The notes under the pieces were generated by a model. That model was not told the origin of the DNA and searched no databases. It worked only from the letters and a program-made list of their open reading frames with translations. The translations under genes were made by a program, and so were the position numbers. From Oscillospiraceae bacterium (GTDB lineage Bacteria; Bacillota; Clostridia; Oscillospirales; Ruminococcaceae), in contig JAFTYW010000051.1 in NCBI GenBank assembly GCA_017461245.1, forward strand, positions 1-60,588: a stretch of DNA of 60,588 bases, given 5' to 3'. Shown here in pieces: positions 1-60,588 of the stretch (positions are counted from its first letter, which is position 1; the number at the start of each line of letters is the position of its first letter).

Positions 1-1155
1 AAAGTTACGGTTGGTGGTGGCAATACATTTTTCGCCTGCGGCAAGGATACCCATGTAGCCGCCAAGGCAAGGGCCGCAGGTCGGGGTAGAAACAATGGCA
101 CCTGCATCAATAATGGCAGTAACGTAACCGCGCTCAACACATTCACGGTAGATCTGCATCGTGCCGGGGATAATTATTACTCGAACACCGTCAGCAACCT
201 TTTTATCTTTCAAAATGCTGTAAGCCGCTTCCATATCTTCCATTCTGCCGTTGGTGCAAGAACCGATAACCACTTGGTCAACCTTGATATCGTGAAGCTC
301 GCTTGCAGGATGGGTGTTTTCGGGAAGATGCGGGCAAGCAACGGTGGGAACAATGGCAGAAAGGTCAATGTCAATAACCTTTTCATACTCCGCGTCGGCA
401 TCTGCTTCATAAACCACAGGCGGTCTTTCGCTTCTGCCGTTTAAGTATTCCATCGTAACATCGTCAACGGGGAAAATACCGTTTTTAGCCCCTGCTTCGA
501 TTGCCATATTGCAAATGCAAAGGCGGTCATCCATCGAAAGACCGTGAGCACCGTCACCTACAAACTCCATACTCTTGTAGAGAGCACCGTCAACACCGAT
601 CATACCGATAATGGTGAGAATAACGTCCTTACCGCTGCAATTTGAAGGAATCTTTCCGGTTAAATTGAATTTAATGGCGGACGGCACCTTGAACCAAGCC
701 ATACCAGTTGCCATACCTGCCGCCATGTCGGTTGAGCCGACACCGGTGGAGAATGCACCGACCGCACCATAGGTACAGGTGTGGCTGTCTGCGCCGATGA
801 TGCAATCGCCTGCAGTTACAACACCCTGTTCGGGAAGTAAAGCGTGTTCAATGCCCATTTTTCCGACATCGTAAAAGTGACTCACGCAATGGGCACAGGC
901 AAATTCACGGCAGGTCTTGGACTGCTCGGCAGCCTTAATGTCTTTGTTAGGAACAAAGTGGTCAAGCACGATGGCCACTCTGTCTTTATCAAACACGGAA
1001 TCAAATCCCGCTTTCTTAAACTCGTTCACCGCAACGGGTGTTGTAATATCGTTGCCGAGTACAATATCCAGCTTTGCACTGATAAGCTGACCGGCAACAA
1101 CCTTGTCAAGTCCTGCATGGGCGGCAAGGATTTTTTGAGTCATGGTCATTCCCAT
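1..1155 (-). CDS. leuC: 3-isopropylmalate dehydratase large subunit, partial
   Basis: Aconitase-family [4Fe-4S] enzyme that isomerises 2-isopropylmalate to 3-isopropylmalate in leucine synthesis, working with a small subunit (LeuD) that must lie beyond the window. The 385 visible residues include [33 protein letters not shown] and [13 protein letters not shown], which supply the three cluster cysteines. The C-terminus, roughly 35 residues by comparison with ~420-aa relatives, is cut off by the left edge. The start ATG at 1155 shares its A with the leuA stop (TAATG), so the two are translationally coupled. The sequence resembles the shorter type-2 LeuC of Clostridia and archaea rather than the ~470-aa enterobacterial type. 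Confidence 0.95.
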
Positions 1156-2831
1156 TACTTTGCATCTCCTTTGGTCATATTATGGAAAGCACTGAGCAGT
1201 GCGTTTGTGCTAGCACGTATCACGTCGGTATCGGTGCCTGCGCCCCAATACATTTTGCCGTCATTACGTTCAAGACCGATATACGAGGCGGCAACACTGT
1301 GAGAGCCGTCGCCCTGCATACTGTGTTGAGTAAACACCTGCAAGGTGTATTCTTCGCCGGTAAATTCGCAAAGCGCATTATTGACGGCACTAAGCGTACC
1401 GTTGCCTTCGGCTTCCATCTCAGTTTCTTCGCCGTCACGCTTGAAGGTAATATTGATTTTTACCGCATCGTTTTCACGCACAAAGTCAAAGTCGGTCACT
1501 TCAATACCGCTGTTAAGATTTAAGTAATTAGCAGTAAAGATATCCAGCACCTCATCGGGCTTGAGTTCCTTATGCTCGTGGTCGGAAACGCTCTTGCACA
1601 TATAACTGAAATGCTCACGCATTTTCGGCGGCAGATTATAACCGAAGGTCTGTTCCAGCAGATATCCGATACCGCCCTTGCCCGACTGAGAATTCACACG
1701 GATAACGTCTGCATCGTATGTACGACCAATGTCTTTGGGATCAATAGGGATATACGGAACGCTCCATTCGTGGAGCTTATTCTTTGTTCTATATTTCATA
1801 CCCTTTGCAATAGCATCCTGATGAGAGCCGGAGAAGGCGGCAAACACAAGTGCGCCTGCATAGGGTGCTCGCTCATACACGTGCATACGGGTGCAGCGCT
1901 CAAATTTCTCAACCAAGTAGTTCATATTAGAAAGATCAAGCTTCGGGTCAACGCCGTGAGAATACATATTCATCGCAAGAGTGATGATATCCACGTTACC
2001 GGTGCGTTCACCGTTGCCAAACAATGTACCTTCCACACGATCGGCACCTGCCAAGAGTGCCAATTCTGTATCGGCAACGCCTGTGCCTCTATCGTTGTGA
2101 GGGTGAAGCGACAAAGTTACAAACTCACGGTATTTAAGATTTTCGCTCATGAATTCTACCTGTGAAGCGTACACGTGCGGCAAACTCATTTCCACCGTTA
2201 CAGGCAGATTGATAATAACGTTGTTGTCTGCACTCGGCTCTAATATATCAAGCACCGCATTGCAAACTTCAAGAGCATATTCAGGTTCCGTTCCCGTAAA
2301 GGATTCGGGAGAATATTCAAAGCGGAAATTGCCTTCATATTCGCTTGCTAACTTCTTGACGAGCTTTGCGCCGTCAACCGCAATCTGCTTGATTTCTTCC
2401 TTGCTTTTCTTAAACACCTGTTCACGCTGAGCCACGCTCACCGAATTATAGAAGTGAATAATAGCGCTCGGTGCGCCTTTGCAGGCATCGAAGGTCTTAC
2501 GGATAATATGTTCACGGCATTGAGTGAGAACCTGAACGGTTACATCATTCGGAATCATATTGTTATCAATGAGGGTGCGAAGGAACTCATATTCCGTTTC
2601 GCTTGCGGCGGGAAAACCTACTTCAATTTCCTTAAAGCCAACCTCGAGCAAAACCTTATAGTATTCGAGCTTTTCTTCAAGGCTCATCGGAATGACAAGA
2701 CTTTGGTTACCGTCACGCATATCCACGCTACACCATACAGGCGGCTTTTCTACGTGGTCTTTTTCTACCCATTTGTTATATTTTTTATCGACCGGGAAAT
2801 ATCCCACTCGATATTTACTTGAATCCATCAT
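1155..2831 (-). CDS. leuA: 2-isopropylmalate synthase
   Basis: Condenses acetyl-CoA with 2-oxoisovalerate, the first committed step of leucine synthesis. The 558-aa protein has the HMGL-type TIM barrel: DMRDGNQS near residue 38, the metal-binding HPHNDRGTG and the GNGERTGN motif. A C-terminal regulatory domain contains the [13 protein letters not shown] region. Length and N-terminus fit the type-2 (fungal/actinobacterial-like, ~560 aa) LeuA. AAAAGGAG lies 9 nt before the ATG at 2831, and ridA ends 7 nt upstream. It is the third gene of the T-box-controlled operon; feedback inhibition by leucine is expected from the family but not visible here. Confidence 0.96.
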
Positions 2832-2837
2832 AGTTCG

Positions 2838-3215
2838 TTACTCCTTTTCTGCAACTACTTCCACCTCGACCAAAGCGCCTTTGGGAAGATCTTTCACCGC
2901 CACACAACTTCTTGCGGGTTTCTCGGTAAAATACTGCGCATACACTTCGTTAAATGCGGCGAAATCTGCCATATTTGCAAGGAAACATACAGTTTTAACG
3001 GCACTCTGTAGAGAACTGCCTGCGGCTTCTAAAACAGCTTGTAGGTTTTTGCAGACTCTATGTGTCTGCTCGGTAATGTTTTCGCCCTCCAAAACTCCTG
3101 TTTCGGGATTTAGCGGAATTTGACCGGAGGTAAATATGAGATTACCAAGGGCTATGCCTTGCGAGTAAGGGCCGATTGCCGCCGGTGCTTTGTTTGTTTG
3201 AACTTTACTGCTCAT
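2838..3215 (-). CDS. ridA: RidA family reactive intermediate deaminase
   Basis: Small YjgF/YER057c/UK114-family protein (125 aa) that hydrolyses reactive enamines/imines such as 2-aminocrotonate and 2-aminoacrylate released by PLP enzymes like IlvA. Family features are the AIGPYSQ segment near the N-terminus and the conserved Arg in KPARSCVAV. The start was moved from an upstream TTG (3233) to ATG 3215: GAAAGGAG lies 9 nt before this ATG, whereas the TTG overlaps the RBS. It sits directly after ilvA (20-nt gap), matching its role in quenching the IlvA intermediate. Confidence 0.94.
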   Translation of the reverse strand: MSSKVQTNKAPAAIGPYSQGIALGNLIFTSGQIPLNPETGVLEGENITEQTHRVCKNLQAVLEAAGSSLQSAVKTVCFLANMADFAAFNEVYAQYFTEKPARSCVAVKDLPKGALVEVEVVAEKE

Positions 3216-3235
3216 AACTTTAACTCCTTTCAAAA

Positions 3236-4426
3236 TTACACTAATTTGAATCCTTCATCACGTAATGTTTTTGTGATGAGGTTTACGTGTTCAAAATCTC
3301 TCGTTTCCATTTCAATGCGTAGGAAACATCCGTTGACGCTCTCGGTGTTGCCTTTTTCGTAGTGAACACCGGTTACGTTACCGCCGCAATCAGCGATGAT
3401 ACAGGAAATTTCTTTGAGCTGTCCGGGCTTGTCGATCAGTTCAATTAGCAAACTCGAAGATCTGCCCGAATTGAGCAATCCACGATCAATGACACGGGAT
3501 AGGCTTGTAACATCGATATTACCACCGGAAACAACAGCAACCACTCGTTTGCCTTTCAGATCAAATTTGCCTGCCATCACAGCAGCAACAGCAGTTGCAC
3601 CTGCGCCTTCTGCAATCATCTTTTGCTTTTCAATAAGAGCAAGAATGGCACTTGCAACCTCGTCATCGGTGACAAGAGCAATTTCATCTACATATTCGCT
3701 GACATAGCGGAAAGTGTTTTCTCCGGGTTGCTTTACTGCAATACCGTCTGCAATGGTGGAAACGGAAGAAAGACATTCAATTTCTCCGTCCTTCACCGAG
3801 TTATACATGCTCGGTGCGCCTGCGACTTGCACACCATAAACTTTAACGGAAGGTCTAATTTGCTTTGCAGTATAGGCGATGCCGGAAATCAATCCGCCGC
3901 CACCGATGGGGACTACAATGGCATCGATATTATCAAGGTCATTAAGAATTTCAAGAGCAATAGTACCTTGACCTGCGATAACGTTTTCATCATCAAAGGG
4001 ATGAACGAAGGTGTAGCCTTCGCTGTCACGAAGCTCTAACGCCTTTTGGTAGGCATCGTCATAGCAACCTTCTACCAAACAAACCTCTGCGCCAAATCCT
4101 TTGGTTGCTTCTACTTTTGAGATGGGAGCCGTATCAGGCAAACAAATCAAAGATTTGATTCCGTTCTTGGTTGCAGCAAGTGCCACGCCCTGTGCGTGAT
4201 TACCCGCCGAGCAAGCGATAACGCCTTTTTTCTTTTCTTCTTCGGAGAGCATTGCGATTTTATATGCAGAACCTCTCACCTTAAAGGAACCCGTAATTTG
4301 TAGGTTTTCAGGCTTTAGGAAAAGCTGGCAGTCGGGAGCAATACCGTATGCCCTTACAACATTAGTTTCACGAATAATGTTTTTGAGCACCGTCTGTGCA
4401 TTGAATACTTTGTCGAGAGTTAACAT
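3236..4426 (-). CDS. ilvA: Threonine ammonia-lyase (threonine dehydratase)
   Basis: PLP enzyme converting threonine to 2-oxobutyrate, the entry to isoleucine synthesis. The N-terminal domain has the PLP-lysine motif GSFKVRGSA, the SAGNHAQG loop and the phosphate-binding GGGGL. The C-terminal ~80 residues (LIELIDKPGQLKEIS onwards) look like a single ACT-type regulatory domain, giving the ~400-aa short form typical of Clostridia. ATG 4426 is preferred over ATG 4432 because AAAGGCGG is spaced 7 nt from the former and only 1 nt from the latter. First gene of the operon, about 55 nt after the T-box terminator. In the short form, biosynthetic and catabolic roles cannot be separated by sequence; the leuA/leuC neighbours favour biosynthesis. 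Confidence 0.94.
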   Translation of the reverse strand: MLTLDKVFNAQTVLKNIIRETNVVRAYGIAPDCQLFLKPENLQITGSFKVRGSAYKIAMLSEEEKKKGVIACSAGNHAQGVALAATKNGIKSLICLPDTAPISKVEATKGFGAEVCLVEGCYDDAYQKALELRDSEGYTFVHPFDDENVIAGQGTIALEILNDLDNIDAIVVPIGGGGLISGIAYTAKQIRPSVKVYGVQVAGAPSMYNSVKDGEIECLSSVSTIADGIAVKQPGENTFRYVSEYVDEIALVTDDEVASAILALIEKQKMIAEGAGATAVAAVMAGKFDLKGKRVVAVVSGGNIDVTSLSRVIDRGLLNSGRSSSLLIELIDKPGQLKEISCIIADCGGNVTGVHYEKGNTESVNGCFLRIEMETRDFEHVNLITKTLRDEGFKLV

Positions 4427-4480
4427 TTTCATTCCGCCTTTCTCATTTTAAGTTTATGCGTTTGGTTTCAGCTTTAAGGC

Positions 4481-4524
4481 AAAACAAAAACCCGCCTCAA
4501 AGCTTTTGATTGCTTTGAGACGGG
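4481..4524 (-). terminator. T-box-controlled intrinsic terminator
   Basis: A 13-bp stem (CCCGTCTCAAAGC pairing with GCTTTGAGGCGGG, one G-U pair) is followed by TTTTTGTTTT. It lies between the TGGTACCGCG T-box sequence and ilvA and is the OFF structure of the leader. Confidence 0.95.
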
Positions 4525-4960
4525 TGTAAATCTAAATTTAGCACTCGCGGTACCACTCAAATTGCGGATATATGATCCGCCACCTCTTCGAAGTCTAACA
4601 ACTTCTATGCACTAACGTAGCATACACGGGAAACGCCTACTGGGTGTTTATACCTTTGGGGCTTCCGGCTCAGAAGGGATGGGAAGTCTACAGTTCTTTA
4701 CCGGGATCGCACCATCCCCGGTTCTCTGGGAAATTCGTTGTAGGTTCCGTCTTCATCGACGCCTTTATTTTAATCGAAGTCCAACAACCTCTATGCACTG
4801 ACGTAGCATACACGGGGTTCCCTACACACATTTGCTTCAGGTTCCCGGCTCGGAAGCGAGAGGACAAGGATATCTAACACGCTGATTCGCACCAACCATC
4901 AGCTCTCTGTGCTGTTCTTCTCCGTGACCATTCTTCGTCATAGCCTTTGCAATATTAAAT
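4481..4960 (-). promoter_or_regulatory. T-box riboswitch leader with two stem I modules (Leu and Ile specifiers)
   Basis: Leader of the ilvA-ridA-leuA-leuC operon. Reading the minus strand, two stem I modules follow each other. Module 1 has AGAGAG at 4903-4908, distal loop GGTTGGTGCGAATC, specifier CTC at 4858-4860, then GAGCCGG. Module 2 has AGAGAACCGGGG, GGTGCGATCCCGG, specifier ATC at 4678-4680, then GAGCCGG. Both are followed by a nearly identical 43-nt stem II/III segment (4774-4816 and 4588-4630, 3 differences). Only the second continues into the T-box TGGTACCGCG (4546-4555) and a terminator. Uncharged tRNA binding should favour antitermination. Specifiers were assigned by aligning both modules on GAGCCGG. 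Confidence 0.9.
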
Positions 4961-4968
4961 TTTGTTAT

Positions 4969-4997
4969 ATTTTACTCCTTCGATGTGGAGTTGTCAA
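4969..4997 (-). promoter_or_regulatory. Promoter of the ilvA-ridA-leuA-leuC operon
   Basis: TTGACA (4992-4997), a 17-nt spacer and TAAAAT (4969-4974) on the minus strand form a near-consensus sigma-A promoter, with the start expected near 4962, just before the first T-box stem I. Upstream, a 9-bp inverted repeat GTTACCATC/GATGGTAAC spans 5025-5082 and could be a regulator site; this is inference. Confidence 0.85.
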
Positions 4998-4999
4998 CC

Positions 5000-5356
5000 A
5001 TTAGCAACATAAATGTTTTCGAATGTTACCATCGATATTTTCGATAGTGAATAAAATCGCATCGATAAATACGGATGGTAACTTGACTTATATTTTCACA
5101 TCTTGATCCTTTTAAGCACTTTAAAGGCAAGTAAAAATATTGTTCCCGTGATCTTATCATTTATTTATAACAAAGCCGGATGAACATATTGCTCATCCGG
5201 CATCATAATATGTAAGCTACACCTCGCTTTTTGATTAAAAAACCGATTTTTACTGAATTTTGTGCAAATTGAGATGGACAAAAATCAGCGAAACCCCTAG
5301 TGTTTATGCGGGTTTTAGGCGGTTTGCCATATTATAACGCATTCCTCAATTCCACG
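5000..5356. other. Intergenic stretch with inverted repeats, no gene seen
   Basis: No credible coding sequence. It contains the inverted repeat GTTACCATC/GATGGTAAC (5025-5082), a 9-bp hairpin GCCGGATGA/TCATCCGGC (5175-5201), and an AT-rich run leading into the repeat copy that starts near 5357. Confidence 0.6.
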
Positions 5357-5429
5357 AACAATTCCTGTTGCGGTGCCCGATAAAATCGTCGGGCTTGCGC
5401 TTTTCCTCGATTTTATCGACCGCTGCCAC

Positions 5430-5489
5430 TCACTCGGCTCGCTTCTTCCGCCACAGGCGGCGCTCGCCTCGCTCCCCTGTTGCTTTCAT
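5430..5489 (-). CDS. Candidate micro-ORF in repeat copy A
   Basis: ATG at 5489 with AAGGAGG 9 nt upstream opens a 19-codon frame, MKATGERGERRLWRKKRAE, ending in TGA. The identical peptide and SD are kept in repeat copy B. After the TGA the same frame stays open for 26 more codons. It is very basic and resembles no family I know. It may be a true small protein, a leader peptide, or chance in a repeat; no clear promoter is visible. Confidence 0.35.
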   Translation of the reverse strand: MKATGERGERRLWRKKRAE

Positions 5490-5515
5490 ATATAAATCCC
5501 TCCTTATTTACATTT

Positions 5516-5573
5516 TGTAGGGGTCATTCACGAATGACCCGCGGGCGATTCGTGAATCGCCCCTACATAAATT
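5516..5573. repeat. Short double-palindrome repeat
   Basis: Two adjacent palindromes, GGTCATTCACGAATGACC and GGGCGATTCGTGAATCGCCC, bounded by GTAGG and CCTAC. It belongs to a GTAGGGGC...GCCCCTAC intergenic family also seen at 8946, 10038, 32312 and 60527, and it forms one end of the longer repeat here. Confidence 0.85.
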
Positions 5574-5622
5574 TTCAAATTGTGATACTATTATCTGTAA
5601 AACAAGGAGATTTATACTTTTA

Positions 5623-5949
5623 TTATTTCAAAGAATCAACATAAACGCTCAAGAGTTTTAATGCGGTTTCTTTTTCATTGTTTGAACAATTTTTAATTGT
5701 TTCAGCAATATCTTGCTCTGTTATTTCGATATTGTTGTCGATTACTAAAATATCATTTGGTGTGATATTAAGCGCATTACATATTTTGAGCAATGTTTCA
5801 AGTCGCATATTTGTACTACCACGTTCTATATCAGCATAGGTGCGGTCAGACAGCTCGGCTTTTTCAGCAACTTCTGCTTGTGTCAATCCCTTGTTTTTTC
5901 TTGTTTTATAAAGTTTATTACCAATTTCACACAAGTTTGAAATAAGCAT
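5623..5949 (-). CDS. XRE family transcriptional regulator
   Basis: A 108-aa protein with an N-terminal Cro/CI helix-turn-helix (KTRKNKGLTQAEVAEKAELS then DRTYADIERGST) and a short helical C-terminal tail that probably dimerises. ATG 5949 is chosen over 5964 because GGAGG lies 8 nt before it. It is divergent from the peptide gene at 6117. Two matching GGAA-N6-TTCC elements (5978-5991, 6033-6046) lie between them, one overlapping this gene's probable -10 region. It is therefore the likely local, autoregulating controller of the peptide/exporter operon. Its AT-rich codon use matches the cassette rather than the surroundings. Confidence 0.88.
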   Translation of the reverse strand: MLISNLCEIGNKLYKTRKNKGLTQAEVAEKAELSDRTYADIERGSTNMRLETLLKICNALNITPNDILVIDNNIEITEQDIAETIKNCSNNEKETALKLLSVYVDSLK

Positions 5950-5977
5950 TTTTCTTCCCTCCATATTACTCTATATA

Positions 5978-5991
5978 GGAATTATACTTCC
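5978..5991. promoter_or_regulatory. Candidate operator 1 (GGAA-N6-TTCC)
   Basis: GGAATTATACTTCC, preceded by TATA. The same pattern recurs at 6033-6046. It overlaps the TATAAT-like -10 expected for the divergent XRE gene. Confidence 0.55.
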
Positions 5992-5999
5992 CATTTCTA

Positions 6000-6028
6000 T
6001 TGACAAATAAGAGGTTATAATGTATATT
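6000..6028 (+). promoter_or_regulatory. Promoter of the peptide/exporter operon
   Basis: TTGACA (6000-6005), 17-nt spacer, TATATT (6023-6028) on the plus strand, with candidate operators on both sides. The start of transcription falls near 6035, inside operator 2. Confidence 0.75.
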
Positions 6029-6032
6029 TATA

Positions 6033-6046
6033 GGAAGAATAGTTCC
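6033..6046. promoter_or_regulatory. Candidate operator 2 (GGAA-N6-TTCC)
   Basis: GGAAGAATAGTTCC, sharing the pattern TATAGGAA..ATA.TTCC with operator 1, 55 bp away. It covers the expected transcription start of the peptide gene, a position suited to repression. Confidence 0.55.
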
Positions 6047-6116
6047 TGTAGGCGCTTGCAATATGACTATTCCATTTTGCATGTATAACGGAACTGCTAC
6101 GAAGGAGGTGAAACGA

Positions 6117-6308
6117 ATGAAAAAAGTTAACGCCATGGAAATGCGTACTGTCGAAGGCGGCAAATGGGTTTATTGTCCTGTTTGCGGTAAAGGCAAAAAC
6201 GTAAAATGGGGTTGGGCAGTAATTTTCCGAGGTTGGAACTCTGTGCTTAACCAGGCTCGTAACACTATGCGCCGTCAACACTACGGCAACGGAAGAGTTT
6301 ACCACTAA
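6117..6308 (+). CDS. Double-glycine-leader peptide precursor (bacteriocin-like)
   Basis: 63 aa, ATG 6117, with AAGGAGGTG about 7 nt upstream. The leader MKKVNAMEMRTVEGG fits the C39-peptidase leader consensus position by position: V-12, E-8, M-7, V-4, G-2, G-1. Cleavage after GG would free a 48-residue peptide with no acidic residues, four Lys, five Arg, four Trp, a CPVC pair near its N-terminus and a YGNGRVYH tail. It lies directly before a C39-ABC exporter and is almost certainly its substrate. A bacteriocin or signalling peptide is likely; I see no immunity gene. It is not pediocin-like, because YGNG is at the wrong end and the disulfide layout differs. Confidence 0.85.
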   Translation: MKKVNAMEMRTVEGGKWVYCPVCGKGKNVKWGWAVIFRGWNSVLNQARNTMRRQHYGNGRVYH

Positions 6309-6320
6309 ATTAACATCCAC

Positions 6321-6353
6321 TCTTGTGTGGTAGGAGTAGTCTGCCACACAAGA
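6321..6353 (+). terminator. Hairpin between peptide gene and exporter
   Basis: TCTTGTGTGG pairs with CCACACAAGA (10 bp, 13-nt loop), followed only by TTTT. A leaky terminator or 3-prime stabiliser here would give more peptide mRNA than exporter mRNA. Confidence 0.6.
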
Positions 6354-6371
6354 TTTTAGAAGGAAAACAAC

Positions 6372-8627
6372 ATGAAACTAGTTAAGCAACATGATGAACG
6401 AGATTGTGGGGCGGCTTGTCTTTCAATGATCGCATCGCATTATGGATTAAAACACCCTATTTCTAAATACAGAGAACTTACAAAAACAGACCAGAATGGT
6501 GCAAACCTTTACGGTCTTTGTGATGCTGCCAAAAAAATCGGATTTAAAGCAGAAGCTTTATTAGGCGACACCGAAGAATTATTAGACGGTATACAAAATG
6601 CGGAAATCAAATTTCCTTTTATCGCTCATATTATCAACGAAGACTATATGCAACACTTTGTGGTTGTATTGAGTATAAAAAACAACAAATTTATAATAGC
6701 CGATCCTGCAAAAGGGAAGGTCAAATACACAATTGAACAATTTTCACAGCTTTGGAACGGATATATTGTAACATTTGAAAAAACAGAATCTTTTAAAAAA
6801 GGAAATTACGAAAAGGGTGGTTTTCGTAAATTCTTTTCCTTGCTTAAAGGTCAATACATAAAACTTACATCCATTATTTTATTGTCTTTGATAATATCTA
6901 TTATTGGTATTGTCGGCGCATTTGTTTTCGAAATTATCATTGACGATTTTTATACCGTTAACGAAACCATAGTATGTGAAGACAATTGCGAAGAAGAGCA
7001 TGAACACACCACGCAAGAAGACATTGGTGAATCGCAAAGCTTTTTAGACAAGGCTGTTAACTTCATTACAAATAATGCTTCCAATTTTAATTTATTTTTT
7101 ATTTGTTTGATAGGACTATACATATTACAAGCCTCTATACAGTTTTTGCGCGGATACTTAATATCTATTGTATCCAAAAAAATAGATATGCGCCTTTTAC
7201 TTCCTTATTACGACCACATAATTGATTTACCGATGTCTGTAGTTAATACGCGCAGTACCGGTGAATATCTTTCGCGTTTTTCCGATGCTTCGGCAGTACG
7301 AGATGCTATTTCGGGAGCAACACTCACCCTACTTTTAGACTCCGTAATGGTAATCGGTTGCGGTGTTATTCTATTTATGGAAAATGCAATACTTTTTTAT
7401 ATTTCGCTGATAGTTATATTACTTTATGCAGTCGTGGTTTTGTGTTATAGAAAACCACTTGAAAATATTAATCGCGAAGTGATGGAAAACAATGCAAGGG
7501 TACAATCATATTTAAAGGAATCTATTGATGGAATCGAAACAGTAAAATCACATCAAGCAGAAGCCTCTGCAAAAAGCAAAAATAGTTGCAAATTTCAAAA
7601 ACTTATCTCTTCCGTATTTAAAGATAACATTATTTCTATTTCGCAAGACAGCATTTGCGACTTAATTGAGCTTGTAGGAATTGTAATTATTCTTTGGGTC
7701 GGCTTTGGTATGGTGCTTGCAAATGCCGTGACCATTGGCTCACTTATTACTTTTTATGCTCTGCTGGAATACTTTACCGAACCTATTAAAAATCTTATAA
7801 GCCTACAGCCTACGATACAATCAGCATTTATAGCGGCAGAAAGACTAAATGATATTTTAGATATTCCAACAGAATATTCTATTGAGAATTTTCAAACTGA
7901 CCTTTCGTGGAATAAAATAGAATTTCTTAATGTAGATTTTCGATATGGAAATCACGAATTAGTACTCAAAAACATTTCTTTGAATATTGAAAAAGGTCAA
8001 AAGGTTGCCATAGTAGGTGAAAGCGGTTGCGGAAAAACAACACTTGTAAAACTTCTATTGAGATTTTACAAAGCAGAAAAAGGTAAAATATTAATTGACG
8101 GCAAAAATTTGCCTGATATTCCGTTAAAAAACATCAGAAAAGATATTTCTTATATAGACCAGAACACTTTTTTGTTTTCTGATACTGTAAAAAACAATTT
8201 AATGTTAGGAAATCCATCCGCAACAGATGAAGAAATTGCAGAAGCCTGCAAGCAAGCAAACGCCGATTCTTTTATTTGTGAGTTGCCGTTTAGGTATGAT
8301 ACTTATCTTGATGAAAACGGAAAGAACTTATCCGGCGGCCAAAGACAGCGATTGGCAATAGCAAGAGCTTTGTTGCGAAAGCCAAATCTAATAATTTTCG
8401 ACGAAGCAACAAGCAATCTTGACACCATTACAGAATGTGCCGTAAAAGATACGATATTTAATTTGAGCAAAGATATGACTTGTATAATTATCGCTCATCG
8501 TCTTAGCACAATCAAAAACTGTGATAAGATAGTTGTTATGGATAAGGGACAAATTGTTGAAATAGGCACTCATCAAGAATTAATGGGTAAAAAAGGAAAA
8601 TATTTTGAATTATATAATAGGCAATAA
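6372..8627 (+). CDS. Peptidase-containing ABC transporter (C39 bacteriocin exporter)
   Basis: 751-aa PCAT-type protein that removes double-glycine leaders and exports the peptide. Residues 1-130 are the C39 cysteine protease with QHDERDCGAAC (Cys12), His95 in QHFVVV and Asp111 in DPAKG. Residues ~160-480 are the membrane domain. Residues ~515-751 are the ATPase: Walker A GESGCGKTT (549-557), LSGGQ (653-657), Walker B LIIFDE (673-678), His709. The loop after the first membrane helix (191-240) is unusually long and acidic, with CEDNCEEEHEHTT, a possible metal site. AT-rich codons; AGAAGG precedes the ATG. It forms an operon with the peptide gene and is followed by a strong terminator. Confidence 0.95.
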   Translation: MKLVKQHDERDCGAACLSMIASHYGLKHPISKYRELTKTDQNGANLYGLCDAAKKIGFKAEALLGDTEELLDGIQNAEIKFPFIAHIINEDYMQHFVVVLSIKNNKFIIADPAKGKVKYTIEQFSQLWNGYIVTFEKTESFKKGNYEKGGFRKFFSLLKGQYIKLTSIILLSLIISIIGIVGAFVFEIIIDDFYTVNETIVCEDNCEEEHEHTTQEDIGESQSFLDKAVNFITNNASNFNLFFICLIGLYILQASIQFLRGYLISIVSKKIDMRLLLPYYDHIIDLPMSVVNTRSTGEYLSRFSDASAVRDAISGATLTLLLDSVMVIGCGVILFMENAILFYISLIVILLYAVVVLCYRKPLENINREVMENNARVQSYLKESIDGIETVKSHQAEASAKSKNSCKFQKLISSVFKDNIISISQDSICDLIELVGIVIILWVGFGMVLANAVTIGSLITFYALLEYFTEPIKNLISLQPTIQSAFIAAERLNDILDIPTEYSIENFQTDLSWNKIEFLNVDFRYGNHELVLKNISLNIEKGQKVAIVGESGCGKTTLVKLLLRFYKAEKGKILIDGKNLPDIPLKNIRKDISYIDQNTFLFSDTVKNNLMLGNPSATDEEIAEACKQANADSFICELPFRYDTYLDENGKNLSGGQRQRLAIARALLRKPNLIIFDEATSNLDTITECAVKDTIFNLSKDMTCIIIAHRLSTIKNCDKIVVMDKGQIVEIGTHQELMGKKGKYFELYNRQ

Positions 8628-8631
8628 TCTT

Positions 8632-8661
8632 AAAAGCGAGGTGTAATTCACCTCGCTTTTG
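8632..8661 (+). terminator. Terminator of the peptide/exporter operon
   Basis: AAAAGCGAGGTG TAATT CACCTCGCTTTT forms a 12-bp stem ending in a T run, just after the exporter stop. Confidence 0.9.
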
Positions 8662-8785
8662 TTATGTATAGGTCAAAATATGCTGTTTTTTTGTTAAAAA
8701 TTTTTGCTTGAAAATCTCTCGGAACCCAGTATTTATAAGGGGTTATCGCACTTTTGTGTTATAATGACACAAGTCTCGATTCTTC

Positions 8786-9006
8786 TCACAATTCCTATTG
8801 CGGTGCCCGATAAAATCGTCGGGCTTACGCTTTTCCTCGATTTTATTGACCGCTGCCACTCACTCGGCTCGCTTCTTCCGCCACAGGCGACGCTCGCCTC
8901 GCTCCCCTGTTGCTTTCATATATAAATCAATCTCCTTATTATATTTGTAGGGATCATTCACGAATGATCCGCGGGCGATTCGTGAATCGCCCCTACAGCA
9001 AAACTT
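8786..9006. repeat. Long intergenic repeat, copy B
   Basis: Direct copy of 5357-5577. With copy A it brackets the ~3-kb peptide/exporter cassette. The rest of the gap between the exporter and the next gene (8662-8785) is AT-rich, includes TGTTATAATG resembling an extended -10, and shows no gene. Substitutions relative to copy A are scattered, so the copies are not a fresh target-site duplication. Confidence 0.9.
8860..8919 (-). CDS. Candidate micro-ORF in repeat copy B
   Basis: Same 19-residue frame as at 5430-5489, MKATGERGERRLWRKKRAE then TGA. The only coding difference is a synonymous CGC to CGT. AAGGAG lies 12 nt before the ATG. Whether it is expressed is unknown. Confidence 0.35.
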   Translation of the reverse strand: MKATGERGERRLWRKKRAE

Positions 9007-9057
9007 TCAAGTTACGTTGTTTTTATTTGTGATTGGCAGGTTTTGCGCCGCTTATAC

Positions 9058-9086
9058 TTGAAGTTTTGGTTAATATTTGATATAAT
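9058..9086 (+). promoter_or_regulatory. Promoter of the DUF368 gene
   Basis: TTGAAG (9058-9063), 17-nt spacer, TATAAT (9081-9086), 30 nt upstream of the start codon. Confidence 0.8.
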
Positions 9087-9115
9087 TGTAGTTAACATAT
9101 AATTTGAGGTGTATT

Positions 9116-9946
9116 ATGAAGTCGTTTTTGTATCGTATTCTTTGTGGCTTTTGTCTGGGAGTAAGCGTGTTTGCACCCGGAATAAGCGGAAGTATAATGG
9201 CTATTATAATGGGCATATACGATAAGCTCCTCGACATAGCTTCAAACCCCTTTAAAAACTTTAAAAAGAACTTTAAGTTTCTCTTGCCTTTAGGAATAGG
9301 TGCCCTAATAAGTCTAATCTTATTTATACTGGTGTTCAGCTATCTTTTTGAAACCTATGAAAAAGCGGTATTTATGCTTTTTATCGGACTTATAGTAGGA
9401 AATCTGCCTATGGTTTATAAAGAAGCCAGAAAAAGTAAGTTTAGGTGGTATTACATCTTGGGCACTATTGCAGCATTTACCGTGGCCCTTATTGTTGGAA
9501 TAATGGGCGAAGGCGTTGGTGAAACCCAAGTCACCCAAGAAAATGCTAGTCTTATATACATCGCTTTAAGCGGAGCCTTGGCGGGATTCGCAAGTCTTAT
9601 ACCCGGTATGAGTGTTTCTCTTATACTAATTGTTATGGGTGTTTACGACTATCTTATTGCCGCGGCTAAAGCTCTCGACATAGTAACAATAGCAGTTGTA
9701 GGCGTGGCATTCGTGCTTTCCATGGTATTATCTTCTAAACTGATTAAATTTGTTTTTGCAAAATTTAATGGTATGGCGCATTTTATGGTTATGGGCTTTC
9801 TGATAGGCTCGGTTTGCGGAATTTTCTTCACCCTGCCAGAAACAGGCTCGAATCTAGCGGGAGTAATTATGCTCGTTATTGGTTTGGCAATCTCCTTATT
9901 GTTTGTTTACCTTGGTAAAAAAGTAAATATCGACGAAAAAGGCTAA
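9116..9946 (+). CDS. DUF368 membrane protein, probable polyprenyl-phosphate transporter (PopT-like)
   Basis: 276-aa protein with about eight hydrophobic segments and the twin motifs of DUF368, PGISGS near residue 23 and PGMSVS near residue 168, placed as inverted-repeat halves. DUF368 members have been implicated in returning undecaprenyl phosphate across the membrane for cell-envelope synthesis. ATG 9116 with GAGGTG 4 nt upstream is preferred to a TTG at 9104 that precedes the RBS. Monocistronic: it has its own promoter and a terminator follows. Confidence 0.88.
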   Translation: MKSFLYRILCGFCLGVSVFAPGISGSIMAIIMGIYDKLLDIASNPFKNFKKNFKFLLPLGIGALISLILFILVFSYLFETYEKAVFMLFIGLIVGNLPMVYKEARKSKFRWYYILGTIAAFTVALIVGIMGEGVGETQVTQENASLIYIALSGALAGFASLIPGMSVSLILIVMGVYDYLIAAAKALDIVTIAVVGVAFVLSMVLSSKLIKFVFAKFNGMAHFMVMGFLIGSVCGIFFTLPETGSNLAGVIMLVIGLAISLLFVYLGKKVNIDEKG

Positions 9947-9978
9947 GGACGTAATTTTGTTTTGAAGCCAAAAACACA

Positions 9979-10006
9979 AGCGGGGCGAAATTCGCCCCGC
10001 TTTTTT
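9979..10006 (+). terminator. Terminator after the DUF368 gene
   Basis: AAGCGGGGCGAA ATTCGCCCCGCTTTTTT, a GC-rich stem followed by T6. Confidence 0.92.
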
Positions 10007-10037
10007 GTGTGTAAATCTTCTTATTACATTTGATATA

Positions 10038-10083
10038 TGTCATTTGTGAATGACCCGCGGGCGAACAATGTTCGCCCCTACAT
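10038..10083. repeat. Short double-palindrome repeat
   Basis: TCATTTGTGAATGA and GGGCGAACAATGTTCGCCC next to each other with a CCTACA end. It is the same family as 5516-5573, without the longer repeat body. Confidence 0.75.
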
Positions 10084-10103
10084 AGATTTTCAAAATCAAT
10101 ATG

Positions 10104-10505
10104 CTATCTCATTAGCTCGTCGGTGAGGCGGAGGATCTCGGGGGCGATCTTTTGGCGTTCCTTTTTTACAACGCGGTTGTAAAGCGGATAGGCGAGGCTG
10201 ACGAGGACAATGCCGACAACGCCGATAATAATTCCGATAAGCATAGCTATTTTCTCAAAGTCGCCGAGTATTTTTGAAAACTCGGTCATGGTAAGGCTCA
10301 TACCGGTTCCCAAAAGCAAGGCGCCAATAATGCCGAATACAAGCGACACCGCCGTGGCTTTTTGTGTGACGCCCGCATCCAAGCGGCGAAGCTGCGCCAT
10401 CTTGTCCTCGGTTTGTTCGGGGGCGGCATACTTCTTTCTGATTGCCTTGATTTCATCCTGCTCCTTGGCGGAGTAGGTAAGCTTAAATGTTTCTTTATTT
10501 TCCAT
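10104..10505 (-). CDS. Small two-helix membrane protein
   Basis: 133 aa. A charged N-terminal ~50 residues (SAKEQDEIKAIRKKYAAPEQ) is followed by two transmembrane helices (VSLVFGIIGALLLGTGMSLTMT and IAMLIGIIIGVVGIVLVSLAYPLY) and a short basic tail. It is a paralogue of the protein at 13485-13850, sharing the G.GMSL.MT and YP.Y segments and the same layout. GAGGAA precedes the ATG. It is the last gene of a minus-strand run with the two-component system. I recognise no named function. Confidence 0.8.
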   Translation of the reverse strand: MENKETFKLTYSAKEQDEIKAIRKKYAAPEQTEDKMAQLRRLDAGVTQKATAVSLVFGIIGALLLGTGMSLTMTEFSKILGDFEKIAMLIGIIIGVVGIVLVSLAYPLYNRVVKKERQKIAPEILRLTDELMR

Positions 10506-10517
10506 TGTTCTTCCTCA

Positions 10518-11387
10518 CTATTTTAATGCTTTTAGTTTTTTGCTGCTTTGCACTATCATATAAACTGCCATTACAATAATAAATGCAGACACGGCGCCGC
10601 CCGTGGCGCCAAGGAATATCTTGCGGGTTACAGCATCTGTACTGCCGCCGAAGGTGGTCAGCATTGTGGCTTCCAAGGTCAGCATTGAAACGCAGGCGGC
10701 AGCAAGGCTGATAGCCTTTGATGCCGAGTAGACGGGACTGTTATATTTACGGTATTTCACCATATTGATGATCGCCATAGTAAAGGCGGTAAAGGTGTAT
10801 GCCGCCATTGCGATGGTTGTGATCTCATGGTGAACAAAGGTCCTGTTCCAATACACCATAAAAAACACCATCATCGACAAGGTCAGATTCATAAACAGAA
10901 ACACCCAGCCGCAAGTGCGGTATTTTTTTAGCTCCTGCTCCATTTTTTCGCCTGCGTTATGGCGGCGGGTGTGGCGAAGCAGGAAAAACCGCATAACCGC
11001 AAGGGCGATATAATAACCAGCCAAGGAATAATACCAGAAGGTGTGGTGCCAGAAGCCGAGCCCCAACTGAAAGACGGCGTAAGCGGTGTTCCAGACAAGC
11101 GAGCCGTAAAGCGACACCTTTACCCGCAGGCGCGCGTCGCTCAGCCAGCGCTGTGCATATTTGTTTTGGTCTTTAAAGCCTTTGAAAAATCGAATCAAAT
11201 ACGGGATTTTAAAGCACCAGACTGTCAATGTATAGGCAGCAAGCACGTAAGAAATAATGGCAGCTACCGACTCTGTTCCTAAAAACACCATCGAGTACAC
11301 GAGAAACACGGTGGCTATTGGAATTAAAATAATCATTATTGCTATATGCGGAAACAGCAGAGCTTTTCCCAGTTTTTTCCAGTTCAT
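10518..11387 (-). CDS. Multi-pass membrane protein of unknown function
   Basis: 289 aa with about eight predicted membrane helices, starting MNWKKLGKALLFPHIAIM, and a cytoplasmic basic loop (LLRHTRRHNAGEKMEQELKKY) near the middle. GGAGGG precedes the ATG and the gene begins 1 nt after the histidine kinase stop, so it is cotranscribed with it. It could be a sensed or regulated envelope component of the two-component system. Function not assigned. Confidence 0.8.
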   Translation of the reverse strand: MNWKKLGKALLFPHIAIMIILIPIATVFLVYSMVFLGTESVAAIISYVLAAYTLTVWCFKIPYLIRFFKGFKDQNKYAQRWLSDARLRVKVSLYGSLVWNTAYAVFQLGLGFWHHTFWYYSLAGYYIALAVMRFFLLRHTRRHNAGEKMEQELKKYRTCGWVFLFMNLTLSMMVFFMVYWNRTFVHHEITTIAMAAYTFTAFTMAIINMVKYRKYNSPVYSASKAISLAAACVSMLTLEATMLTTFGGSTDAVTRKIFLGATGGAVSAFIIVMAVYMIVQSSKKLKALK

Positions 11388-11388
11388 A

Positions 11389-12450
11389 TTATGCCCTCCG
11401 TATTCTTACGGTAAAGGTCGTGCCGACGCCGACGGCGCTCTCAACGCCTATCTCGCCGTGCATAATATCAACCACGCGCTTTACAAGCGCGAGCCCAAGT
11501 CCGTTGCCCCCAGCCGAATGAGAGGTGTCACCTTGATAGAATTTTTCAAAGATATGTGCGCCGACTTCGCGCGTCATTCCGCATCCCGTATCCTTCACCT
11601 TTACTATAGCGTGGTGGGCGGTAGCGGTTAGGCTGACGCTTACTGTTCCACCGCTTTCGGTAAACTTAAAGGCGTTGGAAAAAAGGTTGTTCCAAACAAG
11701 ACTCAGAAGCTCTGCGTCGGCTTTTACCTTAACGTCCTCGGCAATGTCGGTTTCAATTTCAATTCCCGCCTTTTCCCAGACATTTTCAAACTGCAAAAGG
11801 CACTCGCAAAGCTGTTCGCCGAGGTCAAATTCGGCAGTTTTAGGATATATCTGCTGATTTTCAAGGCGGTTGAGCTTTAAGATATTTGTCATCATCTCAG
11901 CCAGACGGCGAGAGCCGTCGGTTACGCCTTTAGCATATTCAATACGTTTTTCTTCGGGCAGGTTATCGGCCTGCAACAGCGTGCCGTAGTTCTGCATAAC
12001 AGCGAGGGGGGTCTTCATTTCGTGAGAAACATTAGCGATAAAATCAGTGCGCAGGGTTTCGACGCCCCCAAGCTCCTCTGCCATTTTGTTAAAGCAGTCG
12101 ATGACTTGATTAAAGGTATCGTCTGCGCCGAATTTACTCTGCGGCTTTACGCGGACCGAAAAGTCCCCCTTTATAATTTTTTCTGCCGCATCTGTGATCT
12201 GCTTTACAGGGCGCTCTACCGTCAGTTTTCTTCTGATGGTATCAACCGCCGTAAATATAAGGCTGAGTAGCGCCACGTTCCAAAAGGTAAGCTTGGCGGC
12301 GGCGCTGATATTGTCATCGGTAAGTGTTATCCCTAGGCTATCTCTCAGCGTTGATACAAACAGCATCGTGCAGCAGGTGATAACAAAGGCAACCATCAAA
12401 AAGAAGACAAAATATTGATTAAGCCATTTAAGCACACTTTTTATCTTCAC
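11389..12450 (-). CDS. Sensor histidine kinase
   Basis: 353-aa membrane kinase. Two N-terminal helices (about 12-34 and 54-72) flank a ~20-residue extracytoplasmic loop. They are followed by a HAMP-like linker (PVKQITDAAEKIIKGDFSVRV), HisKA with phospho-acceptor His143 in VSHEMKTPLAVM, and the HATPase_c N, G1 (DTGCGM) and G2 (GNGLGLALV) boxes. The GTG start overlaps the regulator stop as GTGA, showing coupling with the response regulator at 12447. Such a short loop often goes with sensing of membrane stress via a partner protein, possibly the neighbouring membrane proteins; that is inference. Confidence 0.93.
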   Translation of the reverse strand: MKIKSVLKWLNQYFVFFLMVAFVITCCTMLFVSTLRDSLGITLTDDNISAAAKLTFWNVALLSLIFTAVDTIRRKLTVERPVKQITDAAEKIIKGDFSVRVKPQSKFGADDTFNQVIDCFNKMAEELGGVETLRTDFIANVSHEMKTPLAVMQNYGTLLQADNLPEEKRIEYAKGVTDGSRRLAEMMTNILKLNRLENQQIYPKTAEFDLGEQLCECLLQFENVWEKAGIEIETDIAEDVKVKADAELLSLVWNNLFSNAFKFTESGGTVSVSLTATAHHAIVKVKDTGCGMTREVGAHIFEKFYQGDTSHSAGGNGLGLALVKRVVDIMHGEIGVESAVGVGTTFTVRIRRA

Positions 12451-13118
12451 TTTATCACCGCCTTATAGCCGAGTCCGTGAACAGTTTTTATCTCAAAATC
12501 CTCGCAATCAGAAAGCTTCTGGCGAAGCTTTGTCATATAGACGTCAACGGCGCGGGGCGCGGTTTCGGTATCGGCATCCCAAAATTCGTCCATAAGCTGC
12601 GTTCTTGTGAAGGTCTTTTTGGGGTAGCTGAGAAGCTTATAAAGTATACTGAACTCGCGGTTGGTGAGGGCAATTTCCTCGTCGCCGAGGTATGCGGTGT
12701 GCTCGTCGGCATCCATTACAAAGCCGCCTATCTCGATTTTGCGGCTCGATGCAATTTTGGCGCGGCGAAGCAGAGCGCCGATTCGCAGGAAAAGCTCGTC
12801 AAGGTCGATAGGCTTTACCATATAATCGTCCACGCCGATGCGGAAGCCTCTCTGCTTAGAAGCGATATCGTCGCGAGCAGTCATAAAGAGAATGGGAATA
12901 TCCTCATTGAGCTCTCGAACATTTCTCGCGAACTCAAATCCGTCAACCTCGGGCATCATAATGTCAGACACGATAAGATCAAACATATTCTCATAAAGGG
13001 CATCGTAGGCATCGTTTGCATTAAGGCAGCCGATAGCCTCATATCCGCTATGATTCAAAAAGGAGCAAACGCTCTTGTTAAGCTCCCTGTCGTCTTCTAC
13101 AACCAATATCTTAAACAT
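12447..13118 (-). CDS. OmpR-family response regulator
   Basis: 223 aa. Receiver domain with acidic ED at 8-9, phospho-acceptor Asp52 in VSDIMMPEVDGFE, and TARDD and VKP switch residues. Winged-helix DNA-binding domain from ~130 (LTNREFSILYKLLSYP ... RAVDVYMTKLRQKL). GGAGGTAAGGT precedes the ATG. First gene of the operon with the kinase and membrane proteins, behind the promoter at 13148-13175. Confidence 0.95.
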   Translation of the reverse strand: MFKILVVEDDRELNKSVCSFLNHSGYEAIGCLNANDAYDALYENMFDLIVSDIMMPEVDGFEFARNVRELNEDIPILFMTARDDIASKQRGFRIGVDDYMVKPIDLDELFLRIGALLRRAKIASSRKIEIGGFVMDADEHTAYLGDEEIALTNREFSILYKLLSYPKKTFTRTQLMDEFWDADTETAPRAVDVYMTKLRQKLSDCEDFEIKTVHGLGYKAVIK

Positions 13119-13147
13119 ACCTTACCTCCGCGCAATACTTCTACTTT

Positions 13148-13175
13148 ATTATACATCATAACACCCAAATGTTAA
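13148..13175 (-). promoter_or_regulatory. Promoter of the two-component operon
   Basis: Minus-strand TTAACA (13170-13175), 16-nt spacer, TATAAT (13148-13153), about 30 nt before the regulator ATG. Confidence 0.65.
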
Positions 13176-13201
13176 AGTTTTGTTTCTGTTTTTAAGTTTT
13201 T

Positions 13202-13235
13202 AAAAAAACGAGGTGCATTTTGCACCTCGTTTTCG
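13202..13235 (-). terminator. Terminator of the small membrane-protein operon
   Basis: ACGAGGTGCA/TGCACCTCGT stem with a T-rich 3-prime side on the minus strand, just after the 75-aa gene. Confidence 0.88.
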
Positions 13236-13244
13236 TCCAACTAT

Positions 13245-13472
13245 TTATTTGTTTTTCGCCTCATCAATGCGCTCGTTAGCAGCGGCGATCTGCTCGTCAC
13301 GCTCTGCCTGCATCATAGCCTTGCGCTTTTCGGGATTTCCCATGGCCTTTGCTTCTTCCCACTGCGCCTTGGATTCTGCCTTGACAGCCTCAAAATTTGC
13401 CTTGTCGACCTCATGCTGAGCCTTTGCCGACTCCTTCATATCGTTAAATGCCTTCTTAAAAAAATCTCTCAT
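13245..13472 (-). CDS. Small charged coiled-coil protein
   Basis: 75 aa, MRDFFKKAFNDMKESAKAQH onward, almost entirely helical and rich in Ala, Glu and Lys, with a heptad-like pattern up to the end. ATG 13472 with AGGTGAG 7 nt upstream is chosen over an upstream GTG that lies within that RBS. It follows the two-helix membrane protein by 12 nt and shares its operon. Not recognised; a cytoplasmic or membrane-peripheral helper is possible. Confidence 0.75.
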   Translation of the reverse strand: MRDFFKKAFNDMKESAKAQHEVDKANFEAVKAESKAQWEEAKAMGNPEKRKAMMQAERDEQIAAANERIDEAKNK

Positions 13473-13484
13473 TGTTTTTCTCAC

Positions 13485-13850
13485 CTATTCTTCCATTATT
13501 TTATCGCTGAGAGCGATTATCTTATCTGCGTATTTTTTGCGGCGCGAAGTGAGAATGCTCTTATAAATAGGATAGTTTACTATTGCCATAAGCATACCGA
13601 TAACGCCGACGGTAATGCCGTAGAGCATAGGCTCGGCAATACCGACTGTTTTTGCGATGTCTGTCATAACAAGGCTCATTCCGCTTCCCATAACAATAGC
13701 ACTGATGCTGCCGAAGATATAAGCAAAGACAGTGGCGGGGCGCTTTACCTTTGTGTCAAGAGCTTTAAGCTCGTCAAGAGCGGTGTGCTCCTTTTCTGTG
13801 TACTGTGTGCGGATCTTCTGAACGAGAAATTCCTGATCGTTTTTATTCAT
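13485..13850 (-). CDS. Small two-helix membrane protein
   Basis: 121 aa, paralogue of 10104-10505: charged N-terminus (DQEFLVQKIRTQYTEKEHTA), two membrane helices (VFAYIFGSISAIVMGSGMSLVM and LYGITVGVIGMLMAIVNYPIY), and a basic C-terminal tail. ATG 13850 is preferred to GTG 13859, which is part of the AAAGAGGTG ribosome binding site. Together with its paralogue it brackets the two-component genes. Function unknown. Confidence 0.8.
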   Translation of the reverse strand: MNKNDQEFLVQKIRTQYTEKEHTALDELKALDTKVKRPATVFAYIFGSISAIVMGSGMSLVMTDIAKTVGIAEPMLYGITVGVIGMLMAIVNYPIYKSILTSRRKKYADKIIALSDKIMEE

Positions 13851-13937
13851 AACGGTCACCTCTTTCTTAAAATTACAAGCGCATTATAAGCCGCCAATGT
13901 TTTTGAAATTTTTGAGAAATGTTTAAGTTTTATTAAA

Positions 13938-13972
13938 AACAGCGGAGTGGAAAATTCCACTCCGCTGTTTGT
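13938..13972 (-). terminator. Terminator of the TPR/DUF4037 operon
   Basis: On the minus strand AACAGCGGAGTGGAA TTTTCCACTCCGCTGTT is followed by TTTAATAAA, directly at the DUF4037 stop. Confidence 0.88.
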
Positions 13973-14913
13973 TAAACCGCTGAAAGAATGTGCATATTTC
14001 GTATCTCGCCGTCTGAGATAGCGTCGTTTACTATGTATGCCTGTGCCTCCATTTCCGAGCTTGTATGTTTTGTTAGGCCTTGCGCTTTGAGCTCGGCGGA
14101 AACTTCGGCGCAGATACGCTCTATCGCGTCAATCTTGTTGTCCGCCTCTGCCTTGCTGTTGCCGCTTGAAATGAGATGTTCGAGCTCGGCTGAAAGCTCG
14201 CTCAGACGCGGCAGGGCGCTAAGAGCGCGAAAGCTCCATTTATAGTATGGCATATAGGTTTTGTTAAGCAGAAAGACGGCACCCAGGGCACTCTTTACAA
14301 ACTCAAAGACGGCAAGCTGAGCCGCCGCATTCTCCCCTCTTGCAAGGCACCTTTTAAAGTTATACTGCCCCGCCTGCCCCATTAAGAGCAGACTGCCCGC
14401 AAGCTTTTTGAGCCTTACGTCCTCGGGGAAATATCGCAGTTTTTCTCTTATCTTGGTAAACTCACCGTAATTGTCGGCAAAAATGGCACCGTTTACCGAC
14501 TCAGCGAGAGAATATTCCGGCACCGAAAACCAATCAACGAGCGAAAGTTCGCCGTCGCGCCTGCCCGTTTTGGCCTCGAAAAAATCACCTATTCTGATAA
14601 CGCCGTGCCTGCTGCCGCCAACAGCACTCACAAGACTTCTTTCAAAGCCCATAAACTGTTTGGGAAGCCTTGAATACGCCCGCTCCAGCTCGAAGGCAGT
14701 TTTGCTGTCAACGATATCCTCGTCGGGAATAAATATACAAAAAGCAGGCTCAAAATCGTGGTCGCGGGATATTTTATCATCATAGCCGTAGCACTCAGAG
14801 CCGCTACCGACAAGCCCTACCGCTACAAACGGCAAAAGTTCGGGAAACTGCTCTCTGAGCATCGGCTCGCCAAGCTCGTTATAAAATTTTCTTGAAAGCT
14901 CAAGTCCCTTCAT
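13972..14913 (-). CDS. DUF4037 nucleotidyltransferase-fold protein
   Basis: 313 aa. The N-terminal GLVGSGSECYGYDDKISRDH followed by DFEP matches the pol-beta nucleotidyltransferase signature (GS, then an acidic pair) seen in DUF4037 proteins. The C-terminal half is helical. The gene overlaps the end of the TPR gene by 14 nt, so the two are coupled. The substrate is unknown; related families transfer nucleotides to small molecules, RNA or proteins. The ATG at 14913 lacks an obvious strong RBS, consistent with coupling. Confidence 0.82.
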   Translation of the reverse strand: MKGLELSRKFYNELGEPMLREQFPELLPFVAVGLVGSGSECYGYDDKISRDHDFEPAFCIFIPDEDIVDSKTAFELERAYSRLPKQFMGFERSLVSAVGGSRHGVIRIGDFFEAKTGRRDGELSLVDWFSVPEYSLAESVNGAIFADNYGEFTKIREKLRYFPEDVRLKKLAGSLLLMGQAGQYNFKRCLARGENAAAQLAVFEFVKSALGAVFLLNKTYMPYYKWSFRALSALPRLSELSAELEHLISSGNSKAEADNKIDAIERICAEVSAELKAQGLTKHTSSEMEAQAYIVNDAISDGEIRNMHILSAV

Positions 14914-15646
14914 AGATCCTCCTACAGCGCTCTTTCAGCTCGTTTTCGTATGCAAAATAGCCGTAATATCCAAAGACTGTGGCGCACTTTTCGCATACGA
15001 AAGCATAATTACCGTCGGTTTGATTTTTGCAGTTATCGAGAAGCTCCATCGCCTTTTGCACCAGCGCAGAAATCATCTGCTCCGCTCCCTCAAGACCAAA
15101 CTGAGCCTCGGCGGCAGACGCCATATTAAGATAGGTTATCGCCTGCTCGGGCTGTTTATTCTGCATAACCGAAATTGCTTTTTTGTAAAGGCTGTCAGCC
15201 TCTTCAAAGCGCCTTAGGTCAACAAATGCCAGTGCCATATTGTTGTAAAGCCCGCCGAGTCTATCATCAGAGGGCAAGAGGTTTTGCTCGTAAATCATCT
15301 GCGCCTTTTCAAAGAGAGGGATCGCGCTATCTGCCATCCCAAATGCCTTATAAACAGTTGCGCTGTTTAGATAAGTTGTTGCGGCGCCGATATTGTTTTG
15401 AATACTCATTTTTTCTACAAGGTCAAGGGCACTCTTAGCAAAAGAAAGCGCCTCATTTTTCTCGCCGAGCTTTCGGCAAAGGCCCATAAGCTCGTTGTTT
15501 ATAAGCAGGGCGGCTCGTCCGTCGCCTACACTTTCGGCCTCAGAGAGCCAATAAAGCAGATGCGTTTTTGCCGCGGCGTAATCATTTTTGGAAAGATATT
15601 CGTCAAGCTTCTGAACCACCCTGTCGGTTGGTACTGTTCTGTTCAT
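14900..15646 (-). CDS. Tetratricopeptide repeat protein
   Basis: 248 aa of helical TPR-like repeats; NNIGAATTYLNSATVYKAFG, DRLGGLYNNMALAFVDLRRF and QAITYLNMASAAEAQFG are successive units. The C-terminal part carries a CXXC-like CEKC in the FVCEKCATVF segment. ATG 15646 is used because GAGAGGTG precedes it; the upstream GTG is inside that RBS. It probably acts as a protein-binding partner for the downstream DUF4037 enzyme. Confidence 0.82.
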   Translation of the reverse strand: MNRTVPTDRVVQKLDEYLSKNDYAAAKTHLLYWLSEAESVGDGRAALLINNELMGLCRKLGEKNEALSFAKSALDLVEKMSIQNNIGAATTYLNSATVYKAFGMADSAIPLFEKAQMIYEQNLLPSDDRLGGLYNNMALAFVDLRRFEEADSLYKKAISVMQNKQPEQAITYLNMASAAEAQFGLEGAEQMISALVQKAMELLDNCKNQTDGNYAFVCEKCATVFGYYGYFAYENELKERCRRIYEGT

Positions 15647-15664
15647 AAGGCTCACCTCTCGATT

Positions 15665-16384
15665 TTAAAAAGAATATGCATTATCATCAAGGTCGGTCAC
15701 AACACCGCTGATCTCCTTTGCGGTAGCAAGCTTAAAGCCAAAGCGTTTGCCGAACTTGCTGCTATCAAAAACAAAGTACTGCTTTTTAGAGTTTTTTATC
15801 ATCAGACGTCTAAGCGAACTTTCGGCTTCCGACTGGTCGGAAATAACACCGTCATCGTCTATTCCCTGCGCCGAGAAAAAGCAGATATTGGCATAGAAAT
15901 TTTCAAGGCTCTGCTCGGCAATACTTCCCACCAGGGCATAAGAATTTTCCACAGACATTCCGCCCGTTAAGTAACAGCGAATATGCTTTTCCTTAAGCCG
16001 CTCTGCAACAAAGGTGCTGTTGGTTACGACCGTAAGATTTTGCTCGGGAGAAATGAAGTCAACTATATGGCTGACGGTTGATGAGGCATCCAGAAATACA
16101 ACATCGCCATCGCAAATAAGCTTTGCGGCTTTTTTTGCAATAGCTTCCTTTACGGAAAAGTTACTTTTATTCCTAACCTCAAACGGAATCTCACGGTTTT
16201 CGTAGTCGGGAATGGTTGCCCCGCCGTAACACCTTGTAACAAGGCCTTTCTGCTCCATATCTGCAAGGTCACGCCTTATGGTAATGGGCGCAACAAACAG
16301 CCGCTGTGCCAAAAGTCTCACCGTGCAGTACCTGCGCTCTTTTATTATTTCTAAAATACCGTCCTGTCTTTCTTTTTTGAGCAT
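15665..16384 (-). CDS. DeoR/GlpR-family transcriptional regulator
   Basis: 239 aa. N-terminal winged helix (CTVRLLAQRLFVAPITIRRD) followed by the DeoR sugar-phosphate sensor domain with the DASSTV, TNS and SSKFGKRFGF segments. ATG 16384 is chosen because AGAGAGGA sits 7 nt upstream; a longer frame from 16468 would run through the divergent promoter. It is divergent from the FAD oxidoreductase. Two identical CATAAACAAG repeats flanking that promoter are its candidate operators. Members typically respond to a phosphorylated sugar or polyol. Confidence 0.9.
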   Translation of the reverse strand: MLKKERQDGILEIIKERRYCTVRLLAQRLFVAPITIRRDLADMEQKGLVTRCYGGATIPDYENREIPFEVRNKSNFSVKEAIAKKAAKLICDGDVVFLDASSTVSHIVDFISPEQNLTVVTNSTFVAERLKEKHIRCYLTGGMSVENSYALVGSIAEQSLENFYANICFFSAQGIDDDGVISDQSEAESSLRRLMIKNSKKQYFVFDSSKFGKRFGFKLATAKEISGVVTDLDDNAYSF

Positions 16385-16431
16385 TTTTGTTCCTCTCTGT
16401 TTTAAAAATGTGCTTATTTTTGTTTCTTTAT

Positions 16432-16441
16432 CATAAACAAG
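16432..16441 (+). promoter_or_regulatory. Candidate DeoR operator, copy 1
   Basis: CATAAACAAG, exactly repeated at 16484-16493. The repeats are 52 bp apart (about five helical turns) and flank the divergent promoter. Confidence 0.5.
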
Positions 16442-16449
16442 GTCATATA

Positions 16450-16478
16450 TTGACACAAAAACGTTCATTTTTTATAAT
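16450..16478 (+). promoter_or_regulatory. Promoter of the FAD oxidoreductase operon
   Basis: Consensus TTGACA (16450-16455), 17-nt spacer, TATAAT (16473-16478). Strong in sequence, so probably held by repression. Confidence 0.88.
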
Positions 16479-16483
16479 AATAG

Positions 16484-16493
16484 CATAAACAAG
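16484..16493 (+). promoter_or_regulatory. Candidate DeoR operator, copy 2
   Basis: CATAAACAAG, overlapping the expected transcription start of the FAD oxidoreductase gene. Confidence 0.5.
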
Positions 16494-16520
16494 ATAGCAT
16501 AGTCAATAACGGAGGTCGAA

Positions 16521-17813
16521 ATGAAGGAAGTAAATTATAATACAAATATTTCTCTTTACGGCGAGTACGATATTGTGGTTATAGGAGGAGGCCCCTCGGG
16601 TGTTTGTGCGGCGGTTGCAAGTGCAAGGCAGGGAATGAAAGTCTTACTTGTTGAGTCTACGGGTATGCTTGGCGGAATGGCAACAAGCGGTTTGGTTGGG
16701 CCGTTTATGACAAACTACGACCGCGACGGAAAAGAAAAAACAGTCAGCGGCTTGTTTGATGAAATTGTCAGCCGACTTGAAAAGTTTTCTGCCGTTATTG
16801 CTCCCGAAAAGGTGGATGCCCCATCTCTTTACACCTCTTTTATCAGCAGATACCACCGCAAACTGACACCTTTTAACCCATTCTATCTCCAAATAGTGCT
16901 TGACGACATGGTTTCAGAGGCAGGTGTTGAGGTTCTCTGCTACACCAAGTTTGCCGACTGCGTGCTTGAGGACGGGCAGATAAAATATGTCATTCTGGCT
17001 GCTCCCGAGGGAATGCTCTGCGCCACGGCAAAGACCTTTATAGATTGCAGCGGCATAGCGGCGGTTGCGGCAAGAGCTAACGTTCCCACCTACAAGGGAA
17101 GCGAGGAAAGCGGTGTTCCACAGCCCGCCACCCTTATGTTTGAGGTGGACGGCGTTGACACCGAGAAATACGCCGAGTATGCCGCAAGGCCCGAATATCC
17201 CGTAAAGGCATATCTTATGCCGACAAGCAAAAGATACAAGGTAAATCACTATCACGTTTTTTCGGTTGATGCAGCAAACGCTAAAAGTCTTACCGACGGA
17301 CACAAAAGCGCAAGGCGGCAGGTTCTTGACGCCTACTCGGTGCTAAAGGACAAAACGCCCGGCTTTGAAAGAGCCGAGATCACAAACGTTGCTTCGGTTT
17401 TAGGGGTCAGAGAGTGCAGACACATTGAGGGCGAATACAAAATAACAGTAAATGACGTTGTTGAGGGCACAAAGTTCAATGACCGAATTGCAGTTTACGG
17501 TTACGGAATGGACGTTCACCGCAGAAGCGAAAAAGAAAGCGGCAACTTCAAAGTCGAGGTTGCAAACAGATATTACATTCCTTACAGAAGCTTGCTGCCC
17601 AAAAATTGCTCCAATCTTCTGGTTGCGGGCAAGACCATTTGCTGTGAGTCTCAAGCGGTTGGCGGAATGAGATGTATGCCCGCCGCAATGGCGATGGGGC
17701 AGGCTGCAGGAACTGCGGCCGCAATTGCAGCAAAAAACGGTAAGCCGCTCAGGGATATCGACATTAATGAGCTGCAGCAGCAACTTATAAAAGACGGAGT
17801 AATTTTAGACTAA
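16521..17813 (+). CDS. FAD-dependent oxidoreductase
   Basis: 430 aa with an N-terminal dinucleotide fold YDIVVIGGGPSGVCAAVASA, then GMLGGMATSGLVGPF, and the C-terminal FAD motif NLLVAGKTICCESQAVGG...RCMPAAMAMGQAAG. This layout is that of the FAD_oxidored (PF12831-like) family, whose substrates are mostly unknown. GGAGGTCGAA precedes the ATG. It is followed 17 nt later by a GpsA-like dehydrogenase, and a DeoR regulator is divergent. The context suggests oxidation of a polyol or sugar-derived compound; the substrate cannot be read from sequence. Confidence 0.88.
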   Translation: MKEVNYNTNISLYGEYDIVVIGGGPSGVCAAVASARQGMKVLLVESTGMLGGMATSGLVGPFMTNYDRDGKEKTVSGLFDEIVSRLEKFSAVIAPEKVDAPSLYTSFISRYHRKLTPFNPFYLQIVLDDMVSEAGVEVLCYTKFADCVLEDGQIKYVILAAPEGMLCATAKTFIDCSGIAAVAARANVPTYKGSEESGVPQPATLMFEVDGVDTEKYAEYAARPEYPVKAYLMPTSKRYKVNHYHVFSVDAANAKSLTDGHKSARRQVLDAYSVLKDKTPGFERAEITNVASVLGVRECRHIEGEYKITVNDVVEGTKFNDRIAVYGYGMDVHRRSEKESGNFKVEVANRYYIPYRSLLPKNCSNLLVAGKTICCESQAVGGMRCMPAAMAMGQAAGTAAAIAAKNGKPLRDIDINELQQQLIKDGVILD

Positions 17814-17830
17814 AATAAAGGAGTTTGAAT

Positions 17831-18877
17831 ATGAAAACTATTACGATCATCGGGGCGGGAATGATGGGCTCGGCGCTGGCGTTTCCCGCAAGGGAAAACG
17901 GCAACGAGGTTCGCCTTGTGGGAACACATCTTGACAGAGAAATTATCGAGGCTTGCCGCAAAACAGGCCGCCACCCCAAATTTGTCAAGGATTTCCCCGA
18001 CGGGATTTCTTATTATCAGATAGAGGAGCTCTCAGAGGCAATTGAGGGCGCAGATTTCATCATCTGCGGCGTTAGCAGCTTTGGAGTTGAGTGGTTTAGG
18101 GACGAGATACTTCCCAAGCTCCACGAGAATGTTCCCGTAATCTCAGTTACAAAGGGACTTATGAACACTGCCGACGGCGCTCTTATTACCTACCCTGACA
18201 TCTGGCAGAAAAAATTAGACGAGCTTAATAAAAACATTCCTCTTAACGCCATCGGCGGACCCTGCACAAGCTACGAGCTCGTCGCCCATGACCAGACAGA
18301 AGTTACCTTCTGCGGCAGGGATATGGCGGTGCTGAGAATGATAAAATCTGCCATGGCTACCGACTACTACCACATAAGCCTTACCACCGACGTTGTCGGG
18401 GTTGAGAGCGCAGTTGCACTCAAAAACGGCTTTGCGCTCGGAATTGCGCTGACTATCGGCCTAAACCAAAAAGAGTTCGGGCTCGACAGCGAGCTTCACT
18501 TTAACTCGCAGGCGGCGGTTTTTGCACAGGCCGTAAGAGAAATGAATAAGCTTTTAAAATTACAGGGCGCAGATGATATTGACAATCTTGTGCTTGGCGC
18601 AGGCGACCTTTACGTAACGGTTTACGGCGGCAGGACAAGGCTTGTGGGTATTCTGCTTGGCAGAGGGCTTAACATCGACGAGGCAAAGGCAGAGCTCAAG
18701 GGCGTCACCCTTGAATCCCTCGTTGTTGCCGAGCGTGTTGCAAAAGCGGTGCGCCTTAAGACAGAGCGAGGCGAGGCTGCGCTTGGCGACTATCCCCTGC
18801 TTATGCACATTGACGAGATCATCACCCAGAAAAAACCCGTCAACATCCCTTGGGAAAGCTTTACCTTTGAGAAATAA
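17831..18877 (+). CDS. Glycerol-3-phosphate dehydrogenase-like NAD(P) enzyme
   Basis: 348 aa with a Rossmann motif ITIIGAGMMGSALAF, the SVTKGL segment, GGPCTSYEL in place of the usual GPSFA.E, and the catalytic-lysine helix AVALKNGFALGIAL followed by GAGDLYVT. It belongs to the GpsA superfamily, but its divergence and catabolic-looking neighbours make lipid-precursor synthesis doubtful. ATG 17831 with AAAGGAG 7 nt upstream is preferred to TTG 17825. It is paired with the FAD oxidoreductase under DeoR control and probably oxidises or reduces a 3- to 5-carbon polyol phosphate. Confidence 0.85.
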   Translation: MKTITIIGAGMMGSALAFPARENGNEVRLVGTHLDREIIEACRKTGRHPKFVKDFPDGISYYQIEELSEAIEGADFIICGVSSFGVEWFRDEILPKLHENVPVISVTKGLMNTADGALITYPDIWQKKLDELNKNIPLNAIGGPCTSYELVAHDQTEVTFCGRDMAVLRMIKSAMATDYYHISLTTDVVGVESAVALKNGFALGIALTIGLNQKEFGLDSELHFNSQAAVFAQAVREMNKLLKLQGADDIDNLVLGAGDLYVTVYGGRTRLVGILLGRGLNIDEAKAELKGVTLESLVVAERVAKAVRLKTERGEAALGDYPLLMHIDEIITQKKPVNIPWESFTFEK

Positions 18878-18886
18878 ATAAAAAAC

Positions 18887-18915
18887 GGAACGACACATAG
18901 GTCGTTCCCTACAAA
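18887..18915. repeat. Short palindromic intergenic repeat
   Basis: GGAACGAC CATAG-type loop GTCGTTCC followed by CTACA, a minimal member of the CCCTACA-ended palindrome family. Confidence 0.55.
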
Positions 18916-18932
18916 TTAAAATCAACGAAAAT

Positions 18933-18968
18933 AAAAAGCGAGGTGCAAAATTTGCACCTCGCTTTTTA
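18933..18968. terminator. Bidirectional terminator
   Basis: AAAAAGCGAGGTGCAAA/TTTGCACCTCGCTTTTT, symmetric with A and T runs. It serves the GpsA-like gene on the plus strand and the phosphatase on the minus strand. Confidence 0.9.
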
Positions 18969-20105
18969 TTCGCCTTTGATGGCTTTGATCAGGAATTTTG
19001 CAATGTCGGTGTTGTCAACTGTCTTACCACTGAAATATTCCGTTCCCTTGCCCACGGCGAAAACGCGAACGGGAGTCGCGGTGTGCTCGGTAAGGGTCAA
19101 GAGGTCCTTTAAGTCCTCGTCGCCCTCGGGAAGCCTAACGCCGCCCGTTTCGTGATCAGATGTGATAACGAGAATGGTTTCGGGGTTATTCTTCATAAAT
19201 TTAAGGACAGCCACTATTGTGCGGTCGAGGGTCACAACGCTGTTGAGCTTACCGCTCATATTGTTTTTGTGGCCGAATTTATCGGTACCCGAGCTTTCAA
19301 TCATAAGGAAGAAGCCATTATCGTTTTTAAGTCGTTTTAACGCAACCTCGGTACACTGGGCAAGGTTGTTTGACGGCATTGTAGAAAAGCCTTCAAGGAA
19401 GCCTAAAAAGGGCTTCTCACTGTCGGGGTCGGTATCAAGGGTTTCCTTAAAGCGCTTAAAATCCTTTGCGACGAGATATTCGCTATCAAAAATTTTGCGT
19501 GCCTCACTGTCAAGGGGTGCATAAACGCCCATATAGTCCTTGCACATAAGGACATCCGGCTTAAATTTTATCATTGAATTTACAAGCTCGGCGGTGTTAG
19601 AGCGTGAAATGTTATGTACCACAAACGCGGTAGGCGTTGCTCCCGATAAGTCCTCATCGGTAATAATTCCTATCTTTTTGCCAGCCTCACGGGCAATCTC
19701 GGCCATATTCTTAAGGTCGTTGCCCTCTGTGTCCTTGCCGATGTATCCGTTATTGGTCTTTACGCCGGTTGAGAGAGCCGTTCCCGATGCCGCAGAATCG
19801 GTTATCTCATTATCGGCCGAGTGGGTCGTGGCAAGGCCGTGATTTTTAATCTTGTTTAAAACGAGACCGAAATCGTAAACGCCCTCGACATTTTTCTCAG
19901 CAAGGGTTATATCATTGGGACCCATACCGTCGCCGATAATAACAATGATATTTTCGGGCTCGGTAAACTCGCCGTCTATGATTTTTTCAGCCTGTCTTTC
20001 GGTTATTTTAATCTCGCCCTCGGTGTACCAGCCCTTAGGCTCGCCGCAGGCAGAAAAGCCCAAAACTAAAAATAATGATAAAAGAAGCGCTAAAATCTTT
20101 TTCAT
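18966..20105 (-). CDS. Alkaline phosphatase lipoprotein
   Basis: 379 aa. Lipoprotein signal MKKILALLLSLFLVLGFSAC with lipobox GFSAC, so it is anchored outside the membrane. Alkaline phosphatase core: metal site IIVIIGDGMG, nucleophile Ser in TDSAASGTALSTG, then SSGTDKFGHKN, TSDHETGG and EHTATPV. It releases phosphate from external monoesters. It has its own TTGACA/TAAAAT promoter. It is shorter than E. coli PhoA (~470 aa) and closest in layout to clostridial PhoA-type proteins. I see no Pho box. Confidence 0.93.
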   Translation of the reverse strand: MKKILALLLSLFLVLGFSACGEPKGWYTEGEIKITERQAEKIIDGEFTEPENIIVIIGDGMGPNDITLAEKNVEGVYDFGLVLNKIKNHGLATTHSADNEITDSAASGTALSTGVKTNNGYIGKDTEGNDLKNMAEIAREAGKKIGIITDEDLSGATPTAFVVHNISRSNTAELVNSMIKFKPDVLMCKDYMGVYAPLDSEARKIFDSEYLVAKDFKRFKETLDTDPDSEKPFLGFLEGFSTMPSNNLAQCTEVALKRLKNDNGFFLMIESSGTDKFGHKNNMSGKLNSVVTLDRTIVAVLKFMKNNPETILVITSDHETGGVRLPEGDEDLKDLLTLTEHTATPVRVFAVGKGTEYFSGKTVDNTDIAKFLIKAIKGE

Positions 20106-20135
20106 AGCAAAATCTCCTAAAAGGTTTATGTCTTA

Positions 20136-20164
20136 ATTTTATTCCTATGCCCCGTAATTGTCAA
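20136..20164 (-). promoter_or_regulatory. Promoter of the alkaline phosphatase gene
   Basis: Minus-strand TTGACA (20159-20164), 17-nt spacer, TAAAAT (20136-20141). Confidence 0.85.
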
Positions 20165-20173
20165 GAAACATCA

Positions 20174-20298
20174 TAATAGCCTTCTCCTTGAGGAGAAGGC
20201 TCTTTTCTGCTCACCGTCAGTAGCCTCTTTTGAACCACGCCACTATGGCGTGGTTTTCTTTATACAACAAAAGCCGCCTTTTTAAAGGCGGCTTTTGC
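20174..20298. terminator. Cluster of three hairpins
   Basis: GCCTTCTCC/GGAGAAGGC followed by TCTTTT; CCACGCC/GGCGTGG followed by TTTTCTTT; and AAAAGCCGCCTTT/AAAGGCGGCTTTT (20264-20296). The last terminates the XRE gene on the minus strand. The first two read as plus-strand terminators with no gene before them, possibly repeat-derived remnants. Confidence 0.7.
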
Positions 20299-20529
20299 TT
20301 ATAATCCTGCGTGTTTAAAGAGCTCGGACAAGGGAGTTTTGATTGCTCTTGATAGCTCAAAAAGCATATCAAGAGAAATGCCTGTGTTAGCGTTTTCAAT
20401 TCTGCTTATTGTTTCGTAACTGACATTTATTTCGTCCGCTACGTTTTGCTGTGTAAGCCCTCTCAATTTTCTGAAATAGCTTACCGAAAGTCCTAAATTT
20501 CTGTATTTTTCAAAATTTTTATCATTCAT
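20299..20529 (-). CDS. Small XRE-family regulator
   Basis: 76 aa, essentially one Cro/CI HTH: SVSYFRKLRGLTQQNVADEI then NVSYETISRIENAN. Typical of single-domain regulators that control themselves and a divergent neighbour. The gap to the divergent 86-aa gene is AT-rich and holds that gene's promoter. Confidence 0.85.
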   Translation of the reverse strand: MNDKNFEKYRNLGLSVSYFRKLRGLTQQNVADEINVSYETISRIENANTGISLDMLFELSRAIKTPLSELFKHAGL

Positions 20530-20565
20530 TATATATCACCATATATATTATATTACACATATAAG

Positions 20566-20595
20566 GTTGACTTAATGATGTGTAGTGATATATAA
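20566..20595 (+). promoter_or_regulatory. Promoter of the 86-aa gene
   Basis: TTGACT, 18-nt spacer, TATAAT on the plus strand, in the intergenic region shared with the divergent XRE gene. Confidence 0.6.
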
Positions 20596-20630
20596 TTGAC
20601 TTGTTGCATCATATTAAGGGGGTAAAGACT

Positions 20631-20891
20631 ATGGATTTACTATCTGAAATCAAAAATGTTTTTCCAATATTAGAGCGCTTGTTTTCTCCAAAAGAGCTAA
20701 AAAACTTTATTTCCACAAAATATATAGATTTAGATAAGTACCATTTTAGCTTTGGCTTGTGGATAAGAAATAATATTTTAAAAGAAGGTTCTTCGCTTGA
20801 AAGATTATTTGTAAAAGCGGGCGTTTTATCCAAAGACGATATGTCTGCTTTTATTATCCAGTCCTTTTATTTGTATCAAAAAACAAAATAA
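20631..20891 (+). CDS. Small protein of unknown function (DUF6794-like)
   Basis: 86 aa, MDLLSEIKNVFPILERLFSP onward. The central HFSFGLWIRNN segment followed by DDMSAFIIQSFY resembles small DUF6794-type proteins, from memory only. AAGGGGGT precedes the ATG at 20631; an in-frame upstream codon at 20601 has no RBS. It is divergent from a single-domain XRE regulator, an arrangement seen for small accessory or toxin-like genes; function unproven. Confidence 0.7.
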   Translation: MDLLSEIKNVFPILERLFSPKELKNFISTKYIDLDKYHFSFGLWIRNNILKEGSSLERLFVKAGVLSKDDMSAFIIQSFYLYQKTK

Positions 20892-20892
20892 G

Positions 20893-20925
20893 AAAGCCGC
20901 CTTTAAAAAGGCGGCCGTTTCTTTT
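20893..20925. terminator. Bidirectional terminator
   Basis: AAAGCCGCCTTT/AAAGGCGGC with a T-rich tail on the plus side, between two convergent genes. Confidence 0.85.
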
Positions 20926-21612
20926 TTATTTGCCCTCGCAGATTTCAGCGATGGACTTTTTACCGTAGATAGACTCCCAGTCGGCATTGAAATCATCAAT
21001 AGCGTACTGTGTCATGGGGTGGTAGGTGAGGGTCTCAAAAAGTGCGGGATTGATGGTTACCGACTGGCAACCCGACATTGCGATCTTGTGGATCTGCTCA
21101 ACTGTCTTAAAGCTGGCGGCAAGCACCTTGGTTTTGATATCGTGCTTTTTGAACATCTCAACTATCTCGGCAACGACCTGAACGCCGTCGCTGACGATGT
21201 TATCAAGGCGGTTAACATAGGGTGCGACAAAATCCGCGCCTGCAAGCCCCGCAATGAGAGCCTGCTGCTGAGTAAATATCGCGGTTTCAGTAACCTTGAT
21301 TCCCATATTGTGCAGAACCGAGGTTGCCTTTAAGCCCTCGGGCGAGATGGGAATTTTAACATAAAAGTTTCCGCCGACTGCCTCTTTTAAAAGCAGAGCC
21401 TCTTTGACGATGTCCTCACACTTGCTTGCAGTAACTTGAACGTGAAGCATCATATCGGGGCCGATTATGGCGCGAATATCCTTTATAAGCTTTAAAAAGT
21501 CGGTGTTTTCCTTGGAAATAATTGTGGGGTTGGTCGTAACGCCCGCTACGGGATAATATTCCACGCATCTCTTAATATCGTCAAGATTCGCGGTGTCAAT
21601 AATATACATCAT
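20926..21612 (-). CDS. Transaldolase-like / fructose-6-phosphate aldolase family protein
   Basis: 228-aa TalC/FSA-type small transaldolase: MYIIDTANLDDI, GVTTNPTIISKE, Schiff-base Lys in NFYVKIPISPEG, and TAIFTQQQALIAGLAGADFVAPYVNRLD. Such enzymes either split fructose 6-phosphate to dihydroxyacetone and glyceraldehyde 3-phosphate or act as transaldolases; sequence reading alone cannot decide. The start may be either of two adjacent ATGs (21612/21609) after AGAGG. Last gene of the YerB-PfkB-MtlD operon, 15 nt after the dehydrogenase, which would hand it a ketose phosphate. Confidence 0.9.
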   Translation of the reverse strand: MMYIIDTANLDDIKRCVEYYPVAGVTTNPTIISKENTDFLKLIKDIRAIIGPDMMLHVQVTASKCEDIVKEALLLKEAVGGNFYVKIPISPEGLKATSVLHNMGIKVTETAIFTQQQALIAGLAGADFVAPYVNRLDNIVSDGVQVVAEIVEMFKKHDIKTKVLAASFKTVEQIHKIAMSGCQSVTINPALFETLTYHPMTQYAIDDFNADWESIYGKKSIAEICEGK

Positions 21613-21627
21613 AATGTTTTACCTCTG

Positions 21628-22842
21628 TTATTTGCGCTTTTCAATTTCCAGCGCAGTAATAATGTCCTTCATTTCTACTTTGCTTTCAAGCATCTTGTAA
21701 AGGCGCTCGATAAGCTCGATAGACTCCTTATCGGTAAGCTCGCTGTACTTTTCCAAAGTAGCGGCAACGCCGAGCGTCTTTGCACTCTCTGCAATCTCGA
21801 TCGAGGCCGCATCGTCAGCGGGAGCAAAATGCAGAGCGGCGGCAATGCCGAGGCAGATGTAGGTAGGCTTAATTCCCTGCTTTTTGCAGAGGTTGTGCGC
21901 TCCGATAAGTCTGTCATTTTTAGAGAGCTTGCGAATCGTATCTCTACCGACTCTGAGCGAGGTGTCGCCTAAGAGCTTGTTTTCAAATCTGTATAAAAGG
22001 TCTTCGCTATGGTCGATAAGTTCGGTAATATCAACGCCGTGCTCGCGGGAGAGCGCCTGAGAGGACTCTAAGAGAGCCTGCAGAGCAAGAAGCTTTATCG
22101 AGGGGTCAAGCGCCGCCTGCCAAATGTACTCGCAGCCGTTAAGGGCACCTAAGTACGCGGTCAGAGCGTGGCTCATATTGTGCATAAAGAGCTTGCGCTG
22201 AATGAAGAATTCGAACGGCTCAAAGGGCATAAGGTTTACAATTTCGGGAATTTCACCCTTGAAAGCCGCCTTGTCAACGGGGAGCTGGCAATACTCCTCA
22301 ACACATACCGAGAGCATATTTTTTGCTCTTATTTCCTCGGGGGTTGCGGGAACCATTCTGCCGATCGAAGCCTCAACAAGACCGAAATACTCGTTAAAAT
22401 AATCCTTTTCCTCGTCTGTCAGATGCTCGCTGATAAGTTCTCTCAAATAAGAGTCAGCGCCGAGCTTATTCTCGCAAATGATGATGTTAAGAGGAGTCCT
22501 GTTGCCATCATTAAATCTCTTCTTAACGCCGCATGCGATAGGCTTTGCGATATAGGGAAGAACATTTACGCCAACGGCAGTCGCCATAACGTCAGCCTTT
22601 GCGATCAGAGAGCCAACGACCTCGGGGTCTTTACCGAGAAGTCCGGTAACATTCTTAATTTCCTGCATCTCATATTCTTCGCCGCGGGTTACATAGAGGG
22701 GATAGCTACGGTCGTTCTGAAGCTGAGTGATTACCGCTTCGTTGATATCGATAAAGGTAACCTCATAGCCCGAGAGTGAGAAAAGCTGGCCGATAAAGCC
22801 GCGGCCGATATTTCCCGCTCCGTACATTACTGCATTTTTCAT
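21628..22842 (-). CDS. mtlD: Mannitol-1-phosphate 5-dehydrogenase family protein
   Basis: 404 aa. N-terminal NAD fold MYGAGNIGRGFIGQLFSLSGY, the ICENKLGADSYLR loop, GRMVPATPEE, and the C-terminal substrate domain with FFIQRKLFMHNMSHALTAYLG containing the catalytic Lys. Interconverts mannitol 1-phosphate and fructose 6-phosphate in characterised members; related hexitol phosphates are possible. ATG 22842 is preferred to GTG 22851. Unlike classical mtlD it has no PTS gene nearby but is flanked by a PfkB kinase and a transaldolase-like enzyme, suggesting kinase-initiated polyol use. Confidence 0.88.
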   Translation of the reverse strand: MKNAVMYGAGNIGRGFIGQLFSLSGYEVTFIDINEAVITQLQNDRSYPLYVTRGEEYEMQEIKNVTGLLGKDPEVVGSLIAKADVMATAVGVNVLPYIAKPIACGVKKRFNDGNRTPLNIIICENKLGADSYLRELISEHLTDEEKDYFNEYFGLVEASIGRMVPATPEEIRAKNMLSVCVEEYCQLPVDKAAFKGEIPEIVNLMPFEPFEFFIQRKLFMHNMSHALTAYLGALNGCEYIWQAALDPSIKLLALQALLESSQALSREHGVDITELIDHSEDLLYRFENKLLGDTSLRVGRDTIRKLSKNDRLIGAHNLCKKQGIKPTYICLGIAAALHFAPADDAASIEIAESAKTLGVAATLEKYSELTDKESIELIERLYKMLESKVEMKDIITALEIEKRK

Positions 22843-22863
22843 TGTGTTCACGCTTTCTGTTAA

Positions 22864-23823
22864 TTAGTCAAGGGGAACTTCGTCTGTGTGTTCCTGCATA
22901 AATTTAAGGGTCTCCTCAATAGAAACGATACCTGTTGAGGCGCCGATCTTCTGGATACAATGTGTTCCGACGGCGTTTGCAAACCGGCCGCTCTTTCTAT
23001 AATCCCAGCCCTGAGCAAGACCTGCCAAGAAGCCTGCGCAGAAGGAGTCGCCCGCGCCTGTTGAATCAACGGGTTTTATCGACATATATGTAGGCAGGGT
23101 GTAGCGCTCCTTGCCCTTTTCGCAGATAAGCGCGCCGTGTTTGCCGACCTTGACGATAACATTCTCAGCACCAAGCTCAAACAGCTTGTCAGCAATAGCA
23201 TCGGGATCCTTGGGAGAAATACCTGTAAGTTTTGCGGCCTCATCAACGCTGGGCATAAAGAGGTCAAGATGCGGGATGACCTCGCGGATTTTGGGAAGCC
23301 AAACATCATCAAAGTCCCAAGCGGTGTCCATAACGGTGTACTTACCCTTTTCTCTTGCGCGGCGCATAAGCTCTGCGCAGGGAGCGCCGTCAAATGAGGT
23401 GAGCAGCATTGCGCCTGCAACAAAAACTATATCGCACTCATCAATAAGCTCATCGGGAATATCCGAAAGCTTGAAGTCAGCGGCAGAGCCGGGGTTGTAA
23501 AGAAAGCTACGCTCACCCTTGGAGCTTACGCAAACTATCGAAACGGTGGTGTCAACATCGCCGCTGACAACGCCCTTTACGTCAACGCCGTTTGCCTTGG
23601 CGGTGTTTTTAACAAAGTCGCCGAAGCTGTCTTTTCCTACCTTGCAGGAAAGCACAACGGGAACGCCGAGCTTAGCTAAATCGTTAGCGGCGTTGGCGGC
23701 ACATCCGCCGACGTGGGTGGACACAGAGTCAATAGCCCAAAGTTCACCGGGGGTGGGAACCTGGTCAACGGGGGAAACGATAACATCGGTTGTAACGCTT
23801 CCGACACAGAGAACTTTTTTCAT
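22864..23823 (-). CDS. PfkB-family carbohydrate kinase
   Basis: 319-aa ribokinase-superfamily enzyme: VGGCAANAANDLAKLG near the N-terminus, the di-Gly region and the C-terminal anion-hole/catalytic motif DSTGAGDSFCAGF. It phosphorylates a sugar or related alcohol with ATP; the substrate is not deducible. AAGGGGAG precedes the ATG. It lies 18 nt after the YerB-like gene and 21 nt before mtlD, so it probably makes the phosphorylated substrate for the following dehydrogenase. Confidence 0.9.
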   Translation of the reverse strand: MKKVLCVGSVTTDVIVSPVDQVPTPGELWAIDSVSTHVGGCAANAANDLAKLGVPVVLSCKVGKDSFGDFVKNTAKANGVDVKGVVSGDVDTTVSIVCVSSKGERSFLYNPGSAADFKLSDIPDELIDECDIVFVAGAMLLTSFDGAPCAELMRRAREKGKYTVMDTAWDFDDVWLPKIREVIPHLDLFMPSVDEAAKLTGISPKDPDAIADKLFELGAENVIVKVGKHGALICEKGKERYTLPTYMSIKPVDSTGAGDSFCAGFLAGLAQGWDYRKSGRFANAVGTHCIQKIGASTGIVSIEETLKFMQEHTDEVPLD

Positions 23824-23841
23824 TTAATTTCTCCCCTTATC

Positions 23842-24891
23842 TTAGTTGTAGGTAATTGTGTTATTGGTAGAGATAATTGAAATCCAGCTTTTTCCTGCGG
23901 CTACAGTAAGCTCGTTACCGTCAAGAGTGTAGTACTTAATGGGGTCAGAATAGTCGCCTTTTTTCCATGTGATATGAACGATCTTTCCATCACAAGCGTA
24001 GTATCCTGTGCCACCGGAAAGTTCAAAATCAAGCCTTCCGTTTTTGTCGGCATTTGCAAGTGAGCCTATAGTAGTCTGAAGAACAAAAACATTCTTAACT
24101 GCAAGGGTCTCACCCGTTGCCGAGTCTATATGGTCTGTGCCAAACTGACCTTTCTTATAAAGACCGGTTGCGGCATCGTAGGTATAGGTTGCCTTGGTTG
24201 AGCCCGAGAATGGAACGGTTATGTTTGTTGCAGCATTTCCGCCCGCGAGAATATCAGCGTTATCGCCAAACTTAAAGGCATCTGCAATCTTTGCATCAGT
24301 TTCAATCGAGAGTCTGTCGATTGCTTTTTTAAGACGCTCGCCATCAGTAAATGCGGTATGCTCATAGGCGTATTTACCAACGCGGTTGGGATCACGGTAA
24401 GAAGCCGCGGTTGAAATAAAGTTAACAGTCGGTATACCGTTGTTTTTTATGTAATTAAGCGAATAGGGGCTGCCGCCAAAGTGGCAATAAATTGCATTAT
24501 GACCCATAGCGAGAGCAAGGTAATAGTGTCTTGCAGAGCGCAGCGAGCCAATATCGGGTATTTCATCCACATCAGAGAAAAGCGCCAAAATTCTGCTTAT
24601 TCCGCCCTCTGCAACCGCCTCATAATAGAGGTCAGCCTCGGCAATACCTCTCTGGGGGAGCGACGCCTTTATGTTGTTGATCATAACACCTATAGGGCGT
24701 TTATTCTCAGCGGTTTTTGAAAGAGTTTCTTCTCCTGTTAAATGGTTTAAAACATATTCCTTTTTCTGTGCCGAGCCTTCACCCTCAGTATAAGCTGAAT
24801 CAGAGGAATTGTCCCCTGACTGCGATGGGGTACAGGAAGCAAAAATTATGCCCATAGAAAGAGCAAGCATAAGCGCTAAGATTTTTTTCAT
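23842..24891 (-). CDS. DUF3048 (YerB-like) lipoprotein
   Basis: 349 aa with lipoprotein signal ending IIFASC at residue ~20, a Ser/Gly-rich linker, then the DUF3048 core: RPIGVMINNIKASLPQRGIA, ADLYYEAVAEGGISRILALF, IGSLRSARHYYLALA. Surface-anchored, function unknown; B. subtilis YerB is the reference. It lies directly upstream of the PfkB kinase in the same direction with its own consensus promoter, so it may be cotranscribed with the sugar genes although a functional link is doubtful. Confidence 0.9.
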   Translation of the reverse strand: MKKILALMLALSMGIIFASCTPSQSGDNSSDSAYTEGEGSAQKKEYVLNHLTGEETLSKTAENKRPIGVMINNIKASLPQRGIAEADLYYEAVAEGGISRILALFSDVDEIPDIGSLRSARHYYLALAMGHNAIYCHFGGSPYSLNYIKNNGIPTVNFISTAASYRDPNRVGKYAYEHTAFTDGERLKKAIDRLSIETDAKIADAFKFGDNADILAGGNAATNITVPFSGSTKATYTYDAATGLYKKGQFGTDHIDSATGETLAVKNVFVLQTTIGSLANADKNGRLDFELSGGTGYYACDGKIVHITWKKGDYSDPIKYYTLDGNELTVAAGKSWISIISTNNTITYN

Positions 24892-24926
24892 TTTACATCA
24901 CCTTTAAAACAAAAAATATTTTCTCC

Positions 24927-24955
24927 ATTATACCGCAAATACCTTTTCTTTTCAA
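24927..24955 (-). promoter_or_regulatory. Promoter of the YerB-like/PfkB/MtlD operon
   Basis: Minus-strand TTGAAA (24950-24955), 17-nt spacer, TATAAT (24927-24932). Confidence 0.82.
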
Positions 24956-25067
24956 GTAGCAAGCGGCGGTTTTTTGCCGCAAAGCCAAAAAAACCCCGTT
25001 CTATTTAACATAATTTTCTCATAATGTTAATTGTATGAAATAAAATTGGAAAAAAGGTGAAATTACA

Positions 25068-25511
25068 ATGCAGAAGTCTTTGCTGCAGAGTATGTTTTTT
25101 ACATTTTCGGAAAGCTTAAACCATCTTGAAAACAAAAGCAAGCTTGAACAAAACTACGAAAAGCAGCTTGCCTGCTACTCCCGTCTTTTTGATCTGGGCG
25201 GAGAGGACGACGACGCACGACGCTTTCTCATCTGCGCTCGCTGCCTCATATCCGCAACTCGAAGTCTGCTTTACAAGGGGTATTTGAGCGAGAACGTCAG
25301 CGCAGTTAAAAGCGAGATCGACAGTCTCTCCCCTGTTTTCAGCGGCAAGCAGATGACAAAAAAGGATCTTGCCGCTCTTATTGACAAGCGAATTTCTCGG
25401 CTTACACCTAAAAAAAGCGACGAGATGGTCGACGCGGTTTTGTTTATGTGCATATCCATGGCACCCAAGAACTATTCGGAGGAAAAGAGCCTTGATAGAA
25501 AAGTTTTATAA
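25068..25511 (+). CDS. Unknown helical protein upstream of M14 peptidase
   Basis: 147 aa, MQKSLLQSMFFTFSESLNHL onward, mostly helical and soluble, with no membrane segment or motif I recognise. AAAAGGTG precedes the ATG. Its 3-prime end overlaps the start of the M14 peptidase gene by 20 nt, so the two are coupled. Confidence 0.7.
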   Translation: MQKSLLQSMFFTFSESLNHLENKSKLEQNYEKQLACYSRLFDLGGEDDDARRFLICARCLISATRSLLYKGYLSENVSAVKSEIDSLSPVFSGKQMTKKDLAALIDKRISRLTPKKSDEMVDAVLFMCISMAPKNYSEEKSLDRKVL

Positions 25512-26379
25512 AGAGCCGCCCTTTTACAAAAGCTATGTCAAAAAGCTCTGTTGCCTTACCCAAAAGTATCCGTTTTTAAAGCTTTTCGAAGCAGGAAGGA
25601 GCGTTCAAGGTCGCAAAATTTACGCCCTTTTCCTTGGAAATACCTGCCGCCCCGTAGTTTACGCGGCGGCGTTTCACGCGCAGGAATGGCTGACCGAGCT
25701 GCTATCTTTGCGCTTTTTGGAAGAGGTATGCGAAATGATGCTGACAAAAAGCGAAATTCGCCGTGCCCTATCTACCCGCGGGGCTATATTTGTTCCGCTT
25801 GTAAATCCCGACGGGGTCGAGCTTGTTTTAAGCGGTGGAGAGTCAGCAGCAAACCTAAAGCTGTTTGTCGATAGAATAAGCGGCGGGGATTTTAGCATCT
25901 GGCAGGCAAACGCGCGAGGCGTTGACTTAAACCACAACTTTAACGCGGGTCACGCGCTACTTAGAAAAATGGAAACTACGGCTGGCATAACAGGCCCCGC
26001 TCCAAGACAGTTTGGCGGCCTAAAGCCGCACAGCGAGCCTGAAACCAAAACTTTAGTAAATCTCTGCCGGCGATTTAACGCAAGCCGAGTTTACGCCCTG
26101 CACTCTCAGGGCGAGGAGATATTTTACAGGTACGGCTCGCGTTCTCCTGCGGGCGCCTCGGCAATAGCTCGCCTCCTTGCCGACACAAGCGGCTACACCC
26201 TGCCCAATCAGAGCGGCCTTGCCTCTCACGGCGGCTTTAAGGACTGGTTTATTTTAGAAACCGGCAGACCCGGCTTTACAATAGAAATCGGCAGAGGAAA
26301 AAATCCTCTGCCGATAGATGAGCTTTCGCCGATATTCGCAAGGCTTTACGAGACCCTTTTGCTGACTCTGGTTATTTAA
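25492..26379 (+). CDS. M14-family zinc carboxypeptidase
   Basis: 295 aa. Zinc ligands HAQE (His and Glu in AAFHAQEWLTE) and a later His in VYALHSQGEE; DLNHNFN in place of the usual DLNRNF; catalytic Glu in FTIEIGRG. The fold resembles gamma-D-glutamyl-diaminopimelate peptidases that trim peptidoglycan peptides. No signal peptide, so probably cytoplasmic, suited to recycling muropeptides. TTG 25492 is chosen as start because GGAGG lies 9 nt upstream; an earlier in-frame start at 25369 would overlap the previous gene by 143 nt. It is convergent with, and 4 nt overlapping, a DacF-type carboxypeptidase. Confidence 0.88.
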   Translation: MIEKFYKEPPFYKSYVKKLCCLTQKYPFLKLFEAGRSVQGRKIYALFLGNTCRPVVYAAAFHAQEWLTELLSLRFLEEVCEMMLTKSEIRRALSTRGAIFVPLVNPDGVELVLSGGESAANLKLFVDRISGGDFSIWQANARGVDLNHNFNAGHALLRKMETTAGITGPAPRQFGGLKPHSEPETKTLVNLCRRFNASRVYALHSQGEEIFYRYGSRSPAGASAIARLLADTSGYTLPNQSGLASHGGFKDWFILETGRPGFTIEIGRGKNPLPIDELSPIFARLYETLLLTLVI

Positions 26380-27710
26380 AACCTGCGCTTTTTGATGATA
26401 CTGCGGTAGCGCTGAGCATTGTACTCCTGCCTAATTATAAGGAGAACATACAAGAGCGCAAAGAGGATAAGCAGGCAAAGCGCAAGCTTTATCCAGACCG
26501 AAGTAAATATGTTCTTTACAAGGTTTATAAGGTAAAGGAACTCGTTTCTCTTAACGTCCTGTCCGGCAACAAGGTCGGCAATTCCGACAACCTCGTCAGC
26601 CAGCTTTACCTCAACGTATCCAAGCACGTCGCCCTTTTTGACAGGCGCTTCTACAAAGGTGTTGGTGTGCGGTATGACCTGCACGCTTGACGGATCGATC
26701 TCGTCTGGAATAAGAGCAACAACCTTTTCTGACGGATAGAGAAGCAGCGAGTCACTGTCAGACGATAGCCTAAGCGGGATCTGAGCGCAGAACTTGTCCG
26801 ATGGGAGCAAGGTCTTAAGAGTAAACTTTTCAAACGCCCAGTCCAAGAGCTTTGCGGTTTCAGAAAATGCGTAGTTTTCGCTGTAGACATTGCCGTTCTC
26901 GTCCTTATAAGCAGCGCCGAGCATAACCGAAAGGTAGTGGTATCCGTTTTTCTCGGCGTAGGCGGTAAAGCACTTGCCCGCGGGGGTGGTTGTTCCTGTT
27001 TTAAGTCCTTTAATATAGGAGCGGTAATAGGCCGAGCCTTTTTGCATCATTTTATTGGTGCTCACAAGCCACTCGGGCTCGCGCTTATTGGTTTTTCTAA
27101 GCTGATAGCTATAGGTCGAGGCAATTTCTAAAATTTCCTCGTGCTTTATTGCCTCTTTTGCGATAAGATACATATCGTAGGCAGTCGTATAGTGATCGTC
27201 GTCATGCAGGCCGTGCGGATTTACAAAGTTTGTATTAACCGCACCAAGCTCCTTTGCACGCTTATTCATCATATCGATAAAGTTGTTTATACTCTGATCG
27301 CCAAGATAGTCGGCAACTATTGCGGCCGCCTCGTTTCCCGACTGCAACAGCATACAATAAAGAAGCTCTCTTGCGGTAAGCTCCTCGCCTGCCAGAATGC
27401 CCGCAAGCGAAACGTTCATTGTTGAAAAGCTGCCCAAAATTGATGCCTTGGCGGTAATGACGGTGTTATCAAGGTCGGGCACCATTTCGCACAAAAGAAG
27501 GCAGGTCATGATCTTTGTAAGGGACGCGGGGTAAAGCTTCTGATCCTTGTTCTTTTCATATATAACTGTATCTGTATCGAGGTTTACGAGGTAAACACCC
27601 TTTGCCGTAAGCTCAAAATCGGGCTTATATGTAGCGGCGGCGGAAGGGACAGACAAAAGGGTAAATGACAAAATAACAGCACAAATAAAAACAGAAATTA
27701 TTTTTTTCAT
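26376..27710 (-). CDS. dacF: D-alanyl-D-alanine carboxypeptidase (PBP5/DacF type)
   Basis: 444 aa. Signal peptide at the N-terminus, then peptidase S11 motifs: SLTK (~63-66), SGN in LLQSGNEAA, and KTG in IKGLKTGTT. A C-terminal PBP5-like beta domain is followed by a membrane helix (IKLALCLLILFALLYVLLII) and basic tail that anchors it. It removes the terminal D-Ala of peptidoglycan stem peptides. GGGAGGG lies 8 nt before ATG 27710. Symbol given by similarity to the Bacillus/Clostridium sporulation-associated DacF; it could equally be a dacA-type enzyme. Confidence 0.9.
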   Translation of the reverse strand: MKKIISVFICAVILSFTLLSVPSAAATYKPDFELTAKGVYLVNLDTDTVIYEKNKDQKLYPASLTKIMTCLLLCEMVPDLDNTVITAKASILGSFSTMNVSLAGILAGEELTARELLYCMLLQSGNEAAAIVADYLGDQSINNFIDMMNKRAKELGAVNTNFVNPHGLHDDDHYTTAYDMYLIAKEAIKHEEILEIASTYSYQLRKTNKREPEWLVSTNKMMQKGSAYYRSYIKGLKTGTTTPAGKCFTAYAEKNGYHYLSVMLGAAYKDENGNVYSENYAFSETAKLLDWAFEKFTLKTLLPSDKFCAQIPLRLSSDSDSLLLYPSEKVVALIPDEIDPSSVQVIPHTNTFVEAPVKKGDVLGYVEVKLADEVVGIADLVAGQDVKRNEFLYLINLVKNIFTSVWIKLALCLLILFALLYVLLIIRQEYNAQRYRSIIKKRRF

Positions 27711-27837
27711 AGACAAATCCCTCCCTTGTGTGTATAATATTATCAGATAAAATCATTGTATCACACTTTTTTCGCAAAATAAAGAGAAAAAAGTAAATTT
27801 AACACATTCTATTTGAATTTAAAGGGGACTAGCAGTC

Positions 27838-28545
27838 GTGATCTATGTTACAGGCGATATGCACGGCGAGATTGAGCGCTTTTCTCAGCGCGCTATAAAA
27901 AAATTAAAGGCTGAGGACACCCTTATTATCCTCGGCGATTTCGGTTTTCTCTGGAGCGGCGGCGAGGAAGAGGAGAAAAACCTCGAGTTTATAAGAAACC
28001 GCAAATTTTCCGTCCTGTTTCTTGACGGAACTCACGAAAATCACGCAATGCTCGAGCGCTACCCTGTAGCTGACTACTGCGGCGGCAAGGTGCGCGATTT
28101 TGGCGGCAACCTTAAAATGCTCATGCGCGGCGAAATTTACGAGATAGAAGACAAGAGCATCTTTGCCCTCGGCGGCGGACAGAGCGCCGACCTTGAGTTT
28201 AGGACAGAGGGCGAGAGCTGGTGGCCTCAGGAGCTTCCCTCAATGGAGGAGCTTGACGCAGCAAGAGAAAAAATAAAGGCTCGCGGCTCGGTCGACTTTA
28301 TCCTTACACACGACGCGCCGCAGAAGATAAGAATTTCCCTTTTCGGCAGGGACATCGAGGAGCACCGCCTCTCAAAATTCTTAGACGAGATTATGATGAC
28401 GGTCAAATACGACAAGTGGTATTTCGGCTGCTATCACCTTGACAGAAAGCTGACCCGCGCGCAGTACGGTGTTTACCAAAAGGTTTTGGAGATAACCACC
28501 CCCGAGAAAAAAGGCTTCTTTGCAAAGCTTTTTAAAAGAAAATAG
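27838..28545 (+). CDS. Calcineurin-like metallophosphoesterase
   Basis: 235 aa beginning GTG. Metal-binding motifs: GDMHG (8-12), GDFGF (~33), GTHENH (~62), THDAP (~160) and GCYHLD (~198). These are the five blocks of the family; the GNHE block is GTHENH here, as in several clostridial phosphoesterases. Substrate unknown. AAGGGGA lies about 11 nt upstream of the GTG. Monocistronic. Confidence 0.87.
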   Translation: MIYVTGDMHGEIERFSQRAIKKLKAEDTLIILGDFGFLWSGGEEEEKNLEFIRNRKFSVLFLDGTHENHAMLERYPVADYCGGKVRDFGGNLKMLMRGEIYEIEDKSIFALGGGQSADLEFRTEGESWWPQELPSMEELDAAREKIKARGSVDFILTHDAPQKIRISLFGRDIEEHRLSKFLDEIMMTVKYDKWYFGCYHLDRKLTRAQYGVYQKVLEITTPEKKGFFAKLFKRK

Positions 28546-28570
28546 TAAAACTCAAATTGCTATCCTTAAA

Positions 28571-28716
28571 ACCTCCCTTGTGTAAAGGGAGGTGGCACGG
28601 CAAAGCCGTGACGGAGGGATTGTAAAAATCTAAAATATAATATATTTATTCAATGCATCAGCAATCCCCCAGTCTCCGCTCCCGCGGAGCCAGCCCCCTT
28701 TACACAAGGGGGCCTT
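28571..28716. repeat. MITE-like inverted repeat
   Basis: About 145 bp with imperfect ~50-bp terminal inverted repeats: the left end has CCTCCCTTGTGTAAAGGGAG...GGAGGGATTG and the right end CAATCCCCCAG...CCCCCTTTACACAAGGGGG. The middle is AT-rich. No ORF. It resembles widespread miniature repeats in gut Clostridia. Confidence 0.75.
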
Positions 28717-28779
28717 GACACACCGCGCCAATGTTGCTCGCACCCAAAAAACGTATTTTTGATTGATTACATTAAAAAC

Positions 28780-28808
28780 AAAAGCCTCCCAATCGGGAGG
28801 CTTTTAAT
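28780..28808 (-). terminator. Terminator of the SDR gene
   Basis: AAAGCCTCCC/GGGAGGCTTT stem with T run on the minus strand after the stop at 28804. Confidence 0.82.
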
Positions 28809-29670
28809 TTTGTTTCATATCATTATAAAGCTTTTGGGCAGTGTTGAAAATAAACTCCGCTTCATCCTCTCTGCAGGTGTTGACCTTTTTCTTTTTGGGA
28901 AATCCCCAAACATCGAAAAGCCGAGGGCCTATCCACTCGTTTTTTGTAGTACTATCAAAAACGCCTTTAACGATAGAGAGCGCCGCCTTTTTGGGCTTCA
29001 TAAAGATAACTTTCATTGGGTGTTTTATTACAGCGAAGATAAGCGGCGGGTAGTGCGCCGTAATGTTTGTAAAGGTAATTCCCGGATGAACTACCGAAAG
29101 TCTGTCAGAGCCCTCAAACAGACGATAGAGCGCAAACTGCAGAAACCGCTTTGAGTTGCCGTAAATTAAACTCGGCTTTGTGCGGGTAGCAAAGTCTATG
29201 TCATTCTCGTCGGTTTTGGAATAGTTGTGGGCGATGCTCGAAACGGCAACTATCTTGGCGCCGCTATCCGCAAACTCCTTTACTATGTAGTACGGCGAGA
29301 GAAAATTAATCTGAAAGACGTTTTCAAGCCCCAACGCGCTCTTTTTGCGAGGAATGTGGTAAGCGCCTGCATTTAAAATTAAAACATCGGGCTTAAGAGC
29401 GCACAAAGCCTCTGCCGCCGCCTTTACGCTTTCGACATTTTCAAGATCAAGCGATATATGGCGCACCGATACAGAGGGATGCTCTTTTAAAAGCATTTCT
29501 CGCAAAGCATCAATCTTTTGGGGATTTCTGTCAAGGAGCACAAGCTCGGCACCCAAGGCAGCTAAAAATTTGCAAAGCTGCTGACCTATGCCGCCCGTCG
29601 AGCCGCTTACCGCAACCCTTTTCCCCGCAAGGCTCTCTGTATTCTGTTTTATCCATTTATTTATACTCAT
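28804..29670 (-). CDS. Short-chain dehydrogenase/reductase
   Basis: 288 aa classical-type SDR: nucleotide motif AVSGSTGGIGQQL (TGxxxGxG), LILNAGAYHI (NAG), catalytic Ser in VAVSSIAHN and YGNSK (Tyr and Lys of YxxxK). The C-terminus is longer than usual and basic (FPKKKKVNTC). The layout resembles retinol-dehydrogenase-like SDRs found in Clostridia. Substrate unknown. Convergent with the metallophosphoesterase. Confidence 0.88.
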   Translation of the reverse strand: MSINKWIKQNTESLAGKRVAVSGSTGGIGQQLCKFLAALGAELVLLDRNPQKIDALREMLLKEHPSVSVRHISLDLENVESVKAAAEALCALKPDVLILNAGAYHIPRKKSALGLENVFQINFLSPYYIVKEFADSGAKIVAVSSIAHNYSKTDENDIDFATRTKPSLIYGNSKRFLQFALYRLFEGSDRLSVVHPGITFTNITAHYPPLIFAVIKHPMKVIFMKPKKAALSIVKGVFDSTTKNEWIGPRLFDVWGFPKKKKVNTCREDEAEFIFNTAQKLYNDMKQN

Positions 29671-29712
29671 ACCAAAATTTTACCACCGCAAAAAATTTGT
29701 GTCAAGACACCT

Positions 29713-29740
29713 TTAAATATCAAATTCTATGTGGTATACT
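29713..29740 (+). promoter_or_regulatory. Promoter of uvrB
   Basis: TTAAAT (29713-29718), 16-nt spacer, TATACT (29735-29740). I looked for a Firmicute LexA box (GAAC-N4-GTTC) around it and did not see one. Confidence 0.6.
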
Positions 29741-29769
29741 ATTGTTATTAAAGCTAAAGGAGACGCCCG

Positions 29770-31731
29770 ATGGACAAATTTATATTGCACTCAAAATTTG
29801 AGCCTACGGGCGATCAGCCGCAGGCGATAGAAAAATTGGTTGACGGCATAAATAAGGGCTACTCGGGGCAGACGCTCTTAGGCGTTACCGGCTCGGGTAA
29901 GACCTTTACTATGGCGAATATCATTGAAAAAGTAAACCGACCGACCCTTGTTCTCGCCCACAATAAGACCCTCGCGGCGCAACTCTGCTCGGAGTTTAGA
30001 GAGTTTTTCCCCGAAAACGCAGTTGAATATTTTGTTTCCTACTACGACTACTATCAGCCCGAGGCCTATATAGCAAACACCGACACATACATCGAAAAGG
30101 ACAGCTCAATAAACGACGAGATCGAGCGGCTTCGCCATAGCGCGACGGCGGCGCTCTCTGAGAGGCGGGACGTTATAATCGTCGCGTCGGTTTCCTGCAT
30201 CTACACCCTCGGCGACCCCAAGGACTATCAGAACATGGTGGTCTCTCTGCGCGTCGGGATGCAAAAGGAGCGCGACAAACTCCTTTACGAGCTCACAAAC
30301 CTGCAGTACGAGCGAAACGACGTTGCCCCTGTTAGAAATCAGTTCAGAGTCCGTGGCGACGTGGTGGAGATCTTCCCCGCCTACTCGCAGGATAAGGCTA
30401 TACGGGTTGAGTTTTTCGGCGACGAGATCGACAGAATAAGCGAAGTGCACGCCTTAACGGGCGAGTTACTCGGCACAGTTACCCACGCGCCAATCTACCC
30501 CGCCTCGCACTATATCGTTCCCCGTGATAAGCTTTTAAAAGCCATCGGCGAGATAAAAGAGGAGCTTATCGAGAGAATCGCCTATTTTAAATCGCAGGAC
30601 AAGCTTATCGAGGCGCAGAGGATAGAGCAGCGCACAAATTACGACATTGAAATGCTACAGGAAATTGGCTTTTGCAGCGGCATTGAAAACTATTCGCGAA
30701 TGATGTCGGACAGAAAGCCCGGACAGCGCCCATACTGCCTTTTAGACTATTTCCCCGATGACTTTTTGGTGTTCATCGACGAGTCGCACGTGACTATACC
30801 GCAGGTGCGAGCAATGCACGCGGGCGACAGGGCGAGAAAGCAGAGCCTTGTGGACTACGGCTTCCGCCTACCCTCAGCCTTTGACAACCGCCCCTTAAAT
30901 TTTTCTGAGTTTGAAAAGCTCAAAGGGCAGACAGTCTACGTTTCGGCAACCCCCGCCGACTACGAAAAGCAGCACAGCTCACAGACTGCAGAACAAGTCA
31001 TCCGCCCGACAGGACTTTTAGACCCTGTTATCGAGGTAAAGCCCGTCGAAGGACAGATCGACGACCTCATTTCAGAGATAAACCTAAGAATTGAGAAAAA
31101 TGAGAGGGTGCTTGTTACCACCCTCACTAAAAAGATGGCCGAGCATTTAAGCTCGTTCCTTTCGGACGTGGGCATCAAAGTGCGGTATATGCACCACGAC
31201 ATTGACACCATTGAGCGCATGGAGCTTATCCGCTCACTTCGTCTTGGCGAGTACGACGTACTGGTCGGCATAAACCTCTTGCGAGAGGGCCTTGACCTGC
31301 CCGAAGTTTCGCTTATCGCTATTTTAGACGCCGACGCGCAGGGCTTCCTTAGAAGCGAGACCTCGCTCATTCAGATAATCGGCCGAGCCGCAAGAAACAG
31401 CGAGGGCAAGGTCATAATGTATGCCGACGAGGTCACCCCCGCGATGCAGGCTGCAATAGAGGAAACTGAGCGCCGCCGCGCCATTCAAGAGGCCTACAAC
31501 AAAGAGCACGGCATTGTTCCCAAGACCATCAAAAAGGATGTTCGCGATGTGCTTGAGATAAGCGGCGGCAAGGAAAAGAACGTCGTCGACGGCAAGCAGA
31601 TGTCAAGAATCGAAAAGGAGCAGCTTATAAAGAAGCTTTCCGCCGAGATGAAAAAAGCAGCGAGCCTCTTAGAATTCGAGCAAGCGGCATACCTGCGTGA
31701 CAGAATTGCACAGCTGCGTGGACAAAAATAA
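29770..31731 (+). CDS. uvrB: Excinuclease ABC subunit B
   Basis: 653 aa, full length. Helicase-like damage-verification subunit of nucleotide excision repair. Walker [11 protein letters not shown], beta-hairpin region [25 protein letters not shown] Walker B, the motif V/VI region [14 protein letters not shown] and IGRAARN, and a C-terminal UVR domain ([13 protein letters not shown]) for UvrC contact. AAAGGAGAC precedes the ATG. uvrA is not next to it in this window. A terminator follows. Confidence 0.98.
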
Positions 31732-31763
31732 AAAGGTCAAGGGATAAACCCTTGACCTTTTTT
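31731..31763. terminator. Bidirectional terminator after uvrB
   Basis: AAAAGGTCAAGGG/CCCTTGACCTTTTTT, symmetric stem between convergent genes. Confidence 0.92.
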
Positions 31764-32011
31764 CATCCAAAATCGTGTCTGTCGCCGCCGTCGCTTCCCA
31801 TATCCTCATAGATACATATTATCTTTTCAATTCTCATAAAACATTCTTTGTCACTTAAATTTTCATCCTCTAAAACTGCTTTGATTTTCTTTAATGTTCT
31901 ATAACATTCAAGCTTTACAATCTCGTTTGGCGAGGTCTTTAGGTTTGGAAATGTTATCTGCATTTCCTCGTTATATAATGCATTAAGTAAAATCTGCTTG
32001 TATAGTTCCAT
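31763..32011 (-). CDS. Small acidic protein of unknown function
   Basis: 82 aa, MELYKQILLNALYNEEMQIT onward, probably helical with a Gly/Asp-rich tail. GGGGG lies 5 nt before the ATG. It is divergent from a small XRE regulator, and a perfect inverted repeat lies between them. No family recognised. Confidence 0.65.
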   Translation of the reverse strand: MELYKQILLNALYNEEMQITFPNLKTSPNEIVKLECYRTLKKIKAVLEDENLSDKECFMRIEKIICIYEDMGSDGGDRHDFG

Positions 32012-32063
32012 AATATCCCCCTAAAATTTTGTTATGAGGATTATATCCCCTTAATAACTTAGA

Positions 32064-32105
32064 TTATAACCCCCATAATATAAATTATCAATATGGGGGT
32101 TATAA
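32064..32105. promoter_or_regulatory. Perfect 14-bp inverted repeat, candidate operator
   Basis: TTATAACCCCCATA (32064-32077) and TATGGGGGTTATAA (32092-32105) with a 14-nt spacer. The right half contains the GGGGG ribosome binding site of the XRE gene. ATTATATCCCC near 32040 resembles a third half-site. Confidence 0.65.
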
Positions 32106-32107
32106 AT

Positions 32108-32308
32108 ATGATTATTTTTGATAAATTATGGGTTACTATGAAAAACAAGGGCGTTTCAACATATCAGCTGAGAGAAAAATGCGGCATTGACAGCAAAACA
32201 ATTCGCCGCCTTAAAGCAAACGATAATATTGAAACAAAAACATTAAACAAGCTTTGCTCTGTTCTTGATTGCAGGCTTGAGGATATCGCCGAATTTATAG
32301 CAGATTAA
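32108..32308 (+). CDS. Small XRE-family regulator (YozG-like)
   Basis: 66 aa single HTH: MKNKGVSTYQLREKCGIDSK then TIRRLKANDNIETKTLNKLC and LEDIAEFI, the pattern of YozG/Cro-type mini-regulators. ATG 32108 is used; the earlier ATG at 32093 lies inside the inverted repeat and before the RBS. Likely autoregulated through the overlapping palindrome. Confidence 0.85.
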   Translation: MIIFDKLWVTMKNKGVSTYQLREKCGIDSKTIRRLKANDNIETKTLNKLCSVLDCRLEDIAEFIAD

Positions 32309-32311
32309 AAA

Positions 32312-32392
32312 GTAGGGGCGGGTTTCCACGCCCGCCCGAGAACTTTTATAATTTTCGGGAGGGCGCAGAGGCCCTCCCCTACAATTGTTAAC
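32312..32392. repeat. Palindromic intergenic repeat pair
   Basis: GTAGGGGCGGGTTTCCACGC...CCGCCC followed by CGGGAGGGCGCAGAGGCCCTCCCCTAC. Family with GTAGGGGC...CCCTAC ends. Confidence 0.75.
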
Positions 32393-32402
32393 ATAAACCA
32401 AA

Positions 32403-32441
32403 AAAAGCAGGAGCCTTGAGGGCTCCTGCTTTTTATTTTGT
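32403..32441 (-). terminator. Terminator of the E1/E3/E2 operon
   Basis: AAAAGCAGGAGCC/GGCTCCTGCTTTTT stem with T run on the minus strand after the E1 stop. Confidence 0.92.
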
Positions 32442-32451
32442 ATAAGCTAAA

Positions 32452-34206
32452 TTATACGCCCATTTTGGCCTTTCTCAGCTGCTCAACGGGTGTGCAGTTG
32501 GTTGTGGGCTTGTAATCCTTAAGAGGCATGATCTTTTCGTTGATAGCGTCAAGGATCCACTCTTTCTGGGGGAAGAAGTACTTATCGAACTCGAACGGAG
32601 GTGTGATCCAGTTCTGAGCGCCGACAACAACGGGAGGTGCATCGAGGTAATCGAATGCAAGCTCGGTGATATTTCTTGCAACGTCGTTAAGGAAGCTGCC
32701 GCGTACGCAAGCGTCAGAAGCGAGAACGACCTTACCGGTCTTCTTGACAGACTCTAAGATCTTATCGTAGTTTAAGGGGCAGATACTGTGGAGGTTGATA
32801 ACCTCTGCAGAAATGCCATACTTCTCCTCGAGCTCTTTTACTGCGTCCATAGCGCGATAAAGGGTTGCGCCGATGGTGAGAATGGTGATGTCGTTGCCCT
32901 GCTTTACGAGGTTGGTATCGCCAATCTCGATCTCGTAGCTCTCCTTGGGAACGCCGCCCTCGTGGAACTGCTCGCCGATATCGTAAAGTCTCTGGCTTTC
33001 AAAGAATACAACGGGGTCTGTACCGTTAAGTGCAGAAGCCATAAGTCCCTTTGCCTCCCAAGGTGTTGCGGGGAAGCAGACCTTAAGTCCGGGGATGTGT
33101 GCGGTAAGCGAGGTCCAGTCCTGAGAGTGCTGTGCGCCGTACTTAGAACCGACGGATACACGGAGAACAACCGGCATTTTGAGGATGCCTGCGCTCATCG
33201 ACTGCCATTTTGCGAGCTGGTTGAAGATCTCGTCGCCAGCGCAGCCGATAAAGTCAGCATACATAAGCTCAACAATAACACGGCCGCCGCTCATGGCGTA
33301 GCCAACTGCCGAGCCAACGATTGCCGACTCTGCGATGGGTGAGTTAAAGAGTCTTGAATAAGGGAGAACCTCGGTAAGTCCGCGGTAAACGGCGAATGCG
33401 CCGCCCCAGTCACGAACGTCCTCACCGTAAGAAATGAGGGTGGGGTCCTCATAATATTTGTCTACGATTGCCTCAAAGAGAGCATCTCTGTAGTTAAAGG
33501 TCTTAAGCTTGGAAACGGGCTTGCCATCCTTGAATGCGAATCTCTCTTTACCTGCGTTCTGGATAACTCTGGGGCACTCTTCCTTAGGCATAAGGACTTC
33601 GGGCTCTCTGTCATCCATCTTAGCAACCTTCTCGTTCGAGAACATAAGGCGCTCAACAACAGCGGGATCCTTATCAAAGTCGATGTAGGGAGAAATCTCG
33701 GCATCGGAAGCGAGCTTGCAGATCTTGGTCATAACGTCGCTGGTCTCTTTGAGAATGTTCTCGTAATCCTCGTCCTTACCTACACCTGCGGCAACAAGGT
33801 CCTCACGGAACTTGATAACGGGGTCGATTGCCTTCCAGGCGTCGATCTCCTCTTTGGTTCTGTAGGAGCTGGAGTCAGAGGGCGAGTGGCCTGCTACACG
33901 ATATGTAACAACGTCGAGGAAGCAGGGGCCGTCTCCGTTTAAGAGGATCTCCTTCTTTCTCTTCATAGCGTCGATAACAGCAAGAGGATTATAACCGTCA
34001 ACACGCTCAGCGTGAAGCTGTGTGGGAGATACACCTGCGCCGATTCTGGCGAGCATATTGTAACCCATGGTTTCGCCTCGGGTCTGTCCGCCCATACCGT
34101 AGTCGTTGTTGAAGCAGTTAAAGAGAATGGGCATACCGCCTCTCTTGCTCTCCTCCCAAAGCTGACGGAACTGGTCCATAGATGCAAAGGTCATAGCCTC
34201 CCACAT
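32452..34206 (-). pseudogene. 2-oxoacid dehydrogenase E1 alpha-beta fusion, 3-prime part after frameshift
   Basis: 584-codon frame holding the rest of the alpha domain (MWEAMTFASMDQFRQLWEES, HSPSDSSSYR) and the whole beta domain (from ~residue 238: NYRDALFEAIVDKYYEDPTL, GEDVRDWGGAFAVYRGL, NSPIAESAIVGSAVGYAM, YGAQHSQDW). The apparent start at 34206 has no RBS. The reading frame really continues from the upstream ORF: adding one base in the A4 run at 34256-34259 restores KKGIVVANVGDGALARGP, including the thiamine-binding GDG. Intact, the enzyme would be ~822 aa. Could be a sequencing or assembly error. Confidence 0.85.
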
Positions 34207-34919
34207 AGGACCACGGGCAAGCGCACCGTCGCCAACGTTGGCAACAACGATACCCTTTTGTAGTTGACCTTTTTATAAAGTGCAGCACCCGTTGCGATGG
34301 TTCCCGAGCCGCCAACGATAGCGTTGTTGGGATAGATACCGAAGGGCTGGAAGAATGCGTGCATCGAGCCGCCGAGACCCATATGGAAGCCGTTTTCACG
34401 GGCAAATATCTCGGTCAGAGCACCGTAGAGGATAAAGTCGCGAGCGAGGTCCTTAACGTTGTCGCTCTTGCATTTTTCTTCGACGGTCTTAAGGAGCTTT
34501 CCGCCGAGGAAGTTTTTCATAATGTCCATAAGCTCAGCATCGTCAAGCTTGTGGATGCAGGACAGAGCCTTTGCTAAGATCTCACTGTGGCTTCTGTGGG
34601 AGCCGAAGATGAAATCGTCCTTATCAAGAATGTAAGCCTGGCCTACGGCAGAAGCCTCCTGGCCGATGGAAAGGTGAGCAGGGCCGGGATAGGTGTGCTC
34701 AATGCCGTTGTAGGCACCTTGAATTTTGATGAGGTTTATCATTGTCTCGAACTCACGGAGGATGGTGATGTCACGGTAAATTCTCTTTAAATCATCGTCA
34801 GAGAAATTTTTTCTTTCCTCTTTGATGGTTTTGTTGTAGACGTTGACATCCATATCCTGAAATTCGATCTTACCCGCTTTTCTCAGTTCAACGGGATCAA
34901 CAAATTGGGACTTTGGCAT
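34191..34919 (-). pseudogene. 2-oxoacid dehydrogenase E1 alpha-beta fusion, 5-prime part before frameshift
   Basis: 242 codons giving the start of the E1 alpha domain (MPKSQFVDPVELRKAG, THLS-like PGPAHLSIGQEA, GSHRSHSEILAKAL, GGSMHAFF, GGSGTIATGAALY). It then runs out of frame at NYKRVSLL and stops at 34191. E1 decarboxylates a 2-oxoacid (pyruvate or a related acid) with thiamine diphosphate and passes the acyl group to lipoyl-E2. It lies 33 nt after the E3 gene in an E2-E3-E1 operon; the alpha-beta fusion is seen in some Clostridia-type complexes. Confidence 0.85.
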
Positions 34920-34952
34920 AGTTTTTCTCTCCTTTTATTTAAATGTTAAAAT

Positions 34953-36320
34953 TTACAGCTGAAAAAGTGCTTCCCTGATAATCTCGCAAACTGTGGGATG
35001 CGGGAAAACAAACTCTTTAAGGTCTTTTACTCTGTACTCGCTCTCGACCATCATAGCCGCTCCGTAGATAATTTCCGAAGCGTAGCTACCGATTAAGTGA
35101 ACGCCGAGAAGTCTATCGTACTTGTTGTCAACAATGAGCTTGCAGATGCCGTCGCCGCCCTCGTTTTCAGCAACAAAGCGGCCGCTGAATTTCATCGAGA
35201 TGGTGGAAACTCTGAAGTCAAGGCCCTTTGCCTTGGCGCTGTCCTCAGTTTCACCGACCGAGCCGACCTCGGGAGTTGTGTAGATAACCGAGGGGATGGC
35301 GTTGTAGCGCATCTTATCCTTGATGCCGAGAATGTGATTTACTGCAACCTCAGACTCTCTGTAAGCGGTGTGGGCAAGCATTATCTTGCCGTTTACGTCA
35401 CCCGTTGCATAAACGCCTGCAACGTTTGTTCTTAAGTTTTCGTCGGTTATAATGTTGCCTCTCTCGGTGTAAACGCCGATGGTCTCAAGGCCGATATCTT
35501 GTGTAAACGCTCTTCTGCCGATTGCGATAAGAACTTTGTCTGCCTCAACGCTTTTAGCCTCGCCGTTTTCGGTGTAGACGACCTTGCCGTCAGCAATTTC
35601 GGTTACAGAACAGCCGAGCCTAAAGTCAACACCCTTTTTCTGATATTCTTTTAAGAGGAAGGTGGAAATCTCGCTATCGGTGGGTCCTGCAATCTTGTTA
35701 AGAGCCTCAACGACTGTTACCTTGGAGCCGACCGAGTTAAAATACGAAGCCATCTCTAAACCGATAACGCCGCCGCCGATAACGACGAGCTTTTCGGGGA
35801 TCTCTCTAAGGTCGAGAATCTCTCTGTTGGTCATTGCAAAGCCGCTCTCCAAGCTCTCCTTAGCTCCCTTAATGGGAGGAACAAAGGCGGTGGAGCCTGT
35901 TGCAATGATGAGCTTGTCGGCAGCATATTCGGTGCCGTCTACCTCAATTTTAAAGCCCTCGTCGCATTTGCCGCAGATCTTACCGTTTCCGCTTAAAACG
36001 GTTACGTGGTTTGCCTTCATCTGCATTCCGACGCCGCCAACCAGCTGTTTTACAACTCTGTTTTTGCGGTCAACAACTTTATTCTGGTCGATCTTAACGT
36101 TTTCTGCAGTTACGCCATAAGCCTCGCCGTGCAGAGCGTGCTCGTAAATTTTAGCAGAGTTTAAAAAGGTTTTGGAAGGAACGCAGCCCTCGTTTAAGCA
36201 AACGCCGCCAAGTGCCCTTTTTTCAACAACTGCGGTCTTAAGTCCCGCGTGGCCTGCTCTTTCTGCCGCAAGATATCCTGCGGGGCCGCCGCCGAGAACG
36301 ATCAAATCAAATTTATCCAT
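34953..36320 (-). CDS. lpdA: Dihydrolipoyl dehydrogenase (E3)
   Basis: 455-aa FAD/NAD disulfide oxidoreductase that reoxidises dihydrolipoyl-E2. FAD fold FDLIVLGGGPAGYLAAERAG, redox disulfide GGVCLNEGCVPSKT, NAD fold VVIGGGVIGLEMASYFNSVG, second FAD motif GVYATGDVNGK, and the C-terminal HPTVCEII with the catalytic His-Glu region (FPHPTVCE). No lipoyl domain is fused to it. Lies between E2 (13-nt gap) and E1. Confidence 0.96.
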   Translation of the reverse strand: MDKFDLIVLGGGPAGYLAAERAGHAGLKTAVVEKRALGGVCLNEGCVPSKTFLNSAKIYEHALHGEAYGVTAENVKIDQNKVVDRKNRVVKQLVGGVGMQMKANHVTVLSGNGKICGKCDEGFKIEVDGTEYAADKLIIATGSTAFVPPIKGAKESLESGFAMTNREILDLREIPEKLVVIGGGVIGLEMASYFNSVGSKVTVVEALNKIAGPTDSEISTFLLKEYQKKGVDFRLGCSVTEIADGKVVYTENGEAKSVEADKVLIAIGRRAFTQDIGLETIGVYTERGNIITDENLRTNVAGVYATGDVNGKIMLAHTAYRESEVAVNHILGIKDKMRYNAIPSVIYTTPEVGSVGETEDSAKAKGLDFRVSTISMKFSGRFVAENEGGDGICKLIVDNKYDRLLGVHLIGSYASEIIYGAAMMVESEYRVKDLKEFVFPHPTVCEIIREALFQL

Positions 36321-36332
36321 TTTTACGCCCCC

Positions 36333-37667
36333 TTATTTCGCAAGCAGAAGGCGGAAGCTTTCGAGATTCTTGCAAAGGTCTTTTACAAAGCGTGCGGCGG
36401 GTGCGCCGTCGGTTGCTCTGTGGTCAAAGGTGAGGGAAAGTCCCATTGCCTTGTAGACCTCGAAGTCCTCTCCGTCCTCCTTGACTCTTGTCATAAGAGT
36501 TCCTACTCCAAGAATACCTGTCTGGGGAGGATTGATAACGGGGGTAAAGCTCTCAATGCCCATAGCTCCAAGATTGCTTACAGTAAAGGTTGCGCCGGAA
36601 AGCAGGTCGGGAGAAATAGTTCCCTCCTGAGCCATCTTTGCAAGCTCCTTAGCCTCTTTTGAAATCTGAGCGAGAGATTTAAGGTCAGCGTAGCGGATGG
36701 TGGGAACCATAAGGCCTCTCGGGGTGTCAACTGCTACACCGAGGTGTACGTGCTTAAATCTTCTCATAACCTCTCCGTCAATGAGGTGAGCGTTTAAGTC
36801 GGGGTGGGCAAGGAGCGTTCTTGAAACTGCAAAGAGGACGATATCGTTAAGGGTGATGTTAGGCATACCCATAGCCTCGCCGCCCTTTTTGAGCTGAGCT
36901 CTGTACTCGAGAACCTCAGAAGCATCAAATGCGCTGTTTAAGGTAAGCTGAGCCATACCGTTAAGAGATGCCATCATAGACTTAGCAATGGTCTTGCGGA
37001 TGCCGCTGAACTTGGTATCCTCATACTCAGCCTCGTCTGCAGCTGCAGATACGGGGGAGACGGGCTTAGCCATAAGGTCGCCTATTCCAACTCTGCCGCC
37101 GAGAGCGCTGCCGCCCTCTACGTTTGCATCCTTTGTCATAGCCTCGCTGTAAGCCGCCGCTGTGGTTGCCTTGCCCGATGCGATAAGATCACGGATGTCC
37201 TTTTCGACAACTCTGCCGTAAGGGCCGCTGCCTGCTGCCAGACGAATATCAACGTTTTCCTTTTCAGCAAGGGCTCTTGCGCGGGGAGAAATTTTTATCT
37301 CACCGTCATTAACCTTAACTTCGACGGGAGTCTCGGCTTTCACCTCAGCCTTTACTTCTTTTACTTCCTCGGTCGACTCATCGGCGGGTGCCTCTTCTCC
37401 TGCGGGACGCAGGGCCGATACATCCTCGCCTGCTGTGCCTACTGCACAGACGTTAACGAGAACGGGGACATCGTCTCCATCATTATAGAAAATTTCGAGA
37501 ATTTCACCCTCTGCGGTACTCTCGCAGTCAAAGGTGGATTTGTCGGTTTCGTAGCCAAAGAGCGCATCTCCAACCGAAACCTTGTCGCCGACTTTTTTAT
37601 ACCACTGTGTTATGATACAACTTTCGACGGTTATGCCCTGTTTGGGCATAAGTACTCCTTCTGCCAT
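36333..37667 (-). CDS. Dihydrolipoamide acyltransferase (E2)
   Basis: 444 aa. One N-terminal lipoyl domain with lipoylated Lys in GYETDKSTFDCE, an acidic Ala/Pro/Glu linker (~80-120), a peripheral E1/E3-binding domain (KISPRARALAEKENVDIRLA ... GPYGRVVEKDI), and the catalytic core ending in LTFDHRATDGAPAARF with the HxxxDG active site. It transfers the acyl group to CoA. The acyl specificity (acetyl or branched) cannot be settled by eye. Starts 18 nt after the zinc dehydrogenase. Confidence 0.95.
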   Translation of the reverse strand: MAEGVLMPKQGITVESCIITQWYKKVGDKVSVGDALFGYETDKSTFDCESTAEGEILEIFYNDGDDVPVLVNVCAVGTAGEDVSALRPAGEEAPADESTEEVKEVKAEVKAETPVEVKVNDGEIKISPRARALAEKENVDIRLAAGSGPYGRVVEKDIRDLIASGKATTAAAYSEAMTKDANVEGGSALGGRVGIGDLMAKPVSPVSAAADEAEYEDTKFSGIRKTIAKSMMASLNGMAQLTLNSAFDASEVLEYRAQLKKGGEAMGMPNITLNDIVLFAVSRTLLAHPDLNAHLIDGEVMRRFKHVHLGVAVDTPRGLMVPTIRYADLKSLAQISKEAKELAKMAQEGTISPDLLSGATFTVSNLGAMGIESFTPVINPPQTGILGVGTLMTRVKEDGEDFEVYKAMGLSLTFDHRATDGAPAARFVKDLCKNLESFRLLLAK

Positions 37668-37685
37668 TTGTGTTTCCTCCTATAT

Positions 37686-38945
37686 TTATATTTTCTTAGC
37701 GTTTTCAAGTAAGTAAGCCTCAGCCTCGGCGCTCCAAAGACCGTTTGTTTTCTCAACGATCTTTGCAAGCTCGGCAAATAAAGGCTCGGTCTTGCCCTTT
37801 TCCTCAAAATCAGCGATAGCGGTAAGGGGCAGGTCTAAATGTGTATAAATAAGCTTCTTTCCGCCTGGGATCTGGGGAAGATTTAAGGTTGCATACTCTA
37901 CTGCGTTAAGGCCGCCGATGTGTGTTACCAGCGCCGCCGCAGTAAGTCTGCCCTCAGACATCATCTTAAGGCTTTCTCTCATATCGTCTGTATTGCCGCC
38001 GCTTGTTCCGATAAGGTGGGTGGCATCATAATGAACGTCATAGAAATTAAACTTTGCCTTAAAGTCGGGCGTGGTCGGGCCCGAGAAGAAGTTTAAGCAT
38101 CCGTCGTGTCCCAGAACATCATCAGCCTGCTCGATGAGAGCGGGAACGGGGGCAAAAACAACAACGTCGTCAAAGCCGGTACCACCCGAAAGTTCCATAA
38201 GCTCTTTAACGGGGTCCTCGCAAGCACCTGTATTAAGATATGTAAGCTTAATGCCGTTTTTGGCGGCTTCCTCTACTGTGAAGATGCCTGCGGCTCTGTC
38301 AAGCCTTTCTTGATTTATATCGGTTACGACCATAACCGAGGGCTTTCTGTCAGCGTGGATAGCGTAGTCTATCGCGGCAAGCCCCATAGGGCCGACAGAT
38401 GCGAGCAGGGCAAGCTTTCCGCCCTCTACAATACCCATCTTGTGCTCGTAAACTCCCGCAGTTGTGTGGAAGTTTGCGTGATAAGCGCCGATTACGCAGG
38501 AGGAGGGCTCAGAGAGCGCTCCGCAGAAATAACCATCGCCATCGTAGCTTAAAAGACAGTCGTTTTCCATAACCTCGGCGGGAAGAATAATGTATGTAGC
38601 ATCGCCGCCGCAATGTTTATAGGAATATCCGGGAGCGTCATATCCGTTGTTGGGGATAGCGGGCTGGATTGTAGCCTTTTGACCAACCGAATATTTGTCT
38701 TTCCACTTTTCACCGACCTCTACGATCTCGCCGCAGAACTCGTGTCCGATCATTACGGGATTTTCCGCAACATCGTTGGGAACCCTCTTGTGCTTTGCTC
38801 CCTGAATTGCCGCCTTATATGACGACATACAGATGCTGTCGGCAACGACCTTCATAAGAATCTCATCGCTTTTAATGGCGGGAAGTTCAAACTCTTCAAG
38901 TCGCAGATCGTTTTCGCCGTAAAGTCTTACTGCTTTTGTTTTCAT
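37686..38945 (-). CDS. Zinc-binding dehydrogenase, L-sorbose-1-phosphate reductase-like
   Basis: 419-aa medium-chain dehydrogenase. GroES-like domain with SICMSSYKAA (zinc Cys region, CMSS instead of the common CGTD), GHEFCGEIVEVG, then a Rossmann domain LALLASVGPMGLAAIDYAIH. Length and CMSSYK resemble SorE/YdjL-type sugar-phosphate dehydrogenases, but this is from memory and the substrate is unverified. It sits between PPi-phosphofructokinase and E2 in a DeoR-led operon, pointing to a hexitol or ketose phosphate. Confidence 0.82.
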   Translation of the reverse strand: MKTKAVRLYGENDLRLEEFELPAIKSDEILMKVVADSICMSSYKAAIQGAKHKRVPNDVAENPVMIGHEFCGEIVEVGEKWKDKYSVGQKATIQPAIPNNGYDAPGYSYKHCGGDATYIILPAEVMENDCLLSYDGDGYFCGALSEPSSCVIGAYHANFHTTAGVYEHKMGIVEGGKLALLASVGPMGLAAIDYAIHADRKPSVMVVTDINQERLDRAAGIFTVEEAAKNGIKLTYLNTGACEDPVKELMELSGGTGFDDVVVFAPVPALIEQADDVLGHDGCLNFFSGPTTPDFKAKFNFYDVHYDATHLIGTSGGNTDDMRESLKMMSEGRLTAAALVTHIGGLNAVEYATLNLPQIPGGKKLIYTHLDLPLTAIADFEEKGKTEPLFAELAKIVEKTNGLWSAEAEAYLLENAKKI

Positions 38946-38958
38946 TTATCTCTCTCCT

Positions 38959-40173
38959 TTACAGAATAAAATGCTTAGGAATGCCGTTTTCATAAATAGG
39001 AGCGGTCTCTCCCATTATAAGCGGCTTTATGTAGGCGCTGCACTCGGGCATAACGTCGTTACCCGCTCTGTTTATCCACTCTCTCGGAACTACCTTTTCC
39101 TCGTTTGCAACGAGGGCGATGTCAACACTGTATATCTCGGTTTTGTAGTCGCTACCGTCAAGTCTGCGGATTGCAGTCATCTGTCCGCTGACTCCCTCTA
39201 CTGCCTTTTCTACTGCCGCAGCGCCCAGCGCCTTGGACTCCTCGATATCGGTTTTAGATGCGATGTGTGCGGCGCATCTCTGCATTAGGTTAAGCTCAAT
39301 AGCTCTTACCTTGCAACCTATCCTTTCCTTTATAATATCGGTCAAGAACTTGGCAGTTCCCGCAAGGTACTTATGGCCGAAAGCATCGACCGCTCCGCTC
39401 TGATGACTTTCAGCGGCGTACTTTCCGTCGGCAGTTTTAATTCCCTCGCTTACCGCAACAACGATAGCGGGTTTCTCTAGAAGCTTTGCCTTTATGTCAT
39501 CAATAAAGCTGTCAATGTCAAATGCAACTTCGGGAAGGTAAATCAAATCGGGGGCGGTATTTCCCTCGCTGCGCGCTAAAGCGGCGGAGGCGGTGAGCCA
39601 GCCTGCGTTTCTGCCCATGACCTCAACCACCGTTACGGCAGGAATATCGTAGACCGCACAGTCCCTGCCGATTTCGGCAAAGCTTGTTGCGATATATTTT
39701 GCGGCGCTTCCAAAGCCTGGGGTGTGGTCGGTTTCCGGAAGGTCGTTATCAATGGTCTTGGGAGCGCCCATAACCTTGATATCCTCTATTCCTTCCTCTT
39801 TAAAATAGCGGGAAAGCTTTAGGACTGTATCCATCGAGTCATTTCCGCCGGTGTAAACGAAATAACCTATATTATATTCGCGGAAGACCGAAACGATCTT
39901 CTCAAAGGTCTCTTTATCATCCTCTTTTAATTTCATTCGGCAGGAGCCGAGTGCCGATGCGGGTGTAGTCTCAAGTAAGTGCATCTGCTCGCTATCTTTA
40001 AGGCGCTCACCGATCTCAACGAGCCTGCCCTCGATTATGCCCTTAATTCCGTTACAGCCTGCATAGACCTTGTCTATCTTATCGCTTTTAAGGGCGTATG
40101 CCACCGCGCCTGCAACCGTTGCGTTGATAGCCGCAGTAGGTCCGCCCGACTGCGCCAAAAGTAAATTCTTCAT
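38959..40173 (-). CDS. pfp: PPi-dependent 6-phosphofructokinase
   Basis: 404 aa. N-terminal AQSGGPTAAINATVAGAV. The phosphoryl-donor loop YTGGNDSMDT has Asp at the position where ATP-dependent enzymes have Gly (GGDGS). PKTIDNDLPETDHTPGFGSA has Lys after the Pro where ATP enzymes have Gly. Together these mark the PPi-using group; the usual GGDDS is GGNDS here. EVMGRNAGWL binds fructose 6-phosphate. It interconverts fructose 6-phosphate and fructose 1,6-bisphosphate reversibly. It follows the DeoR gene by 9 nt, the second gene of the operon. Confidence 0.93.
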   Translation of the reverse strand: MKNLLLAQSGGPTAAINATVAGAVAYALKSDKIDKVYAGCNGIKGIIEGRLVEIGERLKDSEQMHLLETTPASALGSCRMKLKEDDKETFEKIVSVFREYNIGYFVYTGGNDSMDTVLKLSRYFKEEGIEDIKVMGAPKTIDNDLPETDHTPGFGSAAKYIATSFAEIGRDCAVYDIPAVTVVEVMGRNAGWLTASAALARSEGNTAPDLIYLPEVAFDIDSFIDDIKAKLLEKPAIVVAVSEGIKTADGKYAAESHQSGAVDAFGHKYLAGTAKFLTDIIKERIGCKVRAIELNLMQRCAAHIASKTDIEESKALGAAAVEKAVEGVSGQMTAIRRLDGSDYKTEIYSVDIALVANEEKVVPREWINRAGNDVMPECSAYIKPLIMGETAPIYENGIPKHFIL

Positions 40174-40182
40174 AAATGCCTC

Positions 40183-40941
40183 CTATAAAATGGTTATGCC
40201 TTTTTGCTCAAACTCCTCATTAAGCTCACCTGTTACCGCCTTGTCGCAGATAAAATAATCAATATCTTCATCAACTGCAAAGGTAAATGGCAGAACGGTG
40301 TCGATCTTACTCGAATCTATAAGCAAAGCGACCTTTCTCGCCTTTTTGCATACAAAGCTCTTAACAGAAGCCTCGCCCTCATTTCCGCAGGTAAAACCGC
40401 AGTCCTTGGAATAGCCCGAGGCTACAACAAATGCCAGATCTATATTGATCTTTTCAAGCGACGCTATTGCCGCCGATCCGTAAAGCGCAAGATTTTTCTT
40501 TTCCAACGTTCCTCCGCAAAGCATTACGTTTACAAAGCTCTTGTCTGACAGCATAACAGCGCTGTTTGGACTATTTGTAACGATACTCAGCGGGGTGTTG
40601 GGAACGCAGTCACAAAGGGCTGCCGCAGTCGTTCCCGAATCGATATAAACAGAGCTGCCGCGCTTTATAAGCGACGCCGCTTTTTTTGCAATAAGCTTTT
40701 TAAGCTCGCGGTTTGCTATCTCGCGGTCACTGAAAGCGGGTTCTTTTTTACTCTCGTCGGGAGATATGTATTTTGCCCCGCCGTGCACTCTCACTATTGC
40801 GCCTTTTTTCTCCAAATAGTCAAGGTCCCTATGAACAGTCATTGAGCTTACATTAGAGAAAAGAGCGGTAAGCTCCTTGACGCTCATCTGCCCTCTACTC
40901 TTTATAAATTCAAGCATCTGTTCTCGTCTGATAGTGTTCAA
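40183..40941 (-). CDS. DeoR/GlpR-family transcriptional regulator
   Basis: 252 aa with TTG start and GAGGTGAG upstream. N-terminal HTH MSVKELTALFSNVSSMTVHR then the DeoR sensor domain (YIDSGTTAAAL, TNSPNSAVML, DSSKIDTV). First gene of the phosphofructokinase/dehydrogenase-complex operon. Its promoter is overlapped by an 8-bp inverted repeat AAATGTTA/TAACATTT, a probable autoregulatory operator. The inducer is expected to be a sugar phosphate. Confidence 0.92.
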   Translation of the reverse strand: MNTIRREQMLEFIKSRGQMSVKELTALFSNVSSMTVHRDLDYLEKKGAIVRVHGGAKYISPDESKKEPAFSDREIANRELKKLIAKKAASLIKRGSSVYIDSGTTAAALCDCVPNTPLSIVTNSPNSAVMLSDKSFVNVMLCGGTLEKKNLALYGSAAIASLEKINIDLAFVVASGYSKDCGFTCGNEGEASVKSFVCKKARKVALLIDSSKIDTVLPFTFAVDEDIDYFICDKAVTGELNEEFEQKGITIL

Positions 40942-40973
40942 TTTCTCACCTCTAAATGTAACAAGATGATTGG

Positions 40974-41020
40974 AAATGTTAAATCTAACATATTATAACA
41001 TTTTCAAACACTAATTGCAA
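40974..41020 (-). promoter_or_regulatory. Promoter and operator of the DeoR-pfp-dehydrogenase operon
   Basis: Minus-strand TTGCAA (41015-41020), 17-nt spacer, TATAAT (40992-40997). AAATGTTA (40974-40981) and TAACATTT (40996-41003) form an inverted repeat straddling the -10 element, with TGTTA/TAACA repeated inside it. Confidence 0.72.
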
Positions 41021-41052
41021 CAGTAAAAGCAAAAAATATTTTGAAAAAACTC

Positions 41053-41081
41053 TTTACAACGGGCAAAAATAATGGTATACT
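41053..41081 (+). promoter_or_regulatory. Promoter of rpsO
   Basis: TTTACA (41053-41058), 17-nt spacer, TATACT (41076-41081). Confidence 0.75.
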
Positions 41082-41087
41082 AATAAA

Positions 41088-41155
41088 GCTTTGACCGAGG
41101 CTTAGGGGTTTAGCCCATCCGGGAGTTCACCTTCCCTATGCTTTGATCATTGTAA
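41088..41155 (+). promoter_or_regulatory. Candidate structured leader of rpsO
   Basis: Between promoter and RBS, GGCTTAGGG (from 41099) can pair with CCCTATGCT near 41135-41143 (one mismatch), enclosing a CCC/GGG hairpin. Placement fits S15 autoregulatory leaders known in other bacteria; assignment to a named type is not possible by eye. Confidence 0.4.
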
Positions 41156-41179
41156 AAAAATTAAAACGAGGTGAAAGAA

Positions 41180-41446
41180 ATGCTTCTTAAAGACGAAAAG
41201 AGCACAATTATTGAAAACAATCGTCTGAGTGAAAAGGACACAGGTTCTCCTGAGGTTCAGATCGCTATTCTCACCAAGAGAATCAATGACCTTACCGAAC
41301 ACCTTAAGGTTCACAAGAATGACCATCACTCCAGAAGAGGCCTTCTTAAGATGGTTGGTAAGAGAAGAAACCTTCTCAACTACCTTATTAAGAAGGACAT
41401 CGAGCGTTATCGTGCAATCATCGCTAAGCTCGGAATCCGTAAGTAA
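41180..41446 (+). CDS. rpsO: 30S ribosomal protein S15
   Basis: 88 aa, full length: [42 protein letters not shown], and the 16S-binding [24 protein letters not shown] 41180 follows AACGAGGTGAAAGAA, giving a proper RBS spacing; the alternative at 41171 (GTG) is part of that RBS. It binds the central domain of 16S rRNA and often represses itself through its leader. Followed by a terminator and then pnp, the common rpsO-pnp order. Confidence 0.97.
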
Positions 41447-41456
41447 TAGCTTACAC

Positions 41457-41490
41457 AAAAAGGCAGGCAAAGCTCATTTGTCTGCCTTTT
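41457..41490 (+). terminator. Terminator after rpsO
   Basis: AAAAGGCAGGCAAA/TTTGTCTGCCTTTT forms a 14-bp stem (one G-U) ending in T4. Confidence 0.9.
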
Positions 41491-41521
41491 GATGCTTTTT
41501 TAATGCATCAAAACCCCACGC

Positions 41522-41633
41522 TATCACGGCGGAAAAGCAGCAGGTTTTTAATCTGTGTGTTAGCATTAAATCGACGGCTTAAAGGAGTCTTTAAACCGTG
41601 GACTTATTGCTAAACAAGCCTTTCCGCCTGATA
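41522..41633 (+). ncRNA. Structured RNA element in the pnp leader
   Basis: 112 nt with a convincing fold. P1: TATCA plus GGCGGAAA pairs with TTTCCGCC plus TGATA (13 bp, one bulged C). P2: CAGGTT/AATCTG (41541-41555, loop TTT). P3: TGTTAGCA (41558-41565) with TGCTAA-A-CA (41608-41616). P4: ACGGCTTAAAG (41574-41584) with CTTTAAACCGT (41589-41599), one mismatch, loop GAGT. It ends 32 nt before the pnp ATG. It may regulate pnp by processing or ligand/protein binding; not matched to a named class. Confidence 0.7.
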
Positions 41634-41665
41634 TAAAAAAATTAAAAAACAGGAGGAAAACAAAA

Positions 41666-43801
41666 ATGTTTGAAAATTTCAGAGTTTTTGAAACAGAGAT
41701 CGCCGGCAGACCTTTTAAGCTTGAAACAGGTAAAATGGCCGGTCTTGCAAACGCCGCCTTTATGGCATGCTATGGCGACACAAGAGTTCTTTGTACAGTA
41801 ACCGCTTCTTCAAAGCCTCGTGAGGGTGTTGACTTTTTCCCTCTCTCAGTAGACTTTGAGGAGAAAATGTACTCGGTAGGCCGCATCCCCGGCTCTTTCC
41901 AGCGCAGAGAGGGTAAAGCAAGTGAAAAGGCTATCCTTTCTTCACGCTGCATTGACAGACCCATCCGTCCCCTCTTCCCCAAGGATATGCGTAACGACTG
42001 TTCAGTCGTTGCAACCGTTATGTCGGTCGACCCCGACTGCTCGCCCGAAATCACCGCAGCTATCGGTGTTTCCGCCGCTATCGCAGTTTCTGACATCCCC
42101 TGGGACGGCCCTATCGCTTCTACCAGCGTAGGCCTTGTTGACGGTCAGATCGTTATCAACCCCACACTTGAAGAGCGTGCTAAGACCGAGCTTACCCTTA
42201 CCGTTTCTTCGACTGCTGACCTCGTTGCTATGATCGAGGCAGGCGGTAACGAGATCCCCGACGACCTTATGTTTGACTGCATTATGGCAGGCCACGAAGT
42301 TAATAAGGAAGTTGTTAAGTTTATTCAGGGAATCGTAGCTGAGATCGGTAAAGAGAAATTCACCTTTGAGTCGAGCAACCCCGACCCCGAAATCATGGCA
42401 GAGATCGAGGCTTTCTGCATTGAGGACGTTAAGAAGGCTCTCGACACCGATGACAAAACTGTCAGAGATGCCGCTCTCCTCCCCATCTACGACGCTGTTC
42501 ACGAAAAGTTTGACGAGCGTTTTGAGGGCTGCGAGGCAAAGCTTGACGAGATCATGTACCTCGTTCAGAAGCACGTTGTTCGTGCTTGGCTCAAGGACGA
42601 AGGCAAGCGTGTAGACGGTCGTGGAATTGACGATATCCGTCCTCTCGACGCTCAGGTTGACCTTCTCCCCCGTGTTCACGGCTCGGGTATGTTCACCCGT
42701 GGTCAGACTCAGGTTCTCTCGGTAGCAACACTTGCTCCTGTTTCTGAGGCTCAGAAGCTTGACGGCCTTGACGAAGAGGTAAGCAAGCGTTATATTCACC
42801 ACTACAACTTCCCCTCATATTCCGTTGGCGAGACCAAGCCTTCAAGAGGCCCCGGAAGACGTGAGATCGGACACGGCGCCCTCGCTGAGCGTGCGCTCCT
42901 TCCCGTTATCCCCTCAGTCGAAGAGTTCCCCTATGCTATCCGTGTAGTCAGTGAGGTTCTTTCTTCAAACGGCTCTACCTCGCAGGGCTCTATCTGCGGC
43001 TCGACACTTGCTCTTATGGCTGCAGGCGTTCCCATTAAGGCTCCCGTTGCAGGTATCTCCTGCGGTCTTATCACCGGTGACGATGGCGTTTACGGCGACT
43101 TTATGACCATGGTTGACATTCAGGGTCTTGAGGACTTTTACGGAGATATGGACTTTAAGGTAGCAGGTACTCACAAGGGTATCACCGCTATTCAGATGGA
43201 CCTTAAGGTACACGGACTTACCCCCGAGATCATTAAGGAAGCATTTGCAAAGACCAAAAAGGCTCGTCTTCACATCCTTGACGACGTTATGCTCAAATGC
43301 ATTCCCGAGTATCGCAGCGAGCTTTCGCCTTATGCTCCCAAGATGCTTACCACAGTTATCAGCCCCGACAAGATCGGCGACGTTATCGGTAAGCAGGGCA
43401 AGGTAATTCAGTCTATACAGGATCAGTGCGAGTGTACCATCAACATTGAAGAGGATGGACACGTTTATGTTTCGGGCATTGACAAGAGCAAGGCTCAGTC
43501 CGCTATCGAGATCATCAATCTTATCGCAAATGACCCCGAAATCGGCGCTATTTACAACGGCAAGGTCACAAGACTTATGACATTCGGCGCATTTGTTGAG
43601 ATCGCACCCGGCAAGGAAGGTCTTGTTCACATCAGCAAGCTCGACTTCAAGCGCGTTGAAAAGGTTGAGGACGTTGTTTCGGTTGGCGACCACGTTCTCG
43701 TTAAGGTCACCGAAATTGACGATCAGGGAAGAATAAATCTTTCCCGCAAGGATGCTCTTGCTGACATTCAGGCAAAACAAGCTGCTAACGGCGAAAACTA
43801 A
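41666..43801 (+). CDS. pnp: Polyribonucleotide nucleotidyltransferase (PNPase)
   Basis: 711-aa phosphorolytic 3-prime exonuclease of mRNA decay. Two RNase PH domains (FPLSVDFEEKMYSVGRIPGS and FPSYSVGETKPSRGPGRREIGHG), a linking helical domain, a KH domain (DKIGDVIGKQGKVIQSIQDQ) and an S1 domain (GAIYNGKVTRLMTFGAFVEI). AACAGGAGGAAAAC precedes the ATG. It follows rpsO and a three-armed structured leader. High use of GTT/GCT/CTT codons suggests high expression. Confidence 0.98.
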   Translation: MFENFRVFETEIAGRPFKLETGKMAGLANAAFMACYGDTRVLCTVTASSKPREGVDFFPLSVDFEEKMYSVGRIPGSFQRREGKASEKAILSSRCIDRPIRPLFPKDMRNDCSVVATVMSVDPDCSPEITAAIGVSAAIAVSDIPWDGPIASTSVGLVDGQIVINPTLEERAKTELTLTVSSTADLVAMIEAGGNEIPDDLMFDCIMAGHEVNKEVVKFIQGIVAEIGKEKFTFESSNPDPEIMAEIEAFCIEDVKKALDTDDKTVRDAALLPIYDAVHEKFDERFEGCEAKLDEIMYLVQKHVVRAWLKDEGKRVDGRGIDDIRPLDAQVDLLPRVHGSGMFTRGQTQVLSVATLAPVSEAQKLDGLDEEVSKRYIHHYNFPSYSVGETKPSRGPGRREIGHGALAERALLPVIPSVEEFPYAIRVVSEVLSSNGSTSQGSICGSTLALMAAGVPIKAPVAGISCGLITGDDGVYGDFMTMVDIQGLEDFYGDMDFKVAGTHKGITAIQMDLKVHGLTPEIIKEAFAKTKKARLHILDDVMLKCIPEYRSELSPYAPKMLTTVISPDKIGDVIGKQGKVIQSIQDQCECTINIEEDGHVYVSGIDKSKAQSAIEIINLIANDPEIGAIYNGKVTRLMTFGAFVEIAPGKEGLVHISKLDFKRVEKVEDVVSVGDHVLVKVTEIDDQGRINLSRKDALADIQAKQAANGEN

Positions 43802-43814
43802 AAATTAGCTTTAC

Positions 43815-43845
43815 GGCGGCTGGCTTTTGCCAGCCGCCTATTTTT
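43815..43845 (+). terminator. Terminator after pnp
   Basis: GGCGGCTGGC TTTT GCCAGCCGCC then TATTTTT; perfect 10-bp stem. Confidence 0.92.
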
Positions 43846-43866
43846 ATAACAGAAAGGATCTTTACT

Positions 43867-44811
43867 ATGTGGTTCTGGCTCTCACTTGCCGCTATGCTCT
43901 GCTGGAGCGGTTCGGACATTTTTTCAAAAATAGGTTCTAAACAAAACGACAAATACAGCCATTGGAAAATGGTTATGGCAGTCGGTCTTGTTATGGGTCT
44001 GCACGCAGCTTACGAGATTTTTATAGGCGGCGTTTCGATTACCTTTAGTGACATTCTCGTTTACCTGCCCGCTTCGGCTCTTTACATCCTTTCGATGATC
44101 TTCGGATATGTTTCCTTAAGATACATAGAGCTTTCAATTTCATCCCCCATCTGCAACTCGTCGGGTGCGCTCGCCGCAATTCTCTGCCTTATCTTCTTAA
44201 AGCAGGACGTTGGAGCGCTCGGCATGGTTGCTATCGGCATTGTTGCCGTAGGCGTTCTGCTTCTCGGAATCGTTAATGCAAATGAGGACGAGGAGCTTAG
44301 AGTTGAGCGCCAGAAAAATGCAAACCGCAAATATGCAAGGAGCTTTTTGGCTCTCCTGCTCCCCATTCTCTACTGCCTTATAGACGCCGCAGGAACCTTT
44401 GTTGACACACTCATTCTGCGCGAGGAGGACACAGGCACAATTCTCGACAGCGTTTTTGCTACCACTCTGCCCGAGGATACCGCAAACGTTGCATACGAGC
44501 TTACCTTCTTGTTTATGGGCGTAGTTGCCGCAATTTACGTTCTTATCATTCGCCGCGACAAGCTTACCCCCAAGGACGAGGGAACAAAGCTTCTCGGCGG
44601 TGTTTGCGAGACTGCAGGTCAGTTTGCATACATCTTTGCACTTGCTGACACAAGCCACGCCGCTCCCGCGGCCGCAATCATCTCGGCTTACTGCGTTATG
44701 TCGCTCGTCTGGAGCCACATCTTCCTCAAAGAGAAGCTCTCCTGGAAGCACTACGTTGCTATTGCCATTACAGCTGTCGGTATCGTAATGCTCGGCATTC
44801 TTGACCTGTAA
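43867..44811 (+). CDS. EamA/DMT-family transporter
   Basis: 314 aa with ten hydrophobic segments in two EamA halves (residues 1-~125 and ~165-314), separated by a charged loop (EDEELRVERQKNANRKYARS). Second-half motif AAPAAAIISAYCVMSLVWSH and IFLKEKLSWKHYVAIAITAV are typical. Probable exporter or importer of a small metabolite; substrate unknown. GAAAGGATC precedes the ATG. It is followed 14 nt later by the unknown 285-aa gene, so likely cotranscribed. Confidence 0.88.
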   Translation: MWFWLSLAAMLCWSGSDIFSKIGSKQNDKYSHWKMVMAVGLVMGLHAAYEIFIGGVSITFSDILVYLPASALYILSMIFGYVSLRYIELSISSPICNSSGALAAILCLIFLKQDVGALGMVAIGIVAVGVLLLGIVNANEDEELRVERQKNANRKYARSFLALLLPILYCLIDAAGTFVDTLILREEDTGTILDSVFATTLPEDTANVAYELTFLFMGVVAAIYVLIIRRDKLTPKDEGTKLLGGVCETAGQFAYIFALADTSHAAPAAAIISAYCVMSLVWSHIFLKEKLSWKHYVAIAITAVGIVMLGILDL

Positions 44812-44825
44812 TCGAGGTGTAAAAG

Positions 44826-45683
44826 ATGAACAGAAAAATTATCGTCCGCAAAAGCGGCAAGGTTATAAACATTTTTTATCCCTGCTCTTTTTCCGATAAC
44901 TACATTCGCTACGAGTATCTGTATATTGACTCCGACTCTGACAATATGCATCAGTGGCGCGTAAGGCAGATCGCGATTGCCGCGCCAGACCTTTGCGACA
45001 CATTTCTCCTAAACGGCTCTAACGAGTGGGAGGGCGCCATTTTAGAGGTCGGCGCCCCCGACTTTATGGGCGGCTACCACGGCGACGAGAATAATACAGG
45101 TCTTTCAATTCTTATCGACAACCGTCTTATGTCGGCAGATGAGGATTTTGAGGCCGAATGCGACAGAATTAAGATAACCGCCACCTCGCTTTTAAACAGA
45201 GCTGACACCCCGGGCGATAACGTTTTTGCAAGAATTAAGATCTCCGAGTGGAACAGCGAGGGCTACAGTGTTACAAACCGCTTTGAGCTACTGCAGGACA
45301 TCGAGATCCACCGCTTTGAAAATATTATGATGGGTCTGCCGCTCTTTAAGGGCGAAGAGCGCTTTATAACACACGCCGCGTCAAACACCCATCCCATTCC
45401 CGTTTTTGTCAGTGCTGACAGCGCAGAAAACCGTGACAAGCCCATCTTTGCGGGCGACCACTTTGCCAGCGCCTTTGAATACTTTGCGCCCGAGCATAAC
45501 TTCTATGCTAAGGTTGAGGGAATTTTTGATTTGGAAAAGTATCCTAACGGCTTTAGACTTTTTGACAACTGGAGAGTCGGCACAGACAAGGTTATCAAGG
45601 CTTACTTTAATATGACAGGAAAACACAGCGGCAAAAAGGGCGAGATATTTAAGTCCAAAGCAATTTACACCTTAGAGGCATAA
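44826..45683 (+). CDS. Unknown conserved-looking protein
   Basis: 285 aa, soluble, mixed alpha/beta, no signal peptide. Notable segments are EVGAPDFMGGYHGDENNTGL, RFENIMMGLPLFKGEERFIT and FRLFDNWRVGTDKVIKAYFN. The D-F-M-G-G-Y-H-G-D-E stretch looks like an active-site or metal-site cluster. The all-beta feel of the C-terminal half suggests a sugar-binding or lyase-like fold, but I do not recognise the family. Codon use matches neighbours. It lies between a DMT transporter and a HAD phosphatase, all three tightly spaced. Confidence 0.8.
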   Translation: MNRKIIVRKSGKVINIFYPCSFSDNYIRYEYLYIDSDSDNMHQWRVRQIAIAAPDLCDTFLLNGSNEWEGAILEVGAPDFMGGYHGDENNTGLSILIDNRLMSADEDFEAECDRIKITATSLLNRADTPGDNVFARIKISEWNSEGYSVTNRFELLQDIEIHRFENIMMGLPLFKGEERFITHAASNTHPIPVFVSADSAENRDKPIFAGDHFASAFEYFAPEHNFYAKVEGIFDLEKYPNGFRLFDNWRVGTDKVIKAYFNMTGKHSGKKGEIFKSKAIYTLEA

Positions 45684-45696
45684 AGGAGAATTACCA

Positions 45697-46359
45697 ATGC
45701 TTAAGCTTTGCATATTTGATATGGACGGAACCTTAGTTGACACCATATCTTCGATTGCATATTTTGCAAACCGTGCCTTAAATATGTACGGTCTGCCCTC
45801 TATAGAGGAAAGTCACTACAAAATAATGGTCGGAAACGGCGCAAGGATTCTTTGCGAAAGAATGATCGAACATGTCGGCGGCAGCAAAGAGCAGTTTGAA
45901 AAGGTATTCCCAGAGTACAACCAAAGCTACGACGCTGATTTTCTCTATCTTACAAAAGCCTACGACGGCTGCGTTGAGATGCTCGGCACTCTTAAAGAAA
46001 TGGGAGTTAAGACCGCAATTCTTTCCAACAAGCCCGATGTTACCGCAAAAAAGGTTTCGGATGCGCTTTTTGAAGAAGGTCTTATTGACGTTTGCTATGG
46101 CGCAAGAGATGGCATCGCCTTAAAGCCCGACCCCGCAGGTGTGTTTGAAATTCTTAAAGAGTTCGGCGTAGAAAAAGACGAAGTTCTCTACATAGGCGAC
46201 ACCGCAACCGATATTAAGACCGCCAAGAACGCTTCTCTTACCTCAATAGGCGTTCTCTGGGGCTTTCGCGACAGAGCCGAGCTTGAAGGCGCCGGCGCAG
46301 ATCATATAATAAGCCACCCCAGCGAGATCATCCCTATTGCTAAAAACTTTAACAAGTAA
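45697..46359 (+). CDS. HAD-family phosphatase (phosphoglycolate phosphatase-like)
   Basis: 220 aa. HAD motifs: DMDGTLVDT (nucleophile Asp), LSNKP (motif II), KPDP with catalytic Lys (motif III), and YIGDTATDIKTA (motif IV acidic pair). An alpha-helical cap lies between motifs I and II. Members hydrolyse phosphoglycolate or small sugar phosphates; specificity not readable. AAAGGAGAA precedes the ATG. Last gene of the DMT/unknown/HAD run. Confidence 0.92.
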   Translation: MLKLCIFDMDGTLVDTISSIAYFANRALNMYGLPSIEESHYKIMVGNGARILCERMIEHVGGSKEQFEKVFPEYNQSYDADFLYLTKAYDGCVEMLGTLKEMGVKTAILSNKPDVTAKKVSDALFEEGLIDVCYGARDGIALKPDPAGVFEILKEFGVEKDEVLYIGDTATDIKTAKNASLTSIGVLWGFRDRAELEGAGADHIISHPSEIIPIAKNFNK

Positions 46360-46361
46360 CT

Positions 46362-46390
46362 AAAAATCCCCTCGAAAGAGGGGTTTTTTT
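46362..46390 (+). terminator. Terminator after the HAD phosphatase
   Basis: AAAATCCCCTC GAAA GAGGGGTTTTTTT. Confidence 0.92.
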
Positions 46391-46471
46391 GCGCCTTTAA
46401 TAAAAACTCTTGTCAAATCGATATTTTTCTATTATAATCTAACTAAAGAAAACCCTTAAAGGAGGAGTTAT

Positions 46472-47113
46472 ATGCCATCCAACGAGATCATTAAAATTAA
46501 AACAAAACAGGATAACCTATATCTGCGAGTTGCGAAAGGACATTTTGCAACCTCTCACGCCCACAGCAACTATTACATCGACGTTGCGGCACAAAAATCC
46601 CGTCTTTCAGAAGCAAAAGCCGTTGCTCAGAAGCTTTGCAGTGGTTACAAATATTCAACAACCATCGTTGACACCATCCTCTGCCTTGACGGAACAGAGG
46701 TTATCGGAACCTGCCTTGCAGACCAGCTTGTAAAGCACGATTTTATTAACATCAACGCCCACCAGACCATTTACGTTGTAACCCCCGAAACCAGCAATTC
46801 TCAGCTTTTGTTCAGAGATAACATTGTTCCTATGATCAAGGGCAAGCACGTTCTTGTTCTTGCTGTTTCGGTTTCGTCCGGCGCAACAGTTGCCTCGGCT
46901 ATTGACGCTGTTAAATATTACGGCGGCGAGGTTGCAGGCGTTGCATCCATCTTCGCTACAAAGAAGGAGATCGGCGGCTTTGAAGTAAACTCTGTTTTCA
47001 ATCCTTCGGACTTGGAGGGTTACTTCTCCGTTCCCGCTCACGAATGTCCTCTCTGTGCAAAGGGCGAAAAGATAGACGCCCTCGTAAATTACCACGGTTT
47101 TTCAAAACTCTAA
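46472..47113 (+). CDS. Phosphoribosyltransferase-like protein (orotate PRT-like) with degenerate PRPP loop
   Basis: 213 aa. Overall layout resembles clostridial orotate-phosphoribosyltransferase-like proteins: HFATSHAHSNYYIDV, the CLDGTEVIGTCLADQL region, and the PRPP-loop region VLVLAVSVSSGATVASAIDA. Active PRTs have two acidic residues in that loop (as in VEDVVTTGGT); here they are AVSVS. The C-terminus carries CPLCAKGEKIDALVNYHG. It may be a binding protein or regulator rather than an enzyme. AAAGGAGGAG precedes the ATG. Monocistronic with its own terminator. Confidence 0.8.
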   Translation: MPSNEIIKIKTKQDNLYLRVAKGHFATSHAHSNYYIDVAAQKSRLSEAKAVAQKLCSGYKYSTTIVDTILCLDGTEVIGTCLADQLVKHDFININAHQTIYVVTPETSNSQLLFRDNIVPMIKGKHVLVLAVSVSSGATVASAIDAVKYYGGEVAGVASIFATKKEIGGFEVNSVFNPSDLEGYFSVPAHECPLCAKGEKIDALVNYHGFSKL

Positions 47114-47116
47114 AAG

Positions 47117-47150
47117 AAAAAAGCCACCCGATAGGGCGGCTTTTTTGTTT
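47117..47150. terminator. Bidirectional terminator
   Basis: AAAAAAGCCACCC GATA GGGCGGCTTTTTT, one A-C mismatch, between convergent genes. Confidence 0.88.
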
Positions 47151-47905
47151 TAGAAATATCCGTTTTTCCTTATCTCACGAGGCGTTGCTCCCACCTGCTT
47201 TTTTAAAACCTTTCTGAAATAGGAACTTGAGCTAAAGCTGAGCATATCGCTTATCTCCTCCACCTTTTTGTCGGTGGTCAAAAGGAGCTCGTTGCCCATC
47301 TCGCACAAAACCCTTTGTCTGTAATCGTTTGGAGTTGTGCCCGTACACTTTTTAAAAAGCGAGTACATATAAGGCTCGCTGATGGCGCACATCTCCGCAA
47401 TCTCGCCAAGCGAGCTGAAGGGGTATTTTCTTATGCATTCCTTTATAGCGTCGACCCGCTCTGCCTCTCTGTTCTCTGACGCAGGCTTTAAAAGAGGCGC
47501 CACCTCTGCCATCACGGCGTAAAATCGGCTAAGCGCATCTAAACTTACGCTCCTACCCTTTGTAGCGATAGCCATAACTTTTTCGGCAAACTCATCGCTG
47601 CAGTCTAAGCTCTGCAGTTCAAAATTCATCTTTTCGCTGACCGAAAGCTCGACAAAGGCAAACGAAAGAAACTGTATCTCGTCCTCGCCGTACCAATAGG
47701 ACTGATAGCCCAAATTTTTAGGGATAAAAAAGAGCTGCCCCTCTTTTACCTCTACGCTTTTTTTATCCGAAACCAGCTCGGCCCGTCCCTTTATCATATA
47801 GGCAAGAAAGTTTGTGGGCAGACCTTGTCGGTAATCGTTGTGGCGGTATTTTGAGAAGGTGATCTTAAGAAAATTAAAGTTGTTAGATAAAACTGCCGCT
47901 TTCAT
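47150..47905 (-). CDS. AraC-family transcriptional regulator
   Basis: 251 aa. N-terminal cupin-like sensing domain (RAELVSDKKSVEVKEGQLFF) and C-terminal double HTH (SSLGEIAEMCAISEPYMYSL and VEEISDMLSFSSSSYFRKVL then KKQVGATPREIRK). It probably activates the divergent oxidoreductase operon at 48014, whose promoter has a good -10 (TGATATAAT) but no clear -35, as expected for activator-dependent genes. The inducer is likely a sugar or sugar acid. Confidence 0.92.
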   Translation of the reverse strand: MKAAVLSNNFNFLKITFSKYRHNDYRQGLPTNFLAYMIKGRAELVSDKKSVEVKEGQLFFIPKNLGYQSYWYGEDEIQFLSFAFVELSVSEKMNFELQSLDCSDEFAEKVMAIATKGRSVSLDALSRFYAVMAEVAPLLKPASENREAERVDAIKECIRKYPFSSLGEIAEMCAISEPYMYSLFKKCTGTTPNDYRQRVLCEMGNELLLTTDKKVEEISDMLSFSSSSYFRKVLKKQVGATPREIRKNGYF

Positions 47906-48013
47906 CCGCTTTTACCCCATATTTATCATAGAATTTTACCTCTTTTTTATATTATATTATATTTTTTTGATTTGTCAATTTGATATAATGAACTTATACG
48001 GAGGTGCAAACCT

Positions 48014-49036
48014 ATGAAAACAAAACAGATCGTTTTTACCAAAATAAACACCGCAGAGCTCGTTGAGGTCGAATACGGCGAGCCTAAAGATAATGAGGTT
48101 GTTGTTGAAACGCTTTTTAGCTCGATAAGCTGCGGAACAGAGCGAGCCAACATAACGGGTGATGCCAACGTGAGCATTGCAACCGAGGAAAACCCGCCCG
48201 TTGTTTTCCCGAGATACTCGGGTTACAGCAGCAGCGGAGTTGTTATCGCAAAGGGCGACTCCGTTAGATCGGTAGAGGTCGGCGACAGGGTTGCGCTTTC
48301 CTGGAGCTATCACAAAAAGATAAACGTTATGTCCGAAAAGAACGTTGTTAAATTTGACGATACTGTGTCTTTTGAGGACGCCGCCCTATGCCAGATAGCA
48401 ACCTTTCCCCTGGCGGCAATAAGAAAGACCGAGCTTGAAATAGGCGAATCATGCTTAGTTATGGGGCTTGGAATTTTGGGCCTTTTCGCTGTTGCGCTTG
48501 CAAAGGCGGCAGGTGCAGTTCCCGTAATTGCAGTTGATCCCGTTAAAGAGAGGCGAGAAAAGGCGCTCAAATTCGGCGCCGACTACGCATTCGATCCTAA
48601 TGATGCTGATTTTGCCAAAAAGGTTAAAGCAGTAACAGGCGGCGGAGCCAACACCGCTATTGAGGTTACTGGGCTCGGAATAGGCCTTAATCAATGCCTT
48701 GACTGCATGGCAAGGTTTGGCAGGGTTGCGCTTTTGGGCTGCACAAGAGACAAAAACTTTAACGTTGACTACTACAGAAAGGTTCACGGCCCCGGCATAA
48801 AGCTTATAGGCGCTCACACCTTGGCCCGCCCCGAATCAGACTCCTCGGCAGGATATTTTACCCAGAGAGATGACATAAAATCCCTCTTAAAGCTCTGCGC
48901 TCTTAAGAGAATAAGCTTTAAGGCTATGGTTGACGCCGTCTACTCCCCCGAGGACTGCGGCGAGGTCTACACAAGGCTCATTGGTGACAGAAATTTCCCG
49001 ACAGTTTCGCAGTTTGATTGGAGGGAAATAAAATGA
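48014..49036 (+). CDS. Zinc-type medium-chain dehydrogenase
   Basis: 340 aa. SISCGTERANITGD in the GroES-like domain, PRYSGYSSSGVVIAKGDSVRSVEVGDRV, and a Rossmann motif CLVMGLGILGLFAVALAKAAG. The lack of several usual zinc ligands (no GHE motif) suggests a divergent member such as those acting with Gfo/Idh/MocA partners. ACGGAGGTG precedes the ATG. First gene of a three-gene operon; its stop overlaps the next start (ATGA). Confidence 0.88.
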   Translation: MKTKQIVFTKINTAELVEVEYGEPKDNEVVVETLFSSISCGTERANITGDANVSIATEENPPVVFPRYSGYSSSGVVIAKGDSVRSVEVGDRVALSWSYHKKINVMSEKNVVKFDDTVSFEDAALCQIATFPLAAIRKTELEIGESCLVMGLGILGLFAVALAKAAGAVPVIAVDPVKERREKALKFGADYAFDPNDADFAKKVKAVTGGGANTAIEVTGLGIGLNQCLDCMARFGRVALLGCTRDKNFNVDYYRKVHGPGIKLIGAHTLARPESDSSAGYFTQRDDIKSLLKLCALKRISFKAMVDAVYSPEDCGEVYTRLIGDRNFPTVSQFDWREIK

Positions 49037-50037
49037 AAAAGATAAAGATCGCGCAGATAGGCACAAGCCACTACTCGCACGGCTACGATATATTCAACTG
49101 CTTAAAAAGGCTTCCCGAGCATTTTGAAATAGTTGGCTACGCCCTGCCCGAAAACGAAAGAGAAAAGTTTCCGCATCGGAGAGAGAGTCTTGACGGATAC
49201 CGCGAGATGACGGTGGATGAAATTTTAAACGACCCCGAAATCACCGCCGTTACAATAGAAACCGAGGAAATATACCTTACAAAGTACGCCACGCTTGCCG
49301 CCGAGCACAAAAAGCACATTCACATGGAAAAGCCCGGCTCGCCCGACCCCGAAGCCTTTGAAAACCTCATAAACATTATAAAGAAAAACGGCACGGTTTT
49401 CAGCACGGGATATATGTACCGCCACAACCCCTACATAAAGGACTTAATGAGGCGCATAGAAAACGGCGAGCTTGGAGAAATAATCAGTGTTGAGGCTCAG
49501 ATGAACTGCTATCATCCCGAGGCGGCAAGAAGATGGTTTAAGACGTTTGACGGCGGAATGATGTTCTTTTTAGGTTGCCACCTTGTAGATCTTATCCTGC
49601 AAATTCAAGGCGCTCCGCAGGAGATAATTCCTCTGAGCACAAGCACACATACCGACGGCATTGACAGCATCGACTACGGAATGGCTGTTTTCAAATACAA
49701 AAACGGCGTTTCCTTTGCTAAGACCTCGGCGGTTGAGATGGGCGGATTTTTCAGACGCCAGCTTGTTGTGACGGGTACAAAGGGTACTGTGGAGGTAAGG
49801 CCGCTTGAGGCCTACAGAGAGGCAGACTATCACGTTACGGGTTACCGAGAGGTTTACAAAAAGGACTGGGGTGCCGACTCGCCCCGTGAAGTTTCAGAGA
49901 AATATGACCGCTACGACGATATGATGATCGCCTTTGCCGATATGGTAAACGGCAACGGCAAAACAAGCTTTAAGGGCTACGACTACGAGCTTGAGCTTTA
50001 CAAAACAGTGCTCAAGGCTTGCGGCTACAACATATAA
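49033..50037 (+). CDS. Gfo/Idh/MocA-family oxidoreductase
   Basis: 334 aa. N-terminal NAD fold KKIKIAQIGTSHYSHGYDIF, the EKPG motif in HIHMEKPGSPDP (catalytic Lys-Pro), and the C-terminal substrate domain with YRHNPYIKDLMRRIENGELG and GGMMFFLGCHLVDLI. Oxidises or reduces sugars, inositols or related compounds. ATG 49033 is used because GGAGGG lies 7 nt upstream; it overlaps the preceding stop by 4 nt. Cotranscribed with two other dehydrogenases under a divergent AraC regulator. Confidence 0.92.
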   Translation: MKKIKIAQIGTSHYSHGYDIFNCLKRLPEHFEIVGYALPENEREKFPHRRESLDGYREMTVDEILNDPEITAVTIETEEIYLTKYATLAAEHKKHIHMEKPGSPDPEAFENLINIIKKNGTVFSTGYMYRHNPYIKDLMRRIENGELGEIISVEAQMNCYHPEAARRWFKTFDGGMMFFLGCHLVDLILQIQGAPQEIIPLSTSTHTDGIDSIDYGMAVFKYKNGVSFAKTSAVEMGGFFRRQLVVTGTKGTVEVRPLEAYREADYHVTGYREVYKKDWGADSPREVSEKYDRYDDMMIAFADMVNGNGKTSFKGYDYELELYKTVLKACGYNI

Positions 50038-50050
50038 AAGGAGCAGAAAA

Positions 50051-51034
50051 ATGAAAGCTATACTTGTAAATGACGACAAATCACTTTCTTGGGCAAACGT
50101 TCCCGACCCCGTTATAAAATCCGACGAGGTGTTAGTTGAAATTCACGCCGCAGCGCTCAACCGCGCCGACCTTATGCAGAGAGAGGGCAACTATCCCCCG
50201 CCAGAAGGCTGTCCCGAATGGATGGGCCTTGAAATTGCGGGCGTTATCGTAGAGATGGGTGACGAGGCAAAGGAGAAATCTAACTATAAGATCGGCGACA
50301 TGGTTTGCGCCCTGCTTGGCGGCGGCGGATATGCCGAGTACGTCAGCGCCAAGTACGATATGCTGATGCCTGTTCCCGAAAACTGCTCTATGGTTGAGGC
50401 CGCCGCAATTCCCGAGGCTTTTGCGACCGCATATTTAAACCTCTTTATCGAGGGCAAAATTGAGGCGGGCAACACCCTCTTAATGAACGCGGGCGCATCG
50501 GGCCTTGCAAGCGTTATCATTCCTATGGCTAAGGCTTTTGGAATAAGAGTTATCACAACCGTGCGCTCTGATGAGCTTGCCGCATCCATAAAGCACCTTA
50601 ACGCCGACCTCGTTGTTAACACATCCAAAGAAGATATCGCAGAGGTTTTGAAGCGCGAGCTTGAGGCGGGACAGAGCGTTGACGTTGCCATCGACTGCCT
50701 CGGCGGCGAGATAATGGGCAAATGCATCCACTATCTTACCCACGGCGCAAGGTGGATAATGATTGCCGCACTTGCGGGCGAAAAGACCGAGATCGACCTT
50801 AGAAACATCTATATGAGAAACGTCAGAATAATCGGCAGCACCCTGCGCTCAAAGCCGCCTAAGGTCAAGGCAGAAATTCTTGCAAGCCTTGTAAAAGACG
50901 TATTCCCCAAAATTGAGTCGGGCGAGGTCAAGCCCACCATTCACGCCGTTCTTCCCATAGAGGAGGCCGAAAAGGCACACGATATTCTCTACAAAGGCAT
51001 GAACGTCGGTAAGGTTGTTTTAACTGTAAAATAA
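50051..51034 (+). CDS. Quinone oxidoreductase-like (PIG3-type) NADPH dehydrogenase
   Basis: 327-aa zinc-free medium-chain reductase: AAALNRADLMQREGNYPPPE, GLEIAGVIVEMGDEAKEKSN, LMNAGASGLASVIIPMAKAFG and the C-terminal EEAEKAHDILYKGMNVGKVV. This is the PIG3/QOR subfamily that reduces quinones or enones with NADPH. ATG 50051 with AGGAGCAG upstream is preferred to 49991. Third gene of the AraC-linked operon, 13 nt after the Gfo/Idh/MocA gene. Confidence 0.9.
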   Translation: MKAILVNDDKSLSWANVPDPVIKSDEVLVEIHAAALNRADLMQREGNYPPPEGCPEWMGLEIAGVIVEMGDEAKEKSNYKIGDMVCALLGGGGYAEYVSAKYDMLMPVPENCSMVEAAAIPEAFATAYLNLFIEGKIEAGNTLLMNAGASGLASVIIPMAKAFGIRVITTVRSDELAASIKHLNADLVVNTSKEDIAEVLKRELEAGQSVDVAIDCLGGEIMGKCIHYLTHGARWIMIAALAGEKTEIDLRNIYMRNVRIIGSTLRSKPPKVKAEILASLVKDVFPKIESGEVKPTIHAVLPIEEAEKAHDILYKGMNVGKVVLTVK

Positions 51035-51038
51035 AAAA

Positions 51039-51241
51039 GCCTCCCTCTGACGAGGGTAGCGAAGCGCCGAACGGTAGTGAATGACAGTCCTGCGGACTGT
51101 CAGAGCCGTGAGGTGACCGAGCCGCAGCGAGAAATGGATTTTGCCGAAGGCAAAAGACGGAAGGAGAGATTATCTCTTTTATTTTCTCTCCCCCAGTCAT
51201 TTTTGCAAAAATGACAGCCCCCTCGTAAGAGGGGGCCTTTT
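51039..51241. repeat. MITE-like inverted repeat
   Basis: About 200 bp starting AAGCCTCCCTCTGACGAGGG and ending CCCCCTCGTAAGAGGGGGCC, so the ends are inverted copies. Internal hairpins include GACAGTCC/GGACTGTC and TCATTTTTGCAAAAATGA. Related in style to 28571-28716. The terminal GAGGGGGCCTTTTTAT may also terminate the upstream operon. Confidence 0.75.
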
Positions 51242-51275
51242 TATTTCTGTAAGGCTATTTATCTATATTTTCTAT

Positions 51276-52070
51276 TCAGATTATAAACTTATCATCCTCG
51301 GTAAGACCTAATTTTTCTACCGCTCTTTCAAAGAGGGCGGGAGCACGTTCAAGCTCCTTGTTAGTATGAGCATCACTTCCGAGGTAGAATTTACAGCCGC
51401 AGTTTTTCGCAATTCTGTAAACCCTTAAAACCACCTCTTCGCTCTCGGCGCAGAAGTTCATATCGTCGGCGTTAAGCTCAATTCCCACTCCAAGCTCGGC
51501 CGCCTTTGTAAACAGCTCGGTCATCTCCTTTTCGGGAAGGGCCTTGAGGGTTTCAACATAGTCGTTAAAATCGGGGGTGATAAGCCTGCAGGTTAAATGC
51601 GCAAGACCGACCTTTTTAAAGGGCAGGTCAAGGCTTAAAACGTGGGCAAAGCGCTCTATCCAGGTTTTTACCCTCGCCTCTGTAGTAGCAACCTGCTCGC
51701 CCGTTACGGCAAAGCTTGTCATGTGAAAATGGGTTGTGGGGATTACAATAAAATCCATAAGCTCCATTTTTTCTTTTGTGATAGCAAGGGTTAAGTGGCG
51801 GTCAAGCTCGGTTTCGCAGCCGAACAAAAACCTTATTCCGTCTGCCTGCGGCAAGGGCTTTGCCTCGCTTATATGCTCGTAATTCTGCTTGCCGTACCAC
51901 TGGGTGTAGCCGGGAATATCGGTATCCCAGAAGTGATCGGTAAGGCAGAGGTTTTTAATGCCGTACTTCTTGGCATAAGCCAAAATAGCCTCGGGTGTCT
52001 GATTATCGTCGTGCGAACAAAGTGAAAGTCTTGAATGAATGTGCAGGTCGTTGTCACCGGTGTATTTCAT
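51276..52070 (-). CDS. PHP-domain phosphoesterase
   Basis: 264 aa. PHP metal motifs: DLHIHSRLSLCSHD (HxH), LCLTDHFW (DH), FGCETELD (E), THFH (H) and YLGSDAHT (DxH). Related to histidinol-phosphatase-type PHP proteins, but no his genes are nearby and the substrate is open. AAAAGGAGGCG precedes the ATG. Monocistronic between a repeat and the glgP terminator. Confidence 0.9.
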   Translation of the reverse strand: MKYTGDNDLHIHSRLSLCSHDDNQTPEAILAYAKKYGIKNLCLTDHFWDTDIPGYTQWYGKQNYEHISEAKPLPQADGIRFLFGCETELDRHLTLAITKEKMELMDFIVIPTTHFHMTSFAVTGEQVATTEARVKTWIERFAHVLSLDLPFKKVGLAHLTCRLITPDFNDYVETLKALPEKEMTELFTKAAELGVGIELNADDMNFCAESEEVVLRVYRIAKNCGCKFYLGSDAHTNKELERAPALFERAVEKLGLTEDDKFII

Positions 52071-52169
52071 TTGCGCCGCCTCCTTTTAACTCAAGTTTAC
52101 CACCCGTTAAAACCCTTGTCAGTGTACAATTTTCCTTTTAGATATGAACTATTTTCCTCAAAAGCAAAA

Positions 52170-52196
52170 CAAAAGCCGCCTTTTCGGCGGCTTTTG
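52170..52196. terminator. Bidirectional terminator after glgP
   Basis: AAAAGCCGCC TTTTC GGCGGCTTTT, symmetric stem with A and T runs. Confidence 0.9.
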
Positions 52197-54542
52197 TTAT
52201 TTTATTTTCCAAATTTCCTTGGCGTATTCTTTTATTGTTCGGTCAGACGAGAACCTGCCCGCATTACACATATTAAGCCAGCCTTTTTTAAGAAAAGCGT
52301 ACCTATCTTGATAACAGCGATTTGCCTCTATCTTGGCTTTAAGATAGCTGTCAAAATCATAAAGCAGATAGTAATGGTCAGCCTTATGCCAAGAAGCGCC
52401 CTTCAAAAGCGCGGTATAAAGTTCCTCAAACATACCGCTTCCGTCATCAGAAAGAGTGCCGTCAATAAGGGCATCTAAGCAGCGGCGGATGCGCGCGTCA
52501 CTCTTATAAAGCTCCTCGCTATCGTAGCTTTCATCTAGCAGCTCAATATCCTCGGTTTTTGCGCCGAAGCGGAAATTATTTTCTTCACCTGCCGCCTCAA
52601 AGATCTCGATATTTGCTCCGTCATAAGTGCCTATGGTTACGGCGCCGCCGAGCATAAGCTTCATATTGCCTGTTCCCGACGCCTCTGTTCCCGCAGTTGA
52701 GATCTGCTCTGAAACATCGGCGGCGGCAATTATCTTTTCAGCGTATGAGACATTGTAGTCCGAAATGAAAATGACCTTAATCTTATCCCTTACCTGCTCG
52801 TCATTTTCTATGAGCTTAGCAATTTCATTTATAAGCTTAATGACCGCCTTGGCTCTGAAATATCCCGGAGCGGCCTTTGCACCGAAAAGGAAGGTGGTGG
52901 GGGCAAAATCGGGTAAGGAGCCCTCTTTTATCTCAAAGTAAAGCTCTAAAATTGCAAGGGCATTTAAAAGCTGGCGCTTATATTCGTGCAGCCTTTTTAT
53001 CTGTGCATCAAGTATAAAATCGGGCGAAATTTCTCTGCCCTCTTTTTTGAGGATAAACTCGCAGAGCCTTTTTTTATTCTCAAGCCGCACAGCCGCAAAC
53101 TCATCTAAAACCGCCTTGTCGTCGGCATACCTTTCAAGCTCTTTGAGCCTATCGAGGTTGCAGACCCAATCCTCGCTGCCGATAAGCCTTGTAACGAGGT
53201 TAGAGAGCCCCGCGTTGCAGAGCTTTAGCCAGCGGCGCTGGGTAATGCCGTTCGTCTTGTTCTGAAACTTTTTGGGGTAGAGAGAGTAAAAGGCATTTAA
53301 AACATTGTCCTTTAAGATCTCGGTGTGAATGGCGGCAACGCCGTTTATATGGGCAGACACGGCGCAGGCAAGATATGCCATATTGACCCTGCCGTCCTGC
53401 ACTATCAAAAGCTGCGATAACTTATCGGGAGCAACCTTTTTTTGTCTTAACTCGGCGCGCATAGTCTTATCAATTCGCACAATTATGTGCGCGACCTCTT
53501 TTGAGACCCGCTTTACAAGCGCCATATCCCATTTTTCAAGCGCCTCGGGCATTACGGTGTGGTTTGTGTAGTTAAACACCTTTTTGCAGATTTCAAGCGC
53601 TCTGTCAAATTCAACACCCTCATTCATTAACAGCCTTACAAGCTCAGGAATTGAGATAACAGGGTGTGTATCGTTAAGCTGAATGGTTACAAAATCGGCA
53701 AGACGCTCAAAGTCACTGCCGTGTGCAGTCTTAAATTTTCTTAATATATCTTGAAGCGAGGCGGACGAGAAGAAATACTGCTGTTTCAACCTCAAAAGCT
53801 TTCCCGAAAAGGTTGAATCGTTGGGGTAAAGCACCCTCGAAATGTCCTCGGCGCGATTTTTCTGCCTTACCGACTGGTCATATTTCTGGTCGTTAAACAT
53901 TTCAAAATCAAACTGATTTAAGGGCTCTGCCTGCCAGAGCCGCAGAGTGTTTATGTGTTTTGCGCCGTAACCGATAATTGCCATATCGTAGGGCACAGCG
54001 CGCACATCGCCGTCAGAAAATCTAACGAGAACGCTCTCGGTCTCGCACCGCACAGACCAAGGGTCGCTTTCTGCTCCCCAATCGTCTAAGCTCTCTTTTT
54101 GAAAGCCGTTTTTAAAGCTTTGGCGGAAAAGTCCAAAGCGGTAACGGATTCCGTAACCGTCAAGCGCTAAACCGAGGGTTGCGGCGCTATCCAGAAAACA
54201 GGCGGCAAGCCTGCCAAGGCCGCCGTTGCCAAGCGCGGCATCCTCAATTTCCTCAAACTGTGAAATATCTGCTCCCAGAGTCTCTAAGACCTCTTTAGCC
54301 TCGTCTAAAAGACCCGCGCAGAGCAGGTTATTATAAATAGCTCTGCCCATCAAAAACTCTGCCGAGAAATAATAAGCTCTGCGTTTTTTATTATCGCGAA
54401 TTTTTGAGCGTTCCCAAGGCTTTGCAATCTCTGCCATGACCGCCTTTGAAACCGCTATGTGAAGTTCTTTTGTGCTTAAATCAGAAACCTTTTTCTGAAA
54501 CTCGGAAAGTGCAAATAGCTCTATCTTGTTTTTAAGATTCAA
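52197..54542 (-). CDS. glgP: Glycogen/maltodextrin phosphorylase
   Basis: 781 aa GT35 enzyme that releases glucose 1-phosphate from alpha-1,4-glucans. EDAALGNGGLGRLAACFLDS, DGYGIRYRFGLFRQ, LNDTHPVISIPELVRLL, and the PLP-binding EASGTGNMKLMLGG. Slightly shorter than E. coli GlgP (~815 aa), as in clostridial forms. It starts 1 nt after the malQ stop and is cotranscribed with it. With MalQ it makes a maltodextrin-to-glucose-1-phosphate pathway fed by the adjacent ABC importer. Confidence 0.96.
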   Translation of the reverse strand: MNLKNKIELFALSEFQKKVSDLSTKELHIAVSKAVMAEIAKPWERSKIRDNKKRRAYYFSAEFLMGRAIYNNLLCAGLLDEAKEVLETLGADISQFEEIEDAALGNGGLGRLAACFLDSAATLGLALDGYGIRYRFGLFRQSFKNGFQKESLDDWGAESDPWSVRCETESVLVRFSDGDVRAVPYDMAIIGYGAKHINTLRLWQAEPLNQFDFEMFNDQKYDQSVRQKNRAEDISRVLYPNDSTFSGKLLRLKQQYFFSSASLQDILRKFKTAHGSDFERLADFVTIQLNDTHPVISIPELVRLLMNEGVEFDRALEICKKVFNYTNHTVMPEALEKWDMALVKRVSKEVAHIIVRIDKTMRAELRQKKVAPDKLSQLLIVQDGRVNMAYLACAVSAHINGVAAIHTEILKDNVLNAFYSLYPKKFQNKTNGITQRRWLKLCNAGLSNLVTRLIGSEDWVCNLDRLKELERYADDKAVLDEFAAVRLENKKRLCEFILKKEGREISPDFILDAQIKRLHEYKRQLLNALAILELYFEIKEGSLPDFAPTTFLFGAKAAPGYFRAKAVIKLINEIAKLIENDEQVRDKIKVIFISDYNVSYAEKIIAAADVSEQISTAGTEASGTGNMKLMLGGAVTIGTYDGANIEIFEAAGEENNFRFGAKTEDIELLDESYDSEELYKSDARIRRCLDALIDGTLSDDGSGMFEELYTALLKGASWHKADHYYLLYDFDSYLKAKIEANRCYQDRYAFLKKGWLNMCNAGRFSSDRTIKEYAKEIWKIK

Positions 54543-54543
54543 C

Positions 54544-56052
54544 CTAAACTTCCTCTCTTAAAGGATTCATTCTGTGATAAAGCTGGGTGTAGTAAAGTAA
54601 AAATCCCGATGCGGCAGAATTTATCTGCTCGGGTAATGCCCTCCATTTCCAATTTACGCCGAGGGTGGAGGGTGTGTTCATTCTCGCCTCGGACGAAAGG
54701 CCGATAAGATCCTGCATAGTCAAAATTGCGGTGTCGGCGACAGACGCAAGCGCCGCAATCATCATTTTTTCGCGCAGTGCGGCGGGCGAGGCGGCGGCAA
54801 GATAGCGCATAGCCCTCTCTATGCTCTCTCCCGATGACGAGGCTATCCAGCCGTTTAGGGTGTCGTTATCGTGGGTACCTGTGTAGACCACGCTGTTTTT
54901 TGTGTGATTATGGGGCATATAGTCGCTCTCACCGCCGTCAAAGGCGAACTGCAGCACCTTCATTCCGGGGAAGCCGCTCTCGGAAAGGAGCTTTTTAACT
55001 CCGTCTGTCAAAAAGCCTAAGTCCTCTGCGATAATGGGCAGGTCGCCCAGCGCCTTTTTAAAGGCGTTAAAAAGCTCCATTCCCGGTCCTTTTCGCCAAA
55101 CACCGATTTTGGCATTTTCAGCACCGTAAGGAATACAGTAGTAAGCCTCAAAGCCTCTGAAATGGTCTATGCGCACTATATCGTAGGTGCAGAGGCTCAT
55201 TTTAAGGCGGCGGATCCAGAACTTAAATTTATCGCGGCGCATATATTTCCAGTTATAAACGGGGTTGCCCCAAAGCTGACCCTCCTCTGAAAAGGCATCG
55301 GGCGGGCAGCCTGCGACCTCGATAGGCTTAAAATCGCTGTCCAGCAAAAACTGCTTGGGGTTTGCCCAAACGTCTGCACTATCGGCCGATACGTAAATGG
55401 GCAGGTCGCCTATAATATGGATGCCCTTTGAGCCCGCGTACTTTTTAAGGGCCGTCCACTGCTTGAAAAAGAAGTACTGCAGCATTTTGTGATACAAAAT
55501 TCTGTCCTTTTCCTGTTCTTTCCAGAGCGCAAGGGCGGCTTTATCGCGGCGGCGAATGGAGTCTTCCCACTCACCGAAAGCCGCACCACCGTGCGCATCC
55601 TTGACCGCCATAAATAAGGCGTAGTCATCCAGCCAAACGGCACTTTTTTCGCAAAATCTATAGAAATCATCGGGGATTCTCACCTTAAAATTGGCAAAGA
55701 CCTTTTTAAAAACCTTTTCTCTACCCTCTTCTACGCGCTCAAAATCGACCTGCGATGCATCCTCTCCCCAGTTTATGCCCTCGTAGTCCTCTTTTTTGAG
55801 AAAACCCGAGCGGCAAAGCAGCTCAAGATCTATAAAAAACGGATTTCCCGCAAAGGACGAATAGCTCTGATAAGGCGAAGCGCCAAAGCCTGTGGGGCAA
55901 ACAGGCAATATCTGCCAGTACCTCTGACCAGCTCCCTTTAAAAAGTCGACAAAAGCATAGGCACTCTTTCCCAAAGTGCCTATTCCGCTCTCTGACGGCA
56001 GCGAAGAAATGTGCATTAGCACGCCGCTAGCTCTCACCCTTTGTTTTTCCAT
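54544..56052 (-). CDS. malQ: 4-alpha-glucanotransferase (amylomaltase)
   Basis: 502 aa GH77. RASGVLMHISSLPSESGIGT, QILPVCPTGFGASPYQSYSS, the nucleophile region YDIVRIDHFRGFEAYY, acid/base Glu in LPIIAEDLGFLT and YTGTHDNDTLNGW. Transfers glucan segments between malto-oligosaccharides and releases glucose. ATG 56052 with GTGAGGA upstream is preferred to an earlier in-frame start at 56097. It lies upstream of glgP and 70 nt after the permease genes, so all may be one transcription unit. Confidence 0.96.
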   Translation of the reverse strand: MEKQRVRASGVLMHISSLPSESGIGTLGKSAYAFVDFLKGAGQRYWQILPVCPTGFGASPYQSYSSFAGNPFFIDLELLCRSGFLKKEDYEGINWGEDASQVDFERVEEGREKVFKKVFANFKVRIPDDFYRFCEKSAVWLDDYALFMAVKDAHGGAAFGEWEDSIRRRDKAALALWKEQEKDRILYHKMLQYFFFKQWTALKKYAGSKGIHIIGDLPIYVSADSADVWANPKQFLLDSDFKPIEVAGCPPDAFSEEGQLWGNPVYNWKYMRRDKFKFWIRRLKMSLCTYDIVRIDHFRGFEAYYCIPYGAENAKIGVWRKGPGMELFNAFKKALGDLPIIAEDLGFLTDGVKKLLSESGFPGMKVLQFAFDGGESDYMPHNHTKNSVVYTGTHDNDTLNGWIASSSGESIERAMRYLAAASPAALREKMMIAALASVADTAILTMQDLIGLSSEARMNTPSTLGVNWKWRALPEQINSAASGFLLYYTQLYHRMNPLREEV

Positions 56053-56123
56053 CTTAAAAATCCTCACTTTGCATCTGTATACACCATATTTTACCATAAG
56101 CGCCCCAATAAAACAACACTAAT

Positions 56124-56960
56124 TTATCCCTTTACTGCGCCTGCAACAACGCCCTTTATGATATATTTCTGGCAGGAGGCATAGAAAATTATAATCGGGA
56201 TAATGGCAAGGACAAGCATTGCCATAAGTCCGCCGTAGTCGGTAGCGCCGTAGGCGCCCTGCATCGCAATCTGAATAGCAACAGGGATTGTTTTTTCGTC
56301 TGTTCCCAGCACAAGATAAGGCAGCAGATAGTCGTTCCATATCCACATAGCGTTGAGGATAGCAACGGTTATGGCGGTCGGCTTTAAAATTGGCAGCACC
56401 ACCATAAAAAAGCTTTGCAGAGGGTTACAGCCGTCAATGGTTGCCGCCTCCTCAATTTCAAGCGGAATGCTCTTTATAAAACCCGACAACATAAAGACCG
56501 AAAGTCCCGCTCCAAAGCCGAGATAGACAAGTGTAATACCAAAAACATTGTCGAAATTTACCTTGTTTACGATATACGTCATTGTATACATAACCATCTG
56601 AAACGGAACTATCATACTGAAAACAAAGATATAATAAAGCGCCTTGTTAAACCTTGACTTTACCCTTACGATATACCACGCCGTCATTGCCGTGCCGACA
56701 ACTATCAGAATGACCGACACCACAGTTATAAAGACCGACCTTAAAAACGCCGCAAAAAATCCGGAGGTGGTAAGGCCGTTTATATAGTTGTTAAGTCCGT
56801 TAAAGGTTTCGGCATTTGGCAATTCAAAGGGCGCTCCCGAGATATAAAGGCTCGACTTAAAGGAGTTTATCAGCACAATGACAAGGGGAATCAAAAACAC
56901 CGCCGCCAGCAGACAGAGAGCGGCAAAAAGCACAAGATTTGCTACACTTCTTTTTTGCAT
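56124..56960 (-). CDS. Sugar ABC transporter permease (MalG type)
   Basis: 278 aa, six membrane helices, with the EAA motif EIEEAATIDGCNPLQSFFMV LPI-type in the last cytoplasmic loop that contacts the ATPase. Begins where the MalF-type permease ends (shared base at 56960), so translation is coupled. Works with the permease and binding protein to import an oligosaccharide, most likely maltodextrin given malQ and glgP. Confidence 0.94.
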   Translation of the reverse strand: MQKRSVANLVLFAALCLLAAVFLIPLVIVLINSFKSSLYISGAPFELPNAETFNGLNNYINGLTTSGFFAAFLRSVFITVVSVILIVVGTAMTAWYIVRVKSRFNKALYYIFVFSMIVPFQMVMYTMTYIVNKVNFDNVFGITLVYLGFGAGLSVFMLSGFIKSIPLEIEEAATIDGCNPLQSFFMVVLPILKPTAITVAILNAMWIWNDYLLPYLVLGTDEKTIPVAIQIAMQGAYGATDYGGLMAMLVLAIIPIIIFYASCQKYIIKGVVAGAVKG

Positions 56961-57805
56961 TAGTGCTCAACCTCCCGACTGCCCGTCAGCCTTAACTGAA
57001 AGAATGCGATAATCGCAACAATGACAAAGAACACGACCGCCTTTGCCTGACCTACTCCCTGCCAGCCTACACGACCGTAAAATGTGTTATAGATATTTAA
57101 AGCCAGCATCTCGGTCGTCTTTTCGGGCGCTCCTGCGGTAAGCGCGAGGTTCTGGTCAAACATCTTAAAGGAGTTGGTAAGGGTCAAAAATGTGCAAATC
57201 GTAATAGACGGCATTACCATAGGAATTTTTATCTTCATAAGCGTTTTAAAGGACGAAGCTCCGTCGATAGACGCCGCCTCAAGAAGTGAGGTTGGAATAT
57301 TCTGAAGCCCCGCAATGTAAATTACCATCATATAGCCGATAAGCTGCCAGTTTGTAAGAATAACAAGCCCCCAAAAGCCGTACTCGGTCTTAAAGGTTAT
57401 ATCCACCCCAAAGGCAGATAGAACTCCGTTAATAAGCAAATTCCAGATATATCCCAAAACTATTCCGCCGATAAGATTTGGCATAAAAAACACCGAGCGG
57501 AAAAGGTTTGTGCCGCGAATGGAACGGGTAAGGGCAAGCGAAAGCATAAAGGCAAAAACATTTACCGTTACCACCGAAACTATTGTAAATGCAGCGGTAA
57601 AGCCGAGTGATCTTAAGAAATCGGTATCGGTCGTAAATGCCCTTATATAGTTTTGCACGCCGTTAAAGCTTGCGTTCTCAACAGTTGTGAACTCCGTAAA
57701 CGAAAGTCCTACGCCAATCACAAATGGCAGAATAAAGGCAAGAATAAAGGCAAGCAGGGTCGGCAAAACGAAGATCGGAAAATATTTTTTAAGAGAAGTG
57801 TTCAT
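56960..57805 (-). CDS. Sugar ABC transporter permease (MalF type)
   Basis: 281 aa with six membrane helices and the EAA motif LLEAASIDGASSFKTLMKIKIPM. Start ATG 57805 after AAAGGAAACGGCG; an in-frame start at 57877 would overlap the binding-protein stop and read through an intergenic hairpin. Lacks the extended N-terminal domain of enterobacterial MalF. Second gene after the binding protein, separated from it by a hairpin. Confidence 0.93.
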   Translation of the reverse strand: MNTSLKKYFPIFVLPTLLAFILAFILPFVIGVGLSFTEFTTVENASFNGVQNYIRAFTTDTDFLRSLGFTAAFTIVSVVTVNVFAFMLSLALTRSIRGTNLFRSVFFMPNLIGGIVLGYIWNLLINGVLSAFGVDITFKTEYGFWGLVILTNWQLIGYMMVIYIAGLQNIPTSLLEAASIDGASSFKTLMKIKIPMVMPSITICTFLTLTNSFKMFDQNLALTAGAPEKTTEMLALNIYNTFYGRVGWQGVGQAKAVVFFVIVAIIAFFQLRLTGSREVEH

Positions 57806-57841
57806 CTCTCGCCGTTTCCTTTCTGAGAAACTTTTTAAAAC

Positions 57842-57867
57842 GGTCGCTCTGCTAAAACAGAGCGACC
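57842..57867 (-). terminator. Hairpin between binding protein and permease genes
   Basis: GGTCGCTCTG TTTTAG CAGAGCGACC then GTTTT on the minus strand: perfect 10-bp stem with a short T tail. Typical of a partial terminator that keeps the binding-protein mRNA in excess. Confidence 0.75.
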
Positions 57868-57876
57868 ATAAAAACA

Positions 57877-59229
57877 CTATTTTGTGCTCGACTGGCTTTC
57901 CTTTTTCCAGCTGTCAACCATATCACTTTTTACCGCCGACCACTCTTTTGTGCCCTGCGCGTATTTTAAGAGCGACGAGCCAAAGCCCTCCTTAAAGGTC
58001 TGCGAGGGGAAGATGGTAAAGTTCCAGGGGACTGTTTTAATGCCGTCCTCGTCCATCCAATCAAGGACCTCTTGAGCCAGCGGGTCCTGCGGCTCCTCGT
58101 TATCGTTAAAGGTGTCAAATGGTGCGATAAAGCCAAGGTCCTCGGTTACAAACTTTTTGCCGGTCGAACTCGAATAGAGCCAGTAAATAAAGTCCTCAGC
58201 GGCCTTTTGGTCTTCCTCGCTCGCCTTGGAGTTAATGGCATAGAAGTTCTCTGTTCCGATGCAAAGTCCCTGTTTTTCCTCGCCGTCAGCGCCGATATAA
58301 ATGGGCAGAAACTCTAAGTTTTCGGCCTTTACCTTATTGCCGCTGACATCGGAAATCTGCGACCAAGCCCAGTTTCCGTTCTGCACCATCACGCACTTTT
58401 CAAGCGCAAACTCGGCCATAGAATCAACAACGGTTTTTGTGCCGAGGGTCTTTCTGTCAACCGTGGAGTTGTTTATATAGAGGTCAAAAATGTTCTTAAA
58501 GTTGTCGGCATAATCAAATCCGATTTCGCCTGTTTTGTCTGAAGTGAGGTCTACCTTGTTTTTCTCAAACTCGTAGTAAAGCGGCAGGTTTGCAAGGTGG
58601 GTCTGCCAGCGCCAGTCCTCGCCTGTTTTAAGAGAGGTGGCGGCAAAAACGCCGTCAATGCCCAGCGCCTCGCGGTTTTTCTGCATATCCTCAACCACGG
58701 CTTTAAGCTCTGCAAAGCTGTTTACGTCGTCCATACTGTCAAAGTCGACTGCCTTGTTAGGAAGCGCAAAGTACTTATCGGTCAATGCCTCGTTGTAGAT
58801 AATGCCGTAGCCCTCAACAACGTAAGGAATTCCGAAAACCTTGCCGTCTACCTCAACTGCGAGGGATTTGTCGGTCAAATGCTCGTAAAGCTTGGTATCA
58901 GAAAGGTCGGCGCAGTAGTCCTTCCAGTTAGCATAACCTTTAGGGCCGTTTATCTGGAAAAGAGTGGGCGCCTCGTCGGTTGCCATTTTGGCCGCAAGGG
59001 TTGATTCGTAGGCGTTATTTGCCGCGGTCTCAACTATGACTTTAACGCCGGTCTCTTTTTCGTATTCCTTAGCGATCTCTTTGTAAATGTCAGCGCTCTC
59101 GGGCTTAAAGTTAAGATAGCGCACCTTTCCAACGCTTTCTTCTCCGCTGCTCCTATTACATCCGCTAAAAACTGTGAGTGCCAAAGAGAGTGCAAAAATA
59201 AGGCTTAATGCCTTTTTTAAGTTTTTCAT
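57877..59229 (-). CDS. Sugar ABC transporter substrate-binding lipoprotein
   Basis: 450 aa. Lipoprotein signal with lipobox VFSGC at ~residue 24, then an SBP_bac_1-type fold: VRYLNFKPESADIYKEIAKE, TDEAPTLFQINGPKGYANWK, VEGYGIIYNEALTDK, MVQNGNWAWSQI, and a C-terminal helix (SAVKSDMVDSWKKE). It captures an oligosaccharide outside the cell; malto-oligosaccharide is inferred from malQ/glgP downstream. First gene of the operon, AGGAAGAA-type RBS. No ATPase gene is present in the window. Confidence 0.94.
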   Translation of the reverse strand: MKNLKKALSLIFALSLALTVFSGCNRSSGEESVGKVRYLNFKPESADIYKEIAKEYEKETGVKVIVETAANNAYESTLAAKMATDEAPTLFQINGPKGYANWKDYCADLSDTKLYEHLTDKSLAVEVDGKVFGIPYVVEGYGIIYNEALTDKYFALPNKAVDFDSMDDVNSFAELKAVVEDMQKNREALGIDGVFAATSLKTGEDWRWQTHLANLPLYYEFEKNKVDLTSDKTGEIGFDYADNFKNIFDLYINNSTVDRKTLGTKTVVDSMAEFALEKCVMVQNGNWAWSQISDVSGNKVKAENLEFLPIYIGADGEEKQGLCIGTENFYAINSKASEEDQKAAEDFIYWLYSSSTGKKFVTEDLGFIAPFDTFNDNEEPQDPLAQEVLDWMDEDGIKTVPWNFTIFPSQTFKEGFGSSLLKYAQGTKEWSAVKSDMVDSWKKESQSSTK

Positions 59230-59481
59230 TTCTTCCTCCCAATTTTAATCATAAAAGTTAAACAGCCTCATTTTAATTGCTTATATTGTTTTGCAATAAA
59301 CTGTATTTTTAGCCTCCCTCGTCAGAGGGAGCCATAATGACAGTTGCGTTTCTGATAAAATTATGCTATAGTGTTTAGAGCTGTTTGCTTTTATTTTATA
59401 GTTTCAATGTAATTTTTACCGAAGGCACGCCATCTTATACATAAAAAATTTAAAAAGAGGCGGTAAGAAGGAGCTTTTAAG
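59230..59481. promoter_or_regulatory. Divergent intergenic region of the sugar ABC operon and azlCD
   Basis: No gene. On the binding-protein side, TTGCAAAACAATATAAGCAA resembles an imperfect LacI-family operator. A repeat fragment (AGCCTCCCTCGTCAGAGGGA, 59311-59330) lies in the middle. On the azlC side there is TTATGCTATAGTG followed by AAGAAGGAGC as RBS. Confidence 0.45.
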
Positions 59482-60195
59482 GTGAACGAAAAAGTACAAA
59501 AAATAAAAAAAGCGCTCAAATGCGCTTTTCCTAAAACCATTCCGATCATGGCAGGCTTTTTGTTTTTGGGAATGTCGTACGGAATTTATATGCGGGTGTC
59601 GGGTTTTAGCTTTGTCTACCCGATGCTTATGGCGCTGACCATTTTCGGCGGCTCTTTAGAGTTTGTCGCGGTTACAATGCTGCTTGGCTCCTTTGCCCCG
59701 CTGCAGACCTTTGTAATGACCCTTTTAATTCAGGCGCGGCACATTTTTTACGGCATTTCTATGCTGGAAAAATACAAAGGCACAGGTCTTAAAAAGCTTT
59801 ACCTCATTTTTGGAATGTGCGACGAGAGCTTTTCTATAAACTGCTCTGCCGATGTTCCTGCAGATGTTGACCGCGGTTGGTTTATGTTTTTTGTAACGCT
59901 TTTAAATCAGCTTTATTGGGTAACGGGTGCGACACTCGGCGGCCTTTTAGGCTCGCTTATAACCTTTAACACCGAGGGCATCGGCTTTGTTATGACGGCG
60001 ATGTTTGTCGTCATTTTTTTAGAGCAGTGGCTAAAAGAAAAGCAGCACTACTCATCTCTTATCGGCGTTTTGGCATCGGCTATCTGTCTTATTATTTTCG
60101 GCTCTGACTCATTTATGTTGCCGACAATGGTTTGTATTCTCTGCCTGCTCTCGCTCTTTAAAAAGCCGATAGAAAAGGCAGGTGGCAAGCTTTGA
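59482..60195 (+). CDS. azlC: AzlC-family branched-chain amino acid exporter, large subunit
   Basis: 237 aa with seven to eight membrane helices. [35 protein letters not shown] and [17 protein letters not shown] are AzlC hallmarks. Forms an exporter with AzlD for branched-chain amino acids and analogues such as azaleucine. AAGAAGGAGC precedes the start. The last codons overlap the azlD start (TTGA). Confidence 0.93.
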
Positions 60196-60518
60196 CACTG
60201 ACACAGCAGATAATAACAATAGCCCTCTGCATTTTGGGAACTATGGCAACGAGGTTTTTGCCGTTTATCGTTTTCTCAGGCAACAAGCCCACCCCTAAAT
60301 ACATTCAGTATTTGGGCAAGGCTCTGCCTGCCGCAATTTTCGGAATGCTTATAGTCTACTGCCTTAAGGATGTAAATATACTCGCTTTTAGCTTTGGAAT
60401 TCCCGAACTTATCGCCATTGTTTTGGTGGTGGCTCTGCATCTTTGGAAGCGGCAGATGCTATTATCTATAGCGGGCGGCACAGTCTGCTATATGCTTTTG
60501 GTTCAGCTGGTATTTTAA
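60192..60518 (+). CDS. azlD: AzlD-family branched-chain amino acid exporter, small subunit
   Basis: 108 aa with three to four membrane helices; [10 protein letters not shown] near residue 20 and [20 protein letters not shown] are typical of AzlD. TTG start overlapping the azlC stop by 4 nt, showing translational coupling. It complements the leucine/isoleucine genes at the other end of the window, though they are 55 kb apart. Confidence 0.92.
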
Positions 60519-60526
60519 TCTTATTG

Positions 60527-60588
60527 TAGGGGCGCTTCACGAAGCGCCCGCATTACAACACAAACGCAAAAAAGGGCGCTTCGTGAAG
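60527..60588. repeat. Palindromic intergenic repeat at window edge
   Basis: TGTAGGGGCGCTTCACGAAG, CGCCC and a second GGGCGCTTCGTGAAG, the same GTAGGGGC family as 5516-5573. It may continue past the window. Confidence 0.75.

Follow-up and report, generated by a model that had tools for sequence, protein, structure and literature searches.

A cationic CxxC peptide with a double-glycine leader and its C39-ABC exporter in an Oscillospiraceae genome, and related units in other genomes

Pairs of double-glycine (GG) leader peptides and C39 peptidase-ABC exporters (PCATs) are well known in bacteria. The window, i.e. the whole stretch of 60,588 nt of Oscillospiraceae bacterium contig JAFTYW010000051.1 that was analyzed, contains such a pair next to an XRE-family regulator gene, and the small peptide displays a composition that had been matched to no bacteriocin class. 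The locus raises the question of what this peptide does outside the cell, and how its producer would be protected from it.

Gene layout and setting of the cassette

The sequence-only reading had proposed a self-contained unit of regulator, precursor and exporter. The three open reading frames are present, and their domains are confirmed by profile search. Features of the locus are as follows, in window coordinates.

5310..5581, no strand assigned: direct repeat, left copy, which pairs with 8740-9013
5623..5964, minus strand: XRE-family HTH repressor, 113 aa (HTH_3 profile), divergent from the peptide gene
5974..5991, no strand assigned: operator-like repeat 1, a GGAA-N6-TTCC dyad (repeat scan)
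6000..6028, plus strand: promoter-like TTGACA-N17-TATATT (11/12), between both operator-like repeats
6029..6046, no strand assigned: operator-like repeat 2, 83% identical to repeat 1
6102..6108, plus strand: Shine-Dalgarno sequence AAGGAGG before the precursor start
6117..6308, plus strand: precursor peptide, 63 aa (15 aa leader and 48 aa core), with the ATG at 6117 and the stop codon ending at 6308
6321..6353, plus strand: 14-bp hairpin between the peptide and exporter genes
6372..8627, plus strand: C39 peptidase-ABC exporter (PCAT), 751 aa, with C39, ABC membrane and ABC ATPase domains
6954..7109, plus strand: enlarged first extracellular loop of the exporter (codons 195-246) with CEDNCEEEHEH, from the exporter alignment
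8631..8661, plus strand: intrinsic-terminator-like stem 3′ of the exporter gene
8740..9013, no strand assigned: direct repeat, right copy, which pairs with the left copy

The cassette has the lowest GC content of 576 3-kb segments, 34.3% versus 46.2% for the whole window. The direct repeat on its two sides displays an identity of 93% (positions 5358-5581 against 8788-9013) and 87% (5310-5498 against 8740-8928). In the 1.77-Mb genome it has just two long copies; a further 14 matches are fragments shorter than 90 bases. Four related loci (L012, L080, L081 and L083) show no direct repeats of at least 35 nt flanking the cassette, thus only the window copy is known to be flanked by repeats. An empty-site comparison with two other genomes of the genus added nothing; one of them lacks any match at E 1e-10 to the gene at 9104-9946 that flanks the cassette, and the other has a 29% match. 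The cassette was probably acquired horizontally.

The XRE protein matches HTH_3 at 55.2 bits (cut-off 23), and a divergent XRE gene is also found at L012, L080 and L081. It would probably bind both repeats around the promoter and so keep the operon off. The promoter call rests on position and score, since the scanned region shows no excess of promoter-like sites over shuffled sequences (11 versus a mean of 14.1). Terminator-like sites number four versus 2.3 expected, and that at 8631..8661 has the longest stem.

The hairpin between the peptide and exporter genes folds at -21.4 kcal/mol (z = -4.17). The z value is below -4 in five of the seven loci whose peptide-exporter gaps were folded (for L083 150 of 157 bases, for L040 the 125 bases next to the peptide gene). 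It is possibly an attenuator or a 3′-end stabilizer, and would probably give more message for the peptide than for the exporter. No known RNA is found at gathering score at positions 2500-11000 of the window, and a miRNA match in 5950-6400 is due to chance (E-value = 3.5). The duplicated 5′ regions of locus L034 have no match to an Rfam family at E 2.

The peptides and their exporters

The window leader, MKKVNAMEMRTVEGG, had been aligned with the pattern LSxxELxxIxGG at V-12, E-8, M-7, V-4, G-2 and G-1, and all six positions are confirmed. Hydrophobic residues are thus present at -12, -7 and -4 (V, M, V); in relatives position -7 is Q (L080) or A (both L083 peptides). The C39 domain of the exporter would cleave after Gly-Gly to release the 15-residue leader, and the ABC part would transport the 48-residue core out of the cell, a prediction from sequence held with high confidence. 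The exporter matches TIGR01193 at 616.6 bits (cut-off 523.85), and in an alignment with PCAT1 the catalytic Cys and His fall on its Cys12 and His95. Residue counts also bear out the composition attributed to the core, i.e. 48 aa with nine Lys and Arg, no Asp or Glu (net charge +9), four Trp and two Cys in a CPVC pair. There are two His, which follow the CxxC at distances of 32 and 40 residues.

Searches for relatives with the window exporter, at strict cut-offs (1e-100 or 1e-120), covered overlapping draws of 396 genomes from the family, 394 from the order and 391 from the class. Surroundings were fetched for 16 of 19 places outside the window, for all four new places among eight, and for 10 of 23. 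The tree and its controls comprise 30 exporters; a motif filter dropped L048, L049, L051, L089 and L093, whose surroundings had been fetched, and the open reading frames L088_1594 and L093_9254 were taken out manually ahead of tree building.

In this tree (midpoint root; long branches for L040 and L039) nine exporters lie on one side of a 100/100 branch. Seven, including that of the window, are accompanied by a CxxC peptide, and two are damaged genes (L039 and L097). The seven intact exporters span at least six genera, and every one is preceded on the same strand by a GG peptide whose leader has 15 aa and whose cationic core carries an early CxxC. The sequence-only reading had made itself depend on conservation of the small open reading frame beside homologous exporters, and this is what is found. 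One scan rule applied to all 30 exporters detects such a peptide at seven of the nine group members versus none of the 21 others; for three of these the upstream stretch is shorter than 1 kb (133, 177 and 930 bases). Whether the full three-gene set recurs had also been asked; the XRE/peptide/exporter set is found in three other genomes (L012, L080 and L081) and thus is more than a chance arrangement. Related units are thinly spread over other genomes, and together with the window cassette they seem to constitute a so far undescribed family.

Conserved in the family are the 15 aa leader, a CxxC soon after the cleavage site, a net positive charge and the exporter group. Two features that had drawn attention in the window core are not hallmarks: the Trp count varies from one to five per core, and the YGNGRVYH tail is not conserved. 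The common feature is CxxC with His or Cys. Net charge of the nine cores ranges from +3 to +10, the latter in L081, and His is present in eight. The exact pattern CxxC-x13-HCxxH is found in three of the nine peptides (both L083 peptides and that of L081, which was chosen by eye once the pattern had emerged), and a near match, CxxC-x15-HCx4H, in one L034 peptide. These four cores appear zinc-finger-like in sequence. The window core is an outlying member, with CPVC and two distant His and without the HCxxH part. Its leader is identical to that of L012 at 14 of 15 residues versus only 21% identity between the cores. At damaged locus L039 the GG peptide has no CxxC.

The group exporters display a further feature. 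The first extracellular loop is acidic and 54-73 residues long in six of the nine, versus 22 residues in all 21 others; two of the six are the damaged genes. Net charge of the six enlarged loops is -6 to -18, and in the window the aligned segment 188-246 has 59 aa and a net charge of -12. The loop is absent from the L081, L040 and L083 exporters. Its association with cationic cargo is therefore not strict, and since the L081 peptide is as cationic as any, the loop is not needed for export of such peptides.

Several other matches were set aside. L013 has no adjoining GG peptide or exporter, L099 is a zinc-ribbon-like stretch without leader or exporter in a contig of a viral collection, and capsid matches (E 0.1-0.4) are due to chance. 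Matches at E 0.001-0.01, in nine of 396 genomes besides that of the window, were likewise left aside; four of these matches contain internal stops. The viral contigs searched contain no relative of the window peptide, its exporter or the 79 aa L034 peptide.

Comparison with known systems

That the window core fits no known bacteriocin class holds against the Pfam and NCBIfam models, none of which is matched at cut-off. The best Pfam E-value among the nine members is 0.029, that from PHROGs is 0.015, and all nine stay below cut-off with every NCBIfam model. The best NCBIfam scores, both for L040, are 18.6 bits of 25 (TIGR04149) and 16.2 of 37 (lactococcin G-alpha). The letters YGNG are shared with class IIa (pediocin-like) bacteriocins. 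There YGNG(V) lies near the N-terminus and before a Cys, with a disulfide loop; in the window core it is at residues 41-44, after both Cys, and the class IIa models of Pfam and NCBIfam do not match the peptide. This identity was rejected on the position of YGNG. With class II bacteriocins as a whole the cassette shares the GG leader, PCAT export, a small cationic core (48 aa, net +9) and no modification enzyme seen. Unlike them, it has no dedicated immunity gene, no HlyD-type accessory gene and no similarity to a described bacteriocin family.

A CPxCG-type knuckle is shared with small zinc-finger or zinc-ribbon proteins (Cys_rich_KTR, DUF3797 and YnfU), none of which is known to have a GG leader. 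Matches of the window and L034 peptides to zinc-ribbon families are weak, cover 10-25 residues and fall below curated cut-offs. The window peptide matches PDB 2i13_A (Aart) at E 2.7e-4 (phmmer), with no separate stretch passing.

The best solved relative of the exporter is the C39-ABC exporter PCAT1 of Clostridium thermocellum (PDB 4RY2, 6V9Z; 668.5 bits to 4ry2 by phmmer). In CtA, the 90-residue substrate of PCAT1, the hydrophobic residues at leader positions -12 and -7 are important (PMC6959990), and V-12 and M-7 of the window leader are alike. The window exporter has no accessory gene, where it has 52 residues (195-246) the PCAT1 chain has 15, and an XRE/CxxC cassette is not mentioned in the available part of that source. 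The pneumococcal rtg locus likewise has PCAT-exported GG peptides and an adjoining regulator. In rtg, however, the regulator is an Rgg protein, a putative accessory protein is encoded, and downstream of five of the seven peptide genes lie genes that resemble immunity genes (PMC7018657); the window cassette shows none of these features. An exporter lineage with CxxC, zinc-finger-like cargo has no model at cut-off in the profile libraries searched, and no description of it was found among the literature matches listed for these features.

Possible function and self-protection

The unit is best read as class-II-bacteriocin-like, serving cationic peptides that may bind metal, with self-protection perhaps built into the exporter. 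For the window this means a repressor-controlled cassette that would make and secrete one small cationic CxxC peptide of a zinc-finger-like family, and we somewhat favor this account. Most likely the cores would be bacteriocins directed at related bacteria, with a metal ion or a disulfide at the center of their fold. Judged from sequence, killing is moderately probable; metal binding stands at about even chances, and is less sure for the window core itself.

Disulfides without metal, in a two-chain or other class II bacteriocin, are an unlikely reading that is nonetheless the strongest of the alternatives. Many class II bacteriocins contain disulfides, L034 and L083 each have two peptides side by side, and the L040 core has six Cys and no His, so that disulfides may replace metal in some members. 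However CxxC with HCxxH is a usual ligand set of zinc fingers, His occurs in all cores other than that of L040, and in the window core the only possible bond would fall within CPVC. The peptide could instead be a pheromone, exported by the PCAT and sensed by neighbors, with the XRE protein acting in the response. GG peptides can be signals (PMC7018657). The unit has a regulator and no common immunity gene, and in one relative the peptide gene lies directly behind a c-di-GMP-I riboswitch, a class tied to lifestyle decisions. The near-identical leaders and divergent cores of the window and L012 argue against signaling, as do the absence from the cassette of genes for a histidine kinase or a peptide-binding regulator, an XRE protein made up of the HTH and about 40 further residues, and cores of 44-64 aa, which is long for a pheromone; this role is improbable. 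Least probable by a clear step is metal handling, in which core and loop would capture or deliver zinc and not kill. It draws on CxxC-x13-HCxxH and related patterns and on the loops (His-rich in L097, HHDDHED in L034, CEDNCEEEHEH in the window), but no uptake-receptor or metal-sensor gene is common to the loci, metal capture needs neither high positive charge nor variable sequence, and three of nine exporters have no such loop.

For the bacteriocin-like reading self-protection must be considered. As the sequence-only reading had remarked, there is no immunity gene and no modification enzyme among the open reading frames of the cassette. When open reading frames of at least 45 aa within 4 kb were compared, only HTH genes and the peptides were common to the loci, and no immunity gene. 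Since no such gene travels with the peptide, self-protection most likely resides in the exporter; an immunity gene unlinked to the cassette may also exist. The earlier suggestion that immunity may lie in the exporter is in keeping with the unusual loop. The enlarged acidic loop with its Cys and His could hold the cationic peptide, perhaps with metal, off the membrane of the producer, and this role is put forward tentatively. A bolder form, in which secreted zinc-finger antibiotics meet their immunity in an acidic metal-binding exporter loop that loads metal or traps the emerging peptide, is rather doubtful. If immunity by the loop is true, three genes would suffice for a complete, movable weapon.

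The comparison thus offers a testable idea of producer self-protection without an immunity gene, and the nine peptides are now candidates for zinc binding and killing. Such units may escape gene finders based on known precursor models or on neighboring immunity genes. A profile built without genome G509 picked up two more peptides beside the G509 exporter (E-values 1.2e-8 and 1.4e-6).

The unit and its genes

The export unit, consisting of an XRE regulator gene, a 63-aa GG-leader precursor gene and a C39-ABC exporter (PCAT) gene, is real, conserved and sparsely distributed, and what defines it here is an exporter group that carries a cargo type of its own. The kind is already known, i.e. a GG peptide with a PCAT; the novelty is in the cargo and in the exporter loop, and any function ascribed to the unit is putative. 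The sequence-only reading had placed such a cassette at 5600..8661 and its genes are indeed present at those positions.

Features of the cassette
5623-5964, minus strand, XRE gene, divergent from the peptide gene
5974-5991 and 6029-6046, 18-base repeat in two copies (83% alike), a GGAA-N6-TTCC dyad in each
6000-6028, near-consensus promoter (11/12 matches) between the two repeats
6117-6308, plus strand, GG peptide gene
6321-6353, 14-bp hairpin between peptide and exporter (z -4.17)
6372-8627, plus strand, exporter gene, starting 63 bases after the peptide gene
8631-8661, terminator-like stem at the end of the operon

The two dyad repeats around the predicted promoter have the layout expected of XRE operators. 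The whole scan gave 11 promoter-like sites vs 14.1 in shuffled sequences, i.e. no excess, and the prediction at 6000-6028 therefore relies on position and score.

The exporter group and its cargo

When the genome collection was searched with the window peptide, two loci matched: L013, which is spurious, and L012, a true relative from a goat-colon Clostridia genome. The L012 leader is identical to the window leader at 14 of 15 residues and its core, which contains CSACG, is different. The locus displays a divergent XRE gene (HTH_3, 61 bits) and an exporter 73.5% identical to that of the window. Exporter searches added five intact and two damaged loci.

Loci added by the exporter searches, with exporter identity
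L034: 48%; two peptides; no XRE gene directly adjoining
L040: 41%
L080: 54%
L081: 54% across residues 241-745
L083 (genome G509): 49% across residues 227-749; two peptides
L039: damaged, exporter split into two frames; GG peptide without CxxC
L097 (4595-6370 and 6794-8365): damaged, exporter without the front/C39 part; serine-recombinase gene adjoining; no peptide found

Of the intact loci, 4/7 (window, L012, L080 and L081) have the complete divergent XRE/peptide/exporter set, and all intact loci but L012 represent six different genera and at least three families. A profile of seven peptides, which did not include the two of G509, recovered both of these in a search of nine genomes (E 1.2e-8 and 1.4e-6). 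It recovered no such peptide in genome G1155. In eight of the nine genomes something matched at E up to 1, with the weak hits attributable to chance.

A tree of 30 exporters separates the nine group members from the rest by a branch with support of 100/100; it is midpoint rooted, and L040 and L039 are on long branches. One scan rule, used for all 30, shows a same-strand upstream GG peptide with an early CxxC for 7/9 group exporters, i.e. all except the damaged pair, and for 0/21 exporters outside the group, three of which have less than 1 kb of upstream sequence (L036, 133 bases; L090, 177; L088, 930). An opposite-strand ORF in L043 and a downstream ORF in L081 from the same scan have no plausible leader.

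The leader is readable as 15 residues in all nine peptides, with cleavage after Ala-Gly in the L081 reading. The cores have 44-64 residues, a net charge of +3 to +10 and 1 to 5 Trp, and CxxC begins at core residue 4 to 13. The probability of a CxxC inside the first 16 residues of shuffled cores is 0.008 to 0.14 per core; the real cores have it in 9/9. Three peptides, that of L081 and the two of L083, have CxxC-x13-HCxxH. Of the L034 pair, one shows CxxC-x15-HCx4H and the second has CPxCG followed further on by two His, as do the window and L080 peptides. L012 has five Cys and L040 six; at least one His is present in 8/9 cores, L040 having none. Searched by sequence against solved structures, the window peptide showed nothing beyond a weak zinc-finger resemblance. 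A further GG-leader peptide, at L046:11937-12143, has CPYCG and a later H-x3-C; it lies about 4.5 kb from an exporter that falls outside the group and is a possible orphan relative.

Residues 195-246 of the window exporter (52 residues) align with 15 residues in PCAT1, the Clostridium thermocellum exporter of solved structure, and by PCAT topology are presumably the extracellular loop that connects membrane helices 1 and 2. The aligned segment has 59 residues in the window and L012, 68 in L034, 73 in L039, 54 in L080 and 64 in L097, with a net charge of -6 to -18 in these six. It is short in L081 (26, net -2), L040 (28, 0) and L083 (34, 0), and has 22 residues in 21/21 exporters outside the group. 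The predicted enlarged loop is thus characteristic of the group without being universal. CEDxCxxEHEH is common to the window and L012 loops; that of L097 has a long His/Asp/Glu run and contains a great many His and acidic residues, and those of L080 and L039 have few His.

Control elements and neighbouring genes of the relatives

Between the XRE and peptide genes, L012 has paired repeats (TGTAACGTTATGTTACA and a second copy) and L080 a perfect palindrome with 9-base arms; the repeats in L081 are weaker than these. The peptide-exporter hairpin has z < -4 in the window, L012, L080, L081 and L034, and is weaker in L083 (z -1.8) and L040 (z -2.9). At L080:6090-6174, a c-di-GMP-I riboswitch scoring 70 bits (gathering score 35) stops 12 bases short of the peptide start, which is unexpected as the control of a bacteriocin-like peptide. 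No riboswitch reached the gathering score in the window or in seven further loci searched. L034 displays two near-identical structured 5′ regions on the minus strand (8634-8770 and 9015-9150), one before each peptide gene, with z of -1.5 and -3.6. These are without Rfam match and are possibly an undescribed leader RNA.

A comparison between loci of ORFs of at least 45 aa within 4 kb of the nine exporters (E 0.01) linked only HTH genes and GG peptides, the L080 XRE matching none; therefore no shared immunity gene is visible among these ORFs.

Distribution and acquisition

At strict cut-offs, group exporters are found in at least 4/396 family genomes (G000, G126, G213 and G371), 2/71 genomes of the genus of G726 and 1/70 genomes of the family of G1064. 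The peptide profile at E up to 0.001 matched 4/257 family genomes: the window and G126 beside a group exporter, G056 with the orphan and G100 with internal stops. Plasmids gave no match to three peptides, for which E was allowed up to 1 with the window peptide and up to 0.1 with the two others; in phages the window peptide had chance capsid matches and nothing else. A CxxC or zinc-finger-like GG-peptide family was not found described in the titles and abstract openings searched, partly the best matches among several hundred papers or more. The gut-wide class II bacteriocin atlas (preview, PMC12648078) may already contain some of these precursors without comment.

The cassette (5585 to 8660) is 34.3% GC, vs 46.2% for the window, and none of 576 3-kb windows is lower. 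It sits between two direct repeats, 93% identical across about 225 bases, which are the sole direct repeat of 100 nt or more detected in the window. Of 16 matches in the 1.77-Mb genome these two alone are long, and the remaining 14 stay below 90 bases. An exporter match at E 1e-120 is found in one of three genomes of the genus, the window's own. The low GC, the flanking repeats and the lack of an exporter match in the two other genomes point to acquisition of the cassette. An empty site was sought in those two genomes and not found, and flanking direct repeats of the window type are absent around four relatives.

The window peptide gene is 46% GC and the XRE and exporter genes beside it are 32-34%, a possible hint of core exchange inside the cassette; in L012 and L081 this difference is reduced or missing. 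Some relatives show marks of mobile elements: a phage-type integrase gene adjoins the L034 peptides, the serine-recombinase gene (Resolvase and Recombinase domains) of L097 occupies the expected place of the exporter front, and a tRNA gene is 178 bases upstream of the L083 peptides. Upstream of the window cassette there is also a 43-nt direct repeat (93%) at 4588-4630 and 4774-4816, with a spacing of 186 nt.
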